Shown here: positions 1 to 64,000 of the stretch, piece by piece
How the letters are laid out: each line of letters begins with the position of its first letter
Numbering within the stretch: position 1 is the stretch's first letter
Assembly (NCBI RefSeq): GCF_041320705.1
Contig: NZ_JBGGTQ010000004.1
Span: forward strand, 1 to 64,000
Origin: Kineococcus mangrovi
GTDB lineage: Bacteria > Actinomycetota > Actinomycetes > Actinomycetales > Kineococcaceae
DNA: 64,000 nucleotides
Direction of reading: 5' to 3'
The notes under the pieces: model-generated
What the model was told of the DNA's origin: nothing
Databases searched by the model: none
The model's input: only the letters and a program-made list of their open reading frames with translations
Made by a program: the position numbers and the translations under genes

Positions 1-1613
1 TGGGGCTCGCCGCGGGGGACGGGCGCGTCGAGCACGTCAACGCCGCCGGCGCCGCGATCCACGGCCTGACCCCCGCCGACATGGTCGGCAGGCCGCTGTC
101 CGACGTCTTCCCCGCCGCGGTCGGCAGCGACTTCCACGCCCAGCTGCGCCGGACCCGCGCCGAGGGCGGCCTCGTCACCTGGACCGGGCCCGTCCCCGGC
201 ACCGACCGGTGGATCGCCGTCCGGGCCCGGCGCGTCGACGGCCCGGACGACGAGCGCACCGTGCTGTGCTCGTTCCGCGACGTCACCGCCGAGCGGGCGC
301 TGGAGGTCGAGCGCGACGCCCTCACCCGCTCGCTGCAGCGCTCCCTGGAGCACACGACGCGGCTGCTGCGGCTGTCCGAGGCGCTGACGGCCACGCGCAC
401 GGTCGCCGACGTCGCCGAGGTCGCCACCGCGGCCGCCCGCGACGGGTTCGGGGCCGCCCACGCCGCCCTGTCGGTCGTCGACCACGACCGACGGGTGCTG
501 CGCACCCCCTTCACCGGCCGCTACGCGCCGGGTGCCCGGCAGGAGTGGCAGGACCTGCCGCTGGACGACCCCGGCCCCGGGACGCTGGCCCTGCGCGAGG
601 GACGGCCCCGCTTCGACGACGAGGCCACCCTGCGCGCCGAGTTCCCCGACCTCACCCACCGCTGGGACGCCGCGCACGTGCGGTTCCTGGCCACCGTGCC
701 CCTCGTCGCGGCCGGCCGGGCCGTCGGGCTGCTCACCGTCGTCTGGACCGAGGAACCGGACCTGCCCGAGAGCCGGCGGGCCATGCTCGTGGCCCTCGTC
801 TCCTACACCACCCAGGCGCTGCAACGCGCCCTGCTCCTGGACGAGCGGACCGCGACCGCCCGCACCCTGCAGAACTCCCTGCTCACGACGGACCTGCCGC
901 AGGTCGGCGGCCTGGAGCTCGTCGCCCGCTACGTCGCCGCCCACGCCGAGGACCAGGTCGGCGGCGACTGGTACGACGGGATCCTCCTGCCGGACGGGAC
1001 GACCCTGCTCGTCATCGGGGACGTCACCGGGCACGACATCACCGCGGCGGCCGAGATGGGCCAGCTGCGCATCGCCCTGCGCGCCCTCGCCGTCGACCGC
1101 GACGACCCGCCCGCCCTGCTGCTGGACCGCCTCGAGGCCGTCGTCGACTCCTTCCGCACCGACGCGATCCTCGCCAGCTGCCTCGTCGCCCGCGTCGAGC
1201 AGTCCGCCGCCGACCGCGCCGCGGGGGTGCGGACCCTGCGCTGGGCCAACGCCGGGCACCCCCCGCCCGTCCTCGTGCTGGCCGACGGCAGCGCCCGCGT
1301 CCTGGACGCCGCCCCGGACCTGCTGCTCGGGGTGGGGGCCGGGCACCGCGCCGACCACGTCGTGCAGGTCCCCGCCGGGGCGACGCTGCTGCTCTACACC
1401 GACGGTCTCGTCGAGCGCCGCGACCTCGACCTCGACACCGGGATCGAGTGGTTGCGCGGGCGCGCCGCCGGCCTGGCCGTCCCCGACCTGGCCGGGGCCC
1501 TGGACGACCTGCTCGCCGAGGTCGCCCACGCCGGCGGGGACGACGTGGCCCTGCTCGCGGTCCGGTTCCACGACCTGCCCCGACCCGCCCTGACCTACGA
1601 TCACCTGTCGTGA
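1..1613 (+). CDS. PAS-GAF-PP2C (SpoIIE/RsbU-type) serine phosphatase, 5' partial
   Basis: The reading frame is open from the left edge, so the true start lies outside the window; the first in-window ATG is at 81. The first ~100 residues read as the end of a PAS domain (VNAAGAAIHGLTPADMVG, then a CSFRDVTAERALEVE linker). A GAF domain follows, then a C-terminal PP2C-type phosphatase with the metal-binding motifs GGDWYDG, GDVTGHD and GDDVALLAV. Such proteins usually dephosphorylate anti-anti-sigma factors in partner-switching stress pathways. No anti-sigma or STAS gene lies nearby, so the target is unknown. The stop codon overlaps the GTG of def. Confidence 0.9.
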   Translation, partial: GLAAGDGRVEHVNAAGAAIHGLTPADMVGRPLSDVFPAAVGSDFHAQLRRTRAEGGLVTWTGPVPGTDRWIAVRARRVDGPDDERTVLCSFRDVTAERALEVERDALTRSLQRSLEHTTRLLRLSEALTATRTVADVAEVATAAARDGFGAAHAALSVVDHDRRVLRTPFTGRYAPGARQEWQDLPLDDPGPGTLALREGRPRFDDEATLRAEFPDLTHRWDAAHVRFLATVPLVAAGRAVGLLTVVWTEEPDLPESRRAMLVALVSYTTQALQRALLLDERTATARTLQNSLLTTDLPQVGGLELVARYVAAHAEDQVGGDWYDGILLPDGTTLLVIGDVTGHDITAAAEMGQLRIALRALAVDRDDPPALLLDRLEAVVDSFRTDAILASCLVARVEQSAADRAAGVRTLRWANAGHPPPVLVLADGSARVLDAAPDLLLGVGAGHRADHVVQVPAGATLLLYTDGLVERRDLDLDTGIEWLRGRAAGLAVPDLAGALDDLLAEVAHAGGDDVALLAVRFHDLPRPALTYDHLS

Positions 1614-2215
1614 GCTCTGCTGAGGACCCCGCGTCGCCCCCTGCCGACCAGGCCGACCGCGACCCCGTCGTCTTCGAGGGCCGCACCGGTGCCGTGCACC
1701 CGATCACGCGCTACTTCACGCCCGTCCTGCACCGCCCCTGCACCCCCGTGACGACGTTCGACGACGACCTCGTCCAGCTCGTCGCGGACATGTTCGCCTC
1801 GATGGACGCCGCCGACGGGGTGGGGTTGGCCGCCAACCAGATCGGCGTCGACGCGCGCGTGTTCGTCGTCGACTGCCCCGACGCCGGGTCCGAGACGACG
1901 GGGGAGAACGTCGTCGCCCACGTCGTGAACCCGGTGCTGCACCTGCCGACCGGCCGCAAGCGCCGCCTCGACCTCGACGGCGAGGGCTGCCTGTCCGTGC
2001 CGGGGGAGTACGCCGACCTCGCCCGCCCCGACACCGCCGAGGTCCGCGGCGTCGACGTCCACGGCGAGCCCGTCCGCATCGTCGGGACCGGTCTGCTGGC
2101 CCGCTGCCTGCAGCACGAGAGCGACCACCTCGACGGCGTCGTCTACGTCGACCGGCTCGGCGCCGAGGAACGCGCGCAGATCCTCGAGGCCGCCGGGCTG
2201 CGGGCGCCGTCGTGA
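1610..2215 (+). CDS. def: Peptide deformylase
   Basis: Removes the N-terminal formyl group from nascent proteins using a bound metal. All three family motifs are present: [20 protein letters not shown] with the metal-binding Cys, and QHESDHLDG, the HExxH-like motif with two metal ligands and the catalytic Glu. The length is 201 residues. The GTG start at 1610 overlaps the upstream stop and gives a complete fold; longer readings would run through the phosphatase in another frame. The stop overlaps the tsaD start by 4 nt (GTGA), so the two are probably translationally coupled. Pairing of def with tsaD makes a small protein-maturation and tRNA-modification unit. Confidence 0.96.
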
Positions 2216-3255
2216 TCGTCCTCGGCGTCGAGTCCAGCTGCGACGAGACCGGGGTCGGCCTCGTCAGCGACGGCGTGCTGCTCGGTGACGCGCTCGCCTC
2301 GAGCATGGACGCCCACGCCCGCTTCGGCGGCGTCGTCCCCGAGGTCGCGGCCCGCGCCCACCTCGAGGCGATCGTCCCCGTGCTGCACGAGGCGCTGGAG
2401 AAGGCCGCGCTGCAGCTGTCCGACGTCGACGCGGTCGCCGTCACCGCCGGGCCGGGGCTGTCGACGGCCGTGCAGGTCGGGCTCGCCTCGGCCAAGGCGC
2501 TCGCCTTCGCCCTCGACAAGCCGCTGTACGGCGTCCACCACCTCGCCGGGCACGCCGCCGTCGACGTCCTGGAGCACGGCCCGCTGCCGCCGCGCTGCGT
2601 GGCGCTCGTCGTCAGCGGCGGGCACACGTCCCTGCTGCTGCTCGGCGACCTCGGCCGCGACCCGATCGTCCACCTCGGCGACACGATCGACGACGCGGCG
2701 GGGGAGGCGTTCGACAAGATCGCCCGCGTCCTGGGGCTCGGCTACCCCGGCGGCCCGGTCGTCGACCGCGTCGCGCGCGAGGGCGACCCGCACGCCATCG
2801 CCTTCCCCCGCGCGCTGTCCCGCCCCTCCGACCCCGCCTACGGGTTCTCCTTCTCCGGGGTCAAGACCGCCGTCGCGCGCTGGGTCGAGGCCCGCGTCGA
2901 CGCCGGCGGCGAGGTGCCCGTGGCCGACGTCGCCGCGAGCTTCCAGGAGGCCGTCGCCGACGTCCTGACTTGCAAGGCCCTCGCGGCCTGCCGCGAGCAC
3001 GGGGTCGACACGCTGCTGCTCGTCGGCGGGGTGGCCGCGAACTCGCGCGTCCGGTCGCTGGCCGAGGAGCGCTGCGCCGCAGCGGGTGTGCAGCTGCGGG
3101 TGCCGCCGATCCGGCTGTGCACGGACAACGGCGCGATGATCGCGGCCGTGGGGGACCTGCTCGTCCGCGCGGGGGCGCCGGCCTCCGGGCTCGACCTCGG
3201 CGCGGACCCGTCCGCGCCGCTGACGGGGGCGCTGCTCGCCGGTCCCTGGACCTGA
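2212..3255 (+). CDS. tsaD: tRNA N6-adenosine threonylcarbamoyltransferase
   Basis: Transfers the threonylcarbamoyl group to A37 of ANN-decoding tRNAs, normally together with TsaB and TsaE. The 347-residue protein has the ASKHA-fold motifs of the Kae1/TsaD family: an N-terminal [10 protein letters not shown] phosphate loop, the metal-binding [35 protein letters not shown] and TDNGAMIA. The start is GTG at 2212, inside the def stop. tsaB, tsaE and rimI are not in this window, unlike many actinobacteria where they sit just upstream; they must be encoded elsewhere or to the left of the window. Confidence 0.96.
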
Positions 3256-3320
3256 CGGCACTACCCGGGGCAGCCGTACGTTGGCCGGGAGACAGTTCCC
3301 GGACGAAAGGCGTCGGACCC

Positions 3321-4025
3321 GTGGCCATCGACTACTCGAAGAAGGCGAACAGCCCCGAGCCGCCCGCGGGCGCAGGAGGTGGGGGCCTGTCGCTGTCGAA
3401 GGTGACGCTGACCAAGTCCGCGCCGAAGGTGTCGCTGTCGAAGTCCGGCGCGACCGGCGGGACGCTGCGGGTCCACCTGGCCTGGAACGCCCGCCCGGCC
3501 GGGGCCGCACCGGCCTCCGGTGGCGGGTTCCTCTCCAAGCTCAAGGCCGCCGCCGCGCCCCCGACGGGCATCGACCTCGACATCGGCGCGCTCTACGAGT
3601 TCTCCGACGGCTCCAAGGGCGTCGTGCAGGCCCTCGGCAACGCCTTCCGCGACCGCGGCGCGGGCGAGCCCGTCGTCTGGCTCGACGGCGACGACCGCAC
3701 CGGCGGCGGCGGGGAGAACCTCTACGTCGACCTCGGCCAGGCGGCCCGCATCAAGCGGGTCCTCGTCTTCGCTTTCATCTACGAGGGCGTGCCGAACTGG
3801 GCCGCCGCCGACGGCGTCGTGACCCTGCACCCGGCCGCAGGCCCCGAGATCGAGGTGCGCCTGGACGAGCACGACGACCGCTCGCCCATGTGCGCGATCG
3901 CCCAGATCACCTCCGACGGCCGCGAGGTGTCCGTCCAGCGCGAGGTGCGGTACGTCCAGGGCGGCCAGCAGGCCCTCGACGAGGCGTTCGGGTGGGGGAT
4001 GAAGTGGCGGACCGGGCGCAAGTGA
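3321..4025 (+). CDS. TerD-family (tellurium resistance/stress) protein
   Basis: A 234-residue cytosolic protein. The N-terminus holds a short low-complexity duplication (LSLSKVTLTKSAPKVSLSK). The rest is a TerD/TerA-like beta-sandwich with RVHLAWNARP, DIDLD-like DLDIGALYEFSDGSKG, NLYVDLGQ and RVLVFAFIYEGVPNW. Family members bind calcium and are linked to tellurite, colicin and phage stress, with no firm biochemical role. The GTG start at 3321 is preceded by GACGAAAGG; the open frame extends further upstream through tsaD but without similarity. It stands alone here, with no other ter genes in sight. Confidence 0.85.
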   Translation: MAIDYSKKANSPEPPAGAGGGGLSLSKVTLTKSAPKVSLSKSGATGGTLRVHLAWNARPAGAAPASGGGFLSKLKAAAAPPTGIDLDIGALYEFSDGSKGVVQALGNAFRDRGAGEPVVWLDGDDRTGGGGENLYVDLGQAARIKRVLVFAFIYEGVPNWAAADGVVTLHPAAGPEIEVRLDEHDDRSPMCAIAQITSDGREVSVQREVRYVQGGQQALDEAFGWGMKWRTGRK

Positions 4026-4059
4026 GGCCCCCCGCCCGACCCCGGCTGCTGACCCCTGG

Positions 4060-4092
4060 CGCCTGACCCCGGGGCGCCTGACCCCGGGGCGC
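4060..4092. repeat. 15-bp tandem repeat, about 2.2 copies
   Basis: The unit CGCCTGACCCCGGGG is repeated head to tail just after the TerD gene, preceded by a degenerate copy. With the two palindromes that follow it fills the 322-bp gap before acs. No open frame with coding character is seen in that gap. Confidence 0.7.
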
Positions 4093-4119
4093 GCTCCCGT
4101 GGCCGCGCGGTGAGTCCTC

Positions 4120-4160
4120 GTTGCCTCCCCGGGGCCGATGATCGGCCCTGGGGAGGCAAC
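4120..4160. repeat. 41-bp palindromic repeat, copy 1
   Basis: The left arm GTTGCCTCCCCGGGGCCGAT and the right arm ATCGGCCCTGGGGAGGCAAC flank a single central G, with one mismatch between the arms. The same arms recur at 4204-4252 and 44383-44431, so this is a dispersed element and not a simple terminator. No T-run follows on either strand. Confidence 0.8.
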
Positions 4161-4203
4161 AGGGACCTCCGCGCCTCCGCTGCTCCTCACCGCCCGGAGT
4201 GCG

Positions 4204-4252
4204 CCTCGTTGGCCCCACGCAGCCGATGATCGGCCCCGGGGAGGCAACGAGG
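4204..4252. repeat. Palindromic repeat, copy 2 (left arm degraded)
   Basis: The right arm ATCGGCCCCGGGGAGGCAAC followed by GAGG is intact. The left arm keeps the outer CCTCGTTG and the inner GCCGAT but differs between them. It is the same family as 4120-4160 and lies about 100 bp before the acs start. Confidence 0.7.
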
Positions 4253-4347
4253 CGCACCCCGGGCGGTCGGTACCCGCGACGCACCCGCGACCCCCGACGG
4301 CTAACCTCGTCGCGTACCGCGAGAGCAGGCTGTCGAGGAGGACGTCC

Positions 4348-6297
<1,950 letters not shown>

Positions 6298-6310
6298 CCG
6301 CAGATCTGCA

Positions 6311-6354
6311 CCGCACCCCCTCCTCCGGGCCACGCGCCGGGGGCGGGGGTGCGG
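6311..6354 (+). terminator. Hairpin after acs
   Basis: CCGCACCCCC at 6311-6320 pairs with GGGGGTGCGG at 6345-6354, with a further GC-rich pairing inside. There is no T-run. It ends 12 nt before the next start codon and overlaps that gene's putative -10, so it may act as a terminator or limit read-through. Confidence 0.55.
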
Positions 6355-6366
6355 CACTGTGGTGGG

Positions 6367-7368
6367 GTGCCCCGCGAACGTCGTCCCCGCAGCACCGCCG
6401 CGCTCGTCGGGACCGTCGTGGCGACCGGGGCCGTGGCCGCCGGGGCGGCCGTCGTCGGGGCCCCGGACTGGTTCGGTCTGGCCGGGCAGCGCCCGTTCGT
6501 GTGGACGGTGCCGTTCCGCGTGCCGGTCGGCCTCGGCCTCGCCGGTCTGGCCGTCCTCACGGGCCTGACCGGTCTGCGCTGGCGGCGCACCCTGCCCGCC
6601 GCGACGGCGCTGGCCCTGGCCGCGGCCGGTTCCCTCGGCACGACCCTCGCCCGCGGCGTCTCGCCCGGGCAGGTGCCGGCCGCGCGCGCCGGGGACGTGA
6701 CCGTCCTGGCGGCCAACGTCTACCTCGCCCGCGCCGACCGCGACGGGGTGGCCCGGCTCGCCGTCGACGGCCTCGCCGACGTCGTGTCGCTGCCGGAGTC
6801 CACGCGCGAGTACGCCGACGACGTCGCCACCCGCATCGAGACGGCCACCGGCACCGGGGTGCAGGTCTTCTACCGCGACGACCGCGACGACCGGTTCGGC
6901 ACGGCGCTGCTCGTCTCGGACCGGCTGGGGGAGTACCGCGCGACCGGGGAGCTGACCGGCGGGGTGAAGGCCGTCGTCACCGCCGCGCCCGTCTCCGGTG
7001 ACGGGCCGGTCCTGGCCGCCGCCCACACCGCCGCGCCCGTCTCCGGGCTGCTCCTGCCGTGGGCCGCCGAGGTGCGGGCCGTCGCCGACTGGTGCGCGCG
7101 GACGCCGGGGGCGCTGCTCGCGGGCGACCTCAACGCCACCCTCGACCACCCCGGCCTGCACCTGCGGGGCTCGTGCGTCGACGCCGGTGCGCAGACGGGC
7201 ACCGGTGCGCGCGGCACCTGGCCGGCCAGGCACCCCGCCCTCCTGGGCGCCACGATCGACCACGCCCTGGCTGACGGGAACCGTTGGCGGGCGGTCGGAT
7301 CGCGCGTGCAGGAGATCCCCGGCAGCGACCACCGGGCGCTGCTGTCCCGGTGGCGCCCGGTGGGCTGA
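6367..7368 (+). CDS. Membrane-anchored endonuclease/exonuclease/phosphatase-family protein
   Basis: 333 residues: three hydrophobic segments in the first ~100 residues (beginning TAALVGTVVATGAVAAGAA), then an EEP-fold domain. Catalytic motifs seen are VLAANVYLAR, the metal-binding Glu in SLPESTREYADD, AGDLNATLDH, and the C-terminal GSDHRALL. Family members cleave phosphodiesters or phosphates; the substrate cannot be told here, and the domain probably faces outside. The GTG at 6367 is preferred over GTG 6349 because a CACTGT hexamer lies exactly 6 nt before it, typical of a leaderless actinobacterial mRNA, and because 6349 falls inside the acs hairpin. Confidence 0.82.
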   Translation: MPRERRPRSTAALVGTVVATGAVAAGAAVVGAPDWFGLAGQRPFVWTVPFRVPVGLGLAGLAVLTGLTGLRWRRTLPAATALALAAAGSLGTTLARGVSPGQVPAARAGDVTVLAANVYLARADRDGVARLAVDGLADVVSLPESTREYADDVATRIETATGTGVQVFYRDDRDDRFGTALLVSDRLGEYRATGELTGGVKAVVTAAPVSGDGPVLAAAHTAAPVSGLLLPWAAEVRAVADWCARTPGALLAGDLNATLDHPGLHLRGSCVDAGAQTGTGARGTWPARHPALLGATIDHALADGNRWRAVGSRVQEIPGSDHRALLSRWRPVG

Positions 7369-7637
7369 GCGGTCCTCGCGCTGCTCCGAACGGGCGAATC
7401 CCGGCGGCGCTCGCGTCGTGTTCGCGCGATCGGCACCGCGAAGAGGTTGAGAGCCGTAGTGTCGTCCTGGTCGTCGCTCGTCCCCCTGTACGAGAGCGAC
7501 CCTTGCGTCGCCGTCGGTCCCCCCGCCGGCGGCGACGCGCTCACCCTGGCGGTGCACCGCCCGGGCGGTGCTCCTAGGGTGCTCCCCGGCGCCCCGTCTC
7601 CCGCGCGGGTAGCGCGACCGGGCCTAGGAGGATCTGG

Positions 7638-8108
7638 ATGACCACCCTGAACGACCGACCCGTCGGCGCTCCCGAACGCACGATCGGTCAGCTCGTCGCC
7701 GACGCGACGAAGGACATGACCGAGCTCGTCCGTTACGAGATCGCCCTCGCGAAGGCCGAGATCACGACCGACGTGAAGCACGGCGCCTTCGGCGGCGGCC
7801 TGTTCGCCGTCGCGGCGCTCTTCGGTTTCGTCGCCTTCGTCTTCCTGGGGGTCACCGTCGCGTTCGCCCTGCACGAGGGCGCCGGCTGGCCGATCTGGCT
7901 GAGCTTCCTCGTCGTCGCCGCCGCGATGCTCGTCGTCGCCGGCATCGCCGCGGCCATCGGGTTCGGCCGCATCAAGCAGGTCCGCCCGCCCGAGCGCACC
8001 ATCCGCACCTCCAAGGAGAGCATCGCCGCCATCAAGGCCGCGGCGACCGGCAAGCCCGTCGCCAGGACCATCTCCGGGCGTCCCGACGCCCGCGGCATCG
8101 GGCACTGA
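7638..8108 (+). CDS. Actinobacterial Holin-X family membrane protein
   Basis: A 156-residue protein with a soluble N-terminal helix (TIGQLVADATKDMTELVRYE), two transmembrane helices (about residues 52-78 and 85-113) and a basic C-terminal tail. This is the pattern of the Phage_holin_3_6 / Holin-X family. The name comes from sequence similarity to holins; these chromosomal genes are not phage genes and their role is unknown. The ATG at 7638 has a Shine-Dalgarno AGGAGG at 7626. The 269-bp gap upstream holds no other gene that I can support. Confidence 0.85.
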   Translation: MTTLNDRPVGAPERTIGQLVADATKDMTELVRYEIALAKAEITTDVKHGAFGGGLFAVAALFGFVAFVFLGVTVAFALHEGAGWPIWLSFLVVAAAMLVVAGIAAAIGFGRIKQVRPPERTIRTSKESIAAIKAAATGKPVARTISGRPDARGIGH

Positions 8109-8185
8109 GCGACCGGGCCGCCGCGCGGGCGACCGCCACCGACGTCTCGGCCGTCCTGGTCGAGGGTCCGTGGCGGCACCGCCTC

Positions 8186-9040
8186 GTGGCGGCGCACGGG
8201 GCGCGCTTCCACGTCGCCGAGACCGGTGACGGGCCGCTCGTCCTGCTGCTGCACGACTTCCCGCAGTTCTGGTGGGCCTGGCGCGCCCAGCTCGTCGCCC
8301 TCGCCCCGGCGGGCTACCGAACCGTCGCGATGGACCTGCGCGGCTACGGCGCCTCCGACAAACCCCCGCGCGGGTACGACACCCCGACGTCCGCGGCCGA
8401 CGTGGCCGCCGTCGTGCGGGCCCTGGGGGAACGCGACGCCGTCGTCGTGGGCCTGGGCATCGGCGGGCGCACCGCGTGGGCCCTGCCCTCCCTGCACCCC
8501 GAGCAGGTCCGCGGCGTCGTCGCCGTCGGCGCCGGCCACCCCCTGCTGACGCGGCACGTGCTGCGCGACCGCCTCGGTGAGCGCACGGGCCTGTCCACCA
8601 CCCGCACCGCCCTGGCCCGGCAGCTGCCCGCCCTGCCCGAGCGTTCCCTCGTCCACGGCGACGGCGTCGCCCGCGTCCTGCGCGAACGCTCCGGCCCCGG
8701 CTGGCCCGGTGAGGAGGACGTCGCCCGCTACCGCGAGGCCGTCCGGGTGCCGTTCGTCGCGCACTCGGCGCTGGAGTACCACCGCTGGATCGCGCGCTCG
8801 GCCGTGCGCGCCGACGGCCGCCGCTTCGCCGCCGCCCTGCGCGCCGGCACCGACGTGCCCGTCCTGCAGGTGCGCGGCGAGCTCGACCCCACCGTCTCCC
8901 GCGCGACGCTGGAGGCCGGCGCCCGCTTCGCCCACGGCCCGCACCGCCTCGAGGAGGTGCCGGGCGCGGGCCACTACGTGCCCGAGGAGGCCCCCGCCCG
9001 CCTCACCTCCCTGCTCGCGGGGTGGCTCGCGCGCTGGTGA
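8186..9040 (+). CDS. Alpha/beta-hydrolase fold protein lacking the usual nucleophile
   Basis: 284 residues from GTG 8186. The frame stays open upstream without ATG or GTG, and the segment EGPWRHRLVAAHGARFHVAE looks coding, so translation may start at CTG 8105, overlapping the Holin-X stop. Fold motifs are LVLLLHDFPQFWWAWR (oxyanion region), MDLRGYGASDKP, the elbow VVGLGIGGRTAW, a late Asp in GELDPTVS and the His in PGAGHYVPEE. The nucleophile elbow reads G-L-G-I-G, with Gly where Ser, Asp or Cys is expected. Epoxide hydrolase-like relatives act on small molecules; this protein may be non-catalytic or use another chemistry. Confidence 0.8.
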   Translation: MAAHGARFHVAETGDGPLVLLLHDFPQFWWAWRAQLVALAPAGYRTVAMDLRGYGASDKPPRGYDTPTSAADVAAVVRALGERDAVVVGLGIGGRTAWALPSLHPEQVRGVVAVGAGHPLLTRHVLRDRLGERTGLSTTRTALARQLPALPERSLVHGDGVARVLRERSGPGWPGEEDVARYREAVRVPFVAHSALEYHRWIARSAVRADGRRFAAALRAGTDVPVLQVRGELDPTVSRATLEAGARFAHGPHRLEEVPGAGHYVPEEAPARLTSLLAGWLARW

Positions 9041-9077
9041 CCTCGCGCCGGGCGCCCCCGCCGGGCGGGCGCGCGGG

Positions 9078-10280
9078 CTACTCCCGCGCGCAGCCCCCGG
9101 TGCCCACGGCCTCGGTCCGCGACCCCGCCGCGGCCAGCACCGCGTCCAGCTCGCGCGGCGTCAGCGCGTACCCGGTCTGCGCGTCGTCGAGCGACTTCGC
9201 GAACACCACGCCCGCGACCCGTCCGTCCTCGGTGAGCAGCGGCCCGCCGGAGTTGCCCGGCTGCACCGTGGCGTACACGGAGTAGACCTCGCGCAGCACG
9301 TCGGTGGTGTCGAAGATGTCGCGGCCCTGGGCCTGCAGCACCTGCCGGACGCGGGCCGGTTCGGCGCGGTAGGGGCCGTCGAGCGGGTAGCCCGCGACGA
9401 CGGCCGCGTCCCCGGCGGTCAGCTCGTCCGCCCGCGGCAGGGGCGCGACGTCGAGGCCGGGCACGTCGAGGACGGCCAGGTCGCGGCCGGCGTCGAAGGC
9501 GACGACGGTCGCGGGGTAGCGGCGGGAGGAGCCGCCGGGCTGCACGAGCGGGTCGGCGACCCCCGCGAGGACGTGCGCGTTCGTCACCACGCGGGCGGCG
9601 CCGTCGAGGCGGGCGGCGACGAACCCGCTGCCCTCCAGCCCGCGCCGGCAGCTCGGCGCGACACCGGTGATCTTCACGACGGCCGCGAGCGGCTGCTGCA
9701 GCGCGGGCGGGACCTCGCTGGAGGGCGCCTCGACGGGGGCGATGGGCTCGGGGTCCAGCCCCGTGAAGACGCGCGGGAACCCGTTGGCCTGCGCGGCGGA
9801 CCAGAACCGGGTGAGCAGGTCGTCGGCTTCGGGCGGCACGACCTCGTCGACGGTCGCGACGACGCGCGAGCCCGTCACGGCCTGCACGACGGACGGCAGC
9901 GGCGCCTGCCGGGCCGCTCCCGCGACGACCCACACGACGAGCAGGGTCGCGACGGCGGACGCCACCGCCCCCAGCAGGGCGTCCAGCACCCGCGCGAGCT
10001 CCCACCGCACGACGGAGCGGACCCGCGCGGCCACCAGCCCCAGCACGACCCGCCCGACCACGGCCAGCGCGACCGTCCCCAGCACGACGGCCAGGCTCCG
10101 CTGCACCCCGGTGTCCCAGCCGGTGACGAGGGGCGGCAGCGCCACCACCCCGAGCGCGGCCCCGCCGACGAGACCGACGAGGCCGGCGACGCCGATGAGG
10201 AACCCCTCGCGGTAGCCCGCCACGACCTGGGCGAGCAGGAGCAGGAGCAGGACGAGGTCCAGGACGTCGGAGCTGCTCAC
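9078..10280 (-). CDS. MarP-like membrane serine protease (CvpA + trypsin domains)
   Basis: 400 residues. The first ~150 form four hydrophobic segments of a CvpA/colicin-V-production domain (start [19 protein letters not shown]). The extracytoplasmic rest is a chymotrypsin-like protease with the His in VTNAHVLAG, the Asp in GRDLAVLDV and the Ser in QPGNSGGPLL. Mycobacterial MarP, with this architecture, is needed for acid and oxidative stress resistance through cell-wall hydrolase processing; the same role here is inference. The GTG at 10280 overlaps the stop of the Nudix gene by 4 nt, and nth-Nudix-protease is a known actinobacterial order. Confidence 0.9.
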   Translation of the reverse strand: MSSSDVLDLVLLLLLLAQVVAGYREGFLIGVAGLVGLVGGAALGVVALPPLVTGWDTGVQRSLAVVLGTVALAVVGRVVLGLVAARVRSVVRWELARVLDALLGAVASAVATLLVVWVVAGAARQAPLPSVVQAVTGSRVVATVDEVVPPEADDLLTRFWSAAQANGFPRVFTGLDPEPIAPVEAPSSEVPPALQQPLAAVVKITGVAPSCRRGLEGSGFVAARLDGAARVVTNAHVLAGVADPLVQPGGSSRRYPATVVAFDAGRDLAVLDVPGLDVAPLPRADELTAGDAAVVAGYPLDGPYRAEPARVRQVLQAQGRDIFDTTDVLREVYSVYATVQPGNSGGPLLTEDGRVAGVVFAKSLDDAQTGYALTPRELDAVLAAAGSRTEAVGTGGCARE

Positions 10281-10933
10281 GCGCCCGCCCCCGCCCACCG
10301 CAGCGCCTCGTCGAGCTCGATCGTCGCGAGCCGGGCCGGGGGAGGTGGCCGCAGCCCGCCCAGGCCCAGGACCCGCACGAGCACCTCTGCGGTGAACCCC
10401 CACACGAGCAGCCCGCGGACGGCGAACGCCGGACCGGTGTACCCGCCGGGGCCGGTCAGCGAGCGCTCGGCGGCGAACAGCTCGGCCAGCGGGACGCTCT
10501 CGACGCGGGCGACCTCGGAGGGGTCGACGACCCCGACGGGGCCGCGTTCGCGCCAGTGCGCGACGACGGGGCTCACGCGGTGCCCGGAGTGCGCCAGACC
10601 CAGCGGCGGCAGCTCACCCAGGACGTCCACGCCGGCCGGGTCCAGGCCGGTCTCCTCGGTGGCCTCCCGCAGCGCCGTGGCCGCGGCGTCCGCGTCGCCG
10701 GGATCGGCCCGGCCACCGGGGAACGCCACCTGGCCCGAGTGCTGGCGCAGCGTCCCGGCCCGCTCGGTGAGCAGGACCTCCGGGCCGGCCGCACCGTCGC
10801 CCAGGAGCACGAGCACCGCGGCGGGTGTGGAGCGCTGGTCCGGGCGCCGGTCCTCCCGCCAGCGCAGGTCGGCGACCGTGACGTCCGGCAGCCGGGCCGC
10901 GAGCGGACCCAGCCAGTCCGGCAGCGCGTTCAC
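10277..10933 (-). CDS. CoA-type Nudix hydrolase
   Basis: 218 residues. The UPF0035 signature [21 protein letters not shown] precedes the Nudix box, where the first acidic residue is Asp ([19 protein letters not shown], then TEETGL); Asp there is usual for the CoA-diphosphatase subfamily. The likely reaction is cleavage of CoA or its derivatives to phosphopantetheine and 3',5'-ADP. The GTG start at 10933 lies in a GTGA overlap with the nth stop, and the stop overlaps the protease start, so the three genes form one translationally coupled operon. Confidence 0.88.
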
Positions 10934-11637
10934 GCGAGCGCCGGTCGCTTGACGAGGGCGGCGGCCCCGACGGGGTCCATCTCCCCGATGCCCGCCGACG
11001 GGCACAGCCGCAGGACCGGGCACGCCCCGCAGGCCGGCCGGCGGCTGTGGCAGGTGCGGCGGCCGTGGAAGATCACCCGGTGGTTGAACATCGTCCAGTC
11101 CTTGCGGGGGATGAGCGCCGCCAGGTCGGTCTCCACCTTCACGGGGTCCTCGTGGGTGGTGAACCCGAGCCGGCGCGAGAGCCGCCCCACGTGGGTGTCC
11201 ACGGTCAGCCCCGGCACGCCGAAGGCGTCGCCCAGCACGACGTTCGCGGTCTTGCGGCCCACCCCGGCGAGCCGGACGAGGTCGTGCTGGCGGGGCGGGA
11301 CGAGCCCGTCGTGCTCGGCGACCAGCTGGGCGGCCAGCTTGAGGAGGTTGTCCGCCTTGGCCCGGAAGAAACCCGTCGGCTGGACCAGCGCCTCCAGCTC
11401 GGCGCGGTCGGCGGCGGCCAGCGCGGTCGCGGTCGGGAACCGCGCGAACAGCGCGGGGGTGACCTGGTTGACGCGCGCGTCCGTGCACTGCGCCGACAGC
11501 ACGGTCGCCACGAGCAGCTCGAACGGCGTGGTGAAGTCGAGCTCGCAGTGGGCGTCGGGGTAGCGCTGGGCGAGCAGGCGGTGGACGCGACGGGCACGGC
11601 GGGTGCGGGCCAGCTGCGTCTCCACCTGCGTGCTCAC
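10930..11637 (-). CDS. nth: Endonuclease III
   Basis: Base-excision repair DNA glycosylase/AP lyase for oxidised pyrimidines. The 235-residue protein has the [11 protein letters not shown] segment, the helix-hairpin-helix [12 protein letters not shown] with the catalytic Lys, the catalytic Asp in [10 protein letters not shown], and the 4Fe-4S loop C-x6-C-x2-C-x5-C near the C-terminus. The GTG at 11637 is preceded by TAGGCT seven nucleotides upstream, so the mRNA may be leaderless. It leads the nth-Nudix-protease operon and is divergent from the gene at 11773. Confidence 0.95.
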
Positions 11638-11772
11638 CGTGGCGAGCCTACGGTCGGTCCGCGCTGCGCGCCGTCACGGGGGACCCCGGGCGGACTCCCG
11701 ACGGGTGACGGCACACCACCGGGAGGGTGATGGCCCGTCAAGGGCCCCCCGACCTGCGACGACACGCCTGTC

Positions 11773-12327
11773 ATGGCACCGCGCGACCCCGACCCCACCG
11801 AGCCTGCCCGCGACCTCCCCCGGGACGTCCTGGAGAGCCGCCTGGAACCCGTCCTGTCGGGGGTGCTGGCGGCGGCCGACGAGCTGAGCTGCCGGCAGGC
11901 GGTCCGCGTCGAGCTGGCCGAGCTGCCGCTGCCGGCGTTGCGCCGACGGCGCTCGCTGCTGCAGGGGGAGGTCCGCCGGGTCCAGCACTGGTACCGCCTC
12001 GTCCGGGCCCGCCGGGACCTGCTCGTCGCCACGGCCTGCGGGCCCGAGGAGCTGCACGTCCCGCTCGAGGCCGCCACGCACGGGGGGCCGCTGGAGCACC
12101 ACCTCGACCCCGCGCTGGACGCGCTGGACCCGGCCGGGGGGTTGCGCGGTCTGCTGCTGCTGGACCGCCCCATCCGCGGCGGGGGCCTGCCCGAGCAGCT
12201 CCACGAGTTGGCCGACGCCCAGATCAGGTTGACCGACTACGAGGACGCGCTGCTGGCCGAGCTGGCCGTCGCCACGGACGTGCTGGCCGAGCGGTGCCGG
12301 GTGCTGCTCGGGGTCGCGGCCCCCTGA
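11773..12327 (+). CDS. Helical protein of unknown function, weakly RsiG/AmfC-like
   Basis: A 184-residue, mostly helical, Leu/Arg-rich protein with no signal peptide or transmembrane segment. The helix LPALRRRRSLLQGEVRRVQ resembles the anti-sigma factor RsiG (formerly AmfC), whose c-di-GMP motif is E-x3-S-x2-R-x3-Q-x3-D. Here only the central Arg and Gln of that pattern are kept, so c-di-GMP binding is doubtful. It sits between divergent nth and crp. It starts at ATG 11773 with no clear Shine-Dalgarno. The similarity is by eye and tentative; otherwise unknown. Confidence 0.6.
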   Translation: MAPRDPDPTEPARDLPRDVLESRLEPVLSGVLAAADELSCRQAVRVELAELPLPALRRRRSLLQGEVRRVQHWYRLVRARRDLLVATACGPEELHVPLEAATHGGPLEHHLDPALDALDPAGGLRGLLLLDRPIRGGGLPEQLHELADAQIRLTDYEDALLAELAVATDVLAERCRVLLGVAAP

Positions 12328-12391
12328 CGGGGGACGGCCTCGACGGTCGCTTCCGGGCGCGGTGGGGCAGACTGTCTCCGCGCGCGTCCGC

Positions 12392-12407
12392 AGTGACGCG
12401 CGTCACT
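12392..12407. promoter_or_regulatory. Perfect Crp/GlxR-type operator upstream of crp
   Basis: The 16-bp perfect palindrome AGTGACGCGCGTCACT contains GTGA-N6-TCAC, the core of the Crp/GlxR consensus. It ends 31 bp before the crp start, where it could repress or activate crp itself. Confidence 0.75.
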
Positions 12408-12438
12408 GGTCTGCAGGACGCGGTACGGGAGGTCGTCG

Positions 12439-13176
12439 GTGGAGCACGAGGTCGAGCGCGGGACGGACGCCGACCGTCCCCTCGAACGTGCCGGCGACCG
12501 GCTCGGGGACGTCGTGCGCCGCGCGCCGCTGTTCGCCGCCCTCGACGACGAGGCCGCCGGTGAGCTGCTGGAGTCCATGGCCTCGGTCCACGTCGACCGC
12601 GGGCAGCAGCTCTTCGGCGAGGGGGAGGCGGGCGACCGCGTCTACGTCGTCCGCACCGGCAAGATCAAGCTCGTCCGCAGCTGGCCCGACGGCCGGGAGA
12701 ACCTCCTCGCGGTCCTGGGGCCGGGGGAGATGTTCGGGGAGCTGTCCCTGTTCGACCCCGGCCCGCGCACCAGCTCGGCCCGCGCCGTGTCCGAGTCCGA
12801 GCTGATCGCCCTCGGGCACGACGACATGCTGCGCTGGCTCGCCCGCCGTCCAGAGGTCGCCCGCCACCTGCTGCGCGCCCTGGCCCAGCGGCTGCGGCGG
12901 ACCAACGTCGCCCTGGCCGACCTCGTCTTCACCGACGTCCCGGGCCGCGTCGCCAAGGCCCTGCTCGACCTCTCGCGCCGCTTCGGCCGCCCCATCGCCG
13001 ACGGGTTGCTCGTCGCGCACGACCTCACGCAGGAGGAACTGGCCCAGCTCGTCGGCGCCTCCCGCGAGACGGTCAACAAGGCCCTGGCCGACTTCGCCTC
13101 CCGCGGCTGGCTGCGGCTGGAGGCGCGGGCCGTCGTCCTGCACGACGTCGAGCGGCTGGCCAAGCGCGCCCGCTGA
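12439..13176 (+). CDS. crp: Crp/Fnr-family cyclic-nucleotide-responsive regulator
   Basis: 245 residues: an N-terminal cyclic-nucleotide-binding beta-barrel (LFAALDDEAAGELLES to about residue 145, phosphate-binding cassette FGELSLFDPGPRTSSARA), a long dimerisation helix, and a winged-helix DNA-binding domain with recognition segment LTQEELAQLVGASRETVNKA. The FGELSL and RTSSA residues fit cAMP binding. The GTG start at 12439 has GGGAGG upstream at 12428. In actinobacteria this Crp/GlxR lineage is a global regulator of carbon use and development. A perfect site lies in its own promoter. Confidence 0.93.
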   Translation: MEHEVERGTDADRPLERAGDRLGDVVRRAPLFAALDDEAAGELLESMASVHVDRGQQLFGEGEAGDRVYVVRTGKIKLVRSWPDGRENLLAVLGPGEMFGELSLFDPGPRTSSARAVSESELIALGHDDMLRWLARRPEVARHLLRALAQRLRRTNVALADLVFTDVPGRVAKALLDLSRRFGRPIADGLLVAHDLTQEELAQLVGASRETVNKALADFASRGWLRLEARAVVLHDVERLAKRAR

Positions 13177-13182
13177 CCCGCC

Positions 13183-13971
13183 TCAGGGCTGCCGGGCCAG
13201 GTAGTCCAACTGGGCCCGGATCGACTGCGCCGCAGCCCACCTCAGCGTCCCCTCGACGCCGCCGTCGAGATCGCCGTGGACGGCGGTGACGATCTCGTCG
13301 ACGTCCCGGTGCCCGGCCGCGAGCGCCCGCCGCACCTGCTCCAGCCGGGCCAGGCGGTGCTCGCGCTGCCGCGTCAGCGCCGCCCGCGGGTCCTGCACCA
13401 CCGGCCCGTGACCGGGCAGGACGACGTCCACGTCCAGCGACAGCAGCAGGTCCAGGGAGCGCAGGTGGTCACCGACGTCACCGCCCTGCTCGACGCCCTG
13501 CTCGACGCCCGTCGCGATGACGGTGCTGCCCCGGCCCAGCAGCGTGTCGCCCGTCAGCAGCTCCCCGGTGTCCAGGAGCACGCAGACGGAGTCCGACGTG
13601 TGGCCGGGGGTGGCCAGGACCCGCAGGTGCAGCCCCGCCGCCCGGTGCTCGCCCGCAGCGCGGGCGACGGGGGCGGGGTGGCGGGCGAGGAAGGCGTCGA
13701 GGCCGCCGACGTGGTCGCGGTGGCGGTGGGTGCCGACGACGAGGGCCACGCGCCGCCCGGCGAGGACCGCCGCGACCGCGGCCCGGTGGGCCCGGTCGTC
13801 CTCGCCGGGGTCGATGACGACGGCCTCGTCCGACCCCGGCGCGGCCAGCACCCAGGTGTTCGTGCCGTCCAGCGTCATGGGGCCGGCGTTGCCCTCCAGG
13901 ACGCAGGTGGCCCGGTCGGTGACCGGGCCACCCGCCCACACCTGGCGAGCAGGCACGTCAGGACCGGACAC
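13183..13971 (-). CDS. MBL-fold hydrolase (LACTB2-like)
   Basis: 262 residues with the metallo-beta-lactamase metal motifs THRHRDHVGG, ATPGHTSDS, LTGDTLLGRG and LPGHGPVV, plus a C-terminal helical winged segment typical of LACTB2-like proteins, some of which are RNA endonucleases. The N-terminal PMTLDGTNTWVL is characteristic of the actinobacterial group beside crp. The start is GTG 13971, overlapping ridA by 14 nt; GTG 13956, just after the ridA stop, is an alternative. It converges with crp, with only 6 bp between the stops. Confidence 0.87.
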   Translation of the reverse strand: MSGPDVPARQVWAGGPVTDRATCVLEGNAGPMTLDGTNTWVLAAPGSDEAVVIDPGEDDRAHRAAVAAVLAGRRVALVVGTHRHRDHVGGLDAFLARHPAPVARAAGEHRAAGLHLRVLATPGHTSDSVCVLLDTGELLTGDTLLGRGSTVIATGVEQGVEQGGDVGDHLRSLDLLLSLDVDVVLPGHGPVVQDPRAALTRQREHRLARLEQVRRALAAGHRDVDEIVTAVHGDLDGGVEGTLRWAAAQSIRAQLDYLARQP

Positions 13972-14419
13972 GCACCGTGATCTCGACCTCGACGGGGGAG
14001 TCCAGCGGCAGGACCGCCACCCCGACGGCGCTGCGGGCGTGCTGCCCGGCGTCGCCGAAGACGTCGCGCAGCAGGTTCGAGGCGCCGTTGACCACCGCGG
14101 GCTGGCCCGTGAAGGACGGGTCGCTGGCGACGAAGCCGACGACCTTGACGACGCGCTCGATGGCGTCGACCCCGCCCGCGACGATCGCGGCGGCCGCGAT
14201 CGCGTTGAGCGCGCACGTCGCGGCGAGCCGCTGGGCGATCTCGGGGTCGACGTCCGCACCGACCTTGCCCGTGACGGCCAGCTCGCCGTCGACGAACGGG
14301 AGCTGGCCCGACGTCAGGACGAGGTCGCCGTCGCGCGTGGCCGGCACGTACGAGGCCACCGGGGCGGCCACCTCCGGCAGGGTCAGCCCCAGCTCGGCGA
14401 GACGGTCGGACGCGCTCAC
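13958..14419 (-). CDS. RidA-family protein
   Basis: 153 residues of the YjgF/YER057c/UK114 fold, containing LVLTSGQLPFVDGEL, ALNAIAAAAIVAGGVD, VVKVVGFVASDPSF and a C-terminal VEVEITVRV. Canonical RidA deaminates reactive enamines/imines released by PLP enzymes. This is a long-N-terminus subgroup common in actinobacteria, whose catalytic Arg I cannot place with confidence, so activity is uncertain. GTG 14419 overlaps the stop of the DUF4177 gene by 4 nt. Confidence 0.87.
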   Translation of the reverse strand: MSASDRLAELGLTLPEVAAPVASYVPATRDGDLVLTSGQLPFVDGELAVTGKVGADVDPEIAQRLAATCALNAIAAAAIVAGGVDAIERVVKVVGFVASDPSFTGQPAVVNGASNLLRDVFGDAGQHARSAVGVAVLPLDSPVEVEITVRVRS

Positions 14420-14571
14420 TGCTCGGGCCGCTTCAGGTAGGCGACGAGGCCGTTGCCGTCGGGACCGGTGAGGACTTGGACGAGCTCCCAGCCGTCGCTG
14501 CCCCACTGGTCCAGGATCTGCTTCGTCGCGTGGACGATCAGCGGGACGGTGGCGTACTCCCAGGTGGTCAT
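14416..14571 (-). CDS. DUF4177 small protein
   Basis: A 51-residue protein beginning MTTWEYATVPLIVHATKQIL and containing WGSDGWELVQV, the DUF4177 signature. Function is unknown. ATG 14571 is chosen over an upstream start because the domain begins immediately after it. It heads a coupled trio with RidA and the MBL hydrolase. Confidence 0.85.
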   Translation of the reverse strand: MTTWEYATVPLIVHATKQILDQWGSDGWELVQVLTGPDGNGLVAYLKRPEQ

Positions 14572-14631
14572 GGCGGCCACCGTAGTGGCCCGCCACGACA
14601 CGACCGGGGGTGGCGGCGTCGGACCGTCGCG

Positions 14632-14991
14632 TCAGACGGCGGCGACGGCCGGCGCGTCCGCCGACGCGCCCGCGGGGACCGTGGTCCCCGAACCGGTGAC
14701 CTCACCGGCGGCCGCGCTGAGCGCGGCGTCGCGGGCGGTCTCCAGGAGGCGGCGCCACGACTGCACGTTCGGGCGGCGCTTGAGCAGCGCGCGGCGCTCG
14801 CGCTCGGTCATCCCGCCCCAGACGCCGAACTCGACCCGGCTGTCCAGCGCGTCGGCCAGGCACTCGGTGCGCACGGGGCACCCCCCGCAGATCTGCTTGG
14901 CGCGGTTCTGCGCCGAACCCTGCACGAACAGGTCGTCCGCCGTGCTCGCCTTGCAGGCTCCACGACTCGCCCATTCCAACGTCCACGCCAT
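14632..14991 (-). CDS. wblA: WhiB-family iron-sulfur regulator WblA (WhiB4-type)
   Basis: 119 residues. The four 4Fe-4S cysteines lie in ACKAS, the CGGC pair with a preceding QI, and TECLADALD. The sigma-contact turn is FGVWGGMTERERRALLKRRP, after which a basic helix would contact DNA. The context ADDLFVQGSAQNRAK and SWRRLLETAR matches Streptomyces WblA / mycobacterial WhiB4, redox-sensing regulators of oxidative stress and development. ATG 14991 has GGGAGG about 9 nt upstream. Its neighbours (crp side and a class A PBP) agree with the wblA locus. A 22-bp palindrome lies 91 bp upstream of the start. Confidence 0.92.
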   Translation of the reverse strand: MAWTLEWASRGACKASTADDLFVQGSAQNRAKQICGGCPVRTECLADALDSRVEFGVWGGMTERERRALLKRRPNVQSWRRLLETARDAALSAAAGEVTGSGTTVPAGASADAPAVAAV

Positions 14992-15300
14992 CGACGGCCC
15001 CTCCCGTCAGCGTCCTCGCCGGCCTGGGGCCGCAGCGGCCCCGGTTCCCCCCGGTTCGGAACGATCCCTGTGAATCTTCCCGTGTGCCCACGAGTGGGCA
15101 CACCCGCAGCGTATGGTCGAGGGTGCGGGGAGCTCCAGAGCCTCTTGTGAGGAACCGGGGTAGTCACTTCGGGCCACCCCCTCGTCACCCGGACGGCGGA
15201 ACGCCGCGGAGGGTCGCGGTCCGGTCACGATCCTGCGCGCAGACCGCGGAGGACGTGTGGACGCACCCGGTCCCCCGCGGACTCCGCTTACGCTGGCCGC
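14992..15300. other. Divergent wblA/PBP regulatory region
   Basis: The 309 bp between divergent start codons shows no coding frame of its own. It contains the palindrome described separately and a TACGCT hexamer at 15289-15294, six nucleotides before the PBP start. Confidence 0.7.
15082..15103. promoter_or_regulatory. 22-bp perfect palindrome upstream of wblA
   Basis: GTGTGCCCAC at 15082-15091 and GTGGGCACAC at 15094-15103 are exact inverse repeats around GA. It sits 91-112 bp before the wblA ATG, in a position for an operator; the binding protein is unknown. Confidence 0.65.
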
Positions 15301-17760
15301 ATGGCCCCTCGCTCCACGCAGCACGCCCGGCGCCCGGTCTTCCGCCTGCTCGCCGCGTTCGCCGCCGTCAGCGCCGCCGGTGGCGTGCTGAGCGCGGGAC
15401 TCGTCGTCCCCGCCGTCGCCGCCACGGGCAGCCTCACCAGCGAGGGTGTCGACATCTTCAACGAGCTCCCGGGCGACCTGGGGGACAGGACGCTGTCGGA
15501 GGCCTCGACGATCCTGTACGCCGACGGCTCGCCGATGGCGAAGGTCTACGACCAGAACCGCTCGGTGGTCTCGTTCGACCAGATCGCGCCCGTCATGCGC
15601 GACGCGATCACCTCGATCGAGGACGACCGCTTCTACAGCCACGGCGCGGTGGACATGAAGGGCATCGTCCGCGCGCTGGTGTCCAACGCCGGTGGCGGCA
15701 GCACCCAGGGCGCCTCGACCCTGACGCAGCAGTTCGTCAAGAACGTCCTCGTCCAGCAGGCCGTGCAGGAGGGCGACTCCGAGGCCGCCGCCGCCGCCGT
15801 CGAGCACGAGGGCGTGGACGGCTACGCGCGCAAGCTGCGCGAGATGAAGCTCGCCGTCGGCGTCGAGAAGGAGATGTCGAAGGACGAGATCCTCGCCGGC
15901 TACCTCAACGTGTCCTACTTCCAGAACAACGTCTACGGTGTCGAGGCCGCGGCGCAGTACTACTTCTCGAAGTCCGCGGCGGACCTCACGCTGCCCGAGG
16001 CGGCGCTACTGGCGGGCATGGTGCAGAACCCGGCCGCCTACAACCCGGTGAAGTACCCCGAGGCCTCGGTGAAGCGGCGCAACGTGGTGCTGGCCCGGAT
16101 GCTCGAGCTCGGCAGGATCGACCAGCCCACCTACGACGCCGCCGTGGCCTCACCGCTGGAACTGCGGGAGAACCCCAGCCGGCAGGGCTGCCTGTCGGCC
16201 GGGACCGCGGCCTACTTCTGCGACTACGTCGTCCGCGTCGTCGAGAGCGACCCGACGTTCGGCGCGACCCCGGAGGACCGGCGCAACCTGCTGCGCCGCG
16301 GGGGGCTGACGATCACGACGACGCTGAACCCGGTCATCCAGAACATCACCCAGCAGGCCGTCAACGACGGGGTGAACCCCGGCCAGGAGGTGCGCTCGGC
16401 GGCCTCGTTCGTCCAGCCGGGCACCGGTCACATCCTCGCCATGGCGCAGGACACGACGTACTCCCCGGACGATGACCAGATCGGCGTCACCGTCCAGAAC
16501 TACAACGTATCTCTTGCCATGGGCGGCACCAATGGCTTCCAGCAGGGGTCGACGTTCAAGCCGTTCACCCTCGCGACGTGGCTGAAGTCCGGCCGGTCGC
16601 TGAACTCCACTGTCGCCGCCCCCAGCTCGGGTGACGACCCGTTCAGCGCCTTCACCGCCTGCGGTCAGAAGCTGCGCGGCGGCCGCTACCCCTACAGCAA
16701 TTCCGAGGGCGGCGGGAACGGGGGTTCGATGACCGTCCGACAGGCCACCGCGAACTCGGTGAACACCGCGTTCATGTCGATGGAGAAGCAGCTTGACCTG
16801 TGCGACATTGCGAACACCGCGCAGTCGCTGGGGGTCTACAAGGCGGCTCCGACCCCGCTCGACACCGTGAAGTCGAACCCGCCGACCCTCGAACTCGACC
16901 GACTCCCGTCGATGACGCTGGGCACCAACCTCGTGTACCCGCTGGAAATCGCCGGCGCCTACGCGGCGTTCGCCGCGGAGGGCAACTTCTGCAAGCCGAC
17001 GGCAATCCTGCAGGCGGTGGACACCAACGGCAATCCGCTGCAGGTGCCGTCGGCGGACTGCAAGCAGGTCCTGGACGTTAACGTCGCCCGCAACGTCACC
17101 GAGGCGCTGCGGCAGGGGTGGACGAGCGGGACCGCCGCCGGTGTCACCAAGGCGCCGCTGGATGGCCGGCAGGTGGCGTCCAAGACGGGAACCACGAACA
17201 AAAGCAGGGACACCTGGTTCGCCGCCTACACCCCGCGACTGGCCGGCGCCGTCTGGGTTGGTCACGCCTCGGAGGTGAAGTCGCTGAACGGCGCGCGCAT
17301 CAACGGCCGCCGCATCAGCAGGGTGTACGGGTCGACCATCGCCGGCCCGATCTGGGCGAACGCCGCCGGGGACTCCCTCGACGCCCTCAACGCGCCGAAG
17401 TTCACCTTCACCGACGGCACCAACGACGGGCTGAAGACGGTCGCCCCGAACGGCAAGCTGCGCGTCCCGAGCGTGGTGGGCCGCAGCGTCTCCTCGGCCA
17501 CGGCCGCCCTGGAGGCCGCCGGGTTCGACGTGCAGGTCTCCCGCAGCCGGGTGTCGTCGTCCAAGATCAGCGCGGGGCTGGTGGCCGCGCAGAGCGCCCG
17601 GACCGCCGCGGCCGGGGCGACCATCACCCTCACCCGCAGCTCGGGTGCGCCGCCCGCGCCGAGCCCGAGCCCGACGCCCACCCAGACGTCGGAGGCCCCG
17701 TCGCCCTCGCCGTCCTCGGAGGCCCCGGAGGACTCGCCCGAGACGGCTGACGACGAGTGA
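15301..17760 (+). CDS. Class A penicillin-binding protein with PASTA domain
   Basis: Polymerises and cross-links peptidoglycan outside the membrane. The 819-residue protein has one N-terminal transmembrane helix, a GT51 transglycosylase with the catalytic Glu in SIEDDRFYSHG (E107) and STLTQQFVKNV, and a transpeptidase with STFK (Ser417), SVN (Ser486) and KTGT (Lys628). A single PASTA domain (VPSVVGRSVSSATAAL) precedes a Ser/Pro/Glu-rich tail. TACGCT lies exactly 6 nt before the ATG, suggesting a leaderless mRNA. The transpeptidase part (about 16500-17300) uses codons rare in its neighbours (GTA, AAT, GAA, AAA, GTT), hinting at recombination. Confidence 0.95.
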   Translation: MAPRSTQHARRPVFRLLAAFAAVSAAGGVLSAGLVVPAVAATGSLTSEGVDIFNELPGDLGDRTLSEASTILYADGSPMAKVYDQNRSVVSFDQIAPVMRDAITSIEDDRFYSHGAVDMKGIVRALVSNAGGGSTQGASTLTQQFVKNVLVQQAVQEGDSEAAAAAVEHEGVDGYARKLREMKLAVGVEKEMSKDEILAGYLNVSYFQNNVYGVEAAAQYYFSKSAADLTLPEAALLAGMVQNPAAYNPVKYPEASVKRRNVVLARMLELGRIDQPTYDAAVASPLELRENPSRQGCLSAGTAAYFCDYVVRVVESDPTFGATPEDRRNLLRRGGLTITTTLNPVIQNITQQAVNDGVNPGQEVRSAASFVQPGTGHILAMAQDTTYSPDDDQIGVTVQNYNVSLAMGGTNGFQQGSTFKPFTLATWLKSGRSLNSTVAAPSSGDDPFSAFTACGQKLRGGRYPYSNSEGGGNGGSMTVRQATANSVNTAFMSMEKQLDLCDIANTAQSLGVYKAAPTPLDTVKSNPPTLELDRLPSMTLGTNLVYPLEIAGAYAAFAAEGNFCKPTAILQAVDTNGNPLQVPSADCKQVLDVNVARNVTEALRQGWTSGTAAGVTKAPLDGRQVASKTGTTNKSRDTWFAAYTPRLAGAVWVGHASEVKSLNGARINGRRISRVYGSTIAGPIWANAAGDSLDALNAPKFTFTDGTNDGLKTVAPNGKLRVPSVVGRSVSSATAALEAAGFDVQVSRSRVSSSKISAGLVAAQSARTAAAGATITLTRSSGAPPAPSPSPTPTQTSEAPSPSPSSEAPEDSPETADDE

Positions 17761-17775
17761 CCCCCTGACGGGGTG

Positions 17776-17817
17776 ACGAAGGGCCCGGTTCCCCTGTGGG
17801 GGAGCCGGGCCCTTCGT
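17776..17817. terminator. Bidirectional terminator between PBP and yqeY-type gene
   Basis: ACGAAGGGCCCGG pairs with CCGGGCCCTTCGT, and the inner CCCC with GGGG, around a short loop. It lies between convergent genes. Confidence 0.9.
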
Positions 17818-17833
17818 CGTGCTGCGGGGGGTG

Positions 17834-18301
17834 TCAGGCCTGCAGGCGGGCCTTCACGGCTCCGGAGAGGCGCTTGCCGTCGGCGCGGCCGGCGACCTTC
17901 GGCTTGAGCTGGGACATGACCGCCCCCATCGCGCCCATGCCCGTCAGGCCCTCCCCGGTGGCGACGAGGACGGCCTCGTCGACGAGCTCGTCCAGCTCCT
18001 CGTCGGTCAGCGGCGTCGGCAGGTACGTCTCGATGACGCCCAGCTCGCCGCGCTCGCGCTCGGCCTGCTCGGCGCGTCCGGCGCCGTCGTAGGCCTCGGC
18101 GGCCTCGCGGCGCTTCTTCGCCTCGCGCTGCAGGACGGTGACGACCTCCTCGTCGGACAGGGTGCGCGCGGACTTCCCGGCGACCTCCTCGCCGCGGACG
18201 GCGGTGAGCACCATGCGCAGGGTGGCCGACCGCAGCTCGTCGCGAGCCTTCATGGCGGTGGTCAGGTCGGTCTGCAGGGTGTCCTTGAGGGTGTCGCTCA
18301 T
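17834..18301 (-). CDS. GatB/YqeY-family protein
   Basis: 155 residues, helical, with LTTAMKARDELRSATLRMVL, a charged KKRREAAEAYDGAGR segment, IETYLPTPLTDEEL and the C-terminal GMGAVMSQLKPKVAGRADGK. This matches YqeY, which resembles the tRNA-binding tail of GatB; its molecular role is unsettled. ATG 18301 has GGGAGG upstream. It is monocistronic and divergent from the metallophosphoesterase gene. Confidence 0.9.
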   Translation of the reverse strand: MSDTLKDTLQTDLTTAMKARDELRSATLRMVLTAVRGEEVAGKSARTLSDEEVVTVLQREAKKRREAAEAYDGAGRAEQAERERGELGVIETYLPTPLTDEELDELVDEAVLVATGEGLTGMGAMGAVMSQLKPKVAGRADGKRLSGAVKARLQA

Positions 18302-18359
18302 GCCGGCGATCCTCCCACCCTCGTCGAGCCGTTTCCCGGTCGCGCGGCAGGATGGCCGG

Positions 18360-19286
18360 ATGCCGACCGCTGCCGGAGTCCTCAAGGCCACCGCCGGAAC
18401 CGTCGGGCTGGCCGCCCTCGCCGCCGGTGCGGGGCTGGGCTACGCGGCCGGGTACGAGGTGCGGGCCTTCGCGCTGCGGCACGCCGTCGTCCCCGTCCTG
18501 CCCGTGGGGACCCGTCCGCTGCGGGTGCTGCACCTGTCCGACCTGCACCTCGTGCCGCGCCAGCACCGCAAGCGGGAGTGGGTCGCGGCCCTGGCCGACC
18601 TGCGGCCGGACCTCGTCGTCAGCACGGGCGACAACCTCGCCTCCCTGGACGCCGTCCCGGCCGTGCTGGAGACGTACGCGGGGCTGCTGGCCCGGCCCGG
18701 GGTGTTCGTGCTGGGCTCCAACGACTACTGGGCGCCGCGGCCCCGCAACTGGGCCCGCTACCTCGCGGGGCCCTCGAAGATCCCGATGCCCGAGGAGATC
18801 CCGCGCCTGCCCACCGACGACCTCGTGCGCGGCTTCACCGACGCCGGCTGGGTCGACCTCGACAACGTGCGGACCCGCTTGACCGTGGCCGGGCTGGACC
18901 TGGAGCTCGTCGGCGTCGACGACCCCCACCTGCGCTACGACCGGTACCACGACGTCGCCGGCAAGGCCGCCTCCGACGCCGACCTCACCGTCGGCGTCAC
19001 CCACGCCCCCTACCGCCGCACCCTCGACGCCATGACGGCCGACGAGGCGGGCCTCATCCTCGCCGGCCACACCCACGGCGGGCAGCTCTGCGTCCCCGGT
19101 TTCGGGGCGCTCGTGACGAACTGCGACCTGCCCCGGAAGCAGGTCTCCGGGCTGTCCCGCTGGTCCGCCGCCGGTCACGACGCCTGGCTGCACGTCTCCG
19201 CGGGCCTGGGGACCTCCCCGTACGCACCCGTCCGCTTCGCCTGCCGCCCCGAGGCGACGCTGTTGGAGCTCGTGCCGATGCGCTGA
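18360..19286 (+). CDS. Membrane-anchored metallophosphoesterase
   Basis: 308 residues. An N-terminal hydrophobic anchor (about residues 8-30) is followed by a calcineurin-like domain with metal motifs LSDLHLVP, STGDN, LGSNDYW, VTHAP and GHTHGGQ. This YaeI-like family hydrolyses phosphomono- or diesters; the substrate is not known. ATG 18360 is preceded by CAGGAT with exactly 6 nt between, a leaderless arrangement seen repeatedly in this window. The tRNA-Pro gene follows 75 bp downstream on the same strand. Confidence 0.88.
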   Translation: MPTAAGVLKATAGTVGLAALAAGAGLGYAAGYEVRAFALRHAVVPVLPVGTRPLRVLHLSDLHLVPRQHRKREWVAALADLRPDLVVSTGDNLASLDAVPAVLETYAGLLARPGVFVLGSNDYWAPRPRNWARYLAGPSKIPMPEEIPRLPTDDLVRGFTDAGWVDLDNVRTRLTVAGLDLELVGVDDPHLRYDRYHDVAGKAASDADLTVGVTHAPYRRTLDAMTADEAGLILAGHTHGGQLCVPGFGALVTNCDLPRKQVSGLSRWSAAGHDAWLHVSAGLGTSPYAPVRFACRPEATLLELVPMR

Positions 19287-19361
19287 CCCCGGCCGGGCCG
19301 GTACTGGTTCGGAGCACGGCCCCGCGTGGGCTACTCTTGTCGAGGTCGTTCACGCGGCCAT

Positions 19362-19444
<83 letters not shown>

Positions 19445-19456
19445 TCGCAGGTCAGA

Positions 19457-19489
19457 GGCCTGGAACCGCGAGAGCGGGTCCGGGCCTTT
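19457..19489 (+). terminator. Terminator after tRNA-Pro
   Basis: GGCC and GGAACCGC pair with GCGGGTCC and GGCC (one imperfect pair and a bulge) around GAGA, followed by TTT. It is within the element, 18 bp after the tRNA. Confidence 0.7.
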
Positions 19490-19664
19490 GACGTTGGGGG
19501 TGACTGACTGCGTGACTACCGCTTGGAATGATGCAGCGAGTCAACAGTTGGTGGTGGTGACTGGTCGATGCTGGACAGTCGAGGTAGATACCGTAGGAGA
19601 GTCGGGGCATGCCCGGCATCTGCGGCATGACCATCCGGACGAGGGCATGACTGAGCGCCCGCGT

Positions 19665-19699
19665 GCACTGCGGCATGCCAGCAGTGCTAGTCCTATGAT
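19665..19699 (+). promoter_or_regulatory. Promoter with operator-like dyad for the TIR-HIT operon
   Basis: GCACTGC and GCAGTGC (19665-19671, 19681-19687) flank the inner palindrome GGCATGCC. A TATGAT -10 at 19694-19699 follows, so the dyad covers the expected -35. The TIR start codon is 41 bp downstream of the -10. The gap from the tRNA to this site holds no supported gene. Confidence 0.6.
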
Positions 19700-19739
19700 T
19701 GGGCCGACCTGACACGGCGACGTGCATCGGAGAATCCTC

Positions 19740-20225
19740 ATGGCCAGCTCGGTCTTCTATAGCTTCCACTACACCCGTGACGTCAACCGTATCCAGCTCG
19801 TGCGCAACTTCGATGCCCTAGAAGGGCAGCCGATCTTGAACGCGCAGGAGTGGGAAGAGGTGCAGGAACAAGGGCCCGCAGCCATCGAAAAGTGGATCAA
19901 GGATCAGATGGCCTACAAGAAGGCCGTCATCGTCCTCATTGGCCAGGAAACGGCCAACCGCCCCTGGGTGCAGTACGAGGTCGACAAGGCGTGGGCGGAC
20001 AAGAAGCCCCTGCTGGGCATCCGAATCCACGGCCTGGCCTCCTTTGGGGGCGGAGCGGACATGCCCGGACCCAACCCGTTCGACCGTCTAGACGGCGGCT
20101 ACCTCGTACCGGTTTTCGACCCCACGGTCAAAGAGTGGACCGGCTCCATCGACACCAAGGCCACCTACAACACCTTGCACGACAGCATCGTGTCCTGGTC
20201 TACGCAGGGTGTGACGCGCTCCTGA
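19740..20225 (+). CDS. ThsB-like (DUF1863) TIR-domain protein
   Basis: 161 residues, almost all one TIR-like domain of the DUF1863/ThsB type: start VFYSFHYTRDVNRIQLVRN, then IEKWIKDQMAYKKAVIVLIG, ETANRPWVQYEVDKAW and LGIRIHGLA. E80 in WVQYE is at the place of the catalytic Glu of ThsB, which in Thoeris makes an ADP-ribose-derived signal from NAD after phage infection. ATG 19740 has CGGAGAA upstream. The stop overlaps the next start (TGATG), so the two products are probably made together. GC is lower than in the flanking chromosome. Confidence 0.85.
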   Translation: MASSVFYSFHYTRDVNRIQLVRNFDALEGQPILNAQEWEEVQEQGPAAIEKWIKDQMAYKKAVIVLIGQETANRPWVQYEVDKAWADKKPLLGIRIHGLASFGGGADMPGPNPFDRLDGGYLVPVFDPTVKEWTGSIDTKATYNTLHDSIVSWSTQGVTRS

Positions 20226-21094
20226 TGACCACTTCGCCGTCGTGTCCTTTCTGCGCCATCGTCGACGGCACCGCCCCACGCGCTCGTGTGCTCTACCGCG
20301 ATGAGCGCGTGGTGGCCTTCTTCCCGCTGGACCCGGCCACCCGCGGGCACACCCTCGTCGTGCCGCACCGACATGTCCCTGACGTCCGCGGACTGAGCCG
20401 GGCCGAGGCGCACGACCTGGCCGAAGCCGTCCAGCGAGTCGCGGCCACGATCTGGGCCGGGGTGCAGCCGCAAGGGCTGAACATCATTCAGTCCAACGGG
20501 CCCGCAGCCACGCAGACGGTGGCCCACCTACACGTCCATCTTGTCCCCCGCTGGGACGAGGACCGGATGGGCCTGATCTGGCCCGAGGGCGCCGCTGAGG
20601 ACGACGATGCTCAGGACCGCACCCTTCTGCAGCTTCAAGCTGCTCTGCCCACCGCGGAGTCCACTGTGACACCTGAAGACCGCCGTCAGCACCTGACCCT
20701 CATCCAGGCTGTCATTACCCGCATGTCCACGGCCTCCTCCTCGGCCAAGACGTGGTCCTTGGCGGTCCTGACCCTCACCTATGGCTTCGCTCTCAACCAG
20801 CACGCCGCCCTTGGGGCACTGCTCGGCGTGGCAGCTGTTGCCATCTTCGGGCTGCTTGACGCGAATTACCTCAAGAACGAGCGTGCCTTTCGCGCCCTGT
20901 ACGACAAGGTCGCCCGCGGGGACGTCGTCGAGCCGTTCGCTCTTACGCCGGCGTTGCCCTCCTCGGAGAACCGCCGTAGACGGGACTACTGGCCTGCGTG
21001 GCAGGATTTTAGGTCTTGGGCTATCGCTCCGGTATACGGTCCCCTGCTGCTGATCGGCCTTGGGTTGGCCACTTACCTACACTTCACCAAGTAG
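20225..21094 (+). CDS. HIT-domain protein with C-terminal transmembrane module
   Basis: 289 residues. Residues 1-140 are a HIT nucleotide hydrolase/transferase domain: zinc-site CPFC, DERVVAFFPLDPATRGHTLVV, GLNIIQSNGPAA, and the catalytic triad HLHVHLV (H101, H103, H105), all intact. Residues ~160-289 are a membrane module: two helices at about 177-211, then LLDANYLKNERAFRALYD, a loop, and a third helix at about 266-285. That tail resembles membrane proteins found beside TIR genes in defence islands. Coupled to the TIR gene by TGATG. Inference: HIT senses or processes the TIR product and the membrane part is the effector. Fusion of these domains is unusual to me. Confidence 0.82.
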   Translation: MTTSPSCPFCAIVDGTAPRARVLYRDERVVAFFPLDPATRGHTLVVPHRHVPDVRGLSRAEAHDLAEAVQRVAATIWAGVQPQGLNIIQSNGPAATQTVAHLHVHLVPRWDEDRMGLIWPEGAAEDDDAQDRTLLQLQAALPTAESTVTPEDRRQHLTLIQAVITRMSTASSSAKTWSLAVLTLTYGFALNQHAALGALLGVAAVAIFGLLDANYLKNERAFRALYDKVARGDVVEPFALTPALPSSENRRRRDYWPAWQDFRSWAIAPVYGPLLLIGLGLATYLHFTK

Positions 21095-21551
21095 TCGACC
21101 GGCCAGCTCGTCGAGCCCTCGGGGAGCAGACCAGCGCCCACCGCGCGCCACAGGGATCCTCTTCGGCTTCAGTGTCTATAATTTCATCGCGTGAGGCCCT
21201 AGCGACGTCATTAGGCGCATCATGATCGGTAGTACGTGCCACTTGAAGCTTGCGTTCGATCAGCCACATGTCAAGCATGACCGCGAGATCGAAACTCGGT
21301 TTTCGCGGCTAAGGTTCTTTGCCTACCCGTGAATCCGAAGAGCCCCAATGGCGGGGCAGTCATGGGTGCAAAGGGTCATGTCTTGGCTTGCTCGACGTTC
21401 ATACGATCACGATGGCGGGTAATGACCCGTAAACGCTGCTCGCCCAGTGTGGTATCGCGTAAGGCGCATAGATTTTTAATCGAGCAATGCCTCGTCGGGC
21501 ATTAGCTGAGACTCGCCTGGACCGGTATGCCGCCGCCGTAATGATCCCTCG
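21095..21551. other. Non-coding, lower-GC gap
   Basis: 457 bp between the convergent HIT-membrane and TIR genes. A TATAAT hexamer at 21177-21182 on the plus strand is not followed by a convincing gene. A 64-codon minus frame (21084-21278) overlaps the HIT gene end and has no ribosome binding site, so I do not call it. The stretch looks like decayed or non-coding accessory DNA. Confidence 0.5.
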
Positions 21552-22577
21552 TCAGCGCAGATCAATATTGGGCGAGTTGCTTCCCCCATCCTCGATCTCA
21601 TGGCCATCCGCTTCAATCACAAGTGGACCACTGAATGCCTTAGACAACCTCCGAAAATCGAGGCGGGCTACAACTTCTACGCCGTGATCGACGCAAAAGT
21701 GATGAGATGCGCATTGCACCGCATAGTAGGCAATCTTTGTTGCATCGCGTCTTTGTGGAGCATCTGGAGACCAAAAGCTAAGGAGAAGGTCGCGATCGTC
21801 GCTCTGAAGTTCACCCTCATCCGGCCTGTGAATTGGGTCCCGAACGACTACCTTAAGATTCAAGCTGCGTACCGCCCTTAGGTGGTCAAGTAGTTCTGCT
21901 TGTGGCATTTTAGTCACCCTGCACAAGAAAGAAAGACTGAGGTGGACCCCCTGAGGAAGTTCGCCAACGCATCCAAAAGCAAGAATACCCGCTATCGCGC
22001 GCCGCTCCTCCATATTCATGCGCTGCATGGCGCCATAAAAAGAGCGTGCAACGCGTTGAGTCTCCTTCCGTTCCTGCTTTTTTGCGCTTTTATCTCCCTT
22101 TATGCTTAGTGCACTCCAAAGACGGTCAGTCTTTGGAGGGAAGCCGGGCTCTAGCCGCGGGGGCCCCAACTTCTCGCGAATATTTGCAGCAAGCTCTGCG
22201 GGCCCAAGGCTAGCGAGGTCAAGGTAGCCCACTGTGGGTGGTAGACCAGGGAGGTCTGTCTCATCGAAACGGGCTGGCAAAAGATACTCGCTATTCTCCT
22301 GAATAGCTCGTCCCTGTGCGCTCCTTCTTTCGTGGTTAGTCCAAACCTTTTTTGCGTAATCCGCGGATACAAATATGACGCAGTAACGCGAAGCCTTCCG
22401 GTAGACCCAGTCGAGATGAGCATAAAGATCTTTTCCCCACAATTCAACCTTTTCGTAGTCGTCATAGAATACCTTTACGCTAGCTTCTTTTAACGACGAA
22501 GCCACAGCGTCAACATACGCGCGTTGCTCCCCGGCAAATGAAAGGGCCACGTCATATTTCGGTTCCTGCGAATCCAT
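21552..22577 (-). CDS. TIR-domain protein with uncharacterised C-terminal domain
   Basis: 341 residues. Residues 8-135 are a TIR_2-type domain: YDVALSFAGEQRAYVDAVA, VKVFYDD, LWGKDLYAHLDWVY, CVIFVSADYAKKVW and TNHERRSAQGRAI, with E83 as the likely NAD-cleaving Glu. Residues ~150-341 match nothing I know; they are basic, helical, and end in a part rich in His/Cys (CASHHFCVDHG). ATG 22577 is taken over GTG 22583. It lies 44 bp after int on the same strand and has clearly lower GC (near 50%) than int, so it was acquired separately. TIR NADases of this kind act in abortive anti-phage defence; that role is inference. Confidence 0.82.
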   Translation of the reverse strand: MDSQEPKYDVALSFAGEQRAYVDAVASSLKEASVKVFYDDYEKVELWGKDLYAHLDWVYRKASRYCVIFVSADYAKKVWTNHERRSAQGRAIQENSEYLLPARFDETDLPGLPPTVGYLDLASLGPAELAANIREKLGPPRLEPGFPPKTDRLWSALSIKGDKSAKKQERKETQRVARSFYGAMQRMNMEERRAIAGILAFGCVGELPQGVHLSLSFLCRVTKMPQAELLDHLRAVRSLNLKVVVRDPIHRPDEGELQSDDRDLLLSFWSPDAPQRRDATKIAYYAVQCASHHFCVDHGVEVVARLDFRRLSKAFSGPLVIEADGHEIEDGGSNSPNIDLR

Positions 22578-22621
22578 GCCCACACGCTACAGGTTGCACA
22601 AGCAACAGGAGCCGAACCTGC

Positions 22622-23797
22622 TCACTTCACCTCCTTGTGTGAGCCGCTCACGAAAATTTGATCCATGACCACCGCGCCTGACTGCAAGACCGGACGAATT
22701 TGCTTGCGGTAGACAAGCTCGGTAACTGCTGTGCTGCTGTGTCCAACCAGGCGGGAGATCTCTTCCAGCGGGACGCCGCTGTCCGATAGCAGTGACACGA
22801 AGCTGTGCCGCAACTCTCGTGGCGTCCACTCGGCGGGGTCAACGCCCTCGGCGGTAGCGATAGCGATGCGGAAGTCCCGGCGGACGTGCGCAGGGTCGAG
22901 CGAGGTGCCGACCTTAGAGGTGAAAACGAGGCCGGTTTCGACCCAGCGTGGTCCGGCGTTGAGCTGGTCCTGTTTCTGCTGAACCCGTTGAGCGTGCAGG
23001 GCTTCGACACACCGCTGGGGGAGTGCGAGAGTACGGCGGGACTTGCGAGTCTTCGTGTCACCGCCAGCGCGAACGGAGCGCCACACCGCGACGTGCGCCG
23101 GGACCGGCGGTACGGCGTCCGGACGGCCAGTGAGGTCGACGTGGTCCCAGCGCAGCGCCCGCAGCTCTTCGGTGCGCGCCCCAGTCAGCATCGACAGCAC
23201 GACGTATCCCCGGAGCCGGGTCGACTCCACTGCCCGCAGCACGGCGTCGGCCTGCGCCATGGTGAGCGCTTTCGACGGCCGGCCGGCCTTGCCCTGCGGC
23301 ACGCTGCACAACGCCACGACGTTGCGCTTCACCTTGTCCCGGGCCATAGCCCGCTTCACCGAACGGTTGAGCACTGAGTGGATGCCCTGCAACGTGCGGG
23401 TACTGAGCGTCTGTGTCTTGCGAGCCAACCAACGGTCGACGTCCTCCGCGCTGAGATCACGCAGCCATCGCGCGCCCATGTCCGGGATGACGTGTGTACG
23501 GGCGAGGATCCTGTTCGTGGTGACGGTCGTCTCCGACCGCCCGTGCAGGCCGTAGGCGAGCCAGTCCTCGACGGCCTGGGCCACGGTGTAGTCGTTCGGG
23601 GCGATGGCCAGACCGTCGTCCTGGTCGCGCAGCACTTCCTTGAGCTTGGTGCGGGCTTCAGTCTTCGTCCGGCCGCTGCCACGCTTGACGATGCGCTTCC
23701 CCGCGGGGGTGAAGCCCAGACTCACGCTGGCGATCCAACGCTGCCGTTTCTCGTCCCAGTGCAGACCGCCCTCACCCCGACCACGACGGGTGGGCAT
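22622..23797 (-). CDS. int: Tyrosine site-specific integrase
   Basis: 391 residues: an N-terminal arm-binding domain (GGLHWDEKRQRWIASVSLG), a SAM-like core-binding domain (~70-165) and a catalytic domain with the Arg in TGARTEELRALRW (R208), a Lys in TKTRKSRRT, the RELRHSF box (R330, H331), GHSS (H353) and nucleophile Tyr in TELVYRKQ (Y363). It should recombine the 51-bp tRNA-Pro repeats at the element ends. The ATG overlaps the xis stop (TGATG), so excisionase and integrase are co-translated, as in pSAM2-like elements. Confidence 0.95.
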   Translation of the reverse strand: MPTRRGRGEGGLHWDEKRQRWIASVSLGFTPAGKRIVKRGSGRTKTEARTKLKEVLRDQDDGLAIAPNDYTVAQAVEDWLAYGLHGRSETTVTTNRILARTHVIPDMGARWLRDLSAEDVDRWLARKTQTLSTRTLQGIHSVLNRSVKRAMARDKVKRNVVALCSVPQGKAGRPSKALTMAQADAVLRAVESTRLRGYVVLSMLTGARTEELRALRWDHVDLTGRPDAVPPVPAHVAVWRSVRAGGDTKTRKSRRTLALPQRCVEALHAQRVQQKQDQLNAGPRWVETGLVFTSKVGTSLDPAHVRRDFRIAIATAEGVDPAEWTPRELRHSFVSLLSDSGVPLEEISRLVGHSSTAVTELVYRKQIRPVLQSGAVVMDQIFVSGSHKEVK

Positions 23798-23997
23798 CAG
23801 GCCGCGTCCTCAAGGGAGGCGATGTACTCCACCAGCGCCTCGTAGGGGATGAGGCGGGTGCGCCCCTCATGCACCGAACGGAGACGACCGGAACGCAAGA
23901 GTTCGAAGATGACGCTGCGGCTCAAGCTGAGCGCGTCCGCGGCGTCCTGCACGCGGTAGAGGAGCCGGGTGGGCGCGGTGCGCTGCTCGGGGTTCAT
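23797..23997 (-). CDS. xis: Excisionase (helix-turn-helix)
   Basis: A 66-residue MerR-like/HTH_17 protein: LLYRVQDAADALSLSRSVIF, then ELLRSGRLRSVHEGRTRLIP and a short C-terminal helix. It directs excision with int, whose start overlaps its stop. It lies 30 bp after the replication initiator gene. Confidence 0.9.
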   Translation of the reverse strand: MNPEQRTAPTRLLYRVQDAADALSLSRSVIFELLRSGRLRSVHEGRTRLIPYEALVEYIASLEDAA

Positions 23998-24027
23998 CGT
24001 GGGCCCTTCGGGTCGTTGAGGTAGGGG

Positions 24028-25515
24028 TCAGAGCTGAGAGGCGCGGCGGGCACGGGCGCGGTCGTCGGCCCACTCACGGGCTTGCGCGGCGGCGGTGGCG
24101 GCGAGGGCGGCGTCCCCAGCGGTCAACCAGCCGATGCCGTCCAAGGACCAGGAGCTGACGACCAACGTCGAGTCCTCCACCTCGGGCGGCTCCACGGTGG
24201 CGTCGTGATCCAGCGACGAGGTGGTGCGGCCGGTGAGGCGGTCGCGCAGCTGCTGCACCGACCACCGTTTCCGCGCTGACCGCAGCCGGCCGAGGGTGGT
24301 GGAGTAGCGGCGGGACTTCGTCGAGAAGTGCCCCCGGAAACCGAGCATCGCCGCCCACTTCGCCAGCGGCAGGTACTTCGGCCCGCCCGTCCGGGCGAGG
24401 TGCTGCACCTCAGCGAGCAATCGGCAGACGTGCTCGACGATGCCCATCCGCCGCGCCGCCTCGGCATCACGCAGACCCGGCGGAAGGCCGAAGTCGTCAC
24501 ACGCCTTCGTTGCGTACTTCGCGATGTACGCCGCGACGGTCTCAGGGTGCAGCCCGTCGTCGGGGTGGTCGGCACGCCCGGCCTCGCGGGTCGCTGCGGT
24601 CGTTACGGCGCGGGCATCGACCTGCGTCCCGAACCGCAACCGGCGCAGCTCCCCGCGGGCTTCGGTGGCGGGGGCGTCGAACCATACTCGCGCGGCGGCG
24701 ACGTGGACGAGTTCGCACAACTGCTGCGCGCTTACCGCCGTCAACGGGGCAGGGAACGCGTCGTTATCAGTAGGAGGACCGTCCAGGCGGATGAGGGCGT
24801 GGAAGTGCACCACCCCGCGGCGTTGGAACTCCGCCACCTTCGCGAACGACACCCGCAGCAGCGCGTGAGTGTCCTTCTGCGTCAACCCTAGGAAAGCGGC
24901 CAGAGCCCGGCGCAGGGCGATGGTGAAGCGACGCCACAACTCCGGAGACCACCACTGCCACACCACGTGCCCGGTGTAGTCGTAGCACTCCGCGCACAAC
25001 GGCTGCCCCAGCCGACGGTCGCCCTCGGCGTGCACGGCGCGGCAGCCAGCAGGGTTGCCGTGCTCGCACACCGCGTTCGTCGAGCGCGGCCGGCACATGC
25101 TCGGACGACCGTTCCTGCGACGCAGCCCGTGGACGGCACCGAACGACGGCGCGGTGAGAGTGGCGAACACCAGCGGATGCGTAGCCACCGACTCCGGAAC
25201 ACCCTTCATCCCTCCCGCAGCACCGGCAGCGAGCAGGTGCCACATGTCGCCCTTGTACTCGTGGGAGCACGACGGGCAGACGCTGGCGCGGCGGTTGCCG
25301 CAGCGGGTGTACAGGACTCCGTCCGGTTCGTTCGCGGAGTCGTACGTCGACAACACCTGGCCGGTGGTGCGGTCGATGGTAGTGGCCTGCCCACGCAGGC
25401 GGATGGGGCGGGCGCAGTGCCCGCAGTTCGCGGCCTGCTCGGCCCAGCGGTCGAAGGTGGGCGACAGCAGCCGACGACCGAGCTCAGCCTCTGCGCTGGG
25501 GGACAGGGTGTTCAC
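24028..25515 (-). CDS. RepSA-type rolling-circle replication initiator
   Basis: 495 residues. Paired cysteine motifs (CGHC and CPSC) suggest zinc binding near the N-terminus. The HUH-type motif II is VVHFHALIRLDG and motif III is VAAYIAKYATKA, with the catalytic Tyr. This is the initiator family of pSAM2-like elements, which nicks the double-strand origin, often within its own gene. GTG 25515 overlaps the translocase stop by 4 nt. It is encoded between the transfer and integration genes in one minus-strand transcription unit. Confidence 0.9.
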   Translation of the reverse strand: MNTLSPSAEAELGRRLLSPTFDRWAEQAANCGHCARPIRLRGQATTIDRTTGQVLSTYDSANEPDGVLYTRCGNRRASVCPSCSHEYKGDMWHLLAAGAAGGMKGVPESVATHPLVFATLTAPSFGAVHGLRRRNGRPSMCRPRSTNAVCEHGNPAGCRAVHAEGDRRLGQPLCAECYDYTGHVVWQWWSPELWRRFTIALRRALAAFLGLTQKDTHALLRVSFAKVAEFQRRGVVHFHALIRLDGPPTDNDAFPAPLTAVSAQQLCELVHVAAARVWFDAPATEARGELRRLRFGTQVDARAVTTAATREAGRADHPDDGLHPETVAAYIAKYATKACDDFGLPPGLRDAEAARRMGIVEHVCRLLAEVQHLARTGGPKYLPLAKWAAMLGFRGHFSTKSRRYSTTLGRLRSARKRWSVQQLRDRLTGRTTSSLDHDATVEPPEVEDSTLVVSSWSLDGIGWLTAGDAALAATAAAQAREWADDRARARRASQL

Positions 25516-27026
25516 GCCGCACCCGCCTGACGGAGGTGGTCGCCCGTCTCGGGGTGGGAGTCGTCGACGACGGAGAACACCGGCCGGAACCCCGGCGCCT
25601 TGCTCGGTGCGTGAGTGCGGGCGAGTTCTCCGATGGCGTGGTCGTCGTAGTAGGCCGCGCGGACCCGGACGGGCTCACGGACGCCGTCGACCTTGACGTA
25701 GGCGACACCAGGGGAGGTGTCAGGGATCTGGTGGCACAGCGCCCCGGACTCCCGCGCTCCCTCACCGAGGACCATGTCGACCTGGGCCTTCTCGTCCAGC
25801 CGCATCGCGACCTTGGTCGGGAACAGGTTGCGCAGGCCGAGGACTTCCTTGCGGGGGTCCTGCAACGCTGCGACCAAGACGACACCCGGTGCCCGTCCCT
25901 GGGTGGCGATCGCGGCCAGTGCCTTTTCCGCGCGGTCGCGGAGCTTGCGGTCCGGGGTGTACGCGGTGAGGAGAGCGACTTCATCGACCAGGACCACCAG
26001 TAGCGGTTCCCGGGTGCTGGGTTCGTGGCGGCGGGAGGTGCCGGCCATCCGGGCAGCCCGCTCCGTCATGAGCACTGCGGCGTCTTCGAGCAGCTGCACG
26101 CTGTCCTCGACGGTGGTCGCGAATCGGGTGAACAGGTCCCGGCCCGGCTGCAATTCCATCCCGGCCTTGCCGTCCACGGCCCACACCTGCACCAGCCCCT
26201 CGTGGATGCCTCCGGCGATGCCGCCGAGCAGGGACCAGACGACGGAGCCCTTTCCGGCGCCGGTGACCCCCACGATGAGGACGTGGGTGGCGGCCAGGCG
26301 CAGCAGCCACGGCTGACCGTCCTCGCACAGACCCACCGGGACCGCGGAGGCGTCGAGGACGTCGGGGATGGGCAGTGGGGTGACGACCTGGGCGAGGGGG
26401 TCGCCGTAGAGCCAGGTGATGGTGGCCGTGCGGGGGCCGGTCTTGCGGACCCGGCACGACCAGGCGCCGCACGCCGCGCCCATGGTCTCCGCCGCCGTTG
26501 CCAGGTCGTCGACGGTCTGCCCGGCCACGACCTGCACCCTCCCGGTTAGGACCAGGTGCTCGCGGGAGGCCCACCGCAGCCGCGACAGACCCGGTGTCCA
26601 GGACTCGCGCTGACCCGAGCGGCGGTCGGTGACGGCCATCGCGAGGCCAACCCTTTCGCACAGTCCCGGCCAGTTGCGGCGGATGGCCCGCTGCTTGCGC
26701 CGTCGCCATGCAGGCTGAGCCAGGAGGCGGTCGAAGGACACCGGCCACGTGAGCCGCCACACCACCAGCGCCCCCACGAGGATTGCAACGACGATGCCGA
26801 CCAGCAGGAGGTGGTCGCTGCTGTACGCCCACCACCCCGCGACCAGGACGGCCGCGACGAGCGGGAAACGCCACGCGAGCTGTATGGCCGTCTTGACCAT
26901 CCACCAGACCAGGGACAGCAACGAGACGATCAGCTCGGCGATCCAGTCGTCAGACCCAGAGTTGGCCTGCGAGGTGCTCTGCTGGGACGGCTGGTGGGTC
27001 ACGACACCTTGCGGACGGCCACCCAT
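25512..27026 (-). CDS. FtsK/SpoIIIE-type conjugative DNA translocase (TraSA-like)
   Basis: 504 residues. Two transmembrane helices (about 30-95) are followed by an FtsK-like ATPase with Walker A GVTGAGKGSVVW (near residue 255), Walker B LLVVLVDEVALL and VLVAALQDPRKEVLGLRN. In actinomycete elements a single such protein moves double-stranded DNA between cells. ATG 27026 is preferred over the adjacent GTG 27029 because GGAGG then lies 7 nt upstream; either way it overlaps the previous stop. No separate winged-helix clt-binding domain is obvious at the C-terminus. Confidence 0.9.
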   Translation of the reverse strand: MGGRPQGVVTHQPSQQSTSQANSGSDDWIAELIVSLLSLVWWMVKTAIQLAWRFPLVAAVLVAGWWAYSSDHLLLVGIVVAILVGALVVWRLTWPVSFDRLLAQPAWRRRKQRAIRRNWPGLCERVGLAMAVTDRRSGQRESWTPGLSRLRWASREHLVLTGRVQVVAGQTVDDLATAAETMGAACGAWSCRVRKTGPRTATITWLYGDPLAQVVTPLPIPDVLDASAVPVGLCEDGQPWLLRLAATHVLIVGVTGAGKGSVVWSLLGGIAGGIHEGLVQVWAVDGKAGMELQPGRDLFTRFATTVEDSVQLLEDAAVLMTERAARMAGTSRRHEPSTREPLLVVLVDEVALLTAYTPDRKLRDRAEKALAAIATQGRAPGVVLVAALQDPRKEVLGLRNLFPTKVAMRLDEKAQVDMVLGEGARESGALCHQIPDTSPGVAYVKVDGVREPVRVRAAYYDDHAIGELARTHAPSKAPGFRPVFSVVDDSHPETGDHLRQAGAA

Positions 27027-27325
27027 CACGCCACCTCCGACGCGCGCAGCCGGGCACGGCCTGCCGGGTGGCGCGACAAAGAGCGCAGCCGGGCGGCCTG
27101 TTCAGCGGCGACGGTGGCCAGGTAGCGGCACTCCGCTGCTTCCTGGGGGTCGATCGGCCCGTAGTGCTCGGCGAGCCGTCCGAAGAGTTCGGCCTTGCGC
27201 TCGATCCACGCCGCCCGCTCCCGCAACGGGGCCTGCGAGCCGGGGCGGGAGCGCAACAGCGCCCCGAGCTGCCCGGTGATGCTGTTCCGCTCGTTCCGCT
27301 CCGCCTGGAGCTGGTCGGCGCGCAT
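27026..27325 (-). CDS. Small helical AICE protein, function unknown
   Basis: 99 residues, Arg/Glu/Ala-rich and wholly helical (MRADQLQAERNERNSITGQL, then REERAAWIERKAELFGRLAE-like and an ECRYLATVAAEQAARL segment), no membrane segment. The ATG at 27325 overlaps the pra stop and its own stop overlaps the translocase start, so it is a coupled part of the transfer operon. I do not recognise a family. Confidence 0.7.
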   Translation of the reverse strand: MRADQLQAERNERNSITGQLGALLRSRPGSQAPLRERAAWIERKAELFGRLAEHYGPIDPQEAAECRYLATVAAEQAARLRSLSRHPAGRARLRASEVA

Positions 27326-27759
27326 CAGGCAGCCCGCCCGGTCTCGGTCTTCTGGTCCACCTTCACGGCGGTCTTGCCGGGTGCGGACATCCCCGTCGCC
27401 TTCAACGACCACGCCAGGCGGGGACGGGCGCGGTTAGTGTCCACGTACGGGGTGGCGGTGAGCCCGTCGAAGACGACGGGACGGAAGGGCAAGCCCGGGA
27501 GTGTGGCCGGGGGAACGGGCTGGTGTTCGGCCATGACCTTGACCACGACCTCGGCCTGTCCACGGCGGGCTTCGGGGTCGGCATCGACGACGCGGACCGC
27601 CCAGAGCCGTTCACCGGTGTTCTTGTCGCGGGACTGGAAGTCGACCTCCCCGGCCTGGCGGCGGTCGAAGTCCTGGACCTGCTCGACCTCACCCACCACG
27701 TACGCACCGTGCGGGAACACCAAGTCCTGCCCCAGCGGGATCGCACCCTGAATTGCCAT
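27325..27759 (-). CDS. pra: Pra-type activator of replication, integration and excision
   Basis: 144 residues starting MAIQGAIPLGQDLVFPHGAY, with VVGEVEQVQDFDRRQ, WAVRVVDADPEAR, VPPATLPGLPFRPV and LAWSLKATGM, the pattern of the pSAM2 Pra family that activates the rep-xis-int operon. ATG 27759 has GAGGAGG about 5 nt upstream. It is the first gene of the minus-strand backbone operon, and a perfect 23-bp palindrome lies 87 bp upstream. Keeping pra off is what normally holds such elements quiescent. Confidence 0.88.
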   Translation of the reverse strand: MAIQGAIPLGQDLVFPHGAYVVGEVEQVQDFDRRQAGEVDFQSRDKNTGERLWAVRVVDADPEARRGQAEVVVKVMAEHQPVPPATLPGLPFRPVVFDGLTATPYVDTNRARPRLAWSLKATGMSAPGKTAVKVDQKTETGRAA

Positions 27760-27845
27760 GTCGTCCTCCTCATTCCAGCAGCGCGGTTGCGCCGATGAGA
27801 CGAGCGAAGCGGAGGCGTGCGCGGCGAAGAAGATGACGACCGTTA

Positions 27846-27868
27846 ACAGGGGTTGAGTCAACCCCTGT
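27846..27868. promoter_or_regulatory. 23-bp perfect palindrome upstream of pra
   Basis: ACAGGGGTTGA and TCAACCCCTGT flank one central G. It lies between divergent pra and the XRE-TPR regulator gene, the position of the repressor operator in pSAM2-like elements. No korSA-like gene is present, so the regulator at 27943 is the obvious candidate binder. Confidence 0.7.
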
Positions 27869-27942
27869 CCTCATGTCAGTGGGTTCGGGCACTCTGTCCG
27901 CCAGTACCTTGGCGAGACCGCAGAGATCCATGGGAGTGAGCA

Positions 27943-29058
27943 GTGACACGCATTCAGGACGTGCGTTTGGCGCGAGGGTGGTCCTAGACCGCCCTGGCGA
28001 TGAAGCTGCGACAGCGGGGACAGCAGCTCGGCACACCCGTCGGCAGCACTGAGAGTCTCAAGACGCAGATCTCCCGCTGGGAGAACGGCAAGGTGGCCCC
28101 GGGCGACTTCCACCGCCAGCTGCTGCGAGAAGTCCTCAATGTTTCCGACGAAGGCCTGGGCTTTGCTGCGGCAGGGGGGTCCACGGCTCTTACCAGTCCT
28201 CCGAGCCTGACGCAGGCATTGGGCCGAGCGGCGCTCTTCGAAGCGGGAAGCGCGGCTCACCTGCACCACCAGGTCGAGGCCATCCGGAAGGCCGACGGGC
28301 AGTCCGGCGCGGCCGACGTGCTGGAGTACGCCCGCAAGCTCCTGAACGACACCACGCAGCAACGGCGCTACCTGGTCCAGACAGGAGCCCGACGAGAGCT
28401 TGCGGCCGTCACCGCGGACCTCGCATCGCTGGTGGGTTGGCAGTCCTTGGACGTCGGAGACCTCGACCGAGCGTGGACCGCCTTCGAGGAGGCCAAGTCC
28501 GCCGCTCGTGAGGCGGAGGACAACGCGCTGCTCGCTCACGCGACGGGGGAGCAGTCCTTCGCTTTGCTCGACCTCGGACGTGGAAGTGATGGCGCAGACA
28601 TGGTCGCCGAGGCCCGCCAGCTGCACGGGCTACCGCCTCGCCTCACGGCCTGGCTCCACGCAGCAGAGGCCGAGAACCGCGCTGCCGCGGGTGACGGTGA
28701 GGCAGCACGTAGGTCTCTCGCCGCCGCTGAGGCGCTTCTGCCGAGCAGTGATGAGGACGCCGCCCTCACGCCGTACCTCCGCCTGGACGCGGCCAACCTC
28801 ACCCGCTGGCGCGGCCACTGCCTCGGTCGGCTGCACGATCCTGGTGCCGTCGCTGAGCTCCTGGAGGGCTTGGCCAGCGTTCGTGGCCGGTACAGCCGAG
28901 CCGAAGCCAGCGTGCTAGTCGATCTGGCCGCTGCTGAGTTGCACCGTAACGACCGCGATCAGGCGCAGCACTACCTGCGTCAGGCCACGTCCCTGGCCAA
29001 CCGGATGGGATCGGTGCGTCAGCGCCGCCGCCTGGAGGCGCTGCGTCAGGCAGCGTGA
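27943..29058 (+). pseudogene. XRE-family regulator with TPR-like domain, amber codon in the HTH
   Basis: From GTG 27943 the frame reads TRIQDVRLARGWS, then TAG at 27985-27987, then TALAMKLRQRGQ and an otherwise intact 352-codon frame (first ATG 28000). The peptide before and after the stop forms one helix-turn-helix, continuing as TQISRWENGKVAPGDFHRQL; the TAG replaces a codon that is probably CAG (WSQTALA). The C-terminal ~250 residues are TPR-like helices (ADLASLVGWQSLDVGDLDRA). Either the gene is inactive or translation re-initiates at ATG 28000, losing helix 1 of the HTH. Its stop is 3 bp from the convergent Nudix gene. Confidence 0.8.
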
Positions 29059-29061
29059 GGG

Positions 29062-29619
29062 TCAGGTCCGATCTACGAGGAAGCGCAGCAACCCTGTGAT
29101 GGAACCGGAGCCGAGGATTTCGCCACGGTCGATCAGCTCCACCACATCGTCGAGGGCTACCCAGTCCACGACGCCGGCCTCGACTAGATCCGTGGGCGCT
29201 CCGACCTCCTCGGCATGGTCGAAGACGTAGACCTCGTGGGGGGTGTCGACCATCCCCACCATGGGCTGGAACTCAAGCAACTGGCGTCCCCCGGTGGGAC
29301 GCCAACCGGTCTCCTCCTCGGCTTCCCTGGCGGCGGTCTGCAAGGCCGTCTCGCCTGCGTCCACGATGCCGCCTGGCAGCTCCCAGCCCACCTGATCGGT
29401 CAGGAAGCGGTGTCTGCGGAGCATGAGCACTTGGTCACCAGCGGCGTTGAGCACGAGCGCGACGGCCACACGCTGGAGACGCACCACGTGGTGCTCGAAC
29501 CGCTTCCCGTCCGGGGGCTCCAGGTCGACGAGGACCAGTCGCACCCACGGGTTGTCGTAGATGGTCCGCTCACCGAAGACCTGCCACCGAGGCGGCTCCT
29601 GCACGGCGGGCTCATCCAT
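29062..29619 (-). CDS. Nudix hydrolase (ADP-ribose pyrophosphatase-like)
   Basis: 185 residues with a complete Nudix box (GGIVDAGETALQTAAREA, then EEETGW) preceded by WELPGG, in the order of ADP-ribose and sugar-nucleotide pyrophosphatases. XRE-TPR plus Nudix pairs are frequent in actinomycete integrative elements, where the Nudix role is unknown. It converges with the regulator gene. With two TIR proteins and a HIT protein in the same element, an ADP-ribose-metabolising enzyme here is suggestive. Confidence 0.88.
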   Translation of the reverse strand: MDEPAVQEPPRWQVFGERTIYDNPWVRLVLVDLEPPDGKRFEHHVVRLQRVAVALVLNAAGDQVLMLRRHRFLTDQVGWELPGGIVDAGETALQTAAREAEEETGWRPTGGRQLLEFQPMVGMVDTPHEVYVFDHAEEVGAPTDLVEAGVVDWVALDDVVELIDRGEILGSGSITGLLRFLVDRT

Positions 29620-30077
29620 ACAGCGAGCCTACTGATCCACGAGGGCGCTGCGGGTGCCCGCACCTCACCCAGTCCAGCTGTGAGAACTTTCTCTACTCCG
29701 TCAAGGCGGCGGGCGCGCCCGCCGCCGGCACTGCCCTTCCGTGGCCGCCGTCTGCGCGCGGCCTGCGGCCGTGCTCGCCAACGACCACGAGGGCGGCGCC
29801 ACGCGGATGCACCATCTGCCTGCCGCTTGGTGTCATAGGCGGTGGCAGCTGAGTAGTACCAGGGGCTCCCGCCCCTGGACCCCGGTTGCGCTGTACATCT
29901 GCGCGCGTCGTTCCGAAGTGGCTGGGCTTTGCGACGCGCAGATGCACACCGCCCTGCGAGCGCGGCCCAGTGCAGCGGAGCAGGACGTGCGCGTACCGCC
30001 CCCTCGCGTAGTCACCCTCATGCTCGCAACCCTGCGGCATCCCCGATCGTGTCCGAGGGCATCCGTACAGTGGTTAG
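29620..30077. other. Structured non-coding region of the element
   Basis: 458 bp without a supported gene. CCAGGGGC/GCCCCTGG form a hairpin at 29859-29878. Just after it a longer imperfect inverted repeat, with arms around CATCTGCGCGCGTCG and CGACGCGCAGATG, spans about 29895-29955. It is a candidate for a cis-acting replication or transfer site or a structured RNA. The last bases contain the NYN gene promoter (TACAGT, 30066-30071). Confidence 0.5.
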
Positions 30078-31331
30078 GTGACTACGACCAGTGCCGCGGC
30101 GGCTTCCCCCTCAATCGACGTTGCTGTCGTCGTCGACACTCGGAACATGCACGGGGCGACTGGTCAGGTTCTCGGCATTCCTAACCTTCCTTCTATGGCG
30201 TCCGTAAAGTCGGCTCTCTCGCTGTATGACATGAACGTTGTCGACGCAGCCTTCGGTGTCGCCACCGACGCTGGCGGGCGTTCAACGCCGCGACGAGATG
30301 CGGCATTGCAGAGAAACGATGCGTACGCACGAAGCCTGGAGGCATCTGGGGCTAGGGTTCTGCGTGGAATGTTGCAAGACTGGAACCAAGCAGACGTCCC
30401 TATGCAGGAAAAAAAGGTGGACGTCTTGTGTGCCGTAGAGGTAGTCAAACTAGCCATCCAGATTGCGATTAAACAATCCACATGCCGTGCAATTGTTGTC
30501 CTCAGTGCCGATAAGGACCTAGCGCCAGCCATCGACATGGCTCGTCAAGAGCTCGACGTTCCTGTGTATGCGGCGGCGGCCAGGAGTGTCCATCAGAGAG
30601 AAGGATCGTGGATTCTCCTAGGAGAGGATGCGGTGCGTCAGCTTGGGGGACCGCCGTCCAATACGGCCCTTCTGGGTGAAGCTCGACGCACCGCTCTCGC
30701 TCTCGAGTACCTGTCTCCAAACCCCAGTCCTTGGGTCTGTCACATCGCAGCAAACGGGCAGAAGACGATGCGTTCCGTGGGCAGTGCCTTGAGTGGGGTC
30801 ATGCAAGGTGGTGGAACCATGCCGGGAACAAACCCACTTTATTGCGTAGGAATCGACACTTCTGAGCTATTCCCTCGGGCCATCCTTTCGACGGCCCCCG
30901 CAACCGGTGGTCAGGTTCTTTCGGGTCGCGTTCATAGACGAAAGAACGTCGAAGAGGTAACGGTCCAGGTTCCAGGAATTTCTAAGAACCTGACCGTGAA
31001 GACGCCGGTGGGCTACCCAGTACCCCAGGCCGATGTGCTGCTCGTCGAAGATTCGCGGAACCCGTCTCGGCACATTTATGTAGGAACAGTTGCGCAGTCA
31101 CCGGGACTGGCAGCAAGCAATATCGGTTTGGTTACTCTGATCGGTAAGACCAGGAAAGGCGACGGCTACGCCTCTCTCGAAGGAACGCCCGATAAGGTCA
31201 TTGTAAAACTACCACTTGAGGAAGTTGACACTGCGATACCCGGTGATAGATTTGCGGTAGTTCTTGCTGAGCGCCTCAATAATAGTCAGCGGCTCACTTG
31301 GGCAGTGAGCTCGAAGTTGCCCAAGCGGTGA
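30078..31331 (+). CDS. NYN-domain (PIN-like nuclease) protein with novel C-terminal half
   Basis: 417 residues. Residues ~12-175 look like a NYN RNase: VAVVVDTRNMHG (D20, N23), KKVDVLCAVEVVKLA (D115) and VVLSADKDLAPAID (D145, D147), which could form the acidic metal site. Residues ~190-417 are beta-rich and unrecognised, with segments such as LSGRVHRRKNVEEVTVQVPG and IPGDRFAVVLAERL. GTG 30078 follows TACAGT by exactly 6 nt, so it is probably leaderless. GC is clearly below the backbone. A single-gene unit near attR with its own strong terminator; a defence or RNA-cleaving role is inference. Confidence 0.72.
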   Translation: MTTTSAAAASPSIDVAVVVDTRNMHGATGQVLGIPNLPSMASVKSALSLYDMNVVDAAFGVATDAGGRSTPRRDAALQRNDAYARSLEASGARVLRGMLQDWNQADVPMQEKKVDVLCAVEVVKLAIQIAIKQSTCRAIVVLSADKDLAPAIDMARQELDVPVYAAAARSVHQREGSWILLGEDAVRQLGGPPSNTALLGEARRTALALEYLSPNPSPWVCHIAANGQKTMRSVGSALSGVMQGGGTMPGTNPLYCVGIDTSELFPRAILSTAPATGGQVLSGRVHRRKNVEEVTVQVPGISKNLTVKTPVGYPVPQADVLLVEDSRNPSRHIYVGTVAQSPGLAASNIGLVTLIGKTRKGDGYASLEGTPDKVIVKLPLEEVDTAIPGDRFAVVLAERLNNSQRLTWAVSSKLPKR

Positions 31332-31336
31332 AAATG

Positions 31337-31370
31337 TGAAAGGGATGACCTATATAGGTCATCCCTTTCA
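31337..31370. terminator. 34-bp perfect palindrome after the NYN gene
   Basis: TGAAAGGGATGACCTAT is followed directly by its exact complement ATAGGTCATCCCTTTCA. It starts 5 bp after the stop codon, so the likely role is a strong terminator; its perfect symmetry also suits an operator. Confidence 0.8.
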
Positions 31371-31815
31371 AGACTGTCGGCCCACAAGTCCGACGCGGTG
31401 TTGGTATGAGTCTCGGACGTACGTGACCTGGAGTCAAGTCCACAGAGAGTGACATACTCCACACTCAAGGTCACGACGGTGCTGGGTCTGGGACGAGCGG
31501 GTCACCACGCCCGACAGCGCTGACCACGGCGTTCGCGACCCGGCCGTGCGCGCCGCCTAGCAGAACCTGCTGTTCCCTCAGTCCGGCCCCGCCAGCCCAT
31601 GTGGTCGATCTGGGGTGCGGGACCAGACGCTGTCGCTGCTGCTGGCCGAGGCCGACCGTCTGGCGTCAGCACCGGGAGCGCTCTCATCCCTGGCCTCTGG
31701 GGCGACGGTGAGTGTCAATCTGCGTGACAACGGACTGGGACGACCGGGGACGCCGACGGCCGAGATTGGATACGGCAGTAAGGCTACCGGGGCCTAACCC
31801 GTACACCCTCGAAGC
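31371..31815. other. Non-coding or decayed DNA before attR
   Basis: About 445 bp with no supported gene. A plus frame to 31797 (LLLAEADRLASAPGALSSLA) has coding-like composition but no upstream start region or family. A VVDLGCGT string in another frame near 31600 could be a methyltransferase remnant. Probably debris from an earlier insertion. Confidence 0.45.
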
Positions 31816-31866
31816 TTCGGGACGAAGAGGCCGCAGGTTCAAGTCCTGTCACCCCGACCAGCAAGA
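31816..31866 (+). repeat. attR: duplicated tRNA-Pro 3' half
   Basis: Matches 19394-19444 except for one base, and similarity continues weakly beyond (CGCAGG). It lacks the tRNA 5' half, so it is an attachment-site remnant and not a gene. Confidence 0.92.
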
Positions 31867-31996
31867 CCGCAGGCCAGGGCCTTCGTCGTGTGGGTGGCCG
31901 GGTGCGGAACCGTCCGGGCATCTCCGTTCGCCTCGCTGGATCCCGGTCGGGGCACGATGGATCCTGCATCCCGTGCCACCAGCCGAGGGAGAGGTC

Positions 31997-32239
31997 ATGT
32001 CTGTCACCGTTCCTGACGCCCGAGCACGCCTCGTCGCACTCATCGAGCAGGTCAACGACGACCAGGCCGCTGTGGAGATCACTTCCGAGAAGGGGACGGC
32101 CTACCTCGTCTCCGAGGATGAGTACCTGTCCCTGCGCGAAACGGTCCACCTCTTGCGGTCCCCGCGCAACGCGGAGCGGTTGCGCGAAAGCCTCGCCGAG
32201 GCCCAAACCGGTGGTGGCCGGCCCCGTCACCATCGCTGA
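31997..32239 (+). CDS. Orphan Phd/YefM-type antitoxin
   Basis: 80 residues: MSVTVPDARARLVALIEQVN, AAVEITSEKGTAYLVSEDEYLSL, LLRSPRNAERLRESLAEA. This is the YefM/Phd DNA-binding antitoxin fold. ATG 31997 has GGGAGAGG upstream. No toxin gene follows; the next 300 bp hold no frame resembling YoeB, so it is an orphan or the survivor of a broken pair. It lies just outside attR. Confidence 0.82.
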   Translation: MSVTVPDARARLVALIEQVNDDQAAVEITSEKGTAYLVSEDEYLSLRETVHLLRSPRNAERLRESLAEAQTGGGRPRHHR

Positions 32240-32543
32240 CCGGCGGTCGGGCGGCCCGAGGCGGTGTCCTGGTGGTGCGGTGAGAACTCCCTCTCCTTGT
32301 CGAGCCGGCGGGCCGAGCCCACCGCAGGCATGCGCTCCCGAGTCCGTCGTCCGCACACCTCGCCGCCTGGCGATCTTCCTGGGGGCCGCCGCTGCGTGGG
32401 GGCGGGGGCGATGACCCCTGGTGTCAGCAGCGGCTCGGCCGATCGAGTGGGACCACCTCAGGTCAGCGAAGCGGTGCCCGATCAGTGGGTAGGAAGCTGG
32501 GTAGATCTGAGGGTAGAATACAACCCGCGAAGGAGGCAACGAC
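32240..32543. promoter_or_regulatory. Gap with GGGTAG iterons upstream of the toxin-antitoxin pair
   Basis: 304 bp, mostly featureless. At its end GGGTAG occurs three times at exact 12-bp spacing (32487, 32499, 32511), the last overlapping a TAGAAT -10 at 32514-32519. This looks like an autoregulatory antitoxin operator. Confidence 0.6.
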
Positions 32544-32858
32544 ATGAAGATCGACACCAGTGCCCTGGTCTCCGTCAGCGAGGCGAGCCGCAAGGGCGTC
32601 TCCTGGCTGGTCAGCGAGGCTGCCGAGGGCAGGACTCCCGTGGTGCTCTCCCACAACCGGCCTGTGGCCGCCGTCGTGGGGCTGGAGACCATGGAGCGCC
32701 TTCAGCGACTGGACGAGATGGAGAGCGACCTGCGCCTGTGGGTCGCCACGATCGTCCGCGAGGTCAGCGACAACGGCGTTCGCCACAGTCTCGACGACGT
32801 CGCGGCCATGCTCGGAGTCGACCTGGATGACGAGGACGACGACGAGGACGACCGCTGA
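32544..32858 (+). CDS. Phd/YefM-family antitoxin
   Basis: 104 residues: SALVSVSEASRKGVSWLVSE, PVVLSHNRPVAAVVGLETME, the Phd/YefM DNA-binding fold, then a long acidic C-terminal tail (GVDLDDEDDDEDD) suited to binding a basic toxin. ATG 32544 has AGGAGG at 32531. The RelE-type toxin gene follows after 3 bp. Confidence 0.88.
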   Translation: MKIDTSALVSVSEASRKGVSWLVSEAAEGRTPVVLSHNRPVAAVVGLETMERLQRLDEMESDLRLWVATIVREVSDNGVRHSLDDVAAMLGVDLDDEDDDEDDR

Positions 32859-32861
32859 TCC

Positions 32862-33224
32862 ATGGCGAGAGTCGAACTGACCGATGACGCTCTGGAGGAC
32901 CTGAAGGGTTTCGACGGTAGTGCTCAGCGACAGATCCTGAAGGGCATCAAGAAGCTCGAGGATTCTCCTGAGCAGCGCGGCGCCCCTCTGGGGTCCAGGC
33001 AGTCCGGAAACCTGACGAGCTACAGGAAGCTCGTCGTCGGAAACCGGCAGTACCGGATCGTCTACAGCGTCCACGAGGACGGGACGATCTGCATCGTCTG
33101 GGTGATCGGGCCTCGGAGCGACGACGAGGTGTACGAGATGGCCACAGCTCGACTGTCCGTGATGGGTGACCGGGAACTGGCCGAGCGGCTGCGGTCGATG
33201 CTCGATCAGATTAACGGCCGCTGA
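32862..33224 (+). CDS. RelE/ParE-superfamily toxin
   Basis: 120 residues: VELTDDALEDLKGFDGSAQR, GIKKLEDSPEQRGAPLG, LTSYRKLVVGNRQYRIVYSV and ICIVWVIGPRSDDEVYEMA, the RelE/ParE fold with the basic YRKL and YRI segments used by RelE-type mRNA interferases. The extra ~30 C-terminal residues are helical. It lies 3 bp after the antitoxin; translational coupling is likely. Whether it cuts mRNA or poisons gyrase cannot be told. Confidence 0.88.
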   Translation: MARVELTDDALEDLKGFDGSAQRQILKGIKKLEDSPEQRGAPLGSRQSGNLTSYRKLVVGNRQYRIVYSVHEDGTICIVWVIGPRSDDEVYEMATARLSVMGDRELAERLRSMLDQINGR

Positions 33225-33448
33225 GCCGGAGTCCACCGGCTGGTGATCCAGCGTGAGTGGTCGACGGGTCGTGGTGCTGATCGATGCGGCAGACCCCAGC
33301 AGCCCTGCCGGGCTCCGCGTCGCTGGTCTCGATGCGCGCTGGGAGCGGGAGAGATGCCGGAACTGCTGGAGGAACGTCTGGTGCCGTGACGCGGAGAGCG
33401 CCTCCGACCCACCCACCGGCGACGTCCACCGCAGCCGCGTCGGGCCGG

Positions 33449-34918
33449 TCAGGCCGTGGGTACCGTCGCCCGTTCCCGCGCACCCCCGACCTTCGCCAGC
33501 AGCGCCGGCACCAGGTACGCGTAGCTCGCCGGGGTCAGCGGTTTCGTCCACTGCCCGCGCCGCACCGCGGCCGGCAGCGGCAGCCCCAGGTCGTCGAGCA
33601 TCTGGTCCAGCACCGCGAACGACCCGCTCGGCACCTGCTGCTCGCGGTGCGCGGCGGCCTGCCGGTGGGTCAGGTGGAACCGGTGCCCCTCGTGGCGCAC
33701 GTCGTCGGGGGAGGGGGCGGGCACGACCCCGGCGAGGTGACCGGCCAGCCACACCGCGCCCACCTCCGCGGACAACGGGCTGCGGTACGTGTTCCCCCAC
33801 CCGGCGAACGCGAGCCGGGGGACGGCGGCGGGCAGGACCCGCCGGTGCAGCGCGAGGACCCCGTCGGTGTCGAGCAACCGCTCGCGCACGGAGACGGCCA
33901 GCAGGGACAGGTCCTGCTCGAAACCCGTCGCGGCGACCACGACGTCGGCGGGCAGGCGGGAACCGTCGGACAACTGCACGTCACCCGCGCCGAGGGCGCT
34001 GATGGAGCGTTCCCGCCGCACCGCGATGCGACCGGCGCGGACGGCCTCGAAGAACCCGTCGGTGACGAGGCTGTCCGAGTACGGCAGGGGGGTCGTCGGG
34101 ACGAGACCGACCGACCGCAGGCCGGTGCGGCGGGCGACGTGCTGCGCGAGCGACCACAACGCCGCCCGCCGCAGCGGGGCGTCGGCGGCGGCGAGCAACC
34201 GCTGCGCCGGCGTCGTCCGTTCGGGGGCCATGAGGTGTTCCCCGAGGCGCGTCAGCAGCAGGTGGCGGAACGACAGCGGCCCGGCGAGCCGCTTGGGCAC
34301 CTTCCACCGCACGGCCCGCGCGACCACGGTCGTGGACCGCGCCGCCCGGGACGCGGCGACCGCCACGTCGCAGGCGGTCTTGCCCCAGCCCACCACCACG
34401 ACGTCGCGACCGGCGAACACGGCCCCGTCCCCGAGCTGGGTGGGTTCGACGACCTGACCGCCGGTGGCGTCGAACACGTCGCGGCCCGGCCAGTCCGGCA
34501 CGTGGGGGGTGGAGAACACGCCGTTCGCGAGCACCACCCAGTCCACGTCGAGGACGGAGGGACCGTCGGCGTCCGCGACCTCCACGGACCAGCCGTCCCC
34601 GGACGGGACGGCGCGGGTCACCGTCGTGCCGAGACGGACCCGGTCACGGATCCCCTTCACGTCGGCGTAGTGCTCCAGGTAGGCGCGGACGTGGTTCCCG
34701 GTGGGGTGGACGGGGAAGTCCGCCGGCATCGGCACGTCGGAGAACGCGTACGACACCCGGTCGTCCTGGGTGGACACGTCGGGGTAGCGGCGGGTCGCGC
34801 TCCACACCCCGCCGAGGTCGGGTGCCTTCTCCAGCACCGTGACCTCGTGGCCAAACCGGCTCAGCACGGCGGCGGTGACCAGCCCGGACGGCCCGGCCCC
34901 CACGACAGCGATCCTCAT
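33449..34918 (-). CDS. Flavin-containing monooxygenase-like oxidoreductase
   Basis: 489 residues with an N-terminal FAD-binding GAGPSGLVTAAVL, LEKAPDLGGVW, a second dinucleotide fold VVVVGWGKTACDVA for NADPH, and DVVVAATGFEQDLSLL. This is the class B flavoprotein monooxygenase layout (FMO/Baeyer-Villiger group). The substrate is unknown. Start ATG 34918. Divergent from the GNAT gene at 35108 across 189 bp. The 224 bp on its 3' side, up to the toxin gene, show no gene. Confidence 0.88.
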   Translation of the reverse strand: MRIAVVGAGPSGLVTAAVLSRFGHEVTVLEKAPDLGGVWSATRRYPDVSTQDDRVSYAFSDVPMPADFPVHPTGNHVRAYLEHYADVKGIRDRVRLGTTVTRAVPSGDGWSVEVADADGPSVLDVDWVVLANGVFSTPHVPDWPGRDVFDATGGQVVEPTQLGDGAVFAGRDVVVVGWGKTACDVAVAASRAARSTTVVARAVRWKVPKRLAGPLSFRHLLLTRLGEHLMAPERTTPAQRLLAAADAPLRRAALWSLAQHVARRTGLRSVGLVPTTPLPYSDSLVTDGFFEAVRAGRIAVRRERSISALGAGDVQLSDGSRLPADVVVAATGFEQDLSLLAVSVRERLLDTDGVLALHRRVLPAAVPRLAFAGWGNTYRSPLSAEVGAVWLAGHLAGVVPAPSPDDVRHEGHRFHLTHRQAAAHREQQVPSGSFAVLDQMLDDLGLPLPAAVRRGQWTKPLTPASYAYLVPALLAKVGGARERATVPTA

Positions 34919-35107
34919 GCCGACCAGCGTCGGGGCGCGTCGTCGCGCACGGGAACCGCGCTCACCCGTTCGCCCGGGAACCCCCTGCGCCGAACCGGTG
35001 GTTCGTCGCCCGATCGGCCGCCCCCGGGCACTTCAGGTCGTGGACCGGACCCTCCCGGTCGCGGAGCATCGGGGGAGACCACCGCAGACCAGGGGGACGC
35101 GCGGAAC

Positions 35108-36244
35108 ATGGACCTGCAGATCACCGAGCACCGGCAGCTGACGGGGGTGCAGAAGCTCGCCCACGACTGGCAGGGGCTGCACGACGCCGCCGGCGAGGCG
35201 AACCCCTTCACCGGCCCCGACTGGGCCCTGACGTGGCTGGACCACTTCGCCGGGGACCCGCGGCACGAACCCCTCGTCCTGGAGGTCCGCGACGGGGAAC
35301 GCCTCGTCGGCGTCGCCCCCCTCTACCGCCGCTCGGTGCTGCGGGGTCTGGCGACGCTCGTGCAGCCCGTCGGCACCGGCAGCCTGTGGATCGGGCCGTA
35401 CGAGCAACCCGCCCTGCTCACCGACCCGGCCTGCGCCCGGGACGTGGCCCGCGCCGTCGTCGGCCACCTGTGCGCCGACCCGGCGGGCTGGGACGTCGCC
35501 CGGTTCGCGCTCGGGGAGAACGTCCCGTGGTTCGAGCCGGAGTGGCTGCCGGACTGGTCGTTCACCCTCCTGCAGCGCCGCACCCGGCCCTCGGCGGTGC
35601 TGCGGCTGGAAGGCGTGGAGAACGTCTACACCGGCCGCCGAAACCTCAAGGAGTCCCTGCGCCGGGCCCGCAACCGCCTCACCCGCGACGTCGGCGCCGA
35701 CGGGTGGTCCGTCCGCCGCGTCACCGACCCCGCCGAACTGCCCGCCGCGTTCGACCGGCTCGCCGCCCTGCACTCCGAACGCGCGCAGTTGCGCGACGGC
35801 CGGCCCGTGCACGCCGACACCTACGCCGACCCGCGCGTCCGGGCCTACCTGCGCGACGTCGTGACCCGCTCCGGGATGCACGGCGGGGCCAGCGTCTACG
35901 AACTCCTCGTCGGCGACACCGTGGAGGCCGGCCAGCTCGTCCTGCACACCCGGACGGCGAGCTACTCCTCGACGTCGGGGGTCTCGGAACGGGCGTGGCC
36001 GTACTCGGCCGTCACCTACCTGCTGTCCCTGGCCGTCAAGGACGCCCAGGACGCCGGGCACCGCCTGCTGAACCTGTCGACGGGCCCGAACCAGGCCAAG
36101 CTGCGCTGGACAGACGAGGTCCGCACCTCGACGGAGTTCGCCGTCGTCGGACCCCGGCGGCGGTCCAGGGCGCTGGTGCTCGCCCTGGACGCGCACGCCG
36201 TCCTCGCCGGGTTCGCCGAAGCGCGGCGCGCCCACCGCGTCTGA
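35108..36244 (+). CDS. GNAT acetyltransferase-like protein (BioF2/CelD type)
   Basis: 378 residues with two GNAT-like halves. The first contains NPFTGPDWALTWLDHFAGD and LVGVAPLYRRSVLRG; the second RNLKESLRRARNRL, AAFDRLAALHSERAQLRDG, GQLVLHTRTASYSSTSGVSE and LNLSTGPNQAKLRWTDE. This is the Acetyltransf_6/CelD group, related to FemABX and often tied to exopolysaccharide or cell-wall modification. The ATG at 35108 is followed by MDLQITEHRQL; the Shine-Dalgarno is weak (GCGGAAC). No pathway partner is adjacent. Confidence 0.83.
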   Translation: MDLQITEHRQLTGVQKLAHDWQGLHDAAGEANPFTGPDWALTWLDHFAGDPRHEPLVLEVRDGERLVGVAPLYRRSVLRGLATLVQPVGTGSLWIGPYEQPALLTDPACARDVARAVVGHLCADPAGWDVARFALGENVPWFEPEWLPDWSFTLLQRRTRPSAVLRLEGVENVYTGRRNLKESLRRARNRLTRDVGADGWSVRRVTDPAELPAAFDRLAALHSERAQLRDGRPVHADTYADPRVRAYLRDVVTRSGMHGGASVYELLVGDTVEAGQLVLHTRTASYSSTSGVSERAWPYSAVTYLLSLAVKDAQDAGHRLLNLSTGPNQAKLRWTDEVRTSTEFAVVGPRRRSRALVLALDAHAVLAGFAEARRAHRV

Positions 36245-36245
36245 C

Positions 36246-37055
36246 TCACTCCCGGGCAGCCTTGACCCGGTTCTCCACGACACCGAGCACCATGTCGCTC
36301 GCCTTGCCCAGCAGCGCCAGCAGGACGATCGCCAGCAGCATCTGGTCGGTGCGGGACGTGTTCTGCCCGTTCGTCATCTGGAACCCCAGGCCGATCGAGG
36401 ACGAGATCAGCTCGGCGGCGACGAGGAACAGCCAGCTCTGCGCCAGCGCCAACCGCAGCCCCGACAGCAGCGAAGGAGCGGTGGCGGGCAGCAGGATCGA
36501 GGTGAACAGCCCGACCCCGCGCCGGCCGTAGGCGCGGCCGACCTCGACGAGTCCGGGGTCGAGGTGCGTCAGCGAGGACAGGACGGTCGTGTAGACGGGG
36601 AAGAACGCCCCGATCGCGACCAGGGTGATCTTCGGGGGTTCCCCCAGGCCGATCCACAACCCCAGCAGGGGGACCCACGCCAGCGACGGCACCGCGCGCA
36701 ACGCCGCGAGCGTGGGGGCGATCAGGTCGTGCACGAACCGGGACGACCCCGTCAGCCCACCGAGCACGAGACCGGCGGCGGTGCCGACCAGGAACCCGGT
36801 GAGGACCCGCTGCACGCTGATGGCGACGTTGACCTGGAGCTGCCCGGTGCCCCACAACTGCGTCGCTGCGGTCCACACGTCGACCGGCGGCGGCAACTGG
36901 CTGCGGCCGAACACCCCCGCGGCCGTCGAGGCCCACCAGGCGGCGAACAGCGCGACGGGCAGGAGCGCCCCGACCCACCAGCGCGACGCGCGCCGCGGGA
37001 CCTGCGGGCTGTCCGCAGTCACCGGCGCGGCCGCGCCGGTGTCCGTCACGCTCAC
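36246..37055 (-). CDS. ABC transporter permease (sulfonate/taurine type)
   Basis: 269 residues, six transmembrane helices of the SsuC/TauC family, with the EAA-like loop VEVGRAYGRRGVGLFTSILL. GTG 37055 overlaps the stop of the binding-protein gene by 4 nt. It is the last gene of a three-gene minus-strand operon (ATPase, binding protein, permease). Confidence 0.9.
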   Translation of the reverse strand: MSVTDTGAAAPVTADSPQVPRRASRWWVGALLPVALFAAWWASTAAGVFGRSQLPPPVDVWTAATQLWGTGQLQVNVAISVQRVLTGFLVGTAAGLVLGGLTGSSRFVHDLIAPTLAALRAVPSLAWVPLLGLWIGLGEPPKITLVAIGAFFPVYTTVLSSLTHLDPGLVEVGRAYGRRGVGLFTSILLPATAPSLLSGLRLALAQSWLFLVAAELISSSIGLGFQMTNGQNTSRTDQMLLAIVLLALLGKASDMVLGVVENRVKAARE

Positions 37056-38101
37056 GACGCGGTCGCCTTCTGCGCGAACTCCGGCACCAGCAGCGTGTCC
37101 AGCGCCTCGTTCGCCGCGTCCTCCGACGGCACGTCGCCGGTCGCGACCATGAGCGGGACGATCCCCGACAGCACCGTGCGCTGCGCGTCGCCGGGAACCC
37201 CGTCGAAGTCGAGCGTGGTGCGTTCCAGCACGCGGGCGGCGACCTCGGGCGACAACTGCGCGGCCGTGCCGTACAGGGTCGCCAGGTCGGCCGGGTTCGC
37301 CAGCGCCCACGCGCGGGCCGTCGCGTAGGCGTCGACGACCTGCTGCACGAGGTCGGGGGAGTTCTGGATGAAGTCCTCCCGCGCGTTCAGGACGCCGTAG
37401 GTGTTGAAGTCCACGTTGCGGTAGAGCAGCTTCGACCCCGACTGGATCTCGGTGGCCGCCATGTTCGGGTCCAGGCCCGCCCACGCGTCGACGTCACCGC
37501 GTTCGAGGGCGGCGCGACCGTCGGCGTGCTGGATGTTGAGGATCTCCACGTCCGCCCCCGACAGACCCGCCTGCGCGAGCGCCTGCTGCAGGAAGAAGTA
37601 CGGGTCGGTGCCCGTGGTGGCCGCGATCTTCCTGCCGCGCAACCCGGCCACGTCGGTCACCGTGGAGTCCCCGCGCACGACCAGGGCGGTCCACTCCGGC
37701 TGGGAGTACACCTCGACCGTCTGCACGGGGGAGCCGTTGGTGCGGGCCTGCAGGACGGCCGAGCCCGCGGTGGAGGCCAGGTCGAGGTTGTCGTTGCGCA
37801 GGAATTCGTTCGCCTTGTTGCTGCCCAGGGACTGCTCCCACTGCACGGTCAGACCCGCGTTCTCCAGGATCTTCTGCTCCCGGATCACCAGGCTGAGCGG
37901 GTTGTAGAGGGCGTAGTCGAGGCGGACCCGGTCGCCGCCGGAGGACCCGCCGGACGACGAGGCCCCGGCGGCCGGGGCGACGCCGCCGGAGGAGGACTCA
38001 CCCTGCACGCACCCGGCGGCGGTCAGGGCGAACGCCCCCAGACCGAGGCCCAGGAGGGCGCGACGGGTGGTGCGGGACGTGGACGAGGGCAGCGTGGACA
38101 C
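37052..38101 (-). CDS. ABC transporter substrate-binding lipoprotein (aliphatic sulfonate type)
   Basis: 349 residues. A twin-arginine-type signal (TTRRALLGLGLGAFALTAAG) ends in a lipobox (LTAAGC), then a Ser/Gly linker. The body is SsuA/TauA/ThiY-like: YNPLSLVIREQKILENAGL, ATTGTDPYFFLQQAL and GDVDAWAGLDPNMAATE. Aliphatic sulfonate is the best guess; nitrate or pyrimidine precursors are possible. GTG 38101 has GGAGA upstream. It lies 55 bp after the ATPase gene. Confidence 0.88.
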   Translation of the reverse strand: MSTLPSSTSRTTRRALLGLGLGAFALTAAGCVQGESSSGGVAPAAGASSSGGSSGGDRVRLDYALYNPLSLVIREQKILENAGLTVQWEQSLGSNKANEFLRNDNLDLASTAGSAVLQARTNGSPVQTVEVYSQPEWTALVVRGDSTVTDVAGLRGRKIAATTGTDPYFFLQQALAQAGLSGADVEILNIQHADGRAALERGDVDAWAGLDPNMAATEIQSGSKLLYRNVDFNTYGVLNAREDFIQNSPDLVQQVVDAYATARAWALANPADLATLYGTAAQLSPEVAARVLERTTLDFDGVPGDAQRTVLSGIVPLMVATGDVPSEDAANEALDTLLVPEFAQKATAS

Positions 38102-38156
38102 AGTTCTCCAGGGAGTGGTGAGCGGGGTGTTCGAGGGAGGGGTCGGGGTGCGCGGG

Positions 38157-38966
38157 TCAGGCCGAACGCGGGACGCCGAGCAGGTCGAGCAGTTCGACGC
38201 GCAACCGCGCCGTGGCCGCGTCGGCGCGGTCGCGCGGGCGGGGGGCCTCGACGGCGAGGTCGCGGACGATGCGCGCGCCGTCCTCGTCCTGCCCGTCCTT
38301 CCCGAGCACGAGGACGCGGTCGGCCAGGTGCAGGGCCTCGTCGACGTCGTGGGTGACGAAGACGACGGTCGCGCCGGTGCTGCGCTGGACCTCGTCGAGC
38401 AGGTCCTGCATCTTCAGCCGGGTCAGGGCGTCGAGGGCGGCGAACGGCTCGTCCAGCAGCAGGACGCCGGGACGGCGGACGAGAGCGCGGGCCAGGGCGG
38501 TGCGCTGGGCCATGCCCCCCGACACCCGCCGCGGGCGGTGCCCGGCGAACTCCTCCAGGCCGACGACCTCCAGCCAGCGCAGCACCTCGGCGCGGCCGTC
38601 GGCGCGGCTCGTGCCGCGGGGCAGGCCGAAGGCGACGTTCCCGGCCAGGTCGCGCCACGGCAGCAGGCGCGGTTCCTGGAAGACGACGGCCGTGCGCGGG
38701 TGGACACCGCGGACGGGTTCCCCGGCGACCGTCACCGCGCCCGTCGAGGGGGTGTCGAGCCCGGCGATCAGCCGCAGCAGCGTGGACTTCCCGCTGCCGG
38801 AGGCCCCGACCAGGGCGACGGTGCCGCCCGCGGCGAGGTCCAGGTCGAGGGGGGCGAGGACGCGGTGGTCCCCGAACGTCCGGCCGACCCCGCGCAGGAC
38901 GACCCCCGCCGCGTCGACGCGGGTGCCGGGCAGCACGGCGGCGGGGGTGGTGGGTGCGGTCGTCAC
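38157..38966 (-). CDS. ABC transporter ATPase (SsuB/TauB type)
   Basis: 269 residues: Walker A GASGSGKST, Q-loop VFQEPRLLPW, signature RVSGGMAQR, Walker B VLLLDEPFAALD and H-loop VTHDVDEA. RLLPWRDLAGNVAFGL is typical of sulfonate/taurine/nitrate importers. GTG 38966 is chosen because GGAGGAG ends 3 nt before it; longer starts (38978, 38990, 38999) would place that ribosome binding site inside the gene. It heads the operon. Confidence 0.9.
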   Translation of the reverse strand: MTTAPTTPAAVLPGTRVDAAGVVLRGVGRTFGDHRVLAPLDLDLAAGGTVALVGASGSGKSTLLRLIAGLDTPSTGAVTVAGEPVRGVHPRTAVVFQEPRLLPWRDLAGNVAFGLPRGTSRADGRAEVLRWLEVVGLEEFAGHRPRRVSGGMAQRTALARALVRRPGVLLLDEPFAALDALTRLKMQDLLDEVQRSTGATVVFVTHDVDEALHLADRVLVLGKDGQDEDGARIVRDLAVEAPRPRDRADAATARLRVELLDLLGVPRSA

Positions 38967-39073
38967 GATCTCCTCCATCGGTCCCGGCATGAGCACCACA
39001 CCTCACGAGGAGGCGGTTGCTGCGGCGTCGTCGAGCCAGGTCTCTCGGCCGCTCTGGATGGTGGAAGAACCAT
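38963..39073 (-). CDS. Possible 36-codon leader ORF overlapping the ABC operon start
   Basis: From ATG 39073 a short frame ends ...REVWCSCRDRWRRS with its TGA inside the GTGA of the ATPase start. The two Cys codons near the end and the overlap would suit a cysteine-sensitive leader peptide for a sulfur-import operon. No Shine-Dalgarno is evident, and the overlap may be chance. Confidence 0.3.
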   Translation of the reverse strand: MVLPPSRAAERPGSTTPQQPPPREVWCSCRDRWRRS

Positions 39074-39239
39074 ACGTCACCTGTGGACCGGGTGACGAAC
39101 GCCCGGCTCTCGTGCCCGGGCCGCCTCAGCTCCCTCGTGCTCGCCGGCCCGCGGTGTTCGCCGCGCGCCGCGGAGGAGCGCCCGGGCACCCGAGGTCACC
39201 CGGGGTGCTGAGTCGCGCCGCCCGCGCCACCCTGTGCTC

Positions 39240-39962
39240 GTGGTCGACCGCCTGCCCTCGCCCGAGGCCGTGGCCCTGTCCGGGCCGGTGATGATGCACC
39301 AGCACTGGGACGACCTCGCGTTCCTGCACTGGGCCGTCGACCCCGCCCGCGTCGCGCCGTTCCTGCCGCGCGGGGTCCGCCCCGACGTCCTCGACGGGGC
39401 CACCTACGTCGGGCTCATCCCGTTCACGCTGCGCGGCGCCGGGCCGGGGCGGCGGGGGAGCGTGCCGTACGCGGGCACGTTCCTGGAGACCAACGTGCGC
39501 TTCTACTCCGTCGACGACGAGGGCCGGCGCGGTGTCGTGTTCGCGAGCCTGGACGCCAGCCGGCTCGCCGTCGTCCTCGGCGCGCAGGCGGCGTTCGGGC
39601 TGCCCTACCGCTGGTCGCTCCTGCGCCACGCGGTCCGGGTGCGGGACGGGGCGCGCGAGCTGCTGTGGACGTGCCGCACCCGCTCCGGGGTCTCCAGCCG
39701 CGTCGCCGTCCGCGAGGGCGGGCCGGCCGTCGACGACCTCGGGGTCTTCCTCACCTCCCGGTTCGGCCTGCACGCCGGGCACCTCGGCCGGACCTGGTGG
39801 ATCGCCAACGAGCACGAGCGGTGGGCGCTGCGGTCGGCGGAGCTGCTGGAGCTCGACGACGGGCTGGTCGCCGCCGCGGGGCTGGAGGTGGGCGGGCCGC
39901 CGGACCACGTCGCGTTCGCCCGCCGCGTGAGCACCCGGTTCGTCCTCCCGCGACCCCTGTGA
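39240..39962 (+). CDS. DUF2071 (YqjF-like) protein
   Basis: 240 residues: MMHQHWDDLAFLHWAVDPAR, VAPFLPRGVRPDVLDG, ATYVGLIPFTLRGAG, TFLETNVRFYSVDDEGRRGV. These are hallmarks of DUF2071, an acetoacetate-decarboxylase-like beta fold of unknown function. GTG 39240 is preferred to GTG 39234 since CACCCT lies exactly 6 nt before it (leaderless pattern). Flanked by the divergent ABC operon and a CNNM-type gene. Confidence 0.85.
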   Translation: MVDRLPSPEAVALSGPVMMHQHWDDLAFLHWAVDPARVAPFLPRGVRPDVLDGATYVGLIPFTLRGAGPGRRGSVPYAGTFLETNVRFYSVDDEGRRGVVFASLDASRLAVVLGAQAAFGLPYRWSLLRHAVRVRDGARELLWTCRTRSGVSSRVAVREGGPAVDDLGVFLTSRFGLHAGHLGRTWWIANEHERWALRSAELLELDDGLVAAAGLEVGGPPDHVAFARRVSTRFVLPRPL

Positions 39963-40138
39963 CGGGGTGCCCTGTGACGAGGTGCCGCGGGAACCGCGGC
40001 GCGCCGTGCTCCGTTGACCACCCGGTAGACCCGTCCCCGGACCAGGAGAGGACCGCCGCCGCCGATGCGCGACGACGATCATGCCGACGATCCTTCAAGT
40101 CCCTGCGCGCCTGCGTCCGGCCACGGTGAGGTGACCCC

Positions 40139-41530
40139 GTGACCGACGTGCTCGCCCTGCTCCTCGGCGTCGTGGTGGTCTTCGCCATCACCGCCGCCAC
40201 GGCCTGGTTCGTGGCCCAGGAGTTCGCCTACATGTCGGTGGACCGCTCGGGCCTGGGCGCCCGCGCCGAGTCCGGTGACGCCGGGGCGCGCCGCGCGCTC
40301 GACGTCACGCGCCGCACCTCGTTCATGCTGTCCGGTGCCCAGCTCGGCATCACCGTCACGGGCCTGCTCGTCGGGTACGTCGCCGAACCCCTCATCGGGG
40401 AGTCCCTCGGCGCGCTGCTCGGCGGCGTCGGCGTCCCCAGCGGCGTCGGCATCGGCGTCGGGGCCGTCGCGGCCCTCGTGTTCTCCACGGTCGTGCAGAT
40501 GCTGTTCGGCGAGCTGTTCCCGAAGAACCTCGCCATCGCCCAGCCCGAACCCGTGGCGACGGGGCTGAGCCGCTCCACGCTGGCCTACCTGCGGCTGTTC
40601 GGCTGGCTCATCTGGTTCTTCGACCAGTCCTCCAACGCCCTGCTGCGCGCGCTGAGGATCGAACCCGTCCACGACGTCGAGCACGCCGCCACCCCGAAGG
40701 ACCTCGAGGCGATCGTCGAGGAGTCCCGCGAGAGCGGGGACCTGCCCGACGACCTGGCCGTGCTGCTGGACCGCATCCTCGACTTCCCGCAGCGCGACGT
40801 GGAGCACGCGATGATCCCGCGCTCGCGCGTCGACACCGTCGAGGAGACCGCCGACCTGGGTCTGGTCCGCGCGCTCATGGCCGTCGGCCACTCCCGCTAC
40901 CCGGTGCTGGCCACCGGGTCCGGTGACGTCCTCGGCGTCGTCCACCTCGCCGACCTGCTCGCCACGGCCGAGGAGGACTCCGCCCGCGTGACCCGCATCA
41001 TGCGGCCCGCGCTCGTCGTCTCGACGCTCACGCTGCTGCCGGACGTGCTGCGGCAGCTGGGGGAGTCGAAGAACCAGCTCGCCTGCGTCGTCGACGAGTA
41101 CGGCGGGTTCTCCGGTGTCGTCACGGTCGAGGACCTCGCCGAGGAACTCGTCGGCGAGATCACCGACGAGCACGACGAGGAGAACCCCACGTACATCCCC
41201 CTCGAGGGGGACGGGGTCTGGGAGATGTCCGGGGAGGTGCACGTCGACGAGGTCGAACGTTCCCTGGGCGTGGACCTGCCGCGGGGGGACTACGAGACGA
41301 TCGCCGGTCTCGTCATCGCCGCCCACGGCGGCCTGCCCGAGAAGGGCACCGAACTGGACGTCGAGCTGCCACCGGACCCCGGGGAGCTCGACCCCGAACC
41401 CCGGACCCTGCACGTCCGGGTCCTGTCCGTCGAACGGCACGTGCCCGGCCGGGTGCGGCTGGAACTCCTCGACGCCGCGACCCCCGGCGACGCGCCCGAG
41501 AACCCCGCCCAGGAGGTGACCCGTGACTGA
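40139..41530 (+). CDS. CNNM/CorC-type (hemolysin family) membrane protein 1
   Basis: 463 residues: a DUF21 membrane domain of four hydrophobic segments (about 1-160), a CBS pair ([40 protein letters not shown], then [20 protein letters not shown]) and a C-terminal CorC_HlyC domain ([20 protein letters not shown]). Family members are linked to Mg2+/Co2+ efflux; the name hemolysin is historical. GTG 40139 has GTGAGG upstream. The stop overlaps the next start by 8 nt; the two may form a heteromer. Confidence 0.92.
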
Positions 41531-42533
41531 CGACCCCGTCGTCGTCCTCGTCGCGACCGTCGTCATCGTCGCCGCCAGCGCCTTCTTCGTCGCCGTCGAG
41601 TTCGCCCTCCTGGGCGCCAAGCGGCACCGGCTGGAGGACGCGGCCGGCACCGTCTCCGGGCGGGCCGCGCTGCGCAGCTCGCACGAGCTGACCGTCCTGC
41701 TGGCCGGGTCGCAGCTCGGGATCACCGCCTGCGTCCTGCTGCTGGGGGCCATCAGCAAACCCGCCGTCCACCACTGGCTGACCCCGCTGTTCCAGGCCGC
41801 GGGGCTGCCGCTCGTGGCGGCCGACGTGCTCGGCTTCGTCATCGCGCTGTTCGTCGTCACGTTCGTCCACCTCGTCGTGGGGGAGATGGCGCCGAAGTCG
41901 TGGGCGATCGCGCACCCCGAACGGTCCGCCCTGCTGCTGGCCGTGCCGATGCGCGGGTTCATGTGGGTGTTCCGGCCCGTCCTGAGGCTGCTCAACGAGG
42001 CCGCCAACGTCCTCGTCCGCAAGGCCGGCGCGAACCCCACCGAGGAGGTCGTCGTCGGCCACAGCCCGGACTCGCTGCGGCACCTGCTGGAGCACTCCAC
42101 GAACGTCGGGGCGCTCGACGCGCGGTTCTCCGCGCAGCTGTCGGGGGCGCTGGACCTGCAGCGCCTGACGGTGCGGGACCTGCTGCGCCCCGGTGCGACC
42201 CCGGCCGGCGTGCCCGTGGGCGCGACCGTCCAGCAGGTGCGCGAGCTGTCCCGCAGCACTGGTCACCTGCGGATCCTCGTGGGGTCGGCCGAGGACCTGC
42301 GCGGGCTCGTCCACGTCCGGGACACCCTCACCGAACCCGACGAGGCCCCGACGGAGGAGTTCGTCCGGCCCGTGTTCACCCTCGACGGCGGCACGACGCT
42401 GCACGTCGCGCTGACCCGGATGCGGGAGACGAGCAACCACCTCGCCGTCGTCACCGACGACGGCCGGGTGCAGGGGGTCGTGACCCTGTCCGACGTCCTG
42501 CGGCGGATCTTCCCGGCCCCCGCCGGCGCCTGA
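41523..42533 (+). CDS. CNNM/CorC-type membrane protein 2
   Basis: 336 residues: DUF21 domain (FFVAVEFALLGAKRHRLEDA, LAGSQLGITACVLLLGA, VGEMAPKSWAIAHPERSA) and a CBS pair (TVRDLLRPGATPAGVPVGAT, LAVVTDDGRVQGVVTLSDVL). It lacks the C-terminal CorC_HlyC domain of its upstream neighbour. Overlap of the two genes and shared domains suggest a duplicated pair acting together in divalent-metal handling. Confidence 0.92.
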   Translation: MTDDPVVVLVATVVIVAASAFFVAVEFALLGAKRHRLEDAAGTVSGRAALRSSHELTVLLAGSQLGITACVLLLGAISKPAVHHWLTPLFQAAGLPLVAADVLGFVIALFVVTFVHLVVGEMAPKSWAIAHPERSALLLAVPMRGFMWVFRPVLRLLNEAANVLVRKAGANPTEEVVVGHSPDSLRHLLEHSTNVGALDARFSAQLSGALDLQRLTVRDLLRPGATPAGVPVGATVQQVRELSRSTGHLRILVGSAEDLRGLVHVRDTLTEPDEAPTEEFVRPVFTLDGGTTLHVALTRMRETSNHLAVVTDDGRVQGVVTLSDVLRRIFPAPAGA

Positions 42534-42576
42534 ACCACCCGCGCCCGAGCGCCCGGCGAGTGGCACGATCGGTCGG

Positions 42577-44358
42577 GTGAGCGAACCTGAGGTGCCCGTC
42601 TGGGAGAAGCGGTTCCGGGCCGGTCGCGTCGGCCTGCCGGAGTGGGCGCAGGACGCCCCCGACCGGTGCGTCGTCGTCGCCAGCGTCGCGGGGGTGCTCG
42701 AGGTGCACTCCTTCGACGCCGGCACCGGTGCCCTGACCCGGCTGACCGACCGGCCCGAGGGCACCTCGGGCGCCACGATCGACGACGCCGGCGAGTTCGT
42801 GTGGTGGTTCGACGACACCGCCGGCGACGAGCACGGCGTGTGGCGCCGGCAGCCGTTCGGCGCCGCACCCGGCGAGGGGGTGCAGGACCCCCTGGGCCTG
42901 CCCGCCGCCTACCCGGCCGGGTTGTCGATCGGGCGCAGCGGCACCGTCGTCGTCGGGTCGCAGGACGACGAGTACGGCACCCGCATCGACGTCGTCACGT
43001 CCGGCGGGTCGCGCCGGCTCTACGAGCACCGCGAGGACGCCTGGGCCGGGGACCTGTCCCCGGACGAGCAGTGGGTCGCGATCGCCCACTCCGAGCACGG
43101 CGACTCCCGCCACCCCGACCTGCGCGTCCTGGCGCTGGCCGACGGGGCGACCGTCGCGGAACTGTCCGACGGCCCCGGCAAGGGCGTGTCCCCGATCGGG
43201 TTCTCGCCCGTGCGCGGCGACGCGCGGCTGCTCGTCGAGCACGAACGCGCCGGCCGCGCCGAACTGCTCGTCCTGGACCTGCGGACCGGGCGTGAGGTGC
43301 AGATCGCGCTCGGCGTCCCCGGTGAGGTCGCCGGGGCGGAGTGGACCCGCGACGGCACCGGGCTCGTCGTCCTGCTCGACCACGAGGCCCGGACCCTGGC
43401 CTACCGCCTCGACCTGGGGACCGGTGTCGTCACGCCGATCGGCCCGACGACGGGCAGCGTCGGGAACGCGACCGCCCGCCCCGACGGCGACGTGTGGCTC
43501 ACCTGGTCCTCGGCGGCCCAGCCCCCGACGGTGCGCCGCCTCGACGGTTCCGTGCTGCTGCGCGCCCCGGGCGAACCCGCGCCCCCCTCGGTGGAGGTGT
43601 CCGACGTGCGGGTCGACGGCCCCGGTGGCCGCGTCCACGCGCTGCTGCGGGTGCCGGCCGGGGCGTCGGGACCGCTGCCGACGGTCGTGGAGGTGCACGG
43701 CGGGCCGACCGCGCACGACACCGACGCGTTCCGCGCCTACTGCGCGACGTGGGTGGACGAGGGGTTCGCCGTCGTGCAGGTGAACTACCGCGGCTCGACG
43801 GGGTACGGGTCGGCCTGGCGGGACGCCCTGGAGGCGCGCGTCGGGCACGTCGAGCTGGAGGACGTCGCCGCGGTCGCCGACCACCTCGTCGCCACCGGCG
43901 TCGCCGATCCTGCGCGACTCGTGCTGGCCGGCGCCTCGTGGGGCGGGTTCCTCACGCTCCTGGGCCTGGGGACGCAGCCGGACCGGTGGGCCGTGGGGCT
44001 CGCGGGCGTCCCCGTCGCCGACTACGTCGCCGCGTACGAGGACGAGATGGAGGGGCTCAAGGCGTTCGACCGGTCGCTGTTCGGCGGCTCGCCCACCGAC
44101 GTGCCGGGCAAGTACGCCGACTCCTCGCCCATCACGTACGTCGACGCCGTGCGCGCCCCGGTGCTCGTGCTCGCGGGCCGCAACGACCCGCGCTGCCCGA
44201 TCCGGCAGATCGACAACTACCTCGACCGGCTCGCCGCCCGCGGCGCGGCGCACGAGGTGTACCGGTACGACGCCGGGCACGGGTCGCTGCTCGACGACGA
44301 GCGGGTGCGGCAGATGCGCGTCGAGCTCGACTTCGTGCGGCGGCACCTGCCGGGCTGA
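42577..44358 (+). CDS. S9-family prolyl oligopeptidase-like serine peptidase
   Basis: 593 residues. The N-terminal ~370 form a beta-propeller; the C-terminal alpha/beta-hydrolase domain has EVHGGPTAHDTDAFRAY, NYRGSTGYGSAWRDALEA, nucleophile Ser in LAGASWGGFLTLLG, Asp in AGRNDPRCPIRQ and His in DAGHGSLLDDER. It is cytosolic (no signal) and cleaves short peptides or acyl-peptides. GTG 42577 has CACGAT 7 nt upstream, fitting a leaderless mRNA. It converges with mntH across a repeat array. Confidence 0.92.
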   Translation: MSEPEVPVWEKRFRAGRVGLPEWAQDAPDRCVVVASVAGVLEVHSFDAGTGALTRLTDRPEGTSGATIDDAGEFVWWFDDTAGDEHGVWRRQPFGAAPGEGVQDPLGLPAAYPAGLSIGRSGTVVVGSQDDEYGTRIDVVTSGGSRRLYEHREDAWAGDLSPDEQWVAIAHSEHGDSRHPDLRVLALADGATVAELSDGPGKGVSPIGFSPVRGDARLLVEHERAGRAELLVLDLRTGREVQIALGVPGEVAGAEWTRDGTGLVVLLDHEARTLAYRLDLGTGVVTPIGPTTGSVGNATARPDGDVWLTWSSAAQPPTVRRLDGSVLLRAPGEPAPPSVEVSDVRVDGPGGRVHALLRVPAGASGPLPTVVEVHGGPTAHDTDAFRAYCATWVDEGFAVVQVNYRGSTGYGSAWRDALEARVGHVELEDVAAVADHLVATGVADPARLVLAGASWGGFLTLLGLGTQPDRWAVGLAGVPVADYVAAYEDEMEGLKAFDRSLFGGSPTDVPGKYADSSPITYVDAVRAPVLVLAGRNDPRCPIRQIDNYLDRLAARGAAHEVYRYDAGHGSLLDDERVRQMRVELDFVRRHLPG

Positions 44359-44382
44359 GCTTCCGCGGGCCGCGAGGGTCGG

Positions 44383-44431
44383 CCTCGTTGCCTCCCCGGA
44401 GTCGATCATCGGCCTTGGGGAGGCAACGAGG
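44383..44431. repeat. Palindromic repeat, copy 3
   Basis: The left arm CCTCGTTGCCTCCCCGGAG and right arm CTTGGGGAGGCAACGAGG, with TCGAT/ATCGG at the centre, belong to the same family as 4120-4160. The right arm is the first unit of the tandem array that follows. Confidence 0.8.
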
Positions 44432-44550
44432 TCTCCCGGTGGCCTCGGGGAGGCAACGAGGTCTCCTGGTGGCCTCCGGGAGGCAACGAGGTCTCCTGGT
44501 GGCCTCCGGGAGGCAACGAGGTCTCCCGGTGGCCTCCGGGAGGCAACGAG
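44411..44550. repeat. 30-bp tandem repeat array (four units plus a partial unit)
   Basis: Units at 44431, 44461, 44491 and 44521 are 30 bp each and differ at only a few positions; each ends GGGAGGCAACGAG. A 20-bp partial unit (44411-44430) is shared with the palindrome. There are no spacers. It lies between the convergent stops of the S9 peptidase and mntH. Confidence 0.9.
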
Positions 44551-44569
44551 GCCGTCCCCGGCGGCGCCC

Positions 44570-45811
44570 TCACCCCGCGAACGTCAGGTACAGCAGCGCC
44601 ACGTTGAGCGCGACGACGAGCGCCACCGCGACGGTCGCGAGCGCCCGCGTCAGCGGCCGGTTGACGTGCTCGCCCATGAGGTCGCGCGAGCTGGTGAGCC
44701 GCACCAGCGGGACGAGGGCGAAGGGGATGCCGAAGCTCAGGACGACCTGGGAGACGACGAGGGCGCGGGTGGGGTCGACCCCGATCCCCAGGCACACCAG
44801 GGCCGGGACGAGGGTGACGGCCCGGCGCAGCAGCAGCGGCACCTCGATGCGCAGCAGCCCCTGCATGATGACGGCGCCCGCGTAGGCGCCGACGGAGGTG
44901 GAGGCCAGGCCGGAGGCGAGCAGGCCGATCGCGAACAGCAGGGCGGCGCCGACGCCCAGGTGCGCGGCGACGGCCGCGTGCGCGCCCTCGAGGGTGTCGG
45001 TGCCCTCGACGCCGCGCAGGGCCGAGGCGGCCAGCAGCAGCATCGAGATGTTGACGAGCCCGGCCACGACGAGGGCCGCGACGACGTCGACGCGGGTGGC
45101 ACCGAGGACGCGGCGGGTGTCGCGGGCGGGGACGGTCCCGTGGTGGTCGCGGGCCATGGCCGAGTGCAGGTAGACCGCGTGCGGCATGACGGTCGCCCCG
45201 AGCATGCTCGCGGCGAGCAGGACGGTCTCGGCTCCGTCGAAGCGGGGGACGAGACCAGCGAGGGCCTCGCCCGGGTCCGGCGGGGACAGCACGACCCCGG
45301 AGACGAACCCGACGACGATGATGAGCAGGAACCCCACGATGACGGCTTCGAACCGGCGCACGCCGGCGCGGTTCTGCAGCGCCAGCACGAGCAGCGAGAC
45401 CACGCCCGTGACGACCCCGCCGACCAGCAGGTCCCAGCCGAAGAGGAGGTGCAGGGCGACGGCGCCGCCGATGACCTCGGCGAGGTCGGTGGCGATGGCG
45501 ACGAGCTCGGCCTGCGCCCAGTACGCCAGGCGGGACCGGCGGCCGAGGCGTTCGCGGAGCAGCTCGGGCAGGGTGCGGCCGCTGACGACGGCGAGCTTGG
45601 CCGACAGGTACTGCACGAGGACGGCCATGCCGTTGGCCGCCACGAGCACCCACAGCAGCAGGTAGCCGTAGCCGGCGCCGGCGGTGAGGTTGGCGGCGAC
45701 GTTGCCGGGGTCGACGTAGGCGATGGCCGCGACGAAGGCGGGGCCGAGCAGGCGGAGCAGGGCGCGCCGGCCGGGGCGGGCGGGCGCGGGGGTGCGGGCG
45801 TCCATCGTCAC
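44570..45811 (-). CDS. mntH: NRAMP-family manganese transporter
   Basis: 413 residues, eleven hydrophobic segments. The metal-site motif AYVDPGNVAANLTAG is in helix 1 and GATVMPHAVYLHSAM in helix 6. It imports Mn2+ (and other divalent metals) with protons. GTG 45811 is chosen because CATGAT lies exactly 6 nt upstream, as in other probable leaderless genes here; ATG 45805 or 45826 are alternatives. A perfect 12-bp-arm inverted repeat abuts that -10, a plausible metal-repressor operator. It converges on the tandem repeat array. Confidence 0.93.
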   Translation of the reverse strand: MTMDARTPAPARPGRRALLRLLGPAFVAAIAYVDPGNVAANLTAGAGYGYLLLWVLVAANGMAVLVQYLSAKLAVVSGRTLPELLRERLGRRSRLAYWAQAELVAIATDLAEVIGGAVALHLLFGWDLLVGGVVTGVVSLLVLALQNRAGVRRFEAVIVGFLLIIVVGFVSGVVLSPPDPGEALAGLVPRFDGAETVLLAASMLGATVMPHAVYLHSAMARDHHGTVPARDTRRVLGATRVDVVAALVVAGLVNISMLLLAASALRGVEGTDTLEGAHAAVAAHLGVGAALLFAIGLLASGLASTSVGAYAGAVIMQGLLRIEVPLLLRRAVTLVPALVCLGIGVDPTRALVVSQVVLSFGIPFALVPLVRLTSSRDLMGEHVNRPLTRALATVAVALVVALNVALLYLTFAG

Positions 45812-45824
45812 CCGGACATCATGC

Positions 45825-45852
45825 ACGAGAGTTCGGGACGCCGAACTCTCGT
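45825..45852. promoter_or_regulatory. Inverted repeat abutting the mntH promoter
   Basis: ACGAGAGTTCGG and CCGAACTCTCGT flank GACG. The proposed mntH -10 (45818-45823, minus strand) is 1 bp away, so the repeat covers the -35. It also starts 11 bp after the GNAT stop and could double as a terminator. Confidence 0.65.
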
Positions 45853-45862
45853 GTTCGGCGTG

Positions 45863-46339
45863 TCAGAGATTCTTGGCGTAGCAGACCGACAGCGGGCTGT
45901 CGGCCCACGGCCCGAAGTTCGCCGTCCGCGCGTACCCCAGCGCCTCGTACAGGGCCATCGCCTCCGGCTGGCGCGTCCCCGTCTCCAGCCGCACCCGACG
46001 GGCCCCGGCCTCGCGGGCCGCGACCTCGAACGCCGCCACGAGCGCCGTGGCGACACCCCGGCCGCGGAACCGCTCCTGCACGAAGACGCGCTTCATCTCC
46101 GCGGTGCGCGTCCAGCCGGGCTCGTCGACGGCCACGCGCGCGATGCACCCGGCGGGCACCCCGTCGACCGTGGCGACGTGGAAGGAGACCTCCCCGGTGA
46201 GCGGGTAGTCCTCCCACGGGTCGCCCGGGTCGCGGTAGCGGCGGTTCAGCTCGGCCACCGCCGCGGTCACGAGCGCGTCGAGGTCGGGGTCGCCGGCCTT
46301 GCGCTCCTGCACCCGCACCCCGCTCACCGCCCCGCTCAC
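45863..46339 (-). CDS. GNAT-family N-acetyltransferase
   Basis: 158 residues: VAELNRRYRDPGDPWEDYPL, GCIARVAVDEPGWTRTAEMK, the acetyl-CoA loop VFVQERFRGRGVATALV, and ETGTRQPEAMALYEALGY. Substrate unknown. GTG 46339 overlaps the stop of the MFS gene by 4 nt, so the two are co-translated; acetylation of the exported compound is a possible link. Confidence 0.88.
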   Translation of the reverse strand: MSGAVSGVRVQERKAGDPDLDALVTAAVAELNRRYRDPGDPWEDYPLTGEVSFHVATVDGVPAGCIARVAVDEPGWTRTAEMKRVFVQERFRGRGVATALVAAFEVAAREAGARRVRLETGTRQPEAMALYEALGYARTANFGPWADSPLSVCYAKNL

Positions 46340-47553
46340 CGGGACACGCCCGCCCGCACCCGGCGGCGGCGCTGCGCGGGAACGGCCGCGACGAGCGGGT
46401 CGATCGGCGCACGCCCGCTCTTGTCCGCGCGCGTGGCCTCACCGAGGATCGCCAGGCCCAGCAGCGCCAGGACGAGCGCGACGAGGGCGGGGGAGGCGAA
46501 GCCGTAGCCGGCGTCGATCGCCAGACCGCCGAGGAAGGCGCCCATCGCGTTGCCGACGTTGAACGAGGCCTGCATCGCCGCGGAGACCATCGAGGCCCCG
46601 CCGCCTGCGGCGAGGATGCCGCGCGTCTGGATCGGGGCGGACATGACGAACCCGACGAACGCGAAGGCGAACACCCCGGCGGCCGCGACCCAGGCGTGGT
46701 CGGCGAGAGCGAACAGCAGCCCGAACACGACGGCCTGGGCGACGAACCCCACGGCCAGCGTCCGGTAGGGGCGCCAGTCGGCCAGCCGGCCGCCGAGGAC
46801 GTTGCCGAACGTCGCGCCGAGGCCGAACAGCACGAGCACCCAGCTCACCGAGCCCTCGGAGAACCCGGCGACCTCGGTGAGCAGCGGCGCGACGTAGCTG
46901 AGGACGGTGAACAGGCTGGCGAACCCGACGGTCGTGATGAGCAGCGTCCACCACACCTGGCGGCGGCGGAACGCGGCGAACTCCGAGCGCAACGACCCGG
47001 TGCGGGTCTCCACCTCCGGCACGATCGCGGCGATCGCGGCGATCGTCACCAGCCCGATGATCCCGACGAGGGCGAACGTGAGCCGCCAGCCGAGCTGCTG
47101 CCCGACGTAGGTGCCGGCCGGGACGCCGACGACGTTCGCGACGGTCAGGCCGGTGAAGACGAGGGCGAGGGCCTGGCCCTGCCGTCCGGGCGGGGCGATC
47201 TTGCGGGCCACCACGGCGCTGGCGCCGAAGAACGCGCCGTGCGAGAGGCCGGAGAGGAACCGGGCGCCCACGAGCGCCTCGAACCCGGGGGCCAGGGCCG
47301 TCGCCGCGTGCCCGAGGACGAACAGCCCCATGAGCCCGCCGAGGACGCGCTTGCGCGGCCACGAGTGCGTCAGGGCCGTCAACGTCGGGGCGCCGACGAC
47401 GACGCCGAGGGCGTACGCGGAGATCAGCCAGCCGGCGGTGGCGATGGAGACGTCGAAGCTGGCGGCCATCTGGGGCAGCAGCCCCATGGCGACGAACTCG
47501 GTCGTCCCGATGCCGAAGGCGCCGACGGCGAGGGCCAGGATGGCGAGAGGCAC
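46336..47553 (-). CDS. MFS transporter (DHA1, AraJ-like)
   Basis: 405 residues, twelve predicted helices. GIGTTEFVAMGLLPQMAASF at the start, motif A variant LTHSWPRKRVLGGLMGL, and ARFLSGLSHGAFFGASAVVA are typical of drug/arabinose-efflux DHA1 exporters. GTG 47553 has GAGGAAG upstream. The coupled GNAT gene follows. Confidence 0.9.
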   Translation of the reverse strand: MPLAILALAVGAFGIGTTEFVAMGLLPQMAASFDVSIATAGWLISAYALGVVVGAPTLTALTHSWPRKRVLGGLMGLFVLGHAATALAPGFEALVGARFLSGLSHGAFFGASAVVARKIAPPGRQGQALALVFTGLTVANVVGVPAGTYVGQQLGWRLTFALVGIIGLVTIAAIAAIVPEVETRTGSLRSEFAAFRRRQVWWTLLITTVGFASLFTVLSYVAPLLTEVAGFSEGSVSWVLVLFGLGATFGNVLGGRLADWRPYRTLAVGFVAQAVVFGLLFALADHAWVAAAGVFAFAFVGFVMSAPIQTRGILAAGGGASMVSAAMQASFNVGNAMGAFLGGLAIDAGYGFASPALVALVLALLGLAILGEATRADKSGRAPIDPLVAAVPAQRRRRVRAGVSR

Positions 47554-47765
47554 GGGCAGGTCTTCCTCGGGGGGTTCGCAGGGGGTTCGCGGGGAGTCTG
47601 GACGACGATCCGTCCCCTCAGATCATCGCGTCCCGGGGCACCGGTGTTCCACCCGGCCGGTACCGCGTCCCGGAACCGTTGGCGGGCAGCGCGTCCCGGG
47701 CGTGGCGGGTCGAGGACGGCGAACCCCTCGGTCGCCGGGCCGGCGCGCGTGGGCAGGATGGGCCC

Positions 47766-49331
47766 GTGACGACCCCCGGGACGCCCCCCACGACGCCGTG
47801 GTCCCCGCACGAGATCGTGCTCACCGCCGACCGCGACCACCCCGACCCCTACGCCGGGGTCGAGGCGTGGGCGACGTTCACCCACGAGACCGGCCGCGAG
47901 CTGCGCCGCCCCGCGTTCTGGGACGGCGGGCGGACCTGGCGGGTGCGGTTCGCCTCCCCGGGGCTGACCGGCCGCTGGACCTGGCGCAGCGCCGCCTCGG
48001 TCGAGGACCCGGGGCTGGCGGGGGTGACCGGCGCGCTCGACGTCGCCGGCGAGGGCGCGGGCGTCTTCGGCCGGCACGGGTTCTGGCGGATGTCCGAGCG
48101 GGGCCGCCACCTCGTGCACGCCGACGGCACCCCCGCCTTCCTCGCCGCCGACACCGCGTGGGCGTTCCCGTGGCGGGCCACGCCCGAGCAGGCCGAGACC
48201 TACGCCGCCGACCGCGCCGCCAAGGGCTTCAACGCCGTCCTGCTCATGAGCGTCCAGCCCGACTCCGGCGCGCGCGGGCCGGCCGACCGGACCGCCGACG
48301 AGGGGTTCGCCGTCGCCTTCGAGGACCTGCCCGACCTCACGCTGCGCCGGCTGCGCCCGGAGTACTTCGCCGAGCTGGACGTCCTGGCGGCCACGCTGGC
48401 CCGGCACGGGATCGTCCCCGTCTGGCAGCCGGTGTTCCAGGGGTTCGGGTGGAAGGGGCTGCGGACCGCCGGCGCGCAGGTCCCGCCGGGGGACTACGCG
48501 CGCTACTGCCGGTACCTGCTCGCCCGGTACGGCGCCGCACCGGCCGTGTGGCTCGTGGGGGCCGACGGCCGGGGGGACGAACCCCAGGTCGCCGCGGGTG
48601 GGGCGGAGGTCCACGCCTGGGACGCCTACGCCCAGCCCACCGGTGTCCACTACGCCCCGTTCGGCAGCAACCGCGAGCACCAGGACGCCGACTGGCTGGA
48701 CTTCCAGTGGTGCCAGACCGGTCACCTCGGCGACCACGTGCCCGAACGCGTCGCGGACATGGCCCGCAACCGGCCCGCCAAGGCCGTCGCCAACGGCGAA
48801 CCCTCCTACGAGGGCACCCGGCGCGCCGACTTCGCGAGCGGCTGGTGGCAGGGCCACGAGGCGTGGAGCAACCTGTGCGCCGGTGCCGCCATGGGCGTCG
48901 TCTACGGCGCGGGCAGCCTGTGGCAGTGGAAGCTGCACCCCGAGGAGGCGGGGCAGGCCCCGTACTTCTCCGCCCCCGGGGCGGGGTGGCGCGAGGCCCT
49001 GGACTTCGAGGGGTCCCGCTACCCGGGGGTGCTGGCCCGCGTGCTGCACGGGCTGCCGTTCACCGACGCGGTCCCGGACTGGACCCGCACCGCCAACCCC
49101 CGCAACCTCCTCGTCCCGGGGGTCTTCCTGCTCTCCTACCTGCCCGACGGCGGGAACCTGCGGGTCGTGGCCCCCGCCGACGTCCCCCGCACCTACCGGG
49201 CTCACGACGCCCGGACGGGGGAGGTCGTCGCCCGGGGCGTGCTGCCCGAGGACGGGATCGTCCCCGGCCCCGACGGCGAACCCCGCGTCGTCGTGTTCTG
49301 CCACGACGGCGCGGGGTCCTCCGGGGGGTGA
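47766..49331 (+). CDS. DUF4038 (apiosidase/GH140-like) glycoside hydrolase
   Basis: 521 residues. The N-terminal ~95 are a DUF5060 beta-sandwich (ADRDHPDPYAGVEAWATFTH). A TIM-barrel follows with FLAADTAWAFPWRATPEQAE, RAAKGFNAVLLMSVQPD, GIVPVWQPVFQGFGWKGL, and KAVANGEPSYEGTRR, whose Glu is a probable catalytic residue; a small C-terminal beta domain ends it. No signal peptide, so it should act on imported oligosaccharides. GTG 47766 follows CAGGAT by exactly 6 nt. The 212 bp upstream, shared with the divergent MFS gene, hold no other gene. Confidence 0.87.
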   Translation: MTTPGTPPTTPWSPHEIVLTADRDHPDPYAGVEAWATFTHETGRELRRPAFWDGGRTWRVRFASPGLTGRWTWRSAASVEDPGLAGVTGALDVAGEGAGVFGRHGFWRMSERGRHLVHADGTPAFLAADTAWAFPWRATPEQAETYAADRAAKGFNAVLLMSVQPDSGARGPADRTADEGFAVAFEDLPDLTLRRLRPEYFAELDVLAATLARHGIVPVWQPVFQGFGWKGLRTAGAQVPPGDYARYCRYLLARYGAAPAVWLVGADGRGDEPQVAAGGAEVHAWDAYAQPTGVHYAPFGSNREHQDADWLDFQWCQTGHLGDHVPERVADMARNRPAKAVANGEPSYEGTRRADFASGWWQGHEAWSNLCAGAAMGVVYGAGSLWQWKLHPEEAGQAPYFSAPGAGWREALDFEGSRYPGVLARVLHGLPFTDAVPDWTRTANPRNLLVPGVFLLSYLPDGGNLRVVAPADVPRTYRAHDARTGEVVARGVLPEDGIVPGPDGEPRVVVFCHDGAGSSGG

Positions 49332-49338
49332 GGGACGG

Positions 49339-50901
49339 TCAGCCGACGGGGACCTGCGCCTCGCGGGTCAGCGTCCCGTCGGCGCGCTTGGCGAGGTAGT
49401 CGCGCACCTCGGCCTTGACGACGGGGGCCAGCAGGTACAGACCGAGGATGTTCACCAGGGCGCAGACGAACAGCATCGCGTCGGCGAGGTTCAGCACCGA
49501 GGAGAACGTCAGCACCGTGCCGAGCACGGTGAACAGGCAGTAGACGATCTTGAACGTCAGCTCGCTGGCCGCGCTGCGACCGAAGAAGTGGCACCACGCC
49601 TTCAGGCTGTAGTACGACCACGTGATGAGCGTCGAGAACGCGAACAGGGCGACGGCGAACGCCAGGACGTAGGGGAACCACGGGATGACCGAGGCGAACG
49701 CGTCGGAGGTCAGGACGACCCCGTCGGCGCCGGTCGACCCCGTCGAGGCCACCTCGGCGCGGGCGTCGAGCCAGCTCTGCGGCGAGGCGATGATGATGGT
49801 CAGCGCGGTCATGGTGCAGATGACGACGGTGTCGCAGAACGGTTCGAGCAGGGCGACGAAACCCTCGGACACGGGGTGCTTCGTCTTGACCGCCGAGTGG
49901 GCGGTCGCCGCCGAGCCGACCCCGGCCTCGTTGGAGAACGCGGCCCGCTGGAACCCGACGATGAGGGCGCCGATGACGCCGCCGGCCACGCCCTCGGGGG
50001 CGAAGGCGCCGGTGACGATCGAGCCCACGGCCGCCGGGACGAGGCCGGCGTTGCCGACGATGACGACGAGGCAGGCGGCGACGTAGACGATCGCCATGGC
50101 CGGGACCAGCTTCGACGTCACCTTCCCGATGGAGGAGATCCCGCCGAGGATGACCGCGCCGACCAGGACGGCCAGGACGAGGCCGAACACGAACGCCGCG
50201 CCGGAGGAGGCCAGCGGGCTGTCGTCCCCACCGGTGATGTTCACGAACTGGGCGTAGGTCTGGTTGGCCTGGAACATGTTCCCGCCGGCGACGCCGAAGA
50301 AGAAGATCGCGACCGCGAACACGGCGGTGAGCACGGCCCCGACCCACGTGACCCGCAGCCTGGCGAAGGCCACCTTGAGGTAGCGGAACGGCCCGCCGGT
50401 GACGGTCCCGTCCTCGTGGATCTCGCGGTACTTCACCCCGAGCGTGCACTCGGTGAACTTGGTCGCCATCCCCAGCAACCCGCAGCAGATCATCCAGAAC
50501 GTCGCCCCCGGGCCGCCGATGCTGACGGCGACGGCCACCCCGGCGATGTTCCCCAGCCCGACGGTCCCCGACAGGGCGCTCGTCAGCGCCTGGAAGTGGC
50601 TGACCTCACCGGGGTCGTCGGCGCGGCCGTACCGGCCGCGCACGACCTGCAGCGCGACCTTGAAGCCGCGGAACTGCATGAACCCGAAGTAGACGGTGAA
50701 CACGATCCCGGCCAGCACGAGCCAGCCGACGATGAGGGGGAAGGAGGCGCCCCCGATGTCGACGCTGTAGAAGACGACGTCCGAGACGACCGTGGTGACG
50801 GGGTTGACGACGCCGTCGATGGCGTCCTCGATCCCGGACAGGGTCCCGTTCTCCGTTTCGACCGTCGCGGCCGGCAACGCGGCTAGGGCGTGACTGAGCA
50901 T
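49339..50901 (-). CDS. Alanine/glycine:cation symporter (AGCS family)
   Basis: 520 residues. Helices include FPLIVGWLVLAGIVFTVYFG; the family signature is SALSGTVGLGNIAGVAVAVS followed by GPGATFWMICCGLLGMATKF, with NEAGVGSAATAHSAVKT later. It imports alanine or glycine with sodium. Start ATG 50901. The stop is 7 bp from the convergent DUF4038 gene stop. Confidence 0.94.
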   Translation of the reverse strand: MLSHALAALPAATVETENGTLSGIEDAIDGVVNPVTTVVSDVVFYSVDIGGASFPLIVGWLVLAGIVFTVYFGFMQFRGFKVALQVVRGRYGRADDPGEVSHFQALTSALSGTVGLGNIAGVAVAVSIGGPGATFWMICCGLLGMATKFTECTLGVKYREIHEDGTVTGGPFRYLKVAFARLRVTWVGAVLTAVFAVAIFFFGVAGGNMFQANQTYAQFVNITGGDDSPLASSGAAFVFGLVLAVLVGAVILGGISSIGKVTSKLVPAMAIVYVAACLVVIVGNAGLVPAAVGSIVTGAFAPEGVAGGVIGALIVGFQRAAFSNEAGVGSAATAHSAVKTKHPVSEGFVALLEPFCDTVVICTMTALTIIIASPQSWLDARAEVASTGSTGADGVVLTSDAFASVIPWFPYVLAFAVALFAFSTLITWSYYSLKAWCHFFGRSAASELTFKIVYCLFTVLGTVLTFSSVLNLADAMLFVCALVNILGLYLLAPVVKAEVRDYLAKRADGTLTREAQVPVG

Positions 50902-50981
50902 CCCCGATGGGTAGCGCTTCTGCGCCCGGCAGGCAAGTGCTTCCCGCGGTCCCGGGCGCAGATGTCACACAAGCGCAACGT

Positions 50982-52616
50982 TCACAGCTCCTGCACGACC
51001 CCGTCGGCCACCACCAGCCGGCGCGTGACGTGGACGGCGTCCAGCAGCCGGCGGTCGTGGCTGACGAGCAGCAGCGTCCCGGCGTAGCTCGCGAGCGCCT
51101 GCTCGAGCTGCTCGATGGCGGGCAGGTCGAGGTGGTTGGTGGGCTCGTCCAGGACCAGCAGGTTCACCCCGCGCGCCTGCAGCAGGGCCAGGGCGGCGCG
51201 GGTGCGCTCACCCGGGGACAGGCTCACGGCGGTCCGGCCGACGTGGTGGGCGCCGAGACCGAACTTGGCCAGCAGCGTCCGCACGTCGGCGTCGGGCTGG
51301 TCGGGCACCTCGTCGCCGAACGCGCGGGCCAGGGTGCGCTCGTCGCCGAACGCGCCGCGGGCCTGGTCGATCTCCCCGACCCGCACGCCCGAGCCCAGGG
51401 CGGCGGACCCGGTGCCGGGGGCCACGCGCCCGAGGAGGAGGTTCAGCAGGGTCGACTTCCCGGCCCCGTTCGGGCCCGTCACGGCGATCCGGTCGCCGGC
51501 GTCGACGGCGAGGGTCACGGGGCCGAGGGTGAAGTCCCCGCGCCGCACGACGGCCTCGCGCAGCGTCGCCACGACCGACCCCGACCGCGGGGCCGCCGCG
51601 ATCGACATCTGCAGCGCCCACTCCTTGCGGGGCTCCTCGACGACCTCGAGGCGCTCGATCATCCGGTCGGTCTGCTTGGCCTTGGCGGCCTGCTTCTCGC
51701 TGCCCTCGCGCATCTTGGCGCGGATGTTCTTGTCCGGGTCCCCCTTGCGGACGGCGTTGCGCACGCCCTGCGCCATCCAGCCGCGCTGCATCCGGGCCCG
51801 CGCCTCCAGCCCCGACTTCGTGTCGGCGTACTCCTCGTAGGCCTCCCGGGCGTGCCGGCGCTGCACGTCGCGTTCGGCGAGGAACGCCTCGTAGCCGCCG
51901 CCGACGACGCGCACGAGCTGCTGGGCGAGGTCGAGCTCGACGACGCGGTCCACGGTGCGGGACAGGAACTCCCGGTCGTGGCTGACGAGGACGGCGGGGG
52001 AGCGCAGCTCGGTGACGAACCGTTCCAGGCAGGCCAGGCCGTCGAGGTCGAGGTCGTTGGTGGGTTCGTCGAGCAGGAACACGTCGTAGCGCGACAGCAG
52101 CAGCGCGGCCAGCCCGGCGCGCGCGGCCTGCCCGCCGGACAGCGACGCCGTCAGGGCGTCGGCGGACACCGTCAGGCCCAGGTCGGCCAGCACCTCGCCG
52201 GTGCGCTCGTCGAGGTCGGCCCCGCCGAGGGCGAGCCAGCGGTCGAGCGCGTCGGCGTACCGGTCGTCGGCGCCGGCGACCCCCTCGCCCAGCGCCGTGG
52301 CCGCGGCGTCCATCTCGGCGGTCGCGGCGGCCACGCCGGTGCGGCGGCCCAGGAACTGCGCGACGGTCTCCCCGGGCCGGCGCTCCGGTTCCTGCGGCAG
52401 GTAGCCGACCGTGGCGGTGGGCGGGGACAGCGAGACGGTCCCCGTCTCGGGGCGGTCGAGGCCGGCGAGGAGCTTGAGCAGCGTCGACTTGCCCGCCCCG
52501 TTCGCCCCGACGAGGCCGACGACGTCGCCGGGCGCGACGACGAGGTCCAGACCGGAGAACAGCGCCCGCGTCCCGTGGGCGGCGCTGAGGTCCTTGGCGA
52601 CGAGGGTGGCGCTCAC
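50982..52616 (-). CDS. ABC-F family ATPase
   Basis: 544 residues, two ABC domains without membrane helices: Walker A GANGAGKST and GPNGAGKST, signatures LSGGQAARA and LSPGERTRA, Walker B LLDEPTNDLDLD and LDEPTNHLDLP. The inter-domain linker (DTKSGLEARARMQRGWMAQG to about KQTDRMIERLEVV) is the ribosome-reaching arm. ABC-F proteins act on the translating ribosome, some conferring antibiotic protection. GTG 52616 is used; ATG 52625 would add three residues. Divergent from the methyltransferase with 33 bp between starts. Confidence 0.93.
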   Translation of the reverse strand: MSATLVAKDLSAAHGTRALFSGLDLVVAPGDVVGLVGANGAGKSTLLKLLAGLDRPETGTVSLSPPTATVGYLPQEPERRPGETVAQFLGRRTGVAAATAEMDAAATALGEGVAGADDRYADALDRWLALGGADLDERTGEVLADLGLTVSADALTASLSGGQAARAGLAALLLSRYDVFLLDEPTNDLDLDGLACLERFVTELRSPAVLVSHDREFLSRTVDRVVELDLAQQLVRVVGGGYEAFLAERDVQRRHAREAYEEYADTKSGLEARARMQRGWMAQGVRNAVRKGDPDKNIRAKMREGSEKQAAKAKQTDRMIERLEVVEEPRKEWALQMSIAAAPRSGSVVATLREAVVRRGDFTLGPVTLAVDAGDRIAVTGPNGAGKSTLLNLLLGRVAPGTGSAALGSGVRVGEIDQARGAFGDERTLARAFGDEVPDQPDADVRTLLAKFGLGAHHVGRTAVSLSPGERTRAALALLQARGVNLLVLDEPTNHLDLPAIEQLEQALASYAGTLLLVSHDRRLLDAVHVTRRLVVADGVVQEL

Positions 52617-52649
52617 GCGCCCCATCTTCCCCCGGAGCAGGATGGGGCC

Positions 52650-53429
52650 GTGCCCCACGACGATCTCACCGAGCACCCCACCGAGCACCCCACCGCGGAC
52701 GATGCCGCCGCCCACGCCCGCTCCTTCGGCGCCGCCGCGGACGCCTACGCCCGGGCCCGGCCCGGGTACCCCGACGACGCGGTCGACTTCCTCGTCGGGC
52801 CGGCCCGCCGCGTGCTGGACCTCGGGGCCGGCACCGGCAAGTTCACCGCCTCCCTCGTCGCGCGCGGCCTGGACGTCGTGGCCGTCGAACCGTCGACGCG
52901 GATGCTGGCGCAGCTGCGGTCCGCCCTCCCCCACGTCGAGGCCCGCGAGGGCAGCGCCGAGGCGACGGGCCTGCCGGACGCCTCGGTCGACGCCGTCGTC
53001 GTCGCGCAGGCCTGGCACTGGGTGGACCCGGCGCTCGCGGTCCCGGAGGTGGCGCGGGTGCTGCGCCCGGGCGGGACGCTGGGGCTGGTGTGGAACGTGC
53101 GCGACGAGTCGGTCCCGTGGGTCTCGCGGGTCTGGGAGATCGCGCAGCGGGGCTCCGAGCACGAGATGCGGGCCTCGGTCGAGACCGTGGGGGAGCCGTT
53201 CGGGGTGCCGGAGCACGTCCGGACGCGGTTCGAGCACGTCACCGACCGGGCCGGGGTCCTGGACCTCGTCGCCTCGCGCAGCTACGTCATCGTGCTCCCG
53301 GAGGACGAGCGCGCGGCGGTGCTCGCCGGGGTGGGTCGTGTCCTCGACGAGGAGTTCGGCGAAGGAGGCGCGATCCGGCTCCCCTACGTCACGCACTGCT
53401 CGCGCTTCACGCTGAGTCGTGCTGTGTGA
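52650..53429 (+). CDS. Class I SAM-dependent methyltransferase
   Basis: 259 residues. The N-terminus has a short TEHPTEHPTAD repeat, then SFGAAADAYARARPGYPDDA, motif I VLDLGAGTGKFTASL, VAVEPSTRMLAQL, VVVAQAWHWVDP and LRPGGTLGLVWN. Similar to UbiE/COQ5-like Methyltransf_11 proteins; substrate unknown. GTG 52650 follows CAGGAT by exactly 6 nt. It shares a 33-bp divergent promoter with the ABC-F gene. Confidence 0.9.
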   Translation: MPHDDLTEHPTEHPTADDAAAHARSFGAAADAYARARPGYPDDAVDFLVGPARRVLDLGAGTGKFTASLVARGLDVVAVEPSTRMLAQLRSALPHVEAREGSAEATGLPDASVDAVVVAQAWHWVDPALAVPEVARVLRPGGTLGLVWNVRDESVPWVSRVWEIAQRGSEHEMRASVETVGEPFGVPEHVRTRFEHVTDRAGVLDLVASRSYVIVLPEDERAAVLAGVGRVLDEEFGEGGAIRLPYVTHCSRFTLSRAV

Positions 53430-53561
53430 CAAGCAGTCACATTGACGCGCCGGGACCCGGGCGGATCGCCCGAACGGCTTCGGAACCGGGTCCCGGAGGG
53501 GCAGACTCACCCGGGGTGCCGGGGGGCGCCGACCGGACGGACGACCAGCGGGGGGTGCGGC

Positions 53562-53873
53562 GTGACCGTCGTGAAGTGGGAAGAGACCGGCACGTGGGAC
53601 GAGAGCGCACCGGCCGCGCCCCCGCCGCGCACCGGCCGGCGGGAGGTGGCCGCCGCCGCCCTGTCGGTGCTGTGGCCGGGGCTGGGCCACGCCTACCTCG
53701 GCCGCACCGCCGCCGCCGTCGCGCTCGTGCTGGCCCAGGTGCTGCTCGTCGTGCTCACCGTCCTGCCCGGGGCCTGGCGGGTGACCCTGCCGGCGTGGGT
53801 CGCGCTGACGGCGCTCGCCGCCGTCGGGGCGTGGCGGGCGGCCCGCCACGCCCCGGGGGAACAGCCCGGCTGA
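53562..53873 (+). CDS. Small TM2-like membrane protein
   Basis: 103 residues. A soluble acidic start (VVKWEETGTWDESAPAA) is followed by LSVLWPGLGHAYLGRTAAAV, resembling the PGxGxxYLG motif of TM2/DUF5683-type proteins, and two or three hydrophobic segments. GTG 53562 follows GGGGGG, a poor ribosome binding site. Function unknown. Confidence 0.7.
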   Translation: MTVVKWEETGTWDESAPAAPPPRTGRREVAAAALSVLWPGLGHAYLGRTAAAVALVLAQVLLVVLTVLPGAWRVTLPAWVALTALAAVGAWRAARHAPGEQPG

Positions 53874-54017
53874 CCGTCACGGCGGCCGGCGGCTCAGCCG
53901 CACGCGGCCGGGCACGGCGGACGGCACGCCGTCGGGCAGTCTGCCGGGCGACGGTGCGATCGGGGGCCCGCCCCGGGGCGGCGCGCCCCGTCGCCGGTCG
54001 CTCCGAGCACGACAGGT

Positions 54018-54055
54018 CCTGGTCCGCGCCTCCCCCCCGGAAGGCGCGGACCAGG
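54018..54055. terminator. Strong hairpin between convergent genes
   Basis: CCTGGTCCGCGCCT and AGGCGCGGACCAGG are exact inverse repeats with a 10-nt loop, between the small membrane protein and the anti-sigma-like gene. The rest of the 233-bp gap holds no gene. Confidence 0.85.
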
Positions 54056-54106
54056 TGTCCTGGGGGCCGGTCGTCCCGGGGAGGGACTCCGGCCGCGGGA
54101 GGGCCG

Positions 54107-54730
54107 TCAGCCGCCGAAGGCCTGCCGGTACAGCGAGCGCAGCTCCTGGCTGGCCGGTCCGCTGGCCCCGCAGCCGGTGACCACGTCGCCGTCGGTGGTG
54201 ATCAGGTAGCTGGCTCCCTCGGTGAAGGGTCCGGGGCCGAACTCGGAGAGCTGGTCGGCGGGCTGCTGGGGCACGCTGACCTCGTCGTGGACGTCGCCCT
54301 GGTAGCGGTGGGTCACCTCGAGGGTGACGGTGCCGTCGTCGATGGCGGTGACGTCGGCTTCGAAGGCCAGGTCGCTGTCGGCCAAGGACTCCGCGCTGAC
54401 CGGTGCGCACGCCACGGCCGGTCCGCCGGCGGCGGCGGTCGGGACGGTCAGGGCGGTCACGGCCGATCCTGAGGTTCCGACGGCGATGGCGGCGACGACG
54501 CCGGCCGCGGCGGTGCCCAGCCCGGCACCGGCGAACAGACGCCGCCGGCTGCGGGCCGTCTTGGCGGGAGTGGCGGGGGTGGTGGGTGTGCTCATGGTCT
54601 GACGCGCCTTCCAGGTGATCCAGGTCGGGTCGATGTCGGGTAGGGACGCTGCGGGATCGATGCGGTGCAGGAGGGCTCGGAGGTCCTCGTCGTCGTGCCC
54701 GGGGCCGTGGGGTCGGGTGGAGTCGTTCAC
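54107..54730 (-). CDS. Membrane-anchored partner of the ECF sigma factor (putative anti-sigma)
   Basis: 207 residues: a cytoplasmic N-terminus (EDLRALLHRIDPAASLPDID), one transmembrane helix (about 66-90) and an extracytoplasmic part of ~115 residues with two cysteines (VACAPVSAESL, VTGCGASGP). There is no zinc-binding anti-sigma motif. Placement downstream of a sigma factor and the topology suggest an anti-sigma or sensor. GTG 54730 has AAGGAGG upstream. 127 bp separate it from the sigma gene. Confidence 0.7.
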   Translation of the reverse strand: MNDSTRPHGPGHDDEDLRALLHRIDPAASLPDIDPTWITWKARQTMSTPTTPATPAKTARSRRRLFAGAGLGTAAAGVVAAIAVGTSGSAVTALTVPTAAAGGPAVACAPVSAESLADSDLAFEADVTAIDDGTVTLEVTHRYQGDVHDEVSVPQQPADQLSEFGPGPFTEGASYLITTDGDVVTGCGASGPASQELRSLYRQAFGG

Positions 54731-54857
54731 CGCCGCGGCCCTCCTTCCTGCTGGTGTTCCTGCTGGTGCGGCTCGCCCCGGTGGGTCGAGCCGGTGGTCC
54801 TCACCTGGTTCGTGTCCGCACCCCCGGCGGTTCTTACGGGTCCGGTTCGCTCGAGGG

Positions 54858-55445
54858 TCATGAGACGGCTTCCAGGTGGGTGCGCAGCTTCTTCTTGGCC
54901 CGGTGCAGGCGCACGGTGGCCGCGTTGACGCTGGTGCCGAGGACCACGGCGATCTGGGTGGGGGTCAGCTGCTCCCAGGCCCACAACCGGACCACTTCGG
55001 CGTCCTTGGCGTTCAGACGGCTCATCGCCGCTGCGACCGTGGCGGCGGCGTGGTCGGCGGCGTCCTGCTCGGGGGTGGACTGGCCCGGGCCGGGGAGGTG
55101 CTGGACCGGAGGGTCGACGGAGGCCACCCGCCGGGCCAGCAGCCCGCGGCGGCGTCCGGCGCGCTCGGCGTTGGCCAGGCACCACCGCGCCACCCCGATC
55201 GCCCACGCCACCGCGGCGTCGGCGGGGATGTCACCGGCTCGGCGCCAGCACACCAGCAGCGTCTCGGACAGCACGTCCTCGGCGGTGGCGGAGTCGGTGC
55301 GGCGGGCCAGGTAGCGGCGCAGCGGGTCCACCGCCTCGGTGGCCAGGGCCTCGAACCGCGCGCTCAGGTCCTGCTCGCTCGCCTCCGGTGGGGAGGCCGA
55401 GGGGGGCGGGGACTGGTGGGGGTCACCAGGAGTCACAGGCGGCAC
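54858..55445 (-). CDS. ECF-type RNA polymerase sigma factor
   Basis: 195 residues: region 2 (DPLRRYLARRTDSATAEDVL, SETLLVCWRRAGDIP, AWAIGVARWCLANAERAGRR) and region 4 (MSRLNAKDAEVVRLWAWEQL, TPTQIAVVLGTSVNAATVRL). GTG 55445 is given; GTG 55436 is possible. Downstream is its probable anti-sigma partner and upstream, same strand, a secreted repeat protein, so the three may be one regulatory unit. Confidence 0.9.
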   Translation of the reverse strand: MPPVTPGDPHQSPPPSASPPEASEQDLSARFEALATEAVDPLRRYLARRTDSATAEDVLSETLLVCWRRAGDIPADAAVAWAIGVARWCLANAERAGRRRGLLARRVASVDPPVQHLPGPGQSTPEQDAADHAAATVAAAMSRLNAKDAEVVRLWAWEQLTPTQIAVVLGTSVNAATVRLHRAKKKLRTHLEAVS

Positions 55446-55565
55446 ACCCCACCATGTCCACCGACGGGCCCGTCCTTACACGTCGGCGGACGTCGGGCGG
55501 ACGACGGCGGGCGAAGGACGTCGGCCAAGGGTGCCGCCTTCGTCCTCGCCGCCCGCCGGTGGTGC

Positions 55566-55919
55566 TCAAGACCCCTGGACGCTGTCGGTGACGACCTGCG
55601 GGGCGATGAGCATGTCGTCGCCGTAGGAGTGCTCGGTGGGGGCGATGAGCATGTCGTCGCCGTAGGAGTGCTCGGTGGTGGTGCTGTCGTCGGCGGTGGA
55701 GCCGTCAGCGACCACGCCCGAGACCTGCGGGGCGATGAGCATGTCGTCGCCGTAGGACTGCTCGCCGTGGGAGTGCCCGGTGGTGGGGACGGCGGTGTCC
55801 TGGCCGGCGAAAGCCACCCCGGTACCGCCGCCGACGACGGCGGCGGTCAACACCAGGGCCAGGGCCCCCCGACGCAGGCGGCGACGGGTGGAGGTGGTCT
55901 GAGCGGCGGTGGTGGACAT
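55566..55919 (-). CDS. Secreted small protein with three YGDDMLIAP repeats
   Basis: 117 residues. An N-terminal signal (RRRLRRGALALVLTAAVVGG, then GTGVAFAG) is followed by an acidic, His-containing mature part. It holds three near-identical segments: QSYGDDMLIAPQV, HSYGDDMLIAPT and HSYGDDMLIAPQV, with GHSHGE before the first. DNA repeats of about 37 bp (near 55601, 55640 and 55730) show recent duplication. I know no family for it. It lies 120 bp upstream of the ECF sigma gene on the same strand. A hairpin-like GC-rich stretch follows its stop. Confidence 0.75.
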   Translation of the reverse strand: MSTTAAQTTSTRRRLRRGALALVLTAAVVGGGTGVAFAGQDTAVPTTGHSHGEQSYGDDMLIAPQVSGVVADGSTADDSTTTEHSYGDDMLIAPTEHSYGDDMLIAPQVVTDSVQGS

Positions 55920-56220
55920 GAGTGCTCCTACGTCGGGGGGCCCTGGTGGGCCCGGAGGTCGAGGGACGAGGATCGGCCCGGGAGCCCGTCGACCGCGCCG
56001 CGGTGGTGAGCTCGTTCCCGGCTGACCCTCACCCCTTCATGTCCGGCACCAGCGGTGGTCTTACGACGCGGTCGGTGCGGTCCTGCACCCACCTCGCCGC
56101 CGGCTCACCGTCCTGCGCCACCTCGTCGGTGAGGCCCGCGACCGGTACCGCCGACCCGGTCGCCCCACGACCCGGCGGCTGGAGCGAGCGCCTGCTGCCG
56201 CTCGCTCGTAGGGTCGGGGC
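55920..56220. other. Divergent promoter region, no gene seen
   Basis: 301 bp between the secreted-repeat gene and the 46-residue membrane protein. No frame is convincing. It ends with TAGGGT (56209-56214) six nucleotides before the next start. Confidence 0.5.
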
Positions 56221-56361
56221 GTGAAGTGGTTGCTGATCCTCATCGTGCTCGCGATCGTCGTCACGATCGCCGTGCGCCGGCTCAAGAGCTCCGGGGGGTC
56301 CCTGCGCGACGCCGACCCGCGCCGGCTGCGCGACGAGTTCAGGGACAGCTCGGGCGACTGA
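56221..56361 (+). CDS. 46-residue membrane protein
   Basis: One hydrophobic helix (KWLLILIVLAIVVTIAVRRL) followed by a charged tail (SLRDADPRRLRDEFRDSSGD). GTG 56221 follows TAGGGT by exactly 6 nt, fitting a leaderless transcript. A short bitopic protein; function unknown. Confidence 0.65.
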   Translation: MKWLLILIVLAIVVTIAVRRLKSSGGSLRDADPRRLRDEFRDSSGD

Positions 56362-56394
56362 CCCCTCCGTCCCGCCCACGGCGTCGGCGGGTCG

Positions 56395-57831
56395 TCAGGA
56401 GATCACGGTCCACAGGACCCAGACCAGGCCGAACGCCATGAGACCGATGCCGGTCGACACGACGCTCCACGTCTTGAGCGTCGTGGCGGTGTCCAGGCCC
56501 AGGAACCGGCCGACCAGCCAGAACCCCGAGTCGTTGACGTGGGAGAAGCTGATCGCCCCGGCGGTCATGGCCACCGTCAGGCACGCCAGTTGCAGCGCGG
56601 AAAGCGAGGGGTCCGCCGCGACCGCGGGGGCCAGCAGCCCCGCGGCGGTGGTCCCGGCCACCGTGGCCGACCCCTGCGCGATGCGCAGGGCCACCGCGAT
56701 GAGGAACCCGGCGACGATGAGCGGCAGACCGGCCGCGTCGAGCTCCCCGGCCAGCGCGCCCCCGATGCCGGTCTCGGTGAGGACGCGACCGAACATCCCG
56801 CCCGCACCGGTGATGAGGATGATCGAGCAGACCGGCGCCAGGGCCGAGTCGACGACCTCCTCCAGGCGACCGCCGACCTTGCCGCGGTTCGGGCGGACCA
56901 CCAGCAGCAGCATCGCCAGCACGCTGGTGATGAGCAGCGCCACGGGGGTCGCCCCGATGATCTGCAGGACGACGACGAGCGGGTTGTCCTCGTCGACGCC
57001 GTAGTTCGTCACCGCCGTGCTCGAGCCCGTGCCCCCGAAGATCAGCACCAGCGGCAGCAGCAGGACGAGCAGGATGACGCCGAAGCGGGGACGGGGCTGA
57101 TCGCTGCTCTCGCTGGGCCGGCCCAGCAGGTCCGGGACGGGCAGGAAGTCGGCCCGCTTGGCCAGCGCGAGCGCCAGCCGGTAACCCATGACGTACCAGG
57201 TGGGCAGCGCCACCAGCATCCCGACGACCAGCACCAGCCCGACGTCGGCGCCCAGCAGGCTGGCGGCCGCGACCGGCCCGGGGTGCGGCGGGACGAGGGC
57301 GTGCATGACGAGGAACGCGCCCGCCGCGGGCAGCGCGTAGAGCATCAGCGAACCGCCCAGCCGGCGGGCGACGGTGTAGACGACGGGCAGCATGACGACG
57401 AAGGCGGCGTCCAGGAAGATCGGGAAGCCGTAGAACAGGGACGCGACCGACAGCGCCAGCGGCGCCCTGGACTCCCCGAACCGGGCGACGAGCGTGTCCG
57501 CCAGGACCCGCGCACCCCCGGAGACCTCGACGATGCGGCCCAGGACGGCGCCGAAACCCACGAGGAGGGCCACCGTGGACAGGGTGTTCCCGAAACCGCT
57601 CGTCAAGGTGCTCACGAGGTCAGCGGCGGGGATCCCGGCGACGACCGCCGTCAGCAGGCTGACGATGACGAGCGCGTAGAACGCGTGCAGCTTGACCTTG
57701 ATGATGAGGACCAGCAGCACCGCGATCGCCACCACCGCGGTCAGCAGCAGGAAGGTCGTGGAGCGGGTGGCCCCGGCGGTCGTCGTGGCGGCGGAGAACC
57801 CGGCCACCAGTCCGGGGGATGTGGGCAGCAC
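56395..57831 (-). CDS. Gluconate permease, GntP family
   Basis: 478 residues, twelve or more helices. VKLHAFYALVIVSLLTAVVA, SGFGNTLSTVALLVGFGAVLG, ALVPPHPGPVAAASLLGAD, ITGAGGMFGRVLTETGIGG and ISFSHVNDSGFWLVGRFLG are GntP hallmarks. It imports gluconate or a related sugar acid. GTG 57831 has GAAGAGG upstream. No gluconate kinase is adjacent, so the substrate is by family only. Confidence 0.93.
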   Translation of the reverse strand: MLPTSPGLVAGFSAATTTAGATRSTTFLLLTAVVAIAVLLVLIIKVKLHAFYALVIVSLLTAVVAGIPAADLVSTLTSGFGNTLSTVALLVGFGAVLGRIVEVSGGARVLADTLVARFGESRAPLALSVASLFYGFPIFLDAAFVVMLPVVYTVARRLGGSLMLYALPAAGAFLVMHALVPPHPGPVAAASLLGADVGLVLVVGMLVALPTWYVMGYRLALALAKRADFLPVPDLLGRPSESSDQPRPRFGVILLVLLLPLVLIFGGTGSSTAVTNYGVDEDNPLVVVLQIIGATPVALLITSVLAMLLLVVRPNRGKVGGRLEEVVDSALAPVCSIILITGAGGMFGRVLTETGIGGALAGELDAAGLPLIVAGFLIAVALRIAQGSATVAGTTAAGLLAPAVAADPSLSALQLACLTVAMTAGAISFSHVNDSGFWLVGRFLGLDTATTLKTWSVVSTGIGLMAFGLVWVLWTVIS

Positions 57832-57977
57832 GGTGCACCTCTTCGTCGGTCGGCCTCGTCCGGCGAGCGTAGCTGTGGGCCCGCTGTGCCGATCCCCGGG
57901 ACGGTCCGGGCAGCGTGCCGGGGACGGTTAGCCTTCGCTCGGCCCGGCGCCCGGCCGGACCACGAGGGAGGACGCAC

Positions 57978-59252
57978 GTGGCGAGGACAGGTTGGCGACT
58001 GCACGGTGACGGGCGGTCGGTCTCCCCGGGTGAGGTCGTCGCCCCCGACGAGCGGCTCGCGTGGGGGCGGACCGTGGGCATCGGGCTGCAGCACGTCGTC
58101 GCGATGTTCGGCTCGACGGTCCTCGTCCCGGCCATCACCGGGTTCCCCGTCGCCACGACGCTGTTCTTCTCCGCCGTCGGCACCGCGCTGTTCCTGCTGC
58201 TGACCCGCAACCGGCTGCCCAGCTACCTCGGGTCCTCGTTCGCCTTCATCGCCCCGATCCTGGCCGGCTCGGCCGGGACGGCGGGCGGGGGGATCCTCGT
58301 CACGGGTCTGCTCCTGGCCGTCGTCGGCCTCGTCGTCCACGTCGTGGGCTCGCGGTGGATTGACGTCGTCATGCCGCCCGTCGTCACCGGCACGATCGTG
58401 GCGCTCATCGGCCTGAACCTCGCGCCGGCGGCGTGGGGGACGACGGAGGACTCCGGGTTCCGCGCCGACCCCGTCGGCGGGATCGTGACGCTGCTGGCGA
58501 TCGCCCTGACCAGCGTCCTGTTCCGCGGGTTGCTGGGCCGGCTCGCGATCCTGCTCGGGGTCGCCGTCGGGTACGTCGTCGCGGCCGCCCGCGGGCTGGT
58601 GGACTTCACCGCCGTCGAGCAGGCCGCCTGGATCGGGCTGCCGGAGTTCCGGGCGCCGCGGTTCGACGCCGGTGACCTCGCGCTGTTCCTGCCCGTCGTC
58701 TTCGTCCTCGTCGCCGAGAACGTCGGGCACGTGAAGTCCGTCGCGGCCATGACCGGCCGGGACCTGGACCCCCTCGCCGGGCGGGCGCTGCTCGCCGACG
58801 GGCTCGCCACGAGCCTGGCCGGGCTGGGCGGCGGGTCCGGGACCACCACGTACGCGGAGAACATCGGCGTCATGGCGGCCTCGAAGGTCTACTCCACGGC
58901 GGCCTACTGGGTCGCGGCGGCCGGTGCGCTCGTCCTGTCGTTCTCGCCGAAGTTCGGGGCGCTCATCGGCTCCGTCCCGCCCGGTGTCCTCGGCGGCGCC
59001 GCGACCCTGCTCTACGGGATGATCGGCGTCCTCGGGGCGCGGATCTGGGTGCAGAACAAGGTCGACTTCTCCGACCCGGTCAACCTCACGACCGCGGCCG
59101 TCGCGCTCGTCGTCGGCATCGCGAACTACACGCTGACCACCTCCGGCGGCCTGACGTTCGAGGGCATCGCCCTCGGCACCGTCGCCGCCATCGGCCTGCA
59201 CCACCTCATGCGGGCCGTGGGCCGGGCGCGCGGGACGGTCAGCGCGGGCTGA
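57978..59252 (+). CDS. uraA: Uracil permease, NCS2 family
   Basis: 424 residues, about fourteen helices. LQHVVAMFGSTVLVPAITGF at the start, SFAFIAPILAGS, AENVGHVKSVAAMTGRDL with the substrate-binding Glu, and the motif GLGGGSGTTTYAENIGVMAA are UraA/PyrP signatures. GTG 57978 has GGGAGGA upstream at 57966. It overlaps the end of the convergent channel gene by 14 bp. Confidence 0.92.
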   Translation: MARTGWRLHGDGRSVSPGEVVAPDERLAWGRTVGIGLQHVVAMFGSTVLVPAITGFPVATTLFFSAVGTALFLLLTRNRLPSYLGSSFAFIAPILAGSAGTAGGGILVTGLLLAVVGLVVHVVGSRWIDVVMPPVVTGTIVALIGLNLAPAAWGTTEDSGFRADPVGGIVTLLAIALTSVLFRGLLGRLAILLGVAVGYVVAAARGLVDFTAVEQAAWIGLPEFRAPRFDAGDLALFLPVVFVLVAENVGHVKSVAAMTGRDLDPLAGRALLADGLATSLAGLGGGSGTTTYAENIGVMAASKVYSTAAYWVAAAGALVLSFSPKFGALIGSVPPGVLGGAATLLYGMIGVLGARIWVQNKVDFSDPVNLTTAAVALVVGIANYTLTTSGGLTFEGIALGTVAAIGLHHLMRAVGRARGTVSAG

Positions 59253-60258
59253 CGTCCCCCTGGCCGGTGACCTGCAGCAGCCGGTCACCGGCCTGCAGCA
59301 CCTGCACCTGGTGGTAGAGCAGGGTCCGGCCCTCGCGCAGCACCGCGAGGACGGGGACGTCCAGGTCGCCCGGGCGCCGCCCCACGTCCTGCGGCCGCAC
59401 GGGCTCCTCGACGAGGTCCAGGCCCGTCCCGAAGGACGCCAGGTCCTCCACCACGGACACCGCCGCCGGGCTGCCCGCGGCCAACCCGAGCAGGCGACCG
59501 CTCGTCTCCGACGTCACCACGACGGAGTCGGCGCCGGACTGGCGCATGAGCCCCACGTGCTCGGCCTCCCGGGCCGTCACCACGACGGTGGCGCGCTCGT
59601 TGAGGCGCCGCAGCGCGAGCGTGGCGAGGATCGCGGTGTCGTCCTTGTCCACCGCGACGAGGACGGTGCGGGCGCGGTCGGCCAGGGCGGTGGCGAACGT
59701 CTCCGGGCGGGTCACGTCCCCGGTCACGCACAGGTAGCCGTCCCGGGCGGCGTCGGCCGTCGCGATCGGGCTGCGGTCCACCACGAGCACGCGGTCGGCG
59801 GGGGTCCCGCTGGAGCGCAGCTCGCGCACCGCGTTGCGGCCCTTCGTGCCGTAGCCCAGGACGATGACGTGGTCGCGCATGCGGGCCCTCCACCGCGCGA
59901 GGCGGATCTCGGTGCGGGAGCGCTCGGTGAGCGCCGACAGGGTCGTGCCGACGAGCAGGACGACGAAGACGATCCGCACCGGCGTGATGAACACGGCGTT
60001 GACCAGCCGGGCCTCGTCGGTGACGGGCACGATGTCGCCGTAGCCCGTCGTGGTCAGGGTGACGGTCGTGTAGTAGAGGACGTCGAGGGCGGACAGCTGC
60101 CCGTCGAGGTTGTCGCTGTACCCGTCGCGCTCGACGTAGACGACGGCCCAGCACAGCGCCACCAGCCCCAGCGCGAGCGCGATCCGGCGCAGGATGGCCA
60201 GGACCGGGGGCGTGGGGCGCCGCACCGGCAGGCGCAGGCGGGAGACGGTCGCGGCCAC
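59239..60258 (-). CDS. Potassium channel with TrkA-N (RCK) domain
   Basis: 339 residues: two transmembrane helices flank a pore loop with selectivity filter TLTTTGYGDIVPVT, then a TrkA-N nucleotide-binding domain (VIVLGYGTKGRNAVREL, VLVVDRSPIA, CVTGDVTRPETFATAL) and a C-terminal TrkA-C-like part (DVPVLAVLREGRTLLYHQVQ). GTG 60258 is chosen because CAGACT lies exactly 6 nt upstream. It would be a ligand-gated K+ channel in the cytoplasmic membrane. Confidence 0.92.
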   Translation of the reverse strand: MAATVSRLRLPVRRPTPPVLAILRRIALALGLVALCWAVVYVERDGYSDNLDGQLSALDVLYYTTVTLTTTGYGDIVPVTDEARLVNAVFITPVRIVFVVLLVGTTLSALTERSRTEIRLARWRARMRDHVIVLGYGTKGRNAVRELRSSGTPADRVLVVDRSPIATADAARDGYLCVTGDVTRPETFATALADRARTVLVAVDKDDTAILATLALRRLNERATVVVTAREAEHVGLMRQSGADSVVVTSETSGRLLGLAAGSPAAVSVVEDLASFGTGLDLVEEPVRPQDVGRRPGDLDVPVLAVLREGRTLLYHQVQVLQAGDRLLQVTGQGDVSPR

Positions 60259-60370
60259 CCCCGCAGTCTGGGGCACGACGCGGTCGCCGTCGCGCCGGTG
60301 ATCACCCCGGAGCGGCGGACACGGTGGTCGGCGGCTGCCACGATGGGACTCCGACGAACGGGGGCGCGAC

Positions 60371-60787
60371 GTGAGCGGGTACCAGCGGGGTCCGCAGGAC
60401 GGCCGGGCGTGGCAGGACAGGGACCCGGAGCAGGAGCGGTGGGCGGGGCAGCCGCAGCCGCCACCGGCCGGGCCGCTGCAGCCGTACGGGCAGGCACCCC
60501 GGCCGGTGGTGCTCGTCCCGGCCAAGGCCCCGGGGCTGGCGGTGCTGTTCTCGTTCCTGTGGCTGGGGGTGGGGAACTGCTACGCCGGGCAGGTCGGGCT
60601 GGGCGTGACGTTCATCGTCGCCCAAGGCGTGTGCGCGCCCATCGCCGCGTTCCTCGCGGCCCTCACGGCGGGGTTCTCGCTCTTCCTCACCGTGCCGGTG
60701 TGGCTCGCGGCGTTCGCCGTCTCCGCCGCCACGGGGTACGCCCGGTGCACGGCCCACAACGCGGCCCTGGGGATCCGGAGGTTCTGA
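60371..60787 (+). CDS. Proline-rich TM2-like membrane protein
   Basis: 138 residues. A Gln/Pro-rich cytosolic N-terminus (about 50 residues) is followed by hydrophobic helices beginning LAVLFSFLWLGVGNCYAGQV, similar to TM2-domain proteins. Function unknown. GTG 60371 has no strong ribosome binding site, and a CACGAT hexamer lies about 30 nt upstream. It ends at a strong bidirectional terminator. Confidence 0.75.
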   Translation: MSGYQRGPQDGRAWQDRDPEQERWAGQPQPPPAGPLQPYGQAPRPVVLVPAKAPGLAVLFSFLWLGVGNCYAGQVGLGVTFIVAQGVCAPIAAFLAALTAGFSLFLTVPVWLAAFAVSAATGYARCTAHNAALGIRRF

Positions 60788-60797
60788 CCCGTCGACG

Positions 60798-60835
60798 ACG
60801 AGGGCCCCGTCCGCGGGTGCGGACGGGGCCCTCGT
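60798..60835. terminator. Bidirectional terminator between the TM2-like gene and asd
   Basis: ACGAGGGCCCCGTCCGC pairs perfectly with GCGGACGGGGCCCTCGT around GGGT, 17 bp of stem between convergent genes. Confidence 0.93.
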
Positions 60836-60848
60836 GGCGGGTCGTGGA

Positions 60849-61936
60849 TCAGGCGGTGAGCTCGGCCGCCACCAGCTCGGCGATCTGCGCGGTGTTCAGC
60901 GCGGCACCCTTGCGGAGGTTGTCGCCGCAGACGAACAGGTCGAGCGTGTTCGGGAAGTCCAGCGCCTGCCGGAGGCGGCCCACGACGGTCGGGTCCCCGC
61001 CGACGGTGCGCGCCGGCGTCGGGAACACGCCGTTCGCGAGGTCGTCCTGCACCTCGACGCTGGGCGCGGCTTCCAGCGCCGCGGTCGCCTCGGCCACCGT
61101 GACCGGCCGCGCGAAGGTCGCGTGGACGGCGAGGGAGTGCGTCGTCTGCACCGGCACGCGCACGCAGGTCGCGGACACCTTCAGGTCCGGGATGCCCAGG
61201 ATCTTGCGGGACTCGTTGCGGACCTTGAGCTCCTCGCTCGTCCAGCCGTCGTCCTTGGGCGAGCCCGCGACGGGGATGACGTTGAGGGCGAGGTGGGTCT
61301 GGAACGGGGAGTCGTCGCCGAGCTTCTCGGAGACGACCTTCGCGGTGTCGCCCGCGGTCGAGCCGAGCGTGCGCTGCCCCGCGACGACCTCGATCTCGTC
61401 GTGCAGCCGGTCCACGCCGGGCTGCCCCGCGCCGGAGGCCGCCTGGTAGCTGGCGACGACGAGCTCGGTGAGCTGCCACTGCTCGTGCAGGGCGCCGAGG
61501 GCGTCCATCATCGTCAGCGTCGTGCAGTTCGGGTTCGCGATGATGCCCTTGGGGCGGTGGCGCGCCGCGGCGCCGTTGACCTCGGGCACGACGAGGGGGA
61601 CCTCGTCGTCCATGCGGAACGCGCCGGAGTTGTCGACGGCCACCGCGCCGCGCTCGGCGGCGATCGGCGCCCACACCGCGGAGACCTCGTCGGGCACGTC
61701 GAACATCGCGACGTCGACGCCGTCGAAGACCTCGGGCGTCAGCTCGCGCACGACGACGTCCTCGCCGCGGACCTGCAGGACCTTGCCGGCCGAGCGGGCG
61801 GAGGCGACGAGACGGATCTCGCCCCACACGTCGGGGCGCTGCGACAGGATGCCGAGCATCACGGTGCCGACGGCGCCGGTGGCGCCGACGACCGCGAGGG
61901 TGGGTTTGCGGGTCGCGGTCTGGTTCGCGTTCTCGC

Positions 61937-61940
<4 letters not shown>
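60849..61940 (-). CDS. asd: Aspartate-semialdehyde dehydrogenase
   Basis: Reduces aspartyl phosphate to aspartate semialdehyde with NADPH, for Lys, Thr and Met and for diaminopimelate. The 363-residue protein has [22 protein letters not shown], the nucleophile Cys in [24 protein letters not shown] and the catalytic His in [13 protein letters not shown] 61940 overlaps the lysC stop by 4 nt, giving the coupled lysC-asd operon usual in actinobacteria. Confidence 0.96.
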
Positions 61941-63232
<1,292 letters not shown>

Positions 63233-63651
63233 GAGCAGGGAGTCTACGGAACCGCTCACGGTGCTCCGGGCCGTGCTCAACCACGTCCCGACCCGCTGTG
63301 CAGAGTGTCCAGCGGACTCACAGGTGCCGTGTCGCCAGGCAGCGGTGATGCTCCCGCGACACGACACCGGTGACGTTCCCGGCCTCCGTGGCGGTGACCC
63401 TCCCCGGCCCGCTCCACGACCTCGCGCTCGCCGCGAACGGCGCGGTGCCCGCCCTCGGCCGGTCCCGCCGCCGGTCCGACCCGGCGCTCACCCCGCGGGG
63501 GTGGGCGGGTGAGCGCCGTCGACGACGTGGCGGTCGTGGTGAAGAGCGGGGGGCTCCGCGCAGAGATCAGGGGATGGCAGGGTTCTCCCGGAGTCATGGA
63601 GTCGACCCGACGGCGATCGTGGCGAGGGCTGCCCGACGAAGGAGAACGCTG
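63233..63651. other. Region upstream of lysC, with one hairpin
   Basis: 419 bp with no supported gene. CGGCGCTCACCC (63482-63493) and GGGTGAGCGCCG (63507-63518) form a perfect 12-bp stem with a 13-nt loop. Several frames cross the region but none has a start signal or a recognisable product. Confidence 0.5.
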
Positions 63652-64000
63652 GTGGACCAACACCTCGACGATGGAGCCGTGCCGAACCTGCTCGTGCCCT
63701 TCGACCTGGACTGCGGGGAAGTGGTGCCCGGCCGCCATCTGTGGCTGCGGGGACTGCTCGACGACGGGACCTGGCCCGACGCCGACGGCAACCGACTCCC
63801 GGATGCCGCCGGTGACTCGACGCAGATGGTGTCGCTGGCGTGGGAGGTCGTGCCGCCCGTGGGACCTGACGATCCCGATGCCGAGACCTGGTACCAGAGC
63901 GACCTCGCGAGCGTGCGGTACGAGGTCGAACCACCGCTGTCCTGGGACATCGACACGGCCCAAGGCGTGGGGGGCGGCTCCATGGACACCCCGCCGGGCC
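63652..64000 (+). CDS. Unknown acidic protein, 3' partial
   Basis: From GTG 63652, with AAGGAGA 6 nt upstream, a frame stays open to the right edge (116 codons seen). It begins VDQHLDDGAVPNLLVPFDLD and continues GEVVPGRHLWLRGLLDDGTW; it is acidic, with no signal or membrane segment and no family that I recognise. The ribosome binding site and codon pattern favour this strand over the overlapping minus-strand frames. Confidence 0.6.
   Translation, partial: MDQHLDDGAVPNLLVPFDLDCGEVVPGRHLWLRGLLDDGTWPDADGNRLPDAAGDSTQMVSLAWEVVPPVGPDDPDAETWYQSDLASVRYEVEPPLSWDIDTAQGVGGGSMDTPPG

Follow-up and report, generated by a model that had tools for sequence, protein, structure and literature searches.

An orphan repeat-peptide gene, an ECF sigma factor gene and the gene of a probable membrane anti-sigma factor with a predicted TIMP/NTR-like ectodomain share a promoter-like motif in Kineococcus mangrovi

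The window analysed here is a stretch of 64,000 nucleotides of Kineococcus mangrovi (contig NZ_JBGGTQ010000004.1, positions 1 to 64,000), whose minus strand carries three adjacent genes, each preceded by the same promoter-like motif. The first, the repeat gene, encodes a small protein with three copies of the nonapeptide YGDDMLIAP; it is followed on the same strand by the gene of an ECF sigma factor and then by that of a membrane protein, hereafter the partner, an arrangement that the first-pass annotation had described correctly. The features of the locus, in the direction of transcription, are the following:

56040 to 56064, minus strand: predicted ECF promoter of the repeat gene, GTAAG-N15-GGACA, with 120 nt between the motif and the ATG
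55566 to 55919, minus strand: repeat gene, ATG at 55919, stop codon at 55566-55568, 117 aa, GC3 0.94, AGGAG upstream of the ATG
55728 to 55754, minus strand: YGDDMLIAP copy 1, with a 36-nt exact block in common with copy 3
55599 to 55664, minus strand: tandem YGDDMLIAP copies 2 and 3, 39 bp start to start, with a 40-nt exact block
55455 to 55479, minus strand: predicted autoregulatory ECF promoter of the sigma gene, GTAAG-N15-GGACA
54858 to 55445, minus strand: ECF sigma factor, regions 2 and 4 (Sigma70_r4_2 E 5.1e-10; TIGR02937 50.8 bits)
54813 to 54837, minus strand: predicted ECF promoter of the partner gene, GTAAG-N15-GGACA, 82 nt upstream of the GTG
54107 to 54730, minus strand: membrane partner, probable anti-sigma factor, with two predicted N-terminal helices, one hydrophobic segment and a TIMP/NTR-like ectodomain to residue 207

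The repeat ORF is very likely a real gene, since its GC content at codon positions 1/2/3 (0.67/0.55/0.94) resembles that of the three neighbours compared and an AGGAG lies 5 nt upstream of its ATG. Residues 12-38 of the encoded protein are shaped, by eye and in the hydropathy profile, like a Sec signal peptide (RRRLRR, a hydrophobic core and AFA/G), and the protein is predicted to be secreted via this Sec-type signal, with a mature part of about 79 residues. Residues 40-117 include 14 acidic residues (11 Asp and 3 Glu), 4 His and 3 Met, hold no Lys or Arg, and have a computed pI of 4.05, while the number of Cys in the whole 117-aa protein is zero; the earlier description of a short, acidic, secreted protein agrees with these values, secretion being a prediction. 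No Pfam family matches the protein at E <= 1, its NCBIfam matches all lie far below the cut-offs, and the best PHROGs match reaches just E 0.021. A single-sequence structure model is of low confidence (mean pLDDT 57) and has a helix over residues 10-30 alone, and the acidic peptide is probably unstructured.

YGDDMLIAP begins at residues 56, 86 and 99, and at the DNA level a 26-nt core, TACGGCGACGACATGCTCATCGCCCC, recurs unchanged in each copy (55600-55625, 55639-55664 and 55729-55754 on the minus strand). The distance from copy 1 to copy 2 is 90 bp, and the pairwise exact DNA blocks between the copies measure 29, 36 and 40 nt. Three identical 26-mers within 354 nt are, judged directly, not due to chance, and the near-identical nonapeptides with matching DNA repeats that had been noticed at first pass are confirmed in this form. 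Since the silent sites are identical too, the copies look like recent in-frame duplications. The same repeats had been taken to suggest selection for copy number, a claim that is not borne out: recent duplication alone explains the silent-site identity, which neither proves nor excludes such selection, and the gene is absent from all the relatives searched.

The three identical units also have similar flanks, with EHS or EQS preceding them, as might be expected of a RiPP-like or multi-copy pheromone precursor that is processed into nonapeptides. This reading, the RiPP-like part of which had also been put forward at first pass, is very improbable: the signal is of the Sec type, the mature part holds no Lys or Arg for trypsin-like or dibasic cleavage and no Cys, and the ORFs scanned from 44.6 to 63.4 kb include no RiPP-type modification enzyme family. 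The families present among these ORFs are Nramp, GNAT, MFS, Apiosidase-like, Na/Ala symporter, ABC ATPase and class I methyltransferase, together with GntP and xanthine permeases, an ion channel and two amino-acid pathway enzymes, and one ORF is without a match. Immediately beside the module, a small ORF on the plus strand (53442-53873) reads like a membrane protein and has no Pfam match at E <= 1e-4. Elsewhere in the window, the segment 19362-32858 looks like an actinomycete integrative conjugative element with a defence gene: after a tRNA-Pro (cgg, 19362-19438) come a Thoeris gene of the ThsB-like TIR kind (19722-20225), a RepSA initiator of the pSAM2 type (24028-25515) and an FtsK-like gene (25512-27029), along with a NUDIX gene and a weak match to a Phd/YefM-like antitoxin.

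As far as searched, the repeat gene appears to be an orphan. Homology and motif searches found it in none of 10 genus relatives and one other member of the family, and within its own genome the homology search returned the repeat protein itself and five weak matches (E 0.05 to 0.64). Among 59 genomes, matches at E <= 0.01 occur in eight, namely the own genome and seven at the level of the order; these seven have 32-45% identity, extend from the signal peptide to query residues 63-94 and belong to open frames 305 to 931 aa long. When the loci of all the weak matches (L002 to L013) were read in six frames, no YGDDM, DDMLI or DMLIAP appeared. The nonapeptide pattern matches the own genome alone across 396 genomes of the order, and with two mismatches allowed in twelve family genomes it gives one extra match, which reads YGGGMLMAP (in G008). 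Among 84,980 named species (one genome each), the pattern has 13 matches, all in unrelated proteins: 11 belong to one Streptomyces GTPase-like protein (YGDDMVVAP or YGEDMVVAP) and two to proteins that read like glycoside hydrolases, the names being read from the translations. Viral contigs contain no match to the pattern, and plasmids and phages none to the protein (tblastn, E <= 1). The expectation that relatives would carry YGDDMLIAP repeats thus found no example in these searches, of which the pattern scans miss strongly altered repeats. In G010, the closest relative at the locus (81% identity for the neighbouring GntP permease), the flanking genes are present and the segment corresponding to about 52.6-56.4 kb is missing, and the genome has no site of the GHAAG-N15-GGACA form considered below. 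The GntP and xanthine/uracil permeases of the window (56395-59252) occur in swapped order in the matching G010 locus (L044).

The product of the second gene passes the sigma70-ECF family TIGR02937, whose cut-off is 42.9 bits; Sigma70_r4_2 scores above its Pfam cut-off and Sigma70_r2 under its own. The GTG start lies 9 nt downstream of the -10-like GGACA, and this distance is likewise 9 nt in the loci L022 and L024 and 10 nt in L023, suggesting that the sigma mRNA is probably leaderless. The region between the repeat gene and the sigma gene contains a stable stem that is no better than those of shuffled sequences (z -0.71), and an intrinsic-terminator scan of the same region found none, so that read-through from the repeat gene into the sigma gene is possible.

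The partner begins with a short N-terminus, predicted to be cytoplasmic, with helices at residues 12-23 and 35-46 (pLDDT about 56-73), followed by a poorly modelled hydrophobic segment, within about 64-97, that is fit for a membrane helix. In its ectodomain, Cys108 and Cys187 have a counterpart in 7 of 7 aligned proteins, one of which is one column off. The AlphaFold2 model has an overall mean pLDDT of 69.4; the ten-residue mean lies at 77-95 over most of 111-207 (66 for 161-170), and the values drop below 50 in 47-88 and 100-105. A Foldseek search of the ectodomain against the PDB gave 11 chains with E <= 0.001, every one a TIMP or NTR entry with probability 1.00 (E 1.3e-4 to 7.7e-4, rmsd 4.3-5.0, target-normalised TM 0.33-0.49). 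When the Foldseek list was realigned with VIA-align, agrin NtA reached Z 8.3 (rmsd 3.0, 96 aligned), and the other rows, including the complement C345C (NTR) region and TIMP, mostly fell at Z 6-8, scores that are middling and belong to one superfamily throughout. The ectodomain is assigned, as a prediction from this model, an NTR (OB-barrel) fold. Pfam yielded no TIMP or NTR family for seven partner homologues at E <= 5 and recognised no anti-sigma domain in the partner, and a PDB sequence search with the partner gave nothing of the TIMP/NTR kind. Gene order, topology and the shared motif make the partner a probable anti-sigma factor; the open-access literature searched contained no paper on an anti-sigma factor of the NTR/TIMP type, a result that speaks for that library only.

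The motif that unites the three genes was first read from their upstream regions set side by side (180, 120 and 120 nt). GTAAG-15-GGACA is the sole 5-N(10-20)-5 word pair common to all three regions, and a shared word pair of any kind appears in 0 of 1000 dinucleotide-shuffled sets and in 4 of 1000 sets of regions drawn at random from the window. Across the genome's 4,355,532 bases (23 contigs), GTAAG-N15-GGACA has exactly three matches, all at these genes and correctly oriented, and the wider pattern GHAAG-N15-GGACA finds the same three sites only. The count alone means little, because the backwards control of the GHAAG pattern likewise has three matches in this genome; since the number is thus at chance level, it is the clustering before three adjacent genes, in the correct orientation, that constitutes evidence and goes beyond chance. 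When the spacer of the GHAAG pattern is varied from 10 to 21 within the window, three sites appear at 15, one at 20 and none at the other lengths. A spacer of 16, tried as a candidate for the promoter pattern, gave two other sites only and was dropped for N15. Spacer letters and flanks differ among the three window sites, which argues that the sites do not stem from a recent DNA duplication. The sigma factor probably uses this motif and, since the only exact genome matches precede these three genes, membership of the repeat gene in the sigma regulon is well supported at the sequence level, in line with the suggestion of the first-pass annotation that the peptide is a target of this regulon, and on stronger grounds than the gene order; the genome-wide search used exact patterns, so the regulon may include further targets with weaker sites.

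Membership in the regulon also bears on the possibility that the repeats are a transient product of duplication in a young or dispensable orphan, with a real promoter and repeats without function. This possibility is a tentative one. The identical silent sites, the lack of a homologue in 11 other genomes of the family and the absence of the locus from G010 are what it would predict; conversely, the gene has a good ribosome site, a coding-like composition and its own member of the exclusive promoter set, and the duplications preserved the frame.

Proteins like the partner occur in 6 of the 59 genomes searched, the own genome included, and four relatives (G001, G002, G018 and G036) carry G(A/C/T)AAG-N15-GGACA upstream of at least one related gene. 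Specifically, G002 and G018 have the motif, in the GAAAG or GCAAG form, before both the sigma and the partner gene, the site of the latter lying within the terminal part of the sigma ORF. In G001 the motif precedes the partner gene, and the sigma gene is truncated to its last part. At this locus (L021, 6609-7871) the sigma gene is cut to its region-4 end, directly after an isoprenylcysteine methyltransferase-like gene, and the partner gene and its promoter-like motif persist despite the truncation. In G036 the motif lies before the sigma gene, with a further site 235 bp upstream of that one, is absent before the sigma-linked partner gene, and also precedes the unlinked gene of an NTR-like lipoprotein that corresponds to a free version of the ectodomain. 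The lipoprotein gene (L025, 6075-6683) encodes the lipobox LAGC and has the motif 59 nt upstream of its ATG; tblastn at E <= 1 detected no sigma gene in its 12-kb locus. The partner-like gene of G023 (in L019) has no site.

The share of GHAAG sites that fall at module genes is 1 of 4 in G001, 2 of 4 in both G002 and G018, 3 of 3 in G036 and 0 of 5 in G023. Seven off-module sites of G001, G002 and G018 were read, and none is clearly the promoter of a secreted peptide. In the nine genomes G003 to G011, which have no partner match at E <= 1e-6, the pattern has 11 sites and its backwards control 21. A weight matrix built from 7 of the 8 module sites of the relatives ranks the three window sites 1 to 3 over both strands of the 64 kb (25.3, 19.7 and 19.1; the next site scores 13.4), a test that is not independent because the relatives' sites were picked with the window-derived pattern in mind. 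Against a background of 61 loci (277,967 bases, 22 of the loci chosen for holding a GHAAG site, the top three sites per locus counted), one locus scored above the third window site, namely L086 in G001, where the site falls within an open frame of 462 aa whose translation resembles a solute-binding protein. The surroundings of the module in G001, G002, G018 and G036 contain nothing like the repeat gene.

Taken as a whole, the locus is best read as a compact, closed and autoregulated ECF system of three adjacent genes, with the repeat peptide as its only recognised non-regulatory target, a reading to which we assign a probability of about 0.7 from the sequence data, a value slightly lowered on account of the relatives' module genes that have no site. 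The membrane partner would hold the sigma factor until an extracellular event at its TIMP/NTR-like ectodomain leads to release; the freed sigma factor would then recognise GTAAG-N15-GGACA and direct transcription of its own gene, probably as a leaderless mRNA, of the partner gene and of the repeat gene. The secreted acidic peptide, with its three YGDDMLIAP units, would exert its effect beyond the membrane, its target being the envelope, the surroundings of the cell or, in a feedback, the sensor. No other non-regulatory gene carries the exact motif, which makes the repeat gene the foremost candidate for an output, and its peptide is probably the dedicated output of the sigma system.

What the peptide does as this output can be construed in two main ways, which take in the extracellular signal and the metal or surface ligand suggested at first pass and are both possible. 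One is that it serves as an extracellular ligand of the NTR-like ectodomain of the partner, giving negative or positive feedback, with the number of repeats setting the avidity. NTR-fold domains are protein-binding modules, one exclusive promoter-like motif precedes both the gene of the peptide and that of the receptor-like partner, the low-confidence model assigns the peptide no fold of its own, and the extra motif-bearing gene of G036 is also extracellular, being a free lipoprotein form of the ectodomain. Nevertheless, G001, G002, G018 and G036 have partner genes without an adjoining peptide, from which it follows that the peptide is dispensable for the system, and a ligand role is on balance unlikely. 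Quite improbable is the extended form of this idea, a surface loop in which the ECF sigma factor drives a multi-copy peptide that is the ligand of its own TIMP/netrin-like receptor, so that accumulation of the peptide outside the cell, through population density or confinement, would set sigma activity, with repeat number as an avidity dial.

Alternatively, the peptide could be an envelope or metal-binding effector, with acidic patches containing His, Asp and Met, that is made under a stress sensed by the partner. The composition of residues 40-117 described above is compatible with such a role, and there is a precedent in BldN/RsbN, an ECF sigma factor with a membrane anti-sigma factor that, according to the title of Bibb et al. 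2012 as cited in PMC4255298, controls the chaplin and rodlin sheath proteins. On the other side, the sole metal-transporter family among the neighbours scanned is Nramp (44.6-45.8 kb), whose gene lies about 8 kb from the module and is without the exact motif. An effector role is possible and is put forward with reserve.

In either case, a promoter-like signature that only three genes possess links the repeat peptide to a single sigma factor, while the definition of ECF regulons usually needs experiment. Should the NTR-like sensor be the peptide's target, the locus would represent a bacterial peptide-signalling loop built with a fold whose best-known examples are extracellular matrix proteins of animals; otherwise, it would be a clean case of an existing regulon that has taken up a lineage-specific gene.

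Several known systems resemble the module in part. Bufferins, secreted copper peptides that MNIO enzymes modify, are in some cases under the control of ECF sigma factors, and the present locus likewise has a gene for a small, predictedly secreted peptide adjoining an ECF sigma gene. However, the repeat protein has no Cys and therefore lacks the conserved Cys motifs, and there is no MNIO/DUF692-type neighbour among the ORFs scanned, so that a bufferin reading finds no support. With the TIMP/NTR proteins, the partner ectodomain has in common its predicted fold, which matches TIMP-1, TIMP-2, the PCOLCE NTR domain and agrin NtA, and a conserved Cys pair; it differs in a sequence identity of 5 to 21%, in TM values that stay under 0.5 for the 11 top-ranking Foldseek chains and in having no Pfam or PDB sequence match of the TIMP/NTR kind. 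Inhibitory TIMPs have a free N-terminal Cys, which is impossible in the partner ectodomain because this is tethered to the membrane on its N-terminal side.

As regards the cytoplasmic side, the class II anti-sigma factor CnrY has a short cytoplasmic part with two helices, as stated in a passage of PMC7406223; the short cytoplasmic part of the partner, with its two helices predicted at moderate confidence, is similar, but the partner is without a sequence match. The motif GNAAG / GGACA, in turn, departs from AAC / CGT, the pattern that a section of the review PMC8103513 gives as originally listed for ECF promoters, which counts against the regulatory reading. A close parallel in organisation is Streptomyces sigma-BldN: according to PMC4255298, rsbN, the gene of its anti-sigma factor, is transcribed from a BldN-dependent promoter of its own. 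Both systems would combine an ECF sigma factor and an adjacent membrane-anchored anti-sigma factor having its own sigma-dependent promoter with small surface-protein targets (sections of PMC4255298 and PMC8103513), features that are predicted in the present case. Conversely, the present sigma factor scores 29.6 bits against the BldN family TIGR02952, whose cut-off is 206.45, its target is an acidic repeat peptide without a Pfam match (E <= 1) rather than a chaplin or rodlin, and its motif set consists of three sites only.
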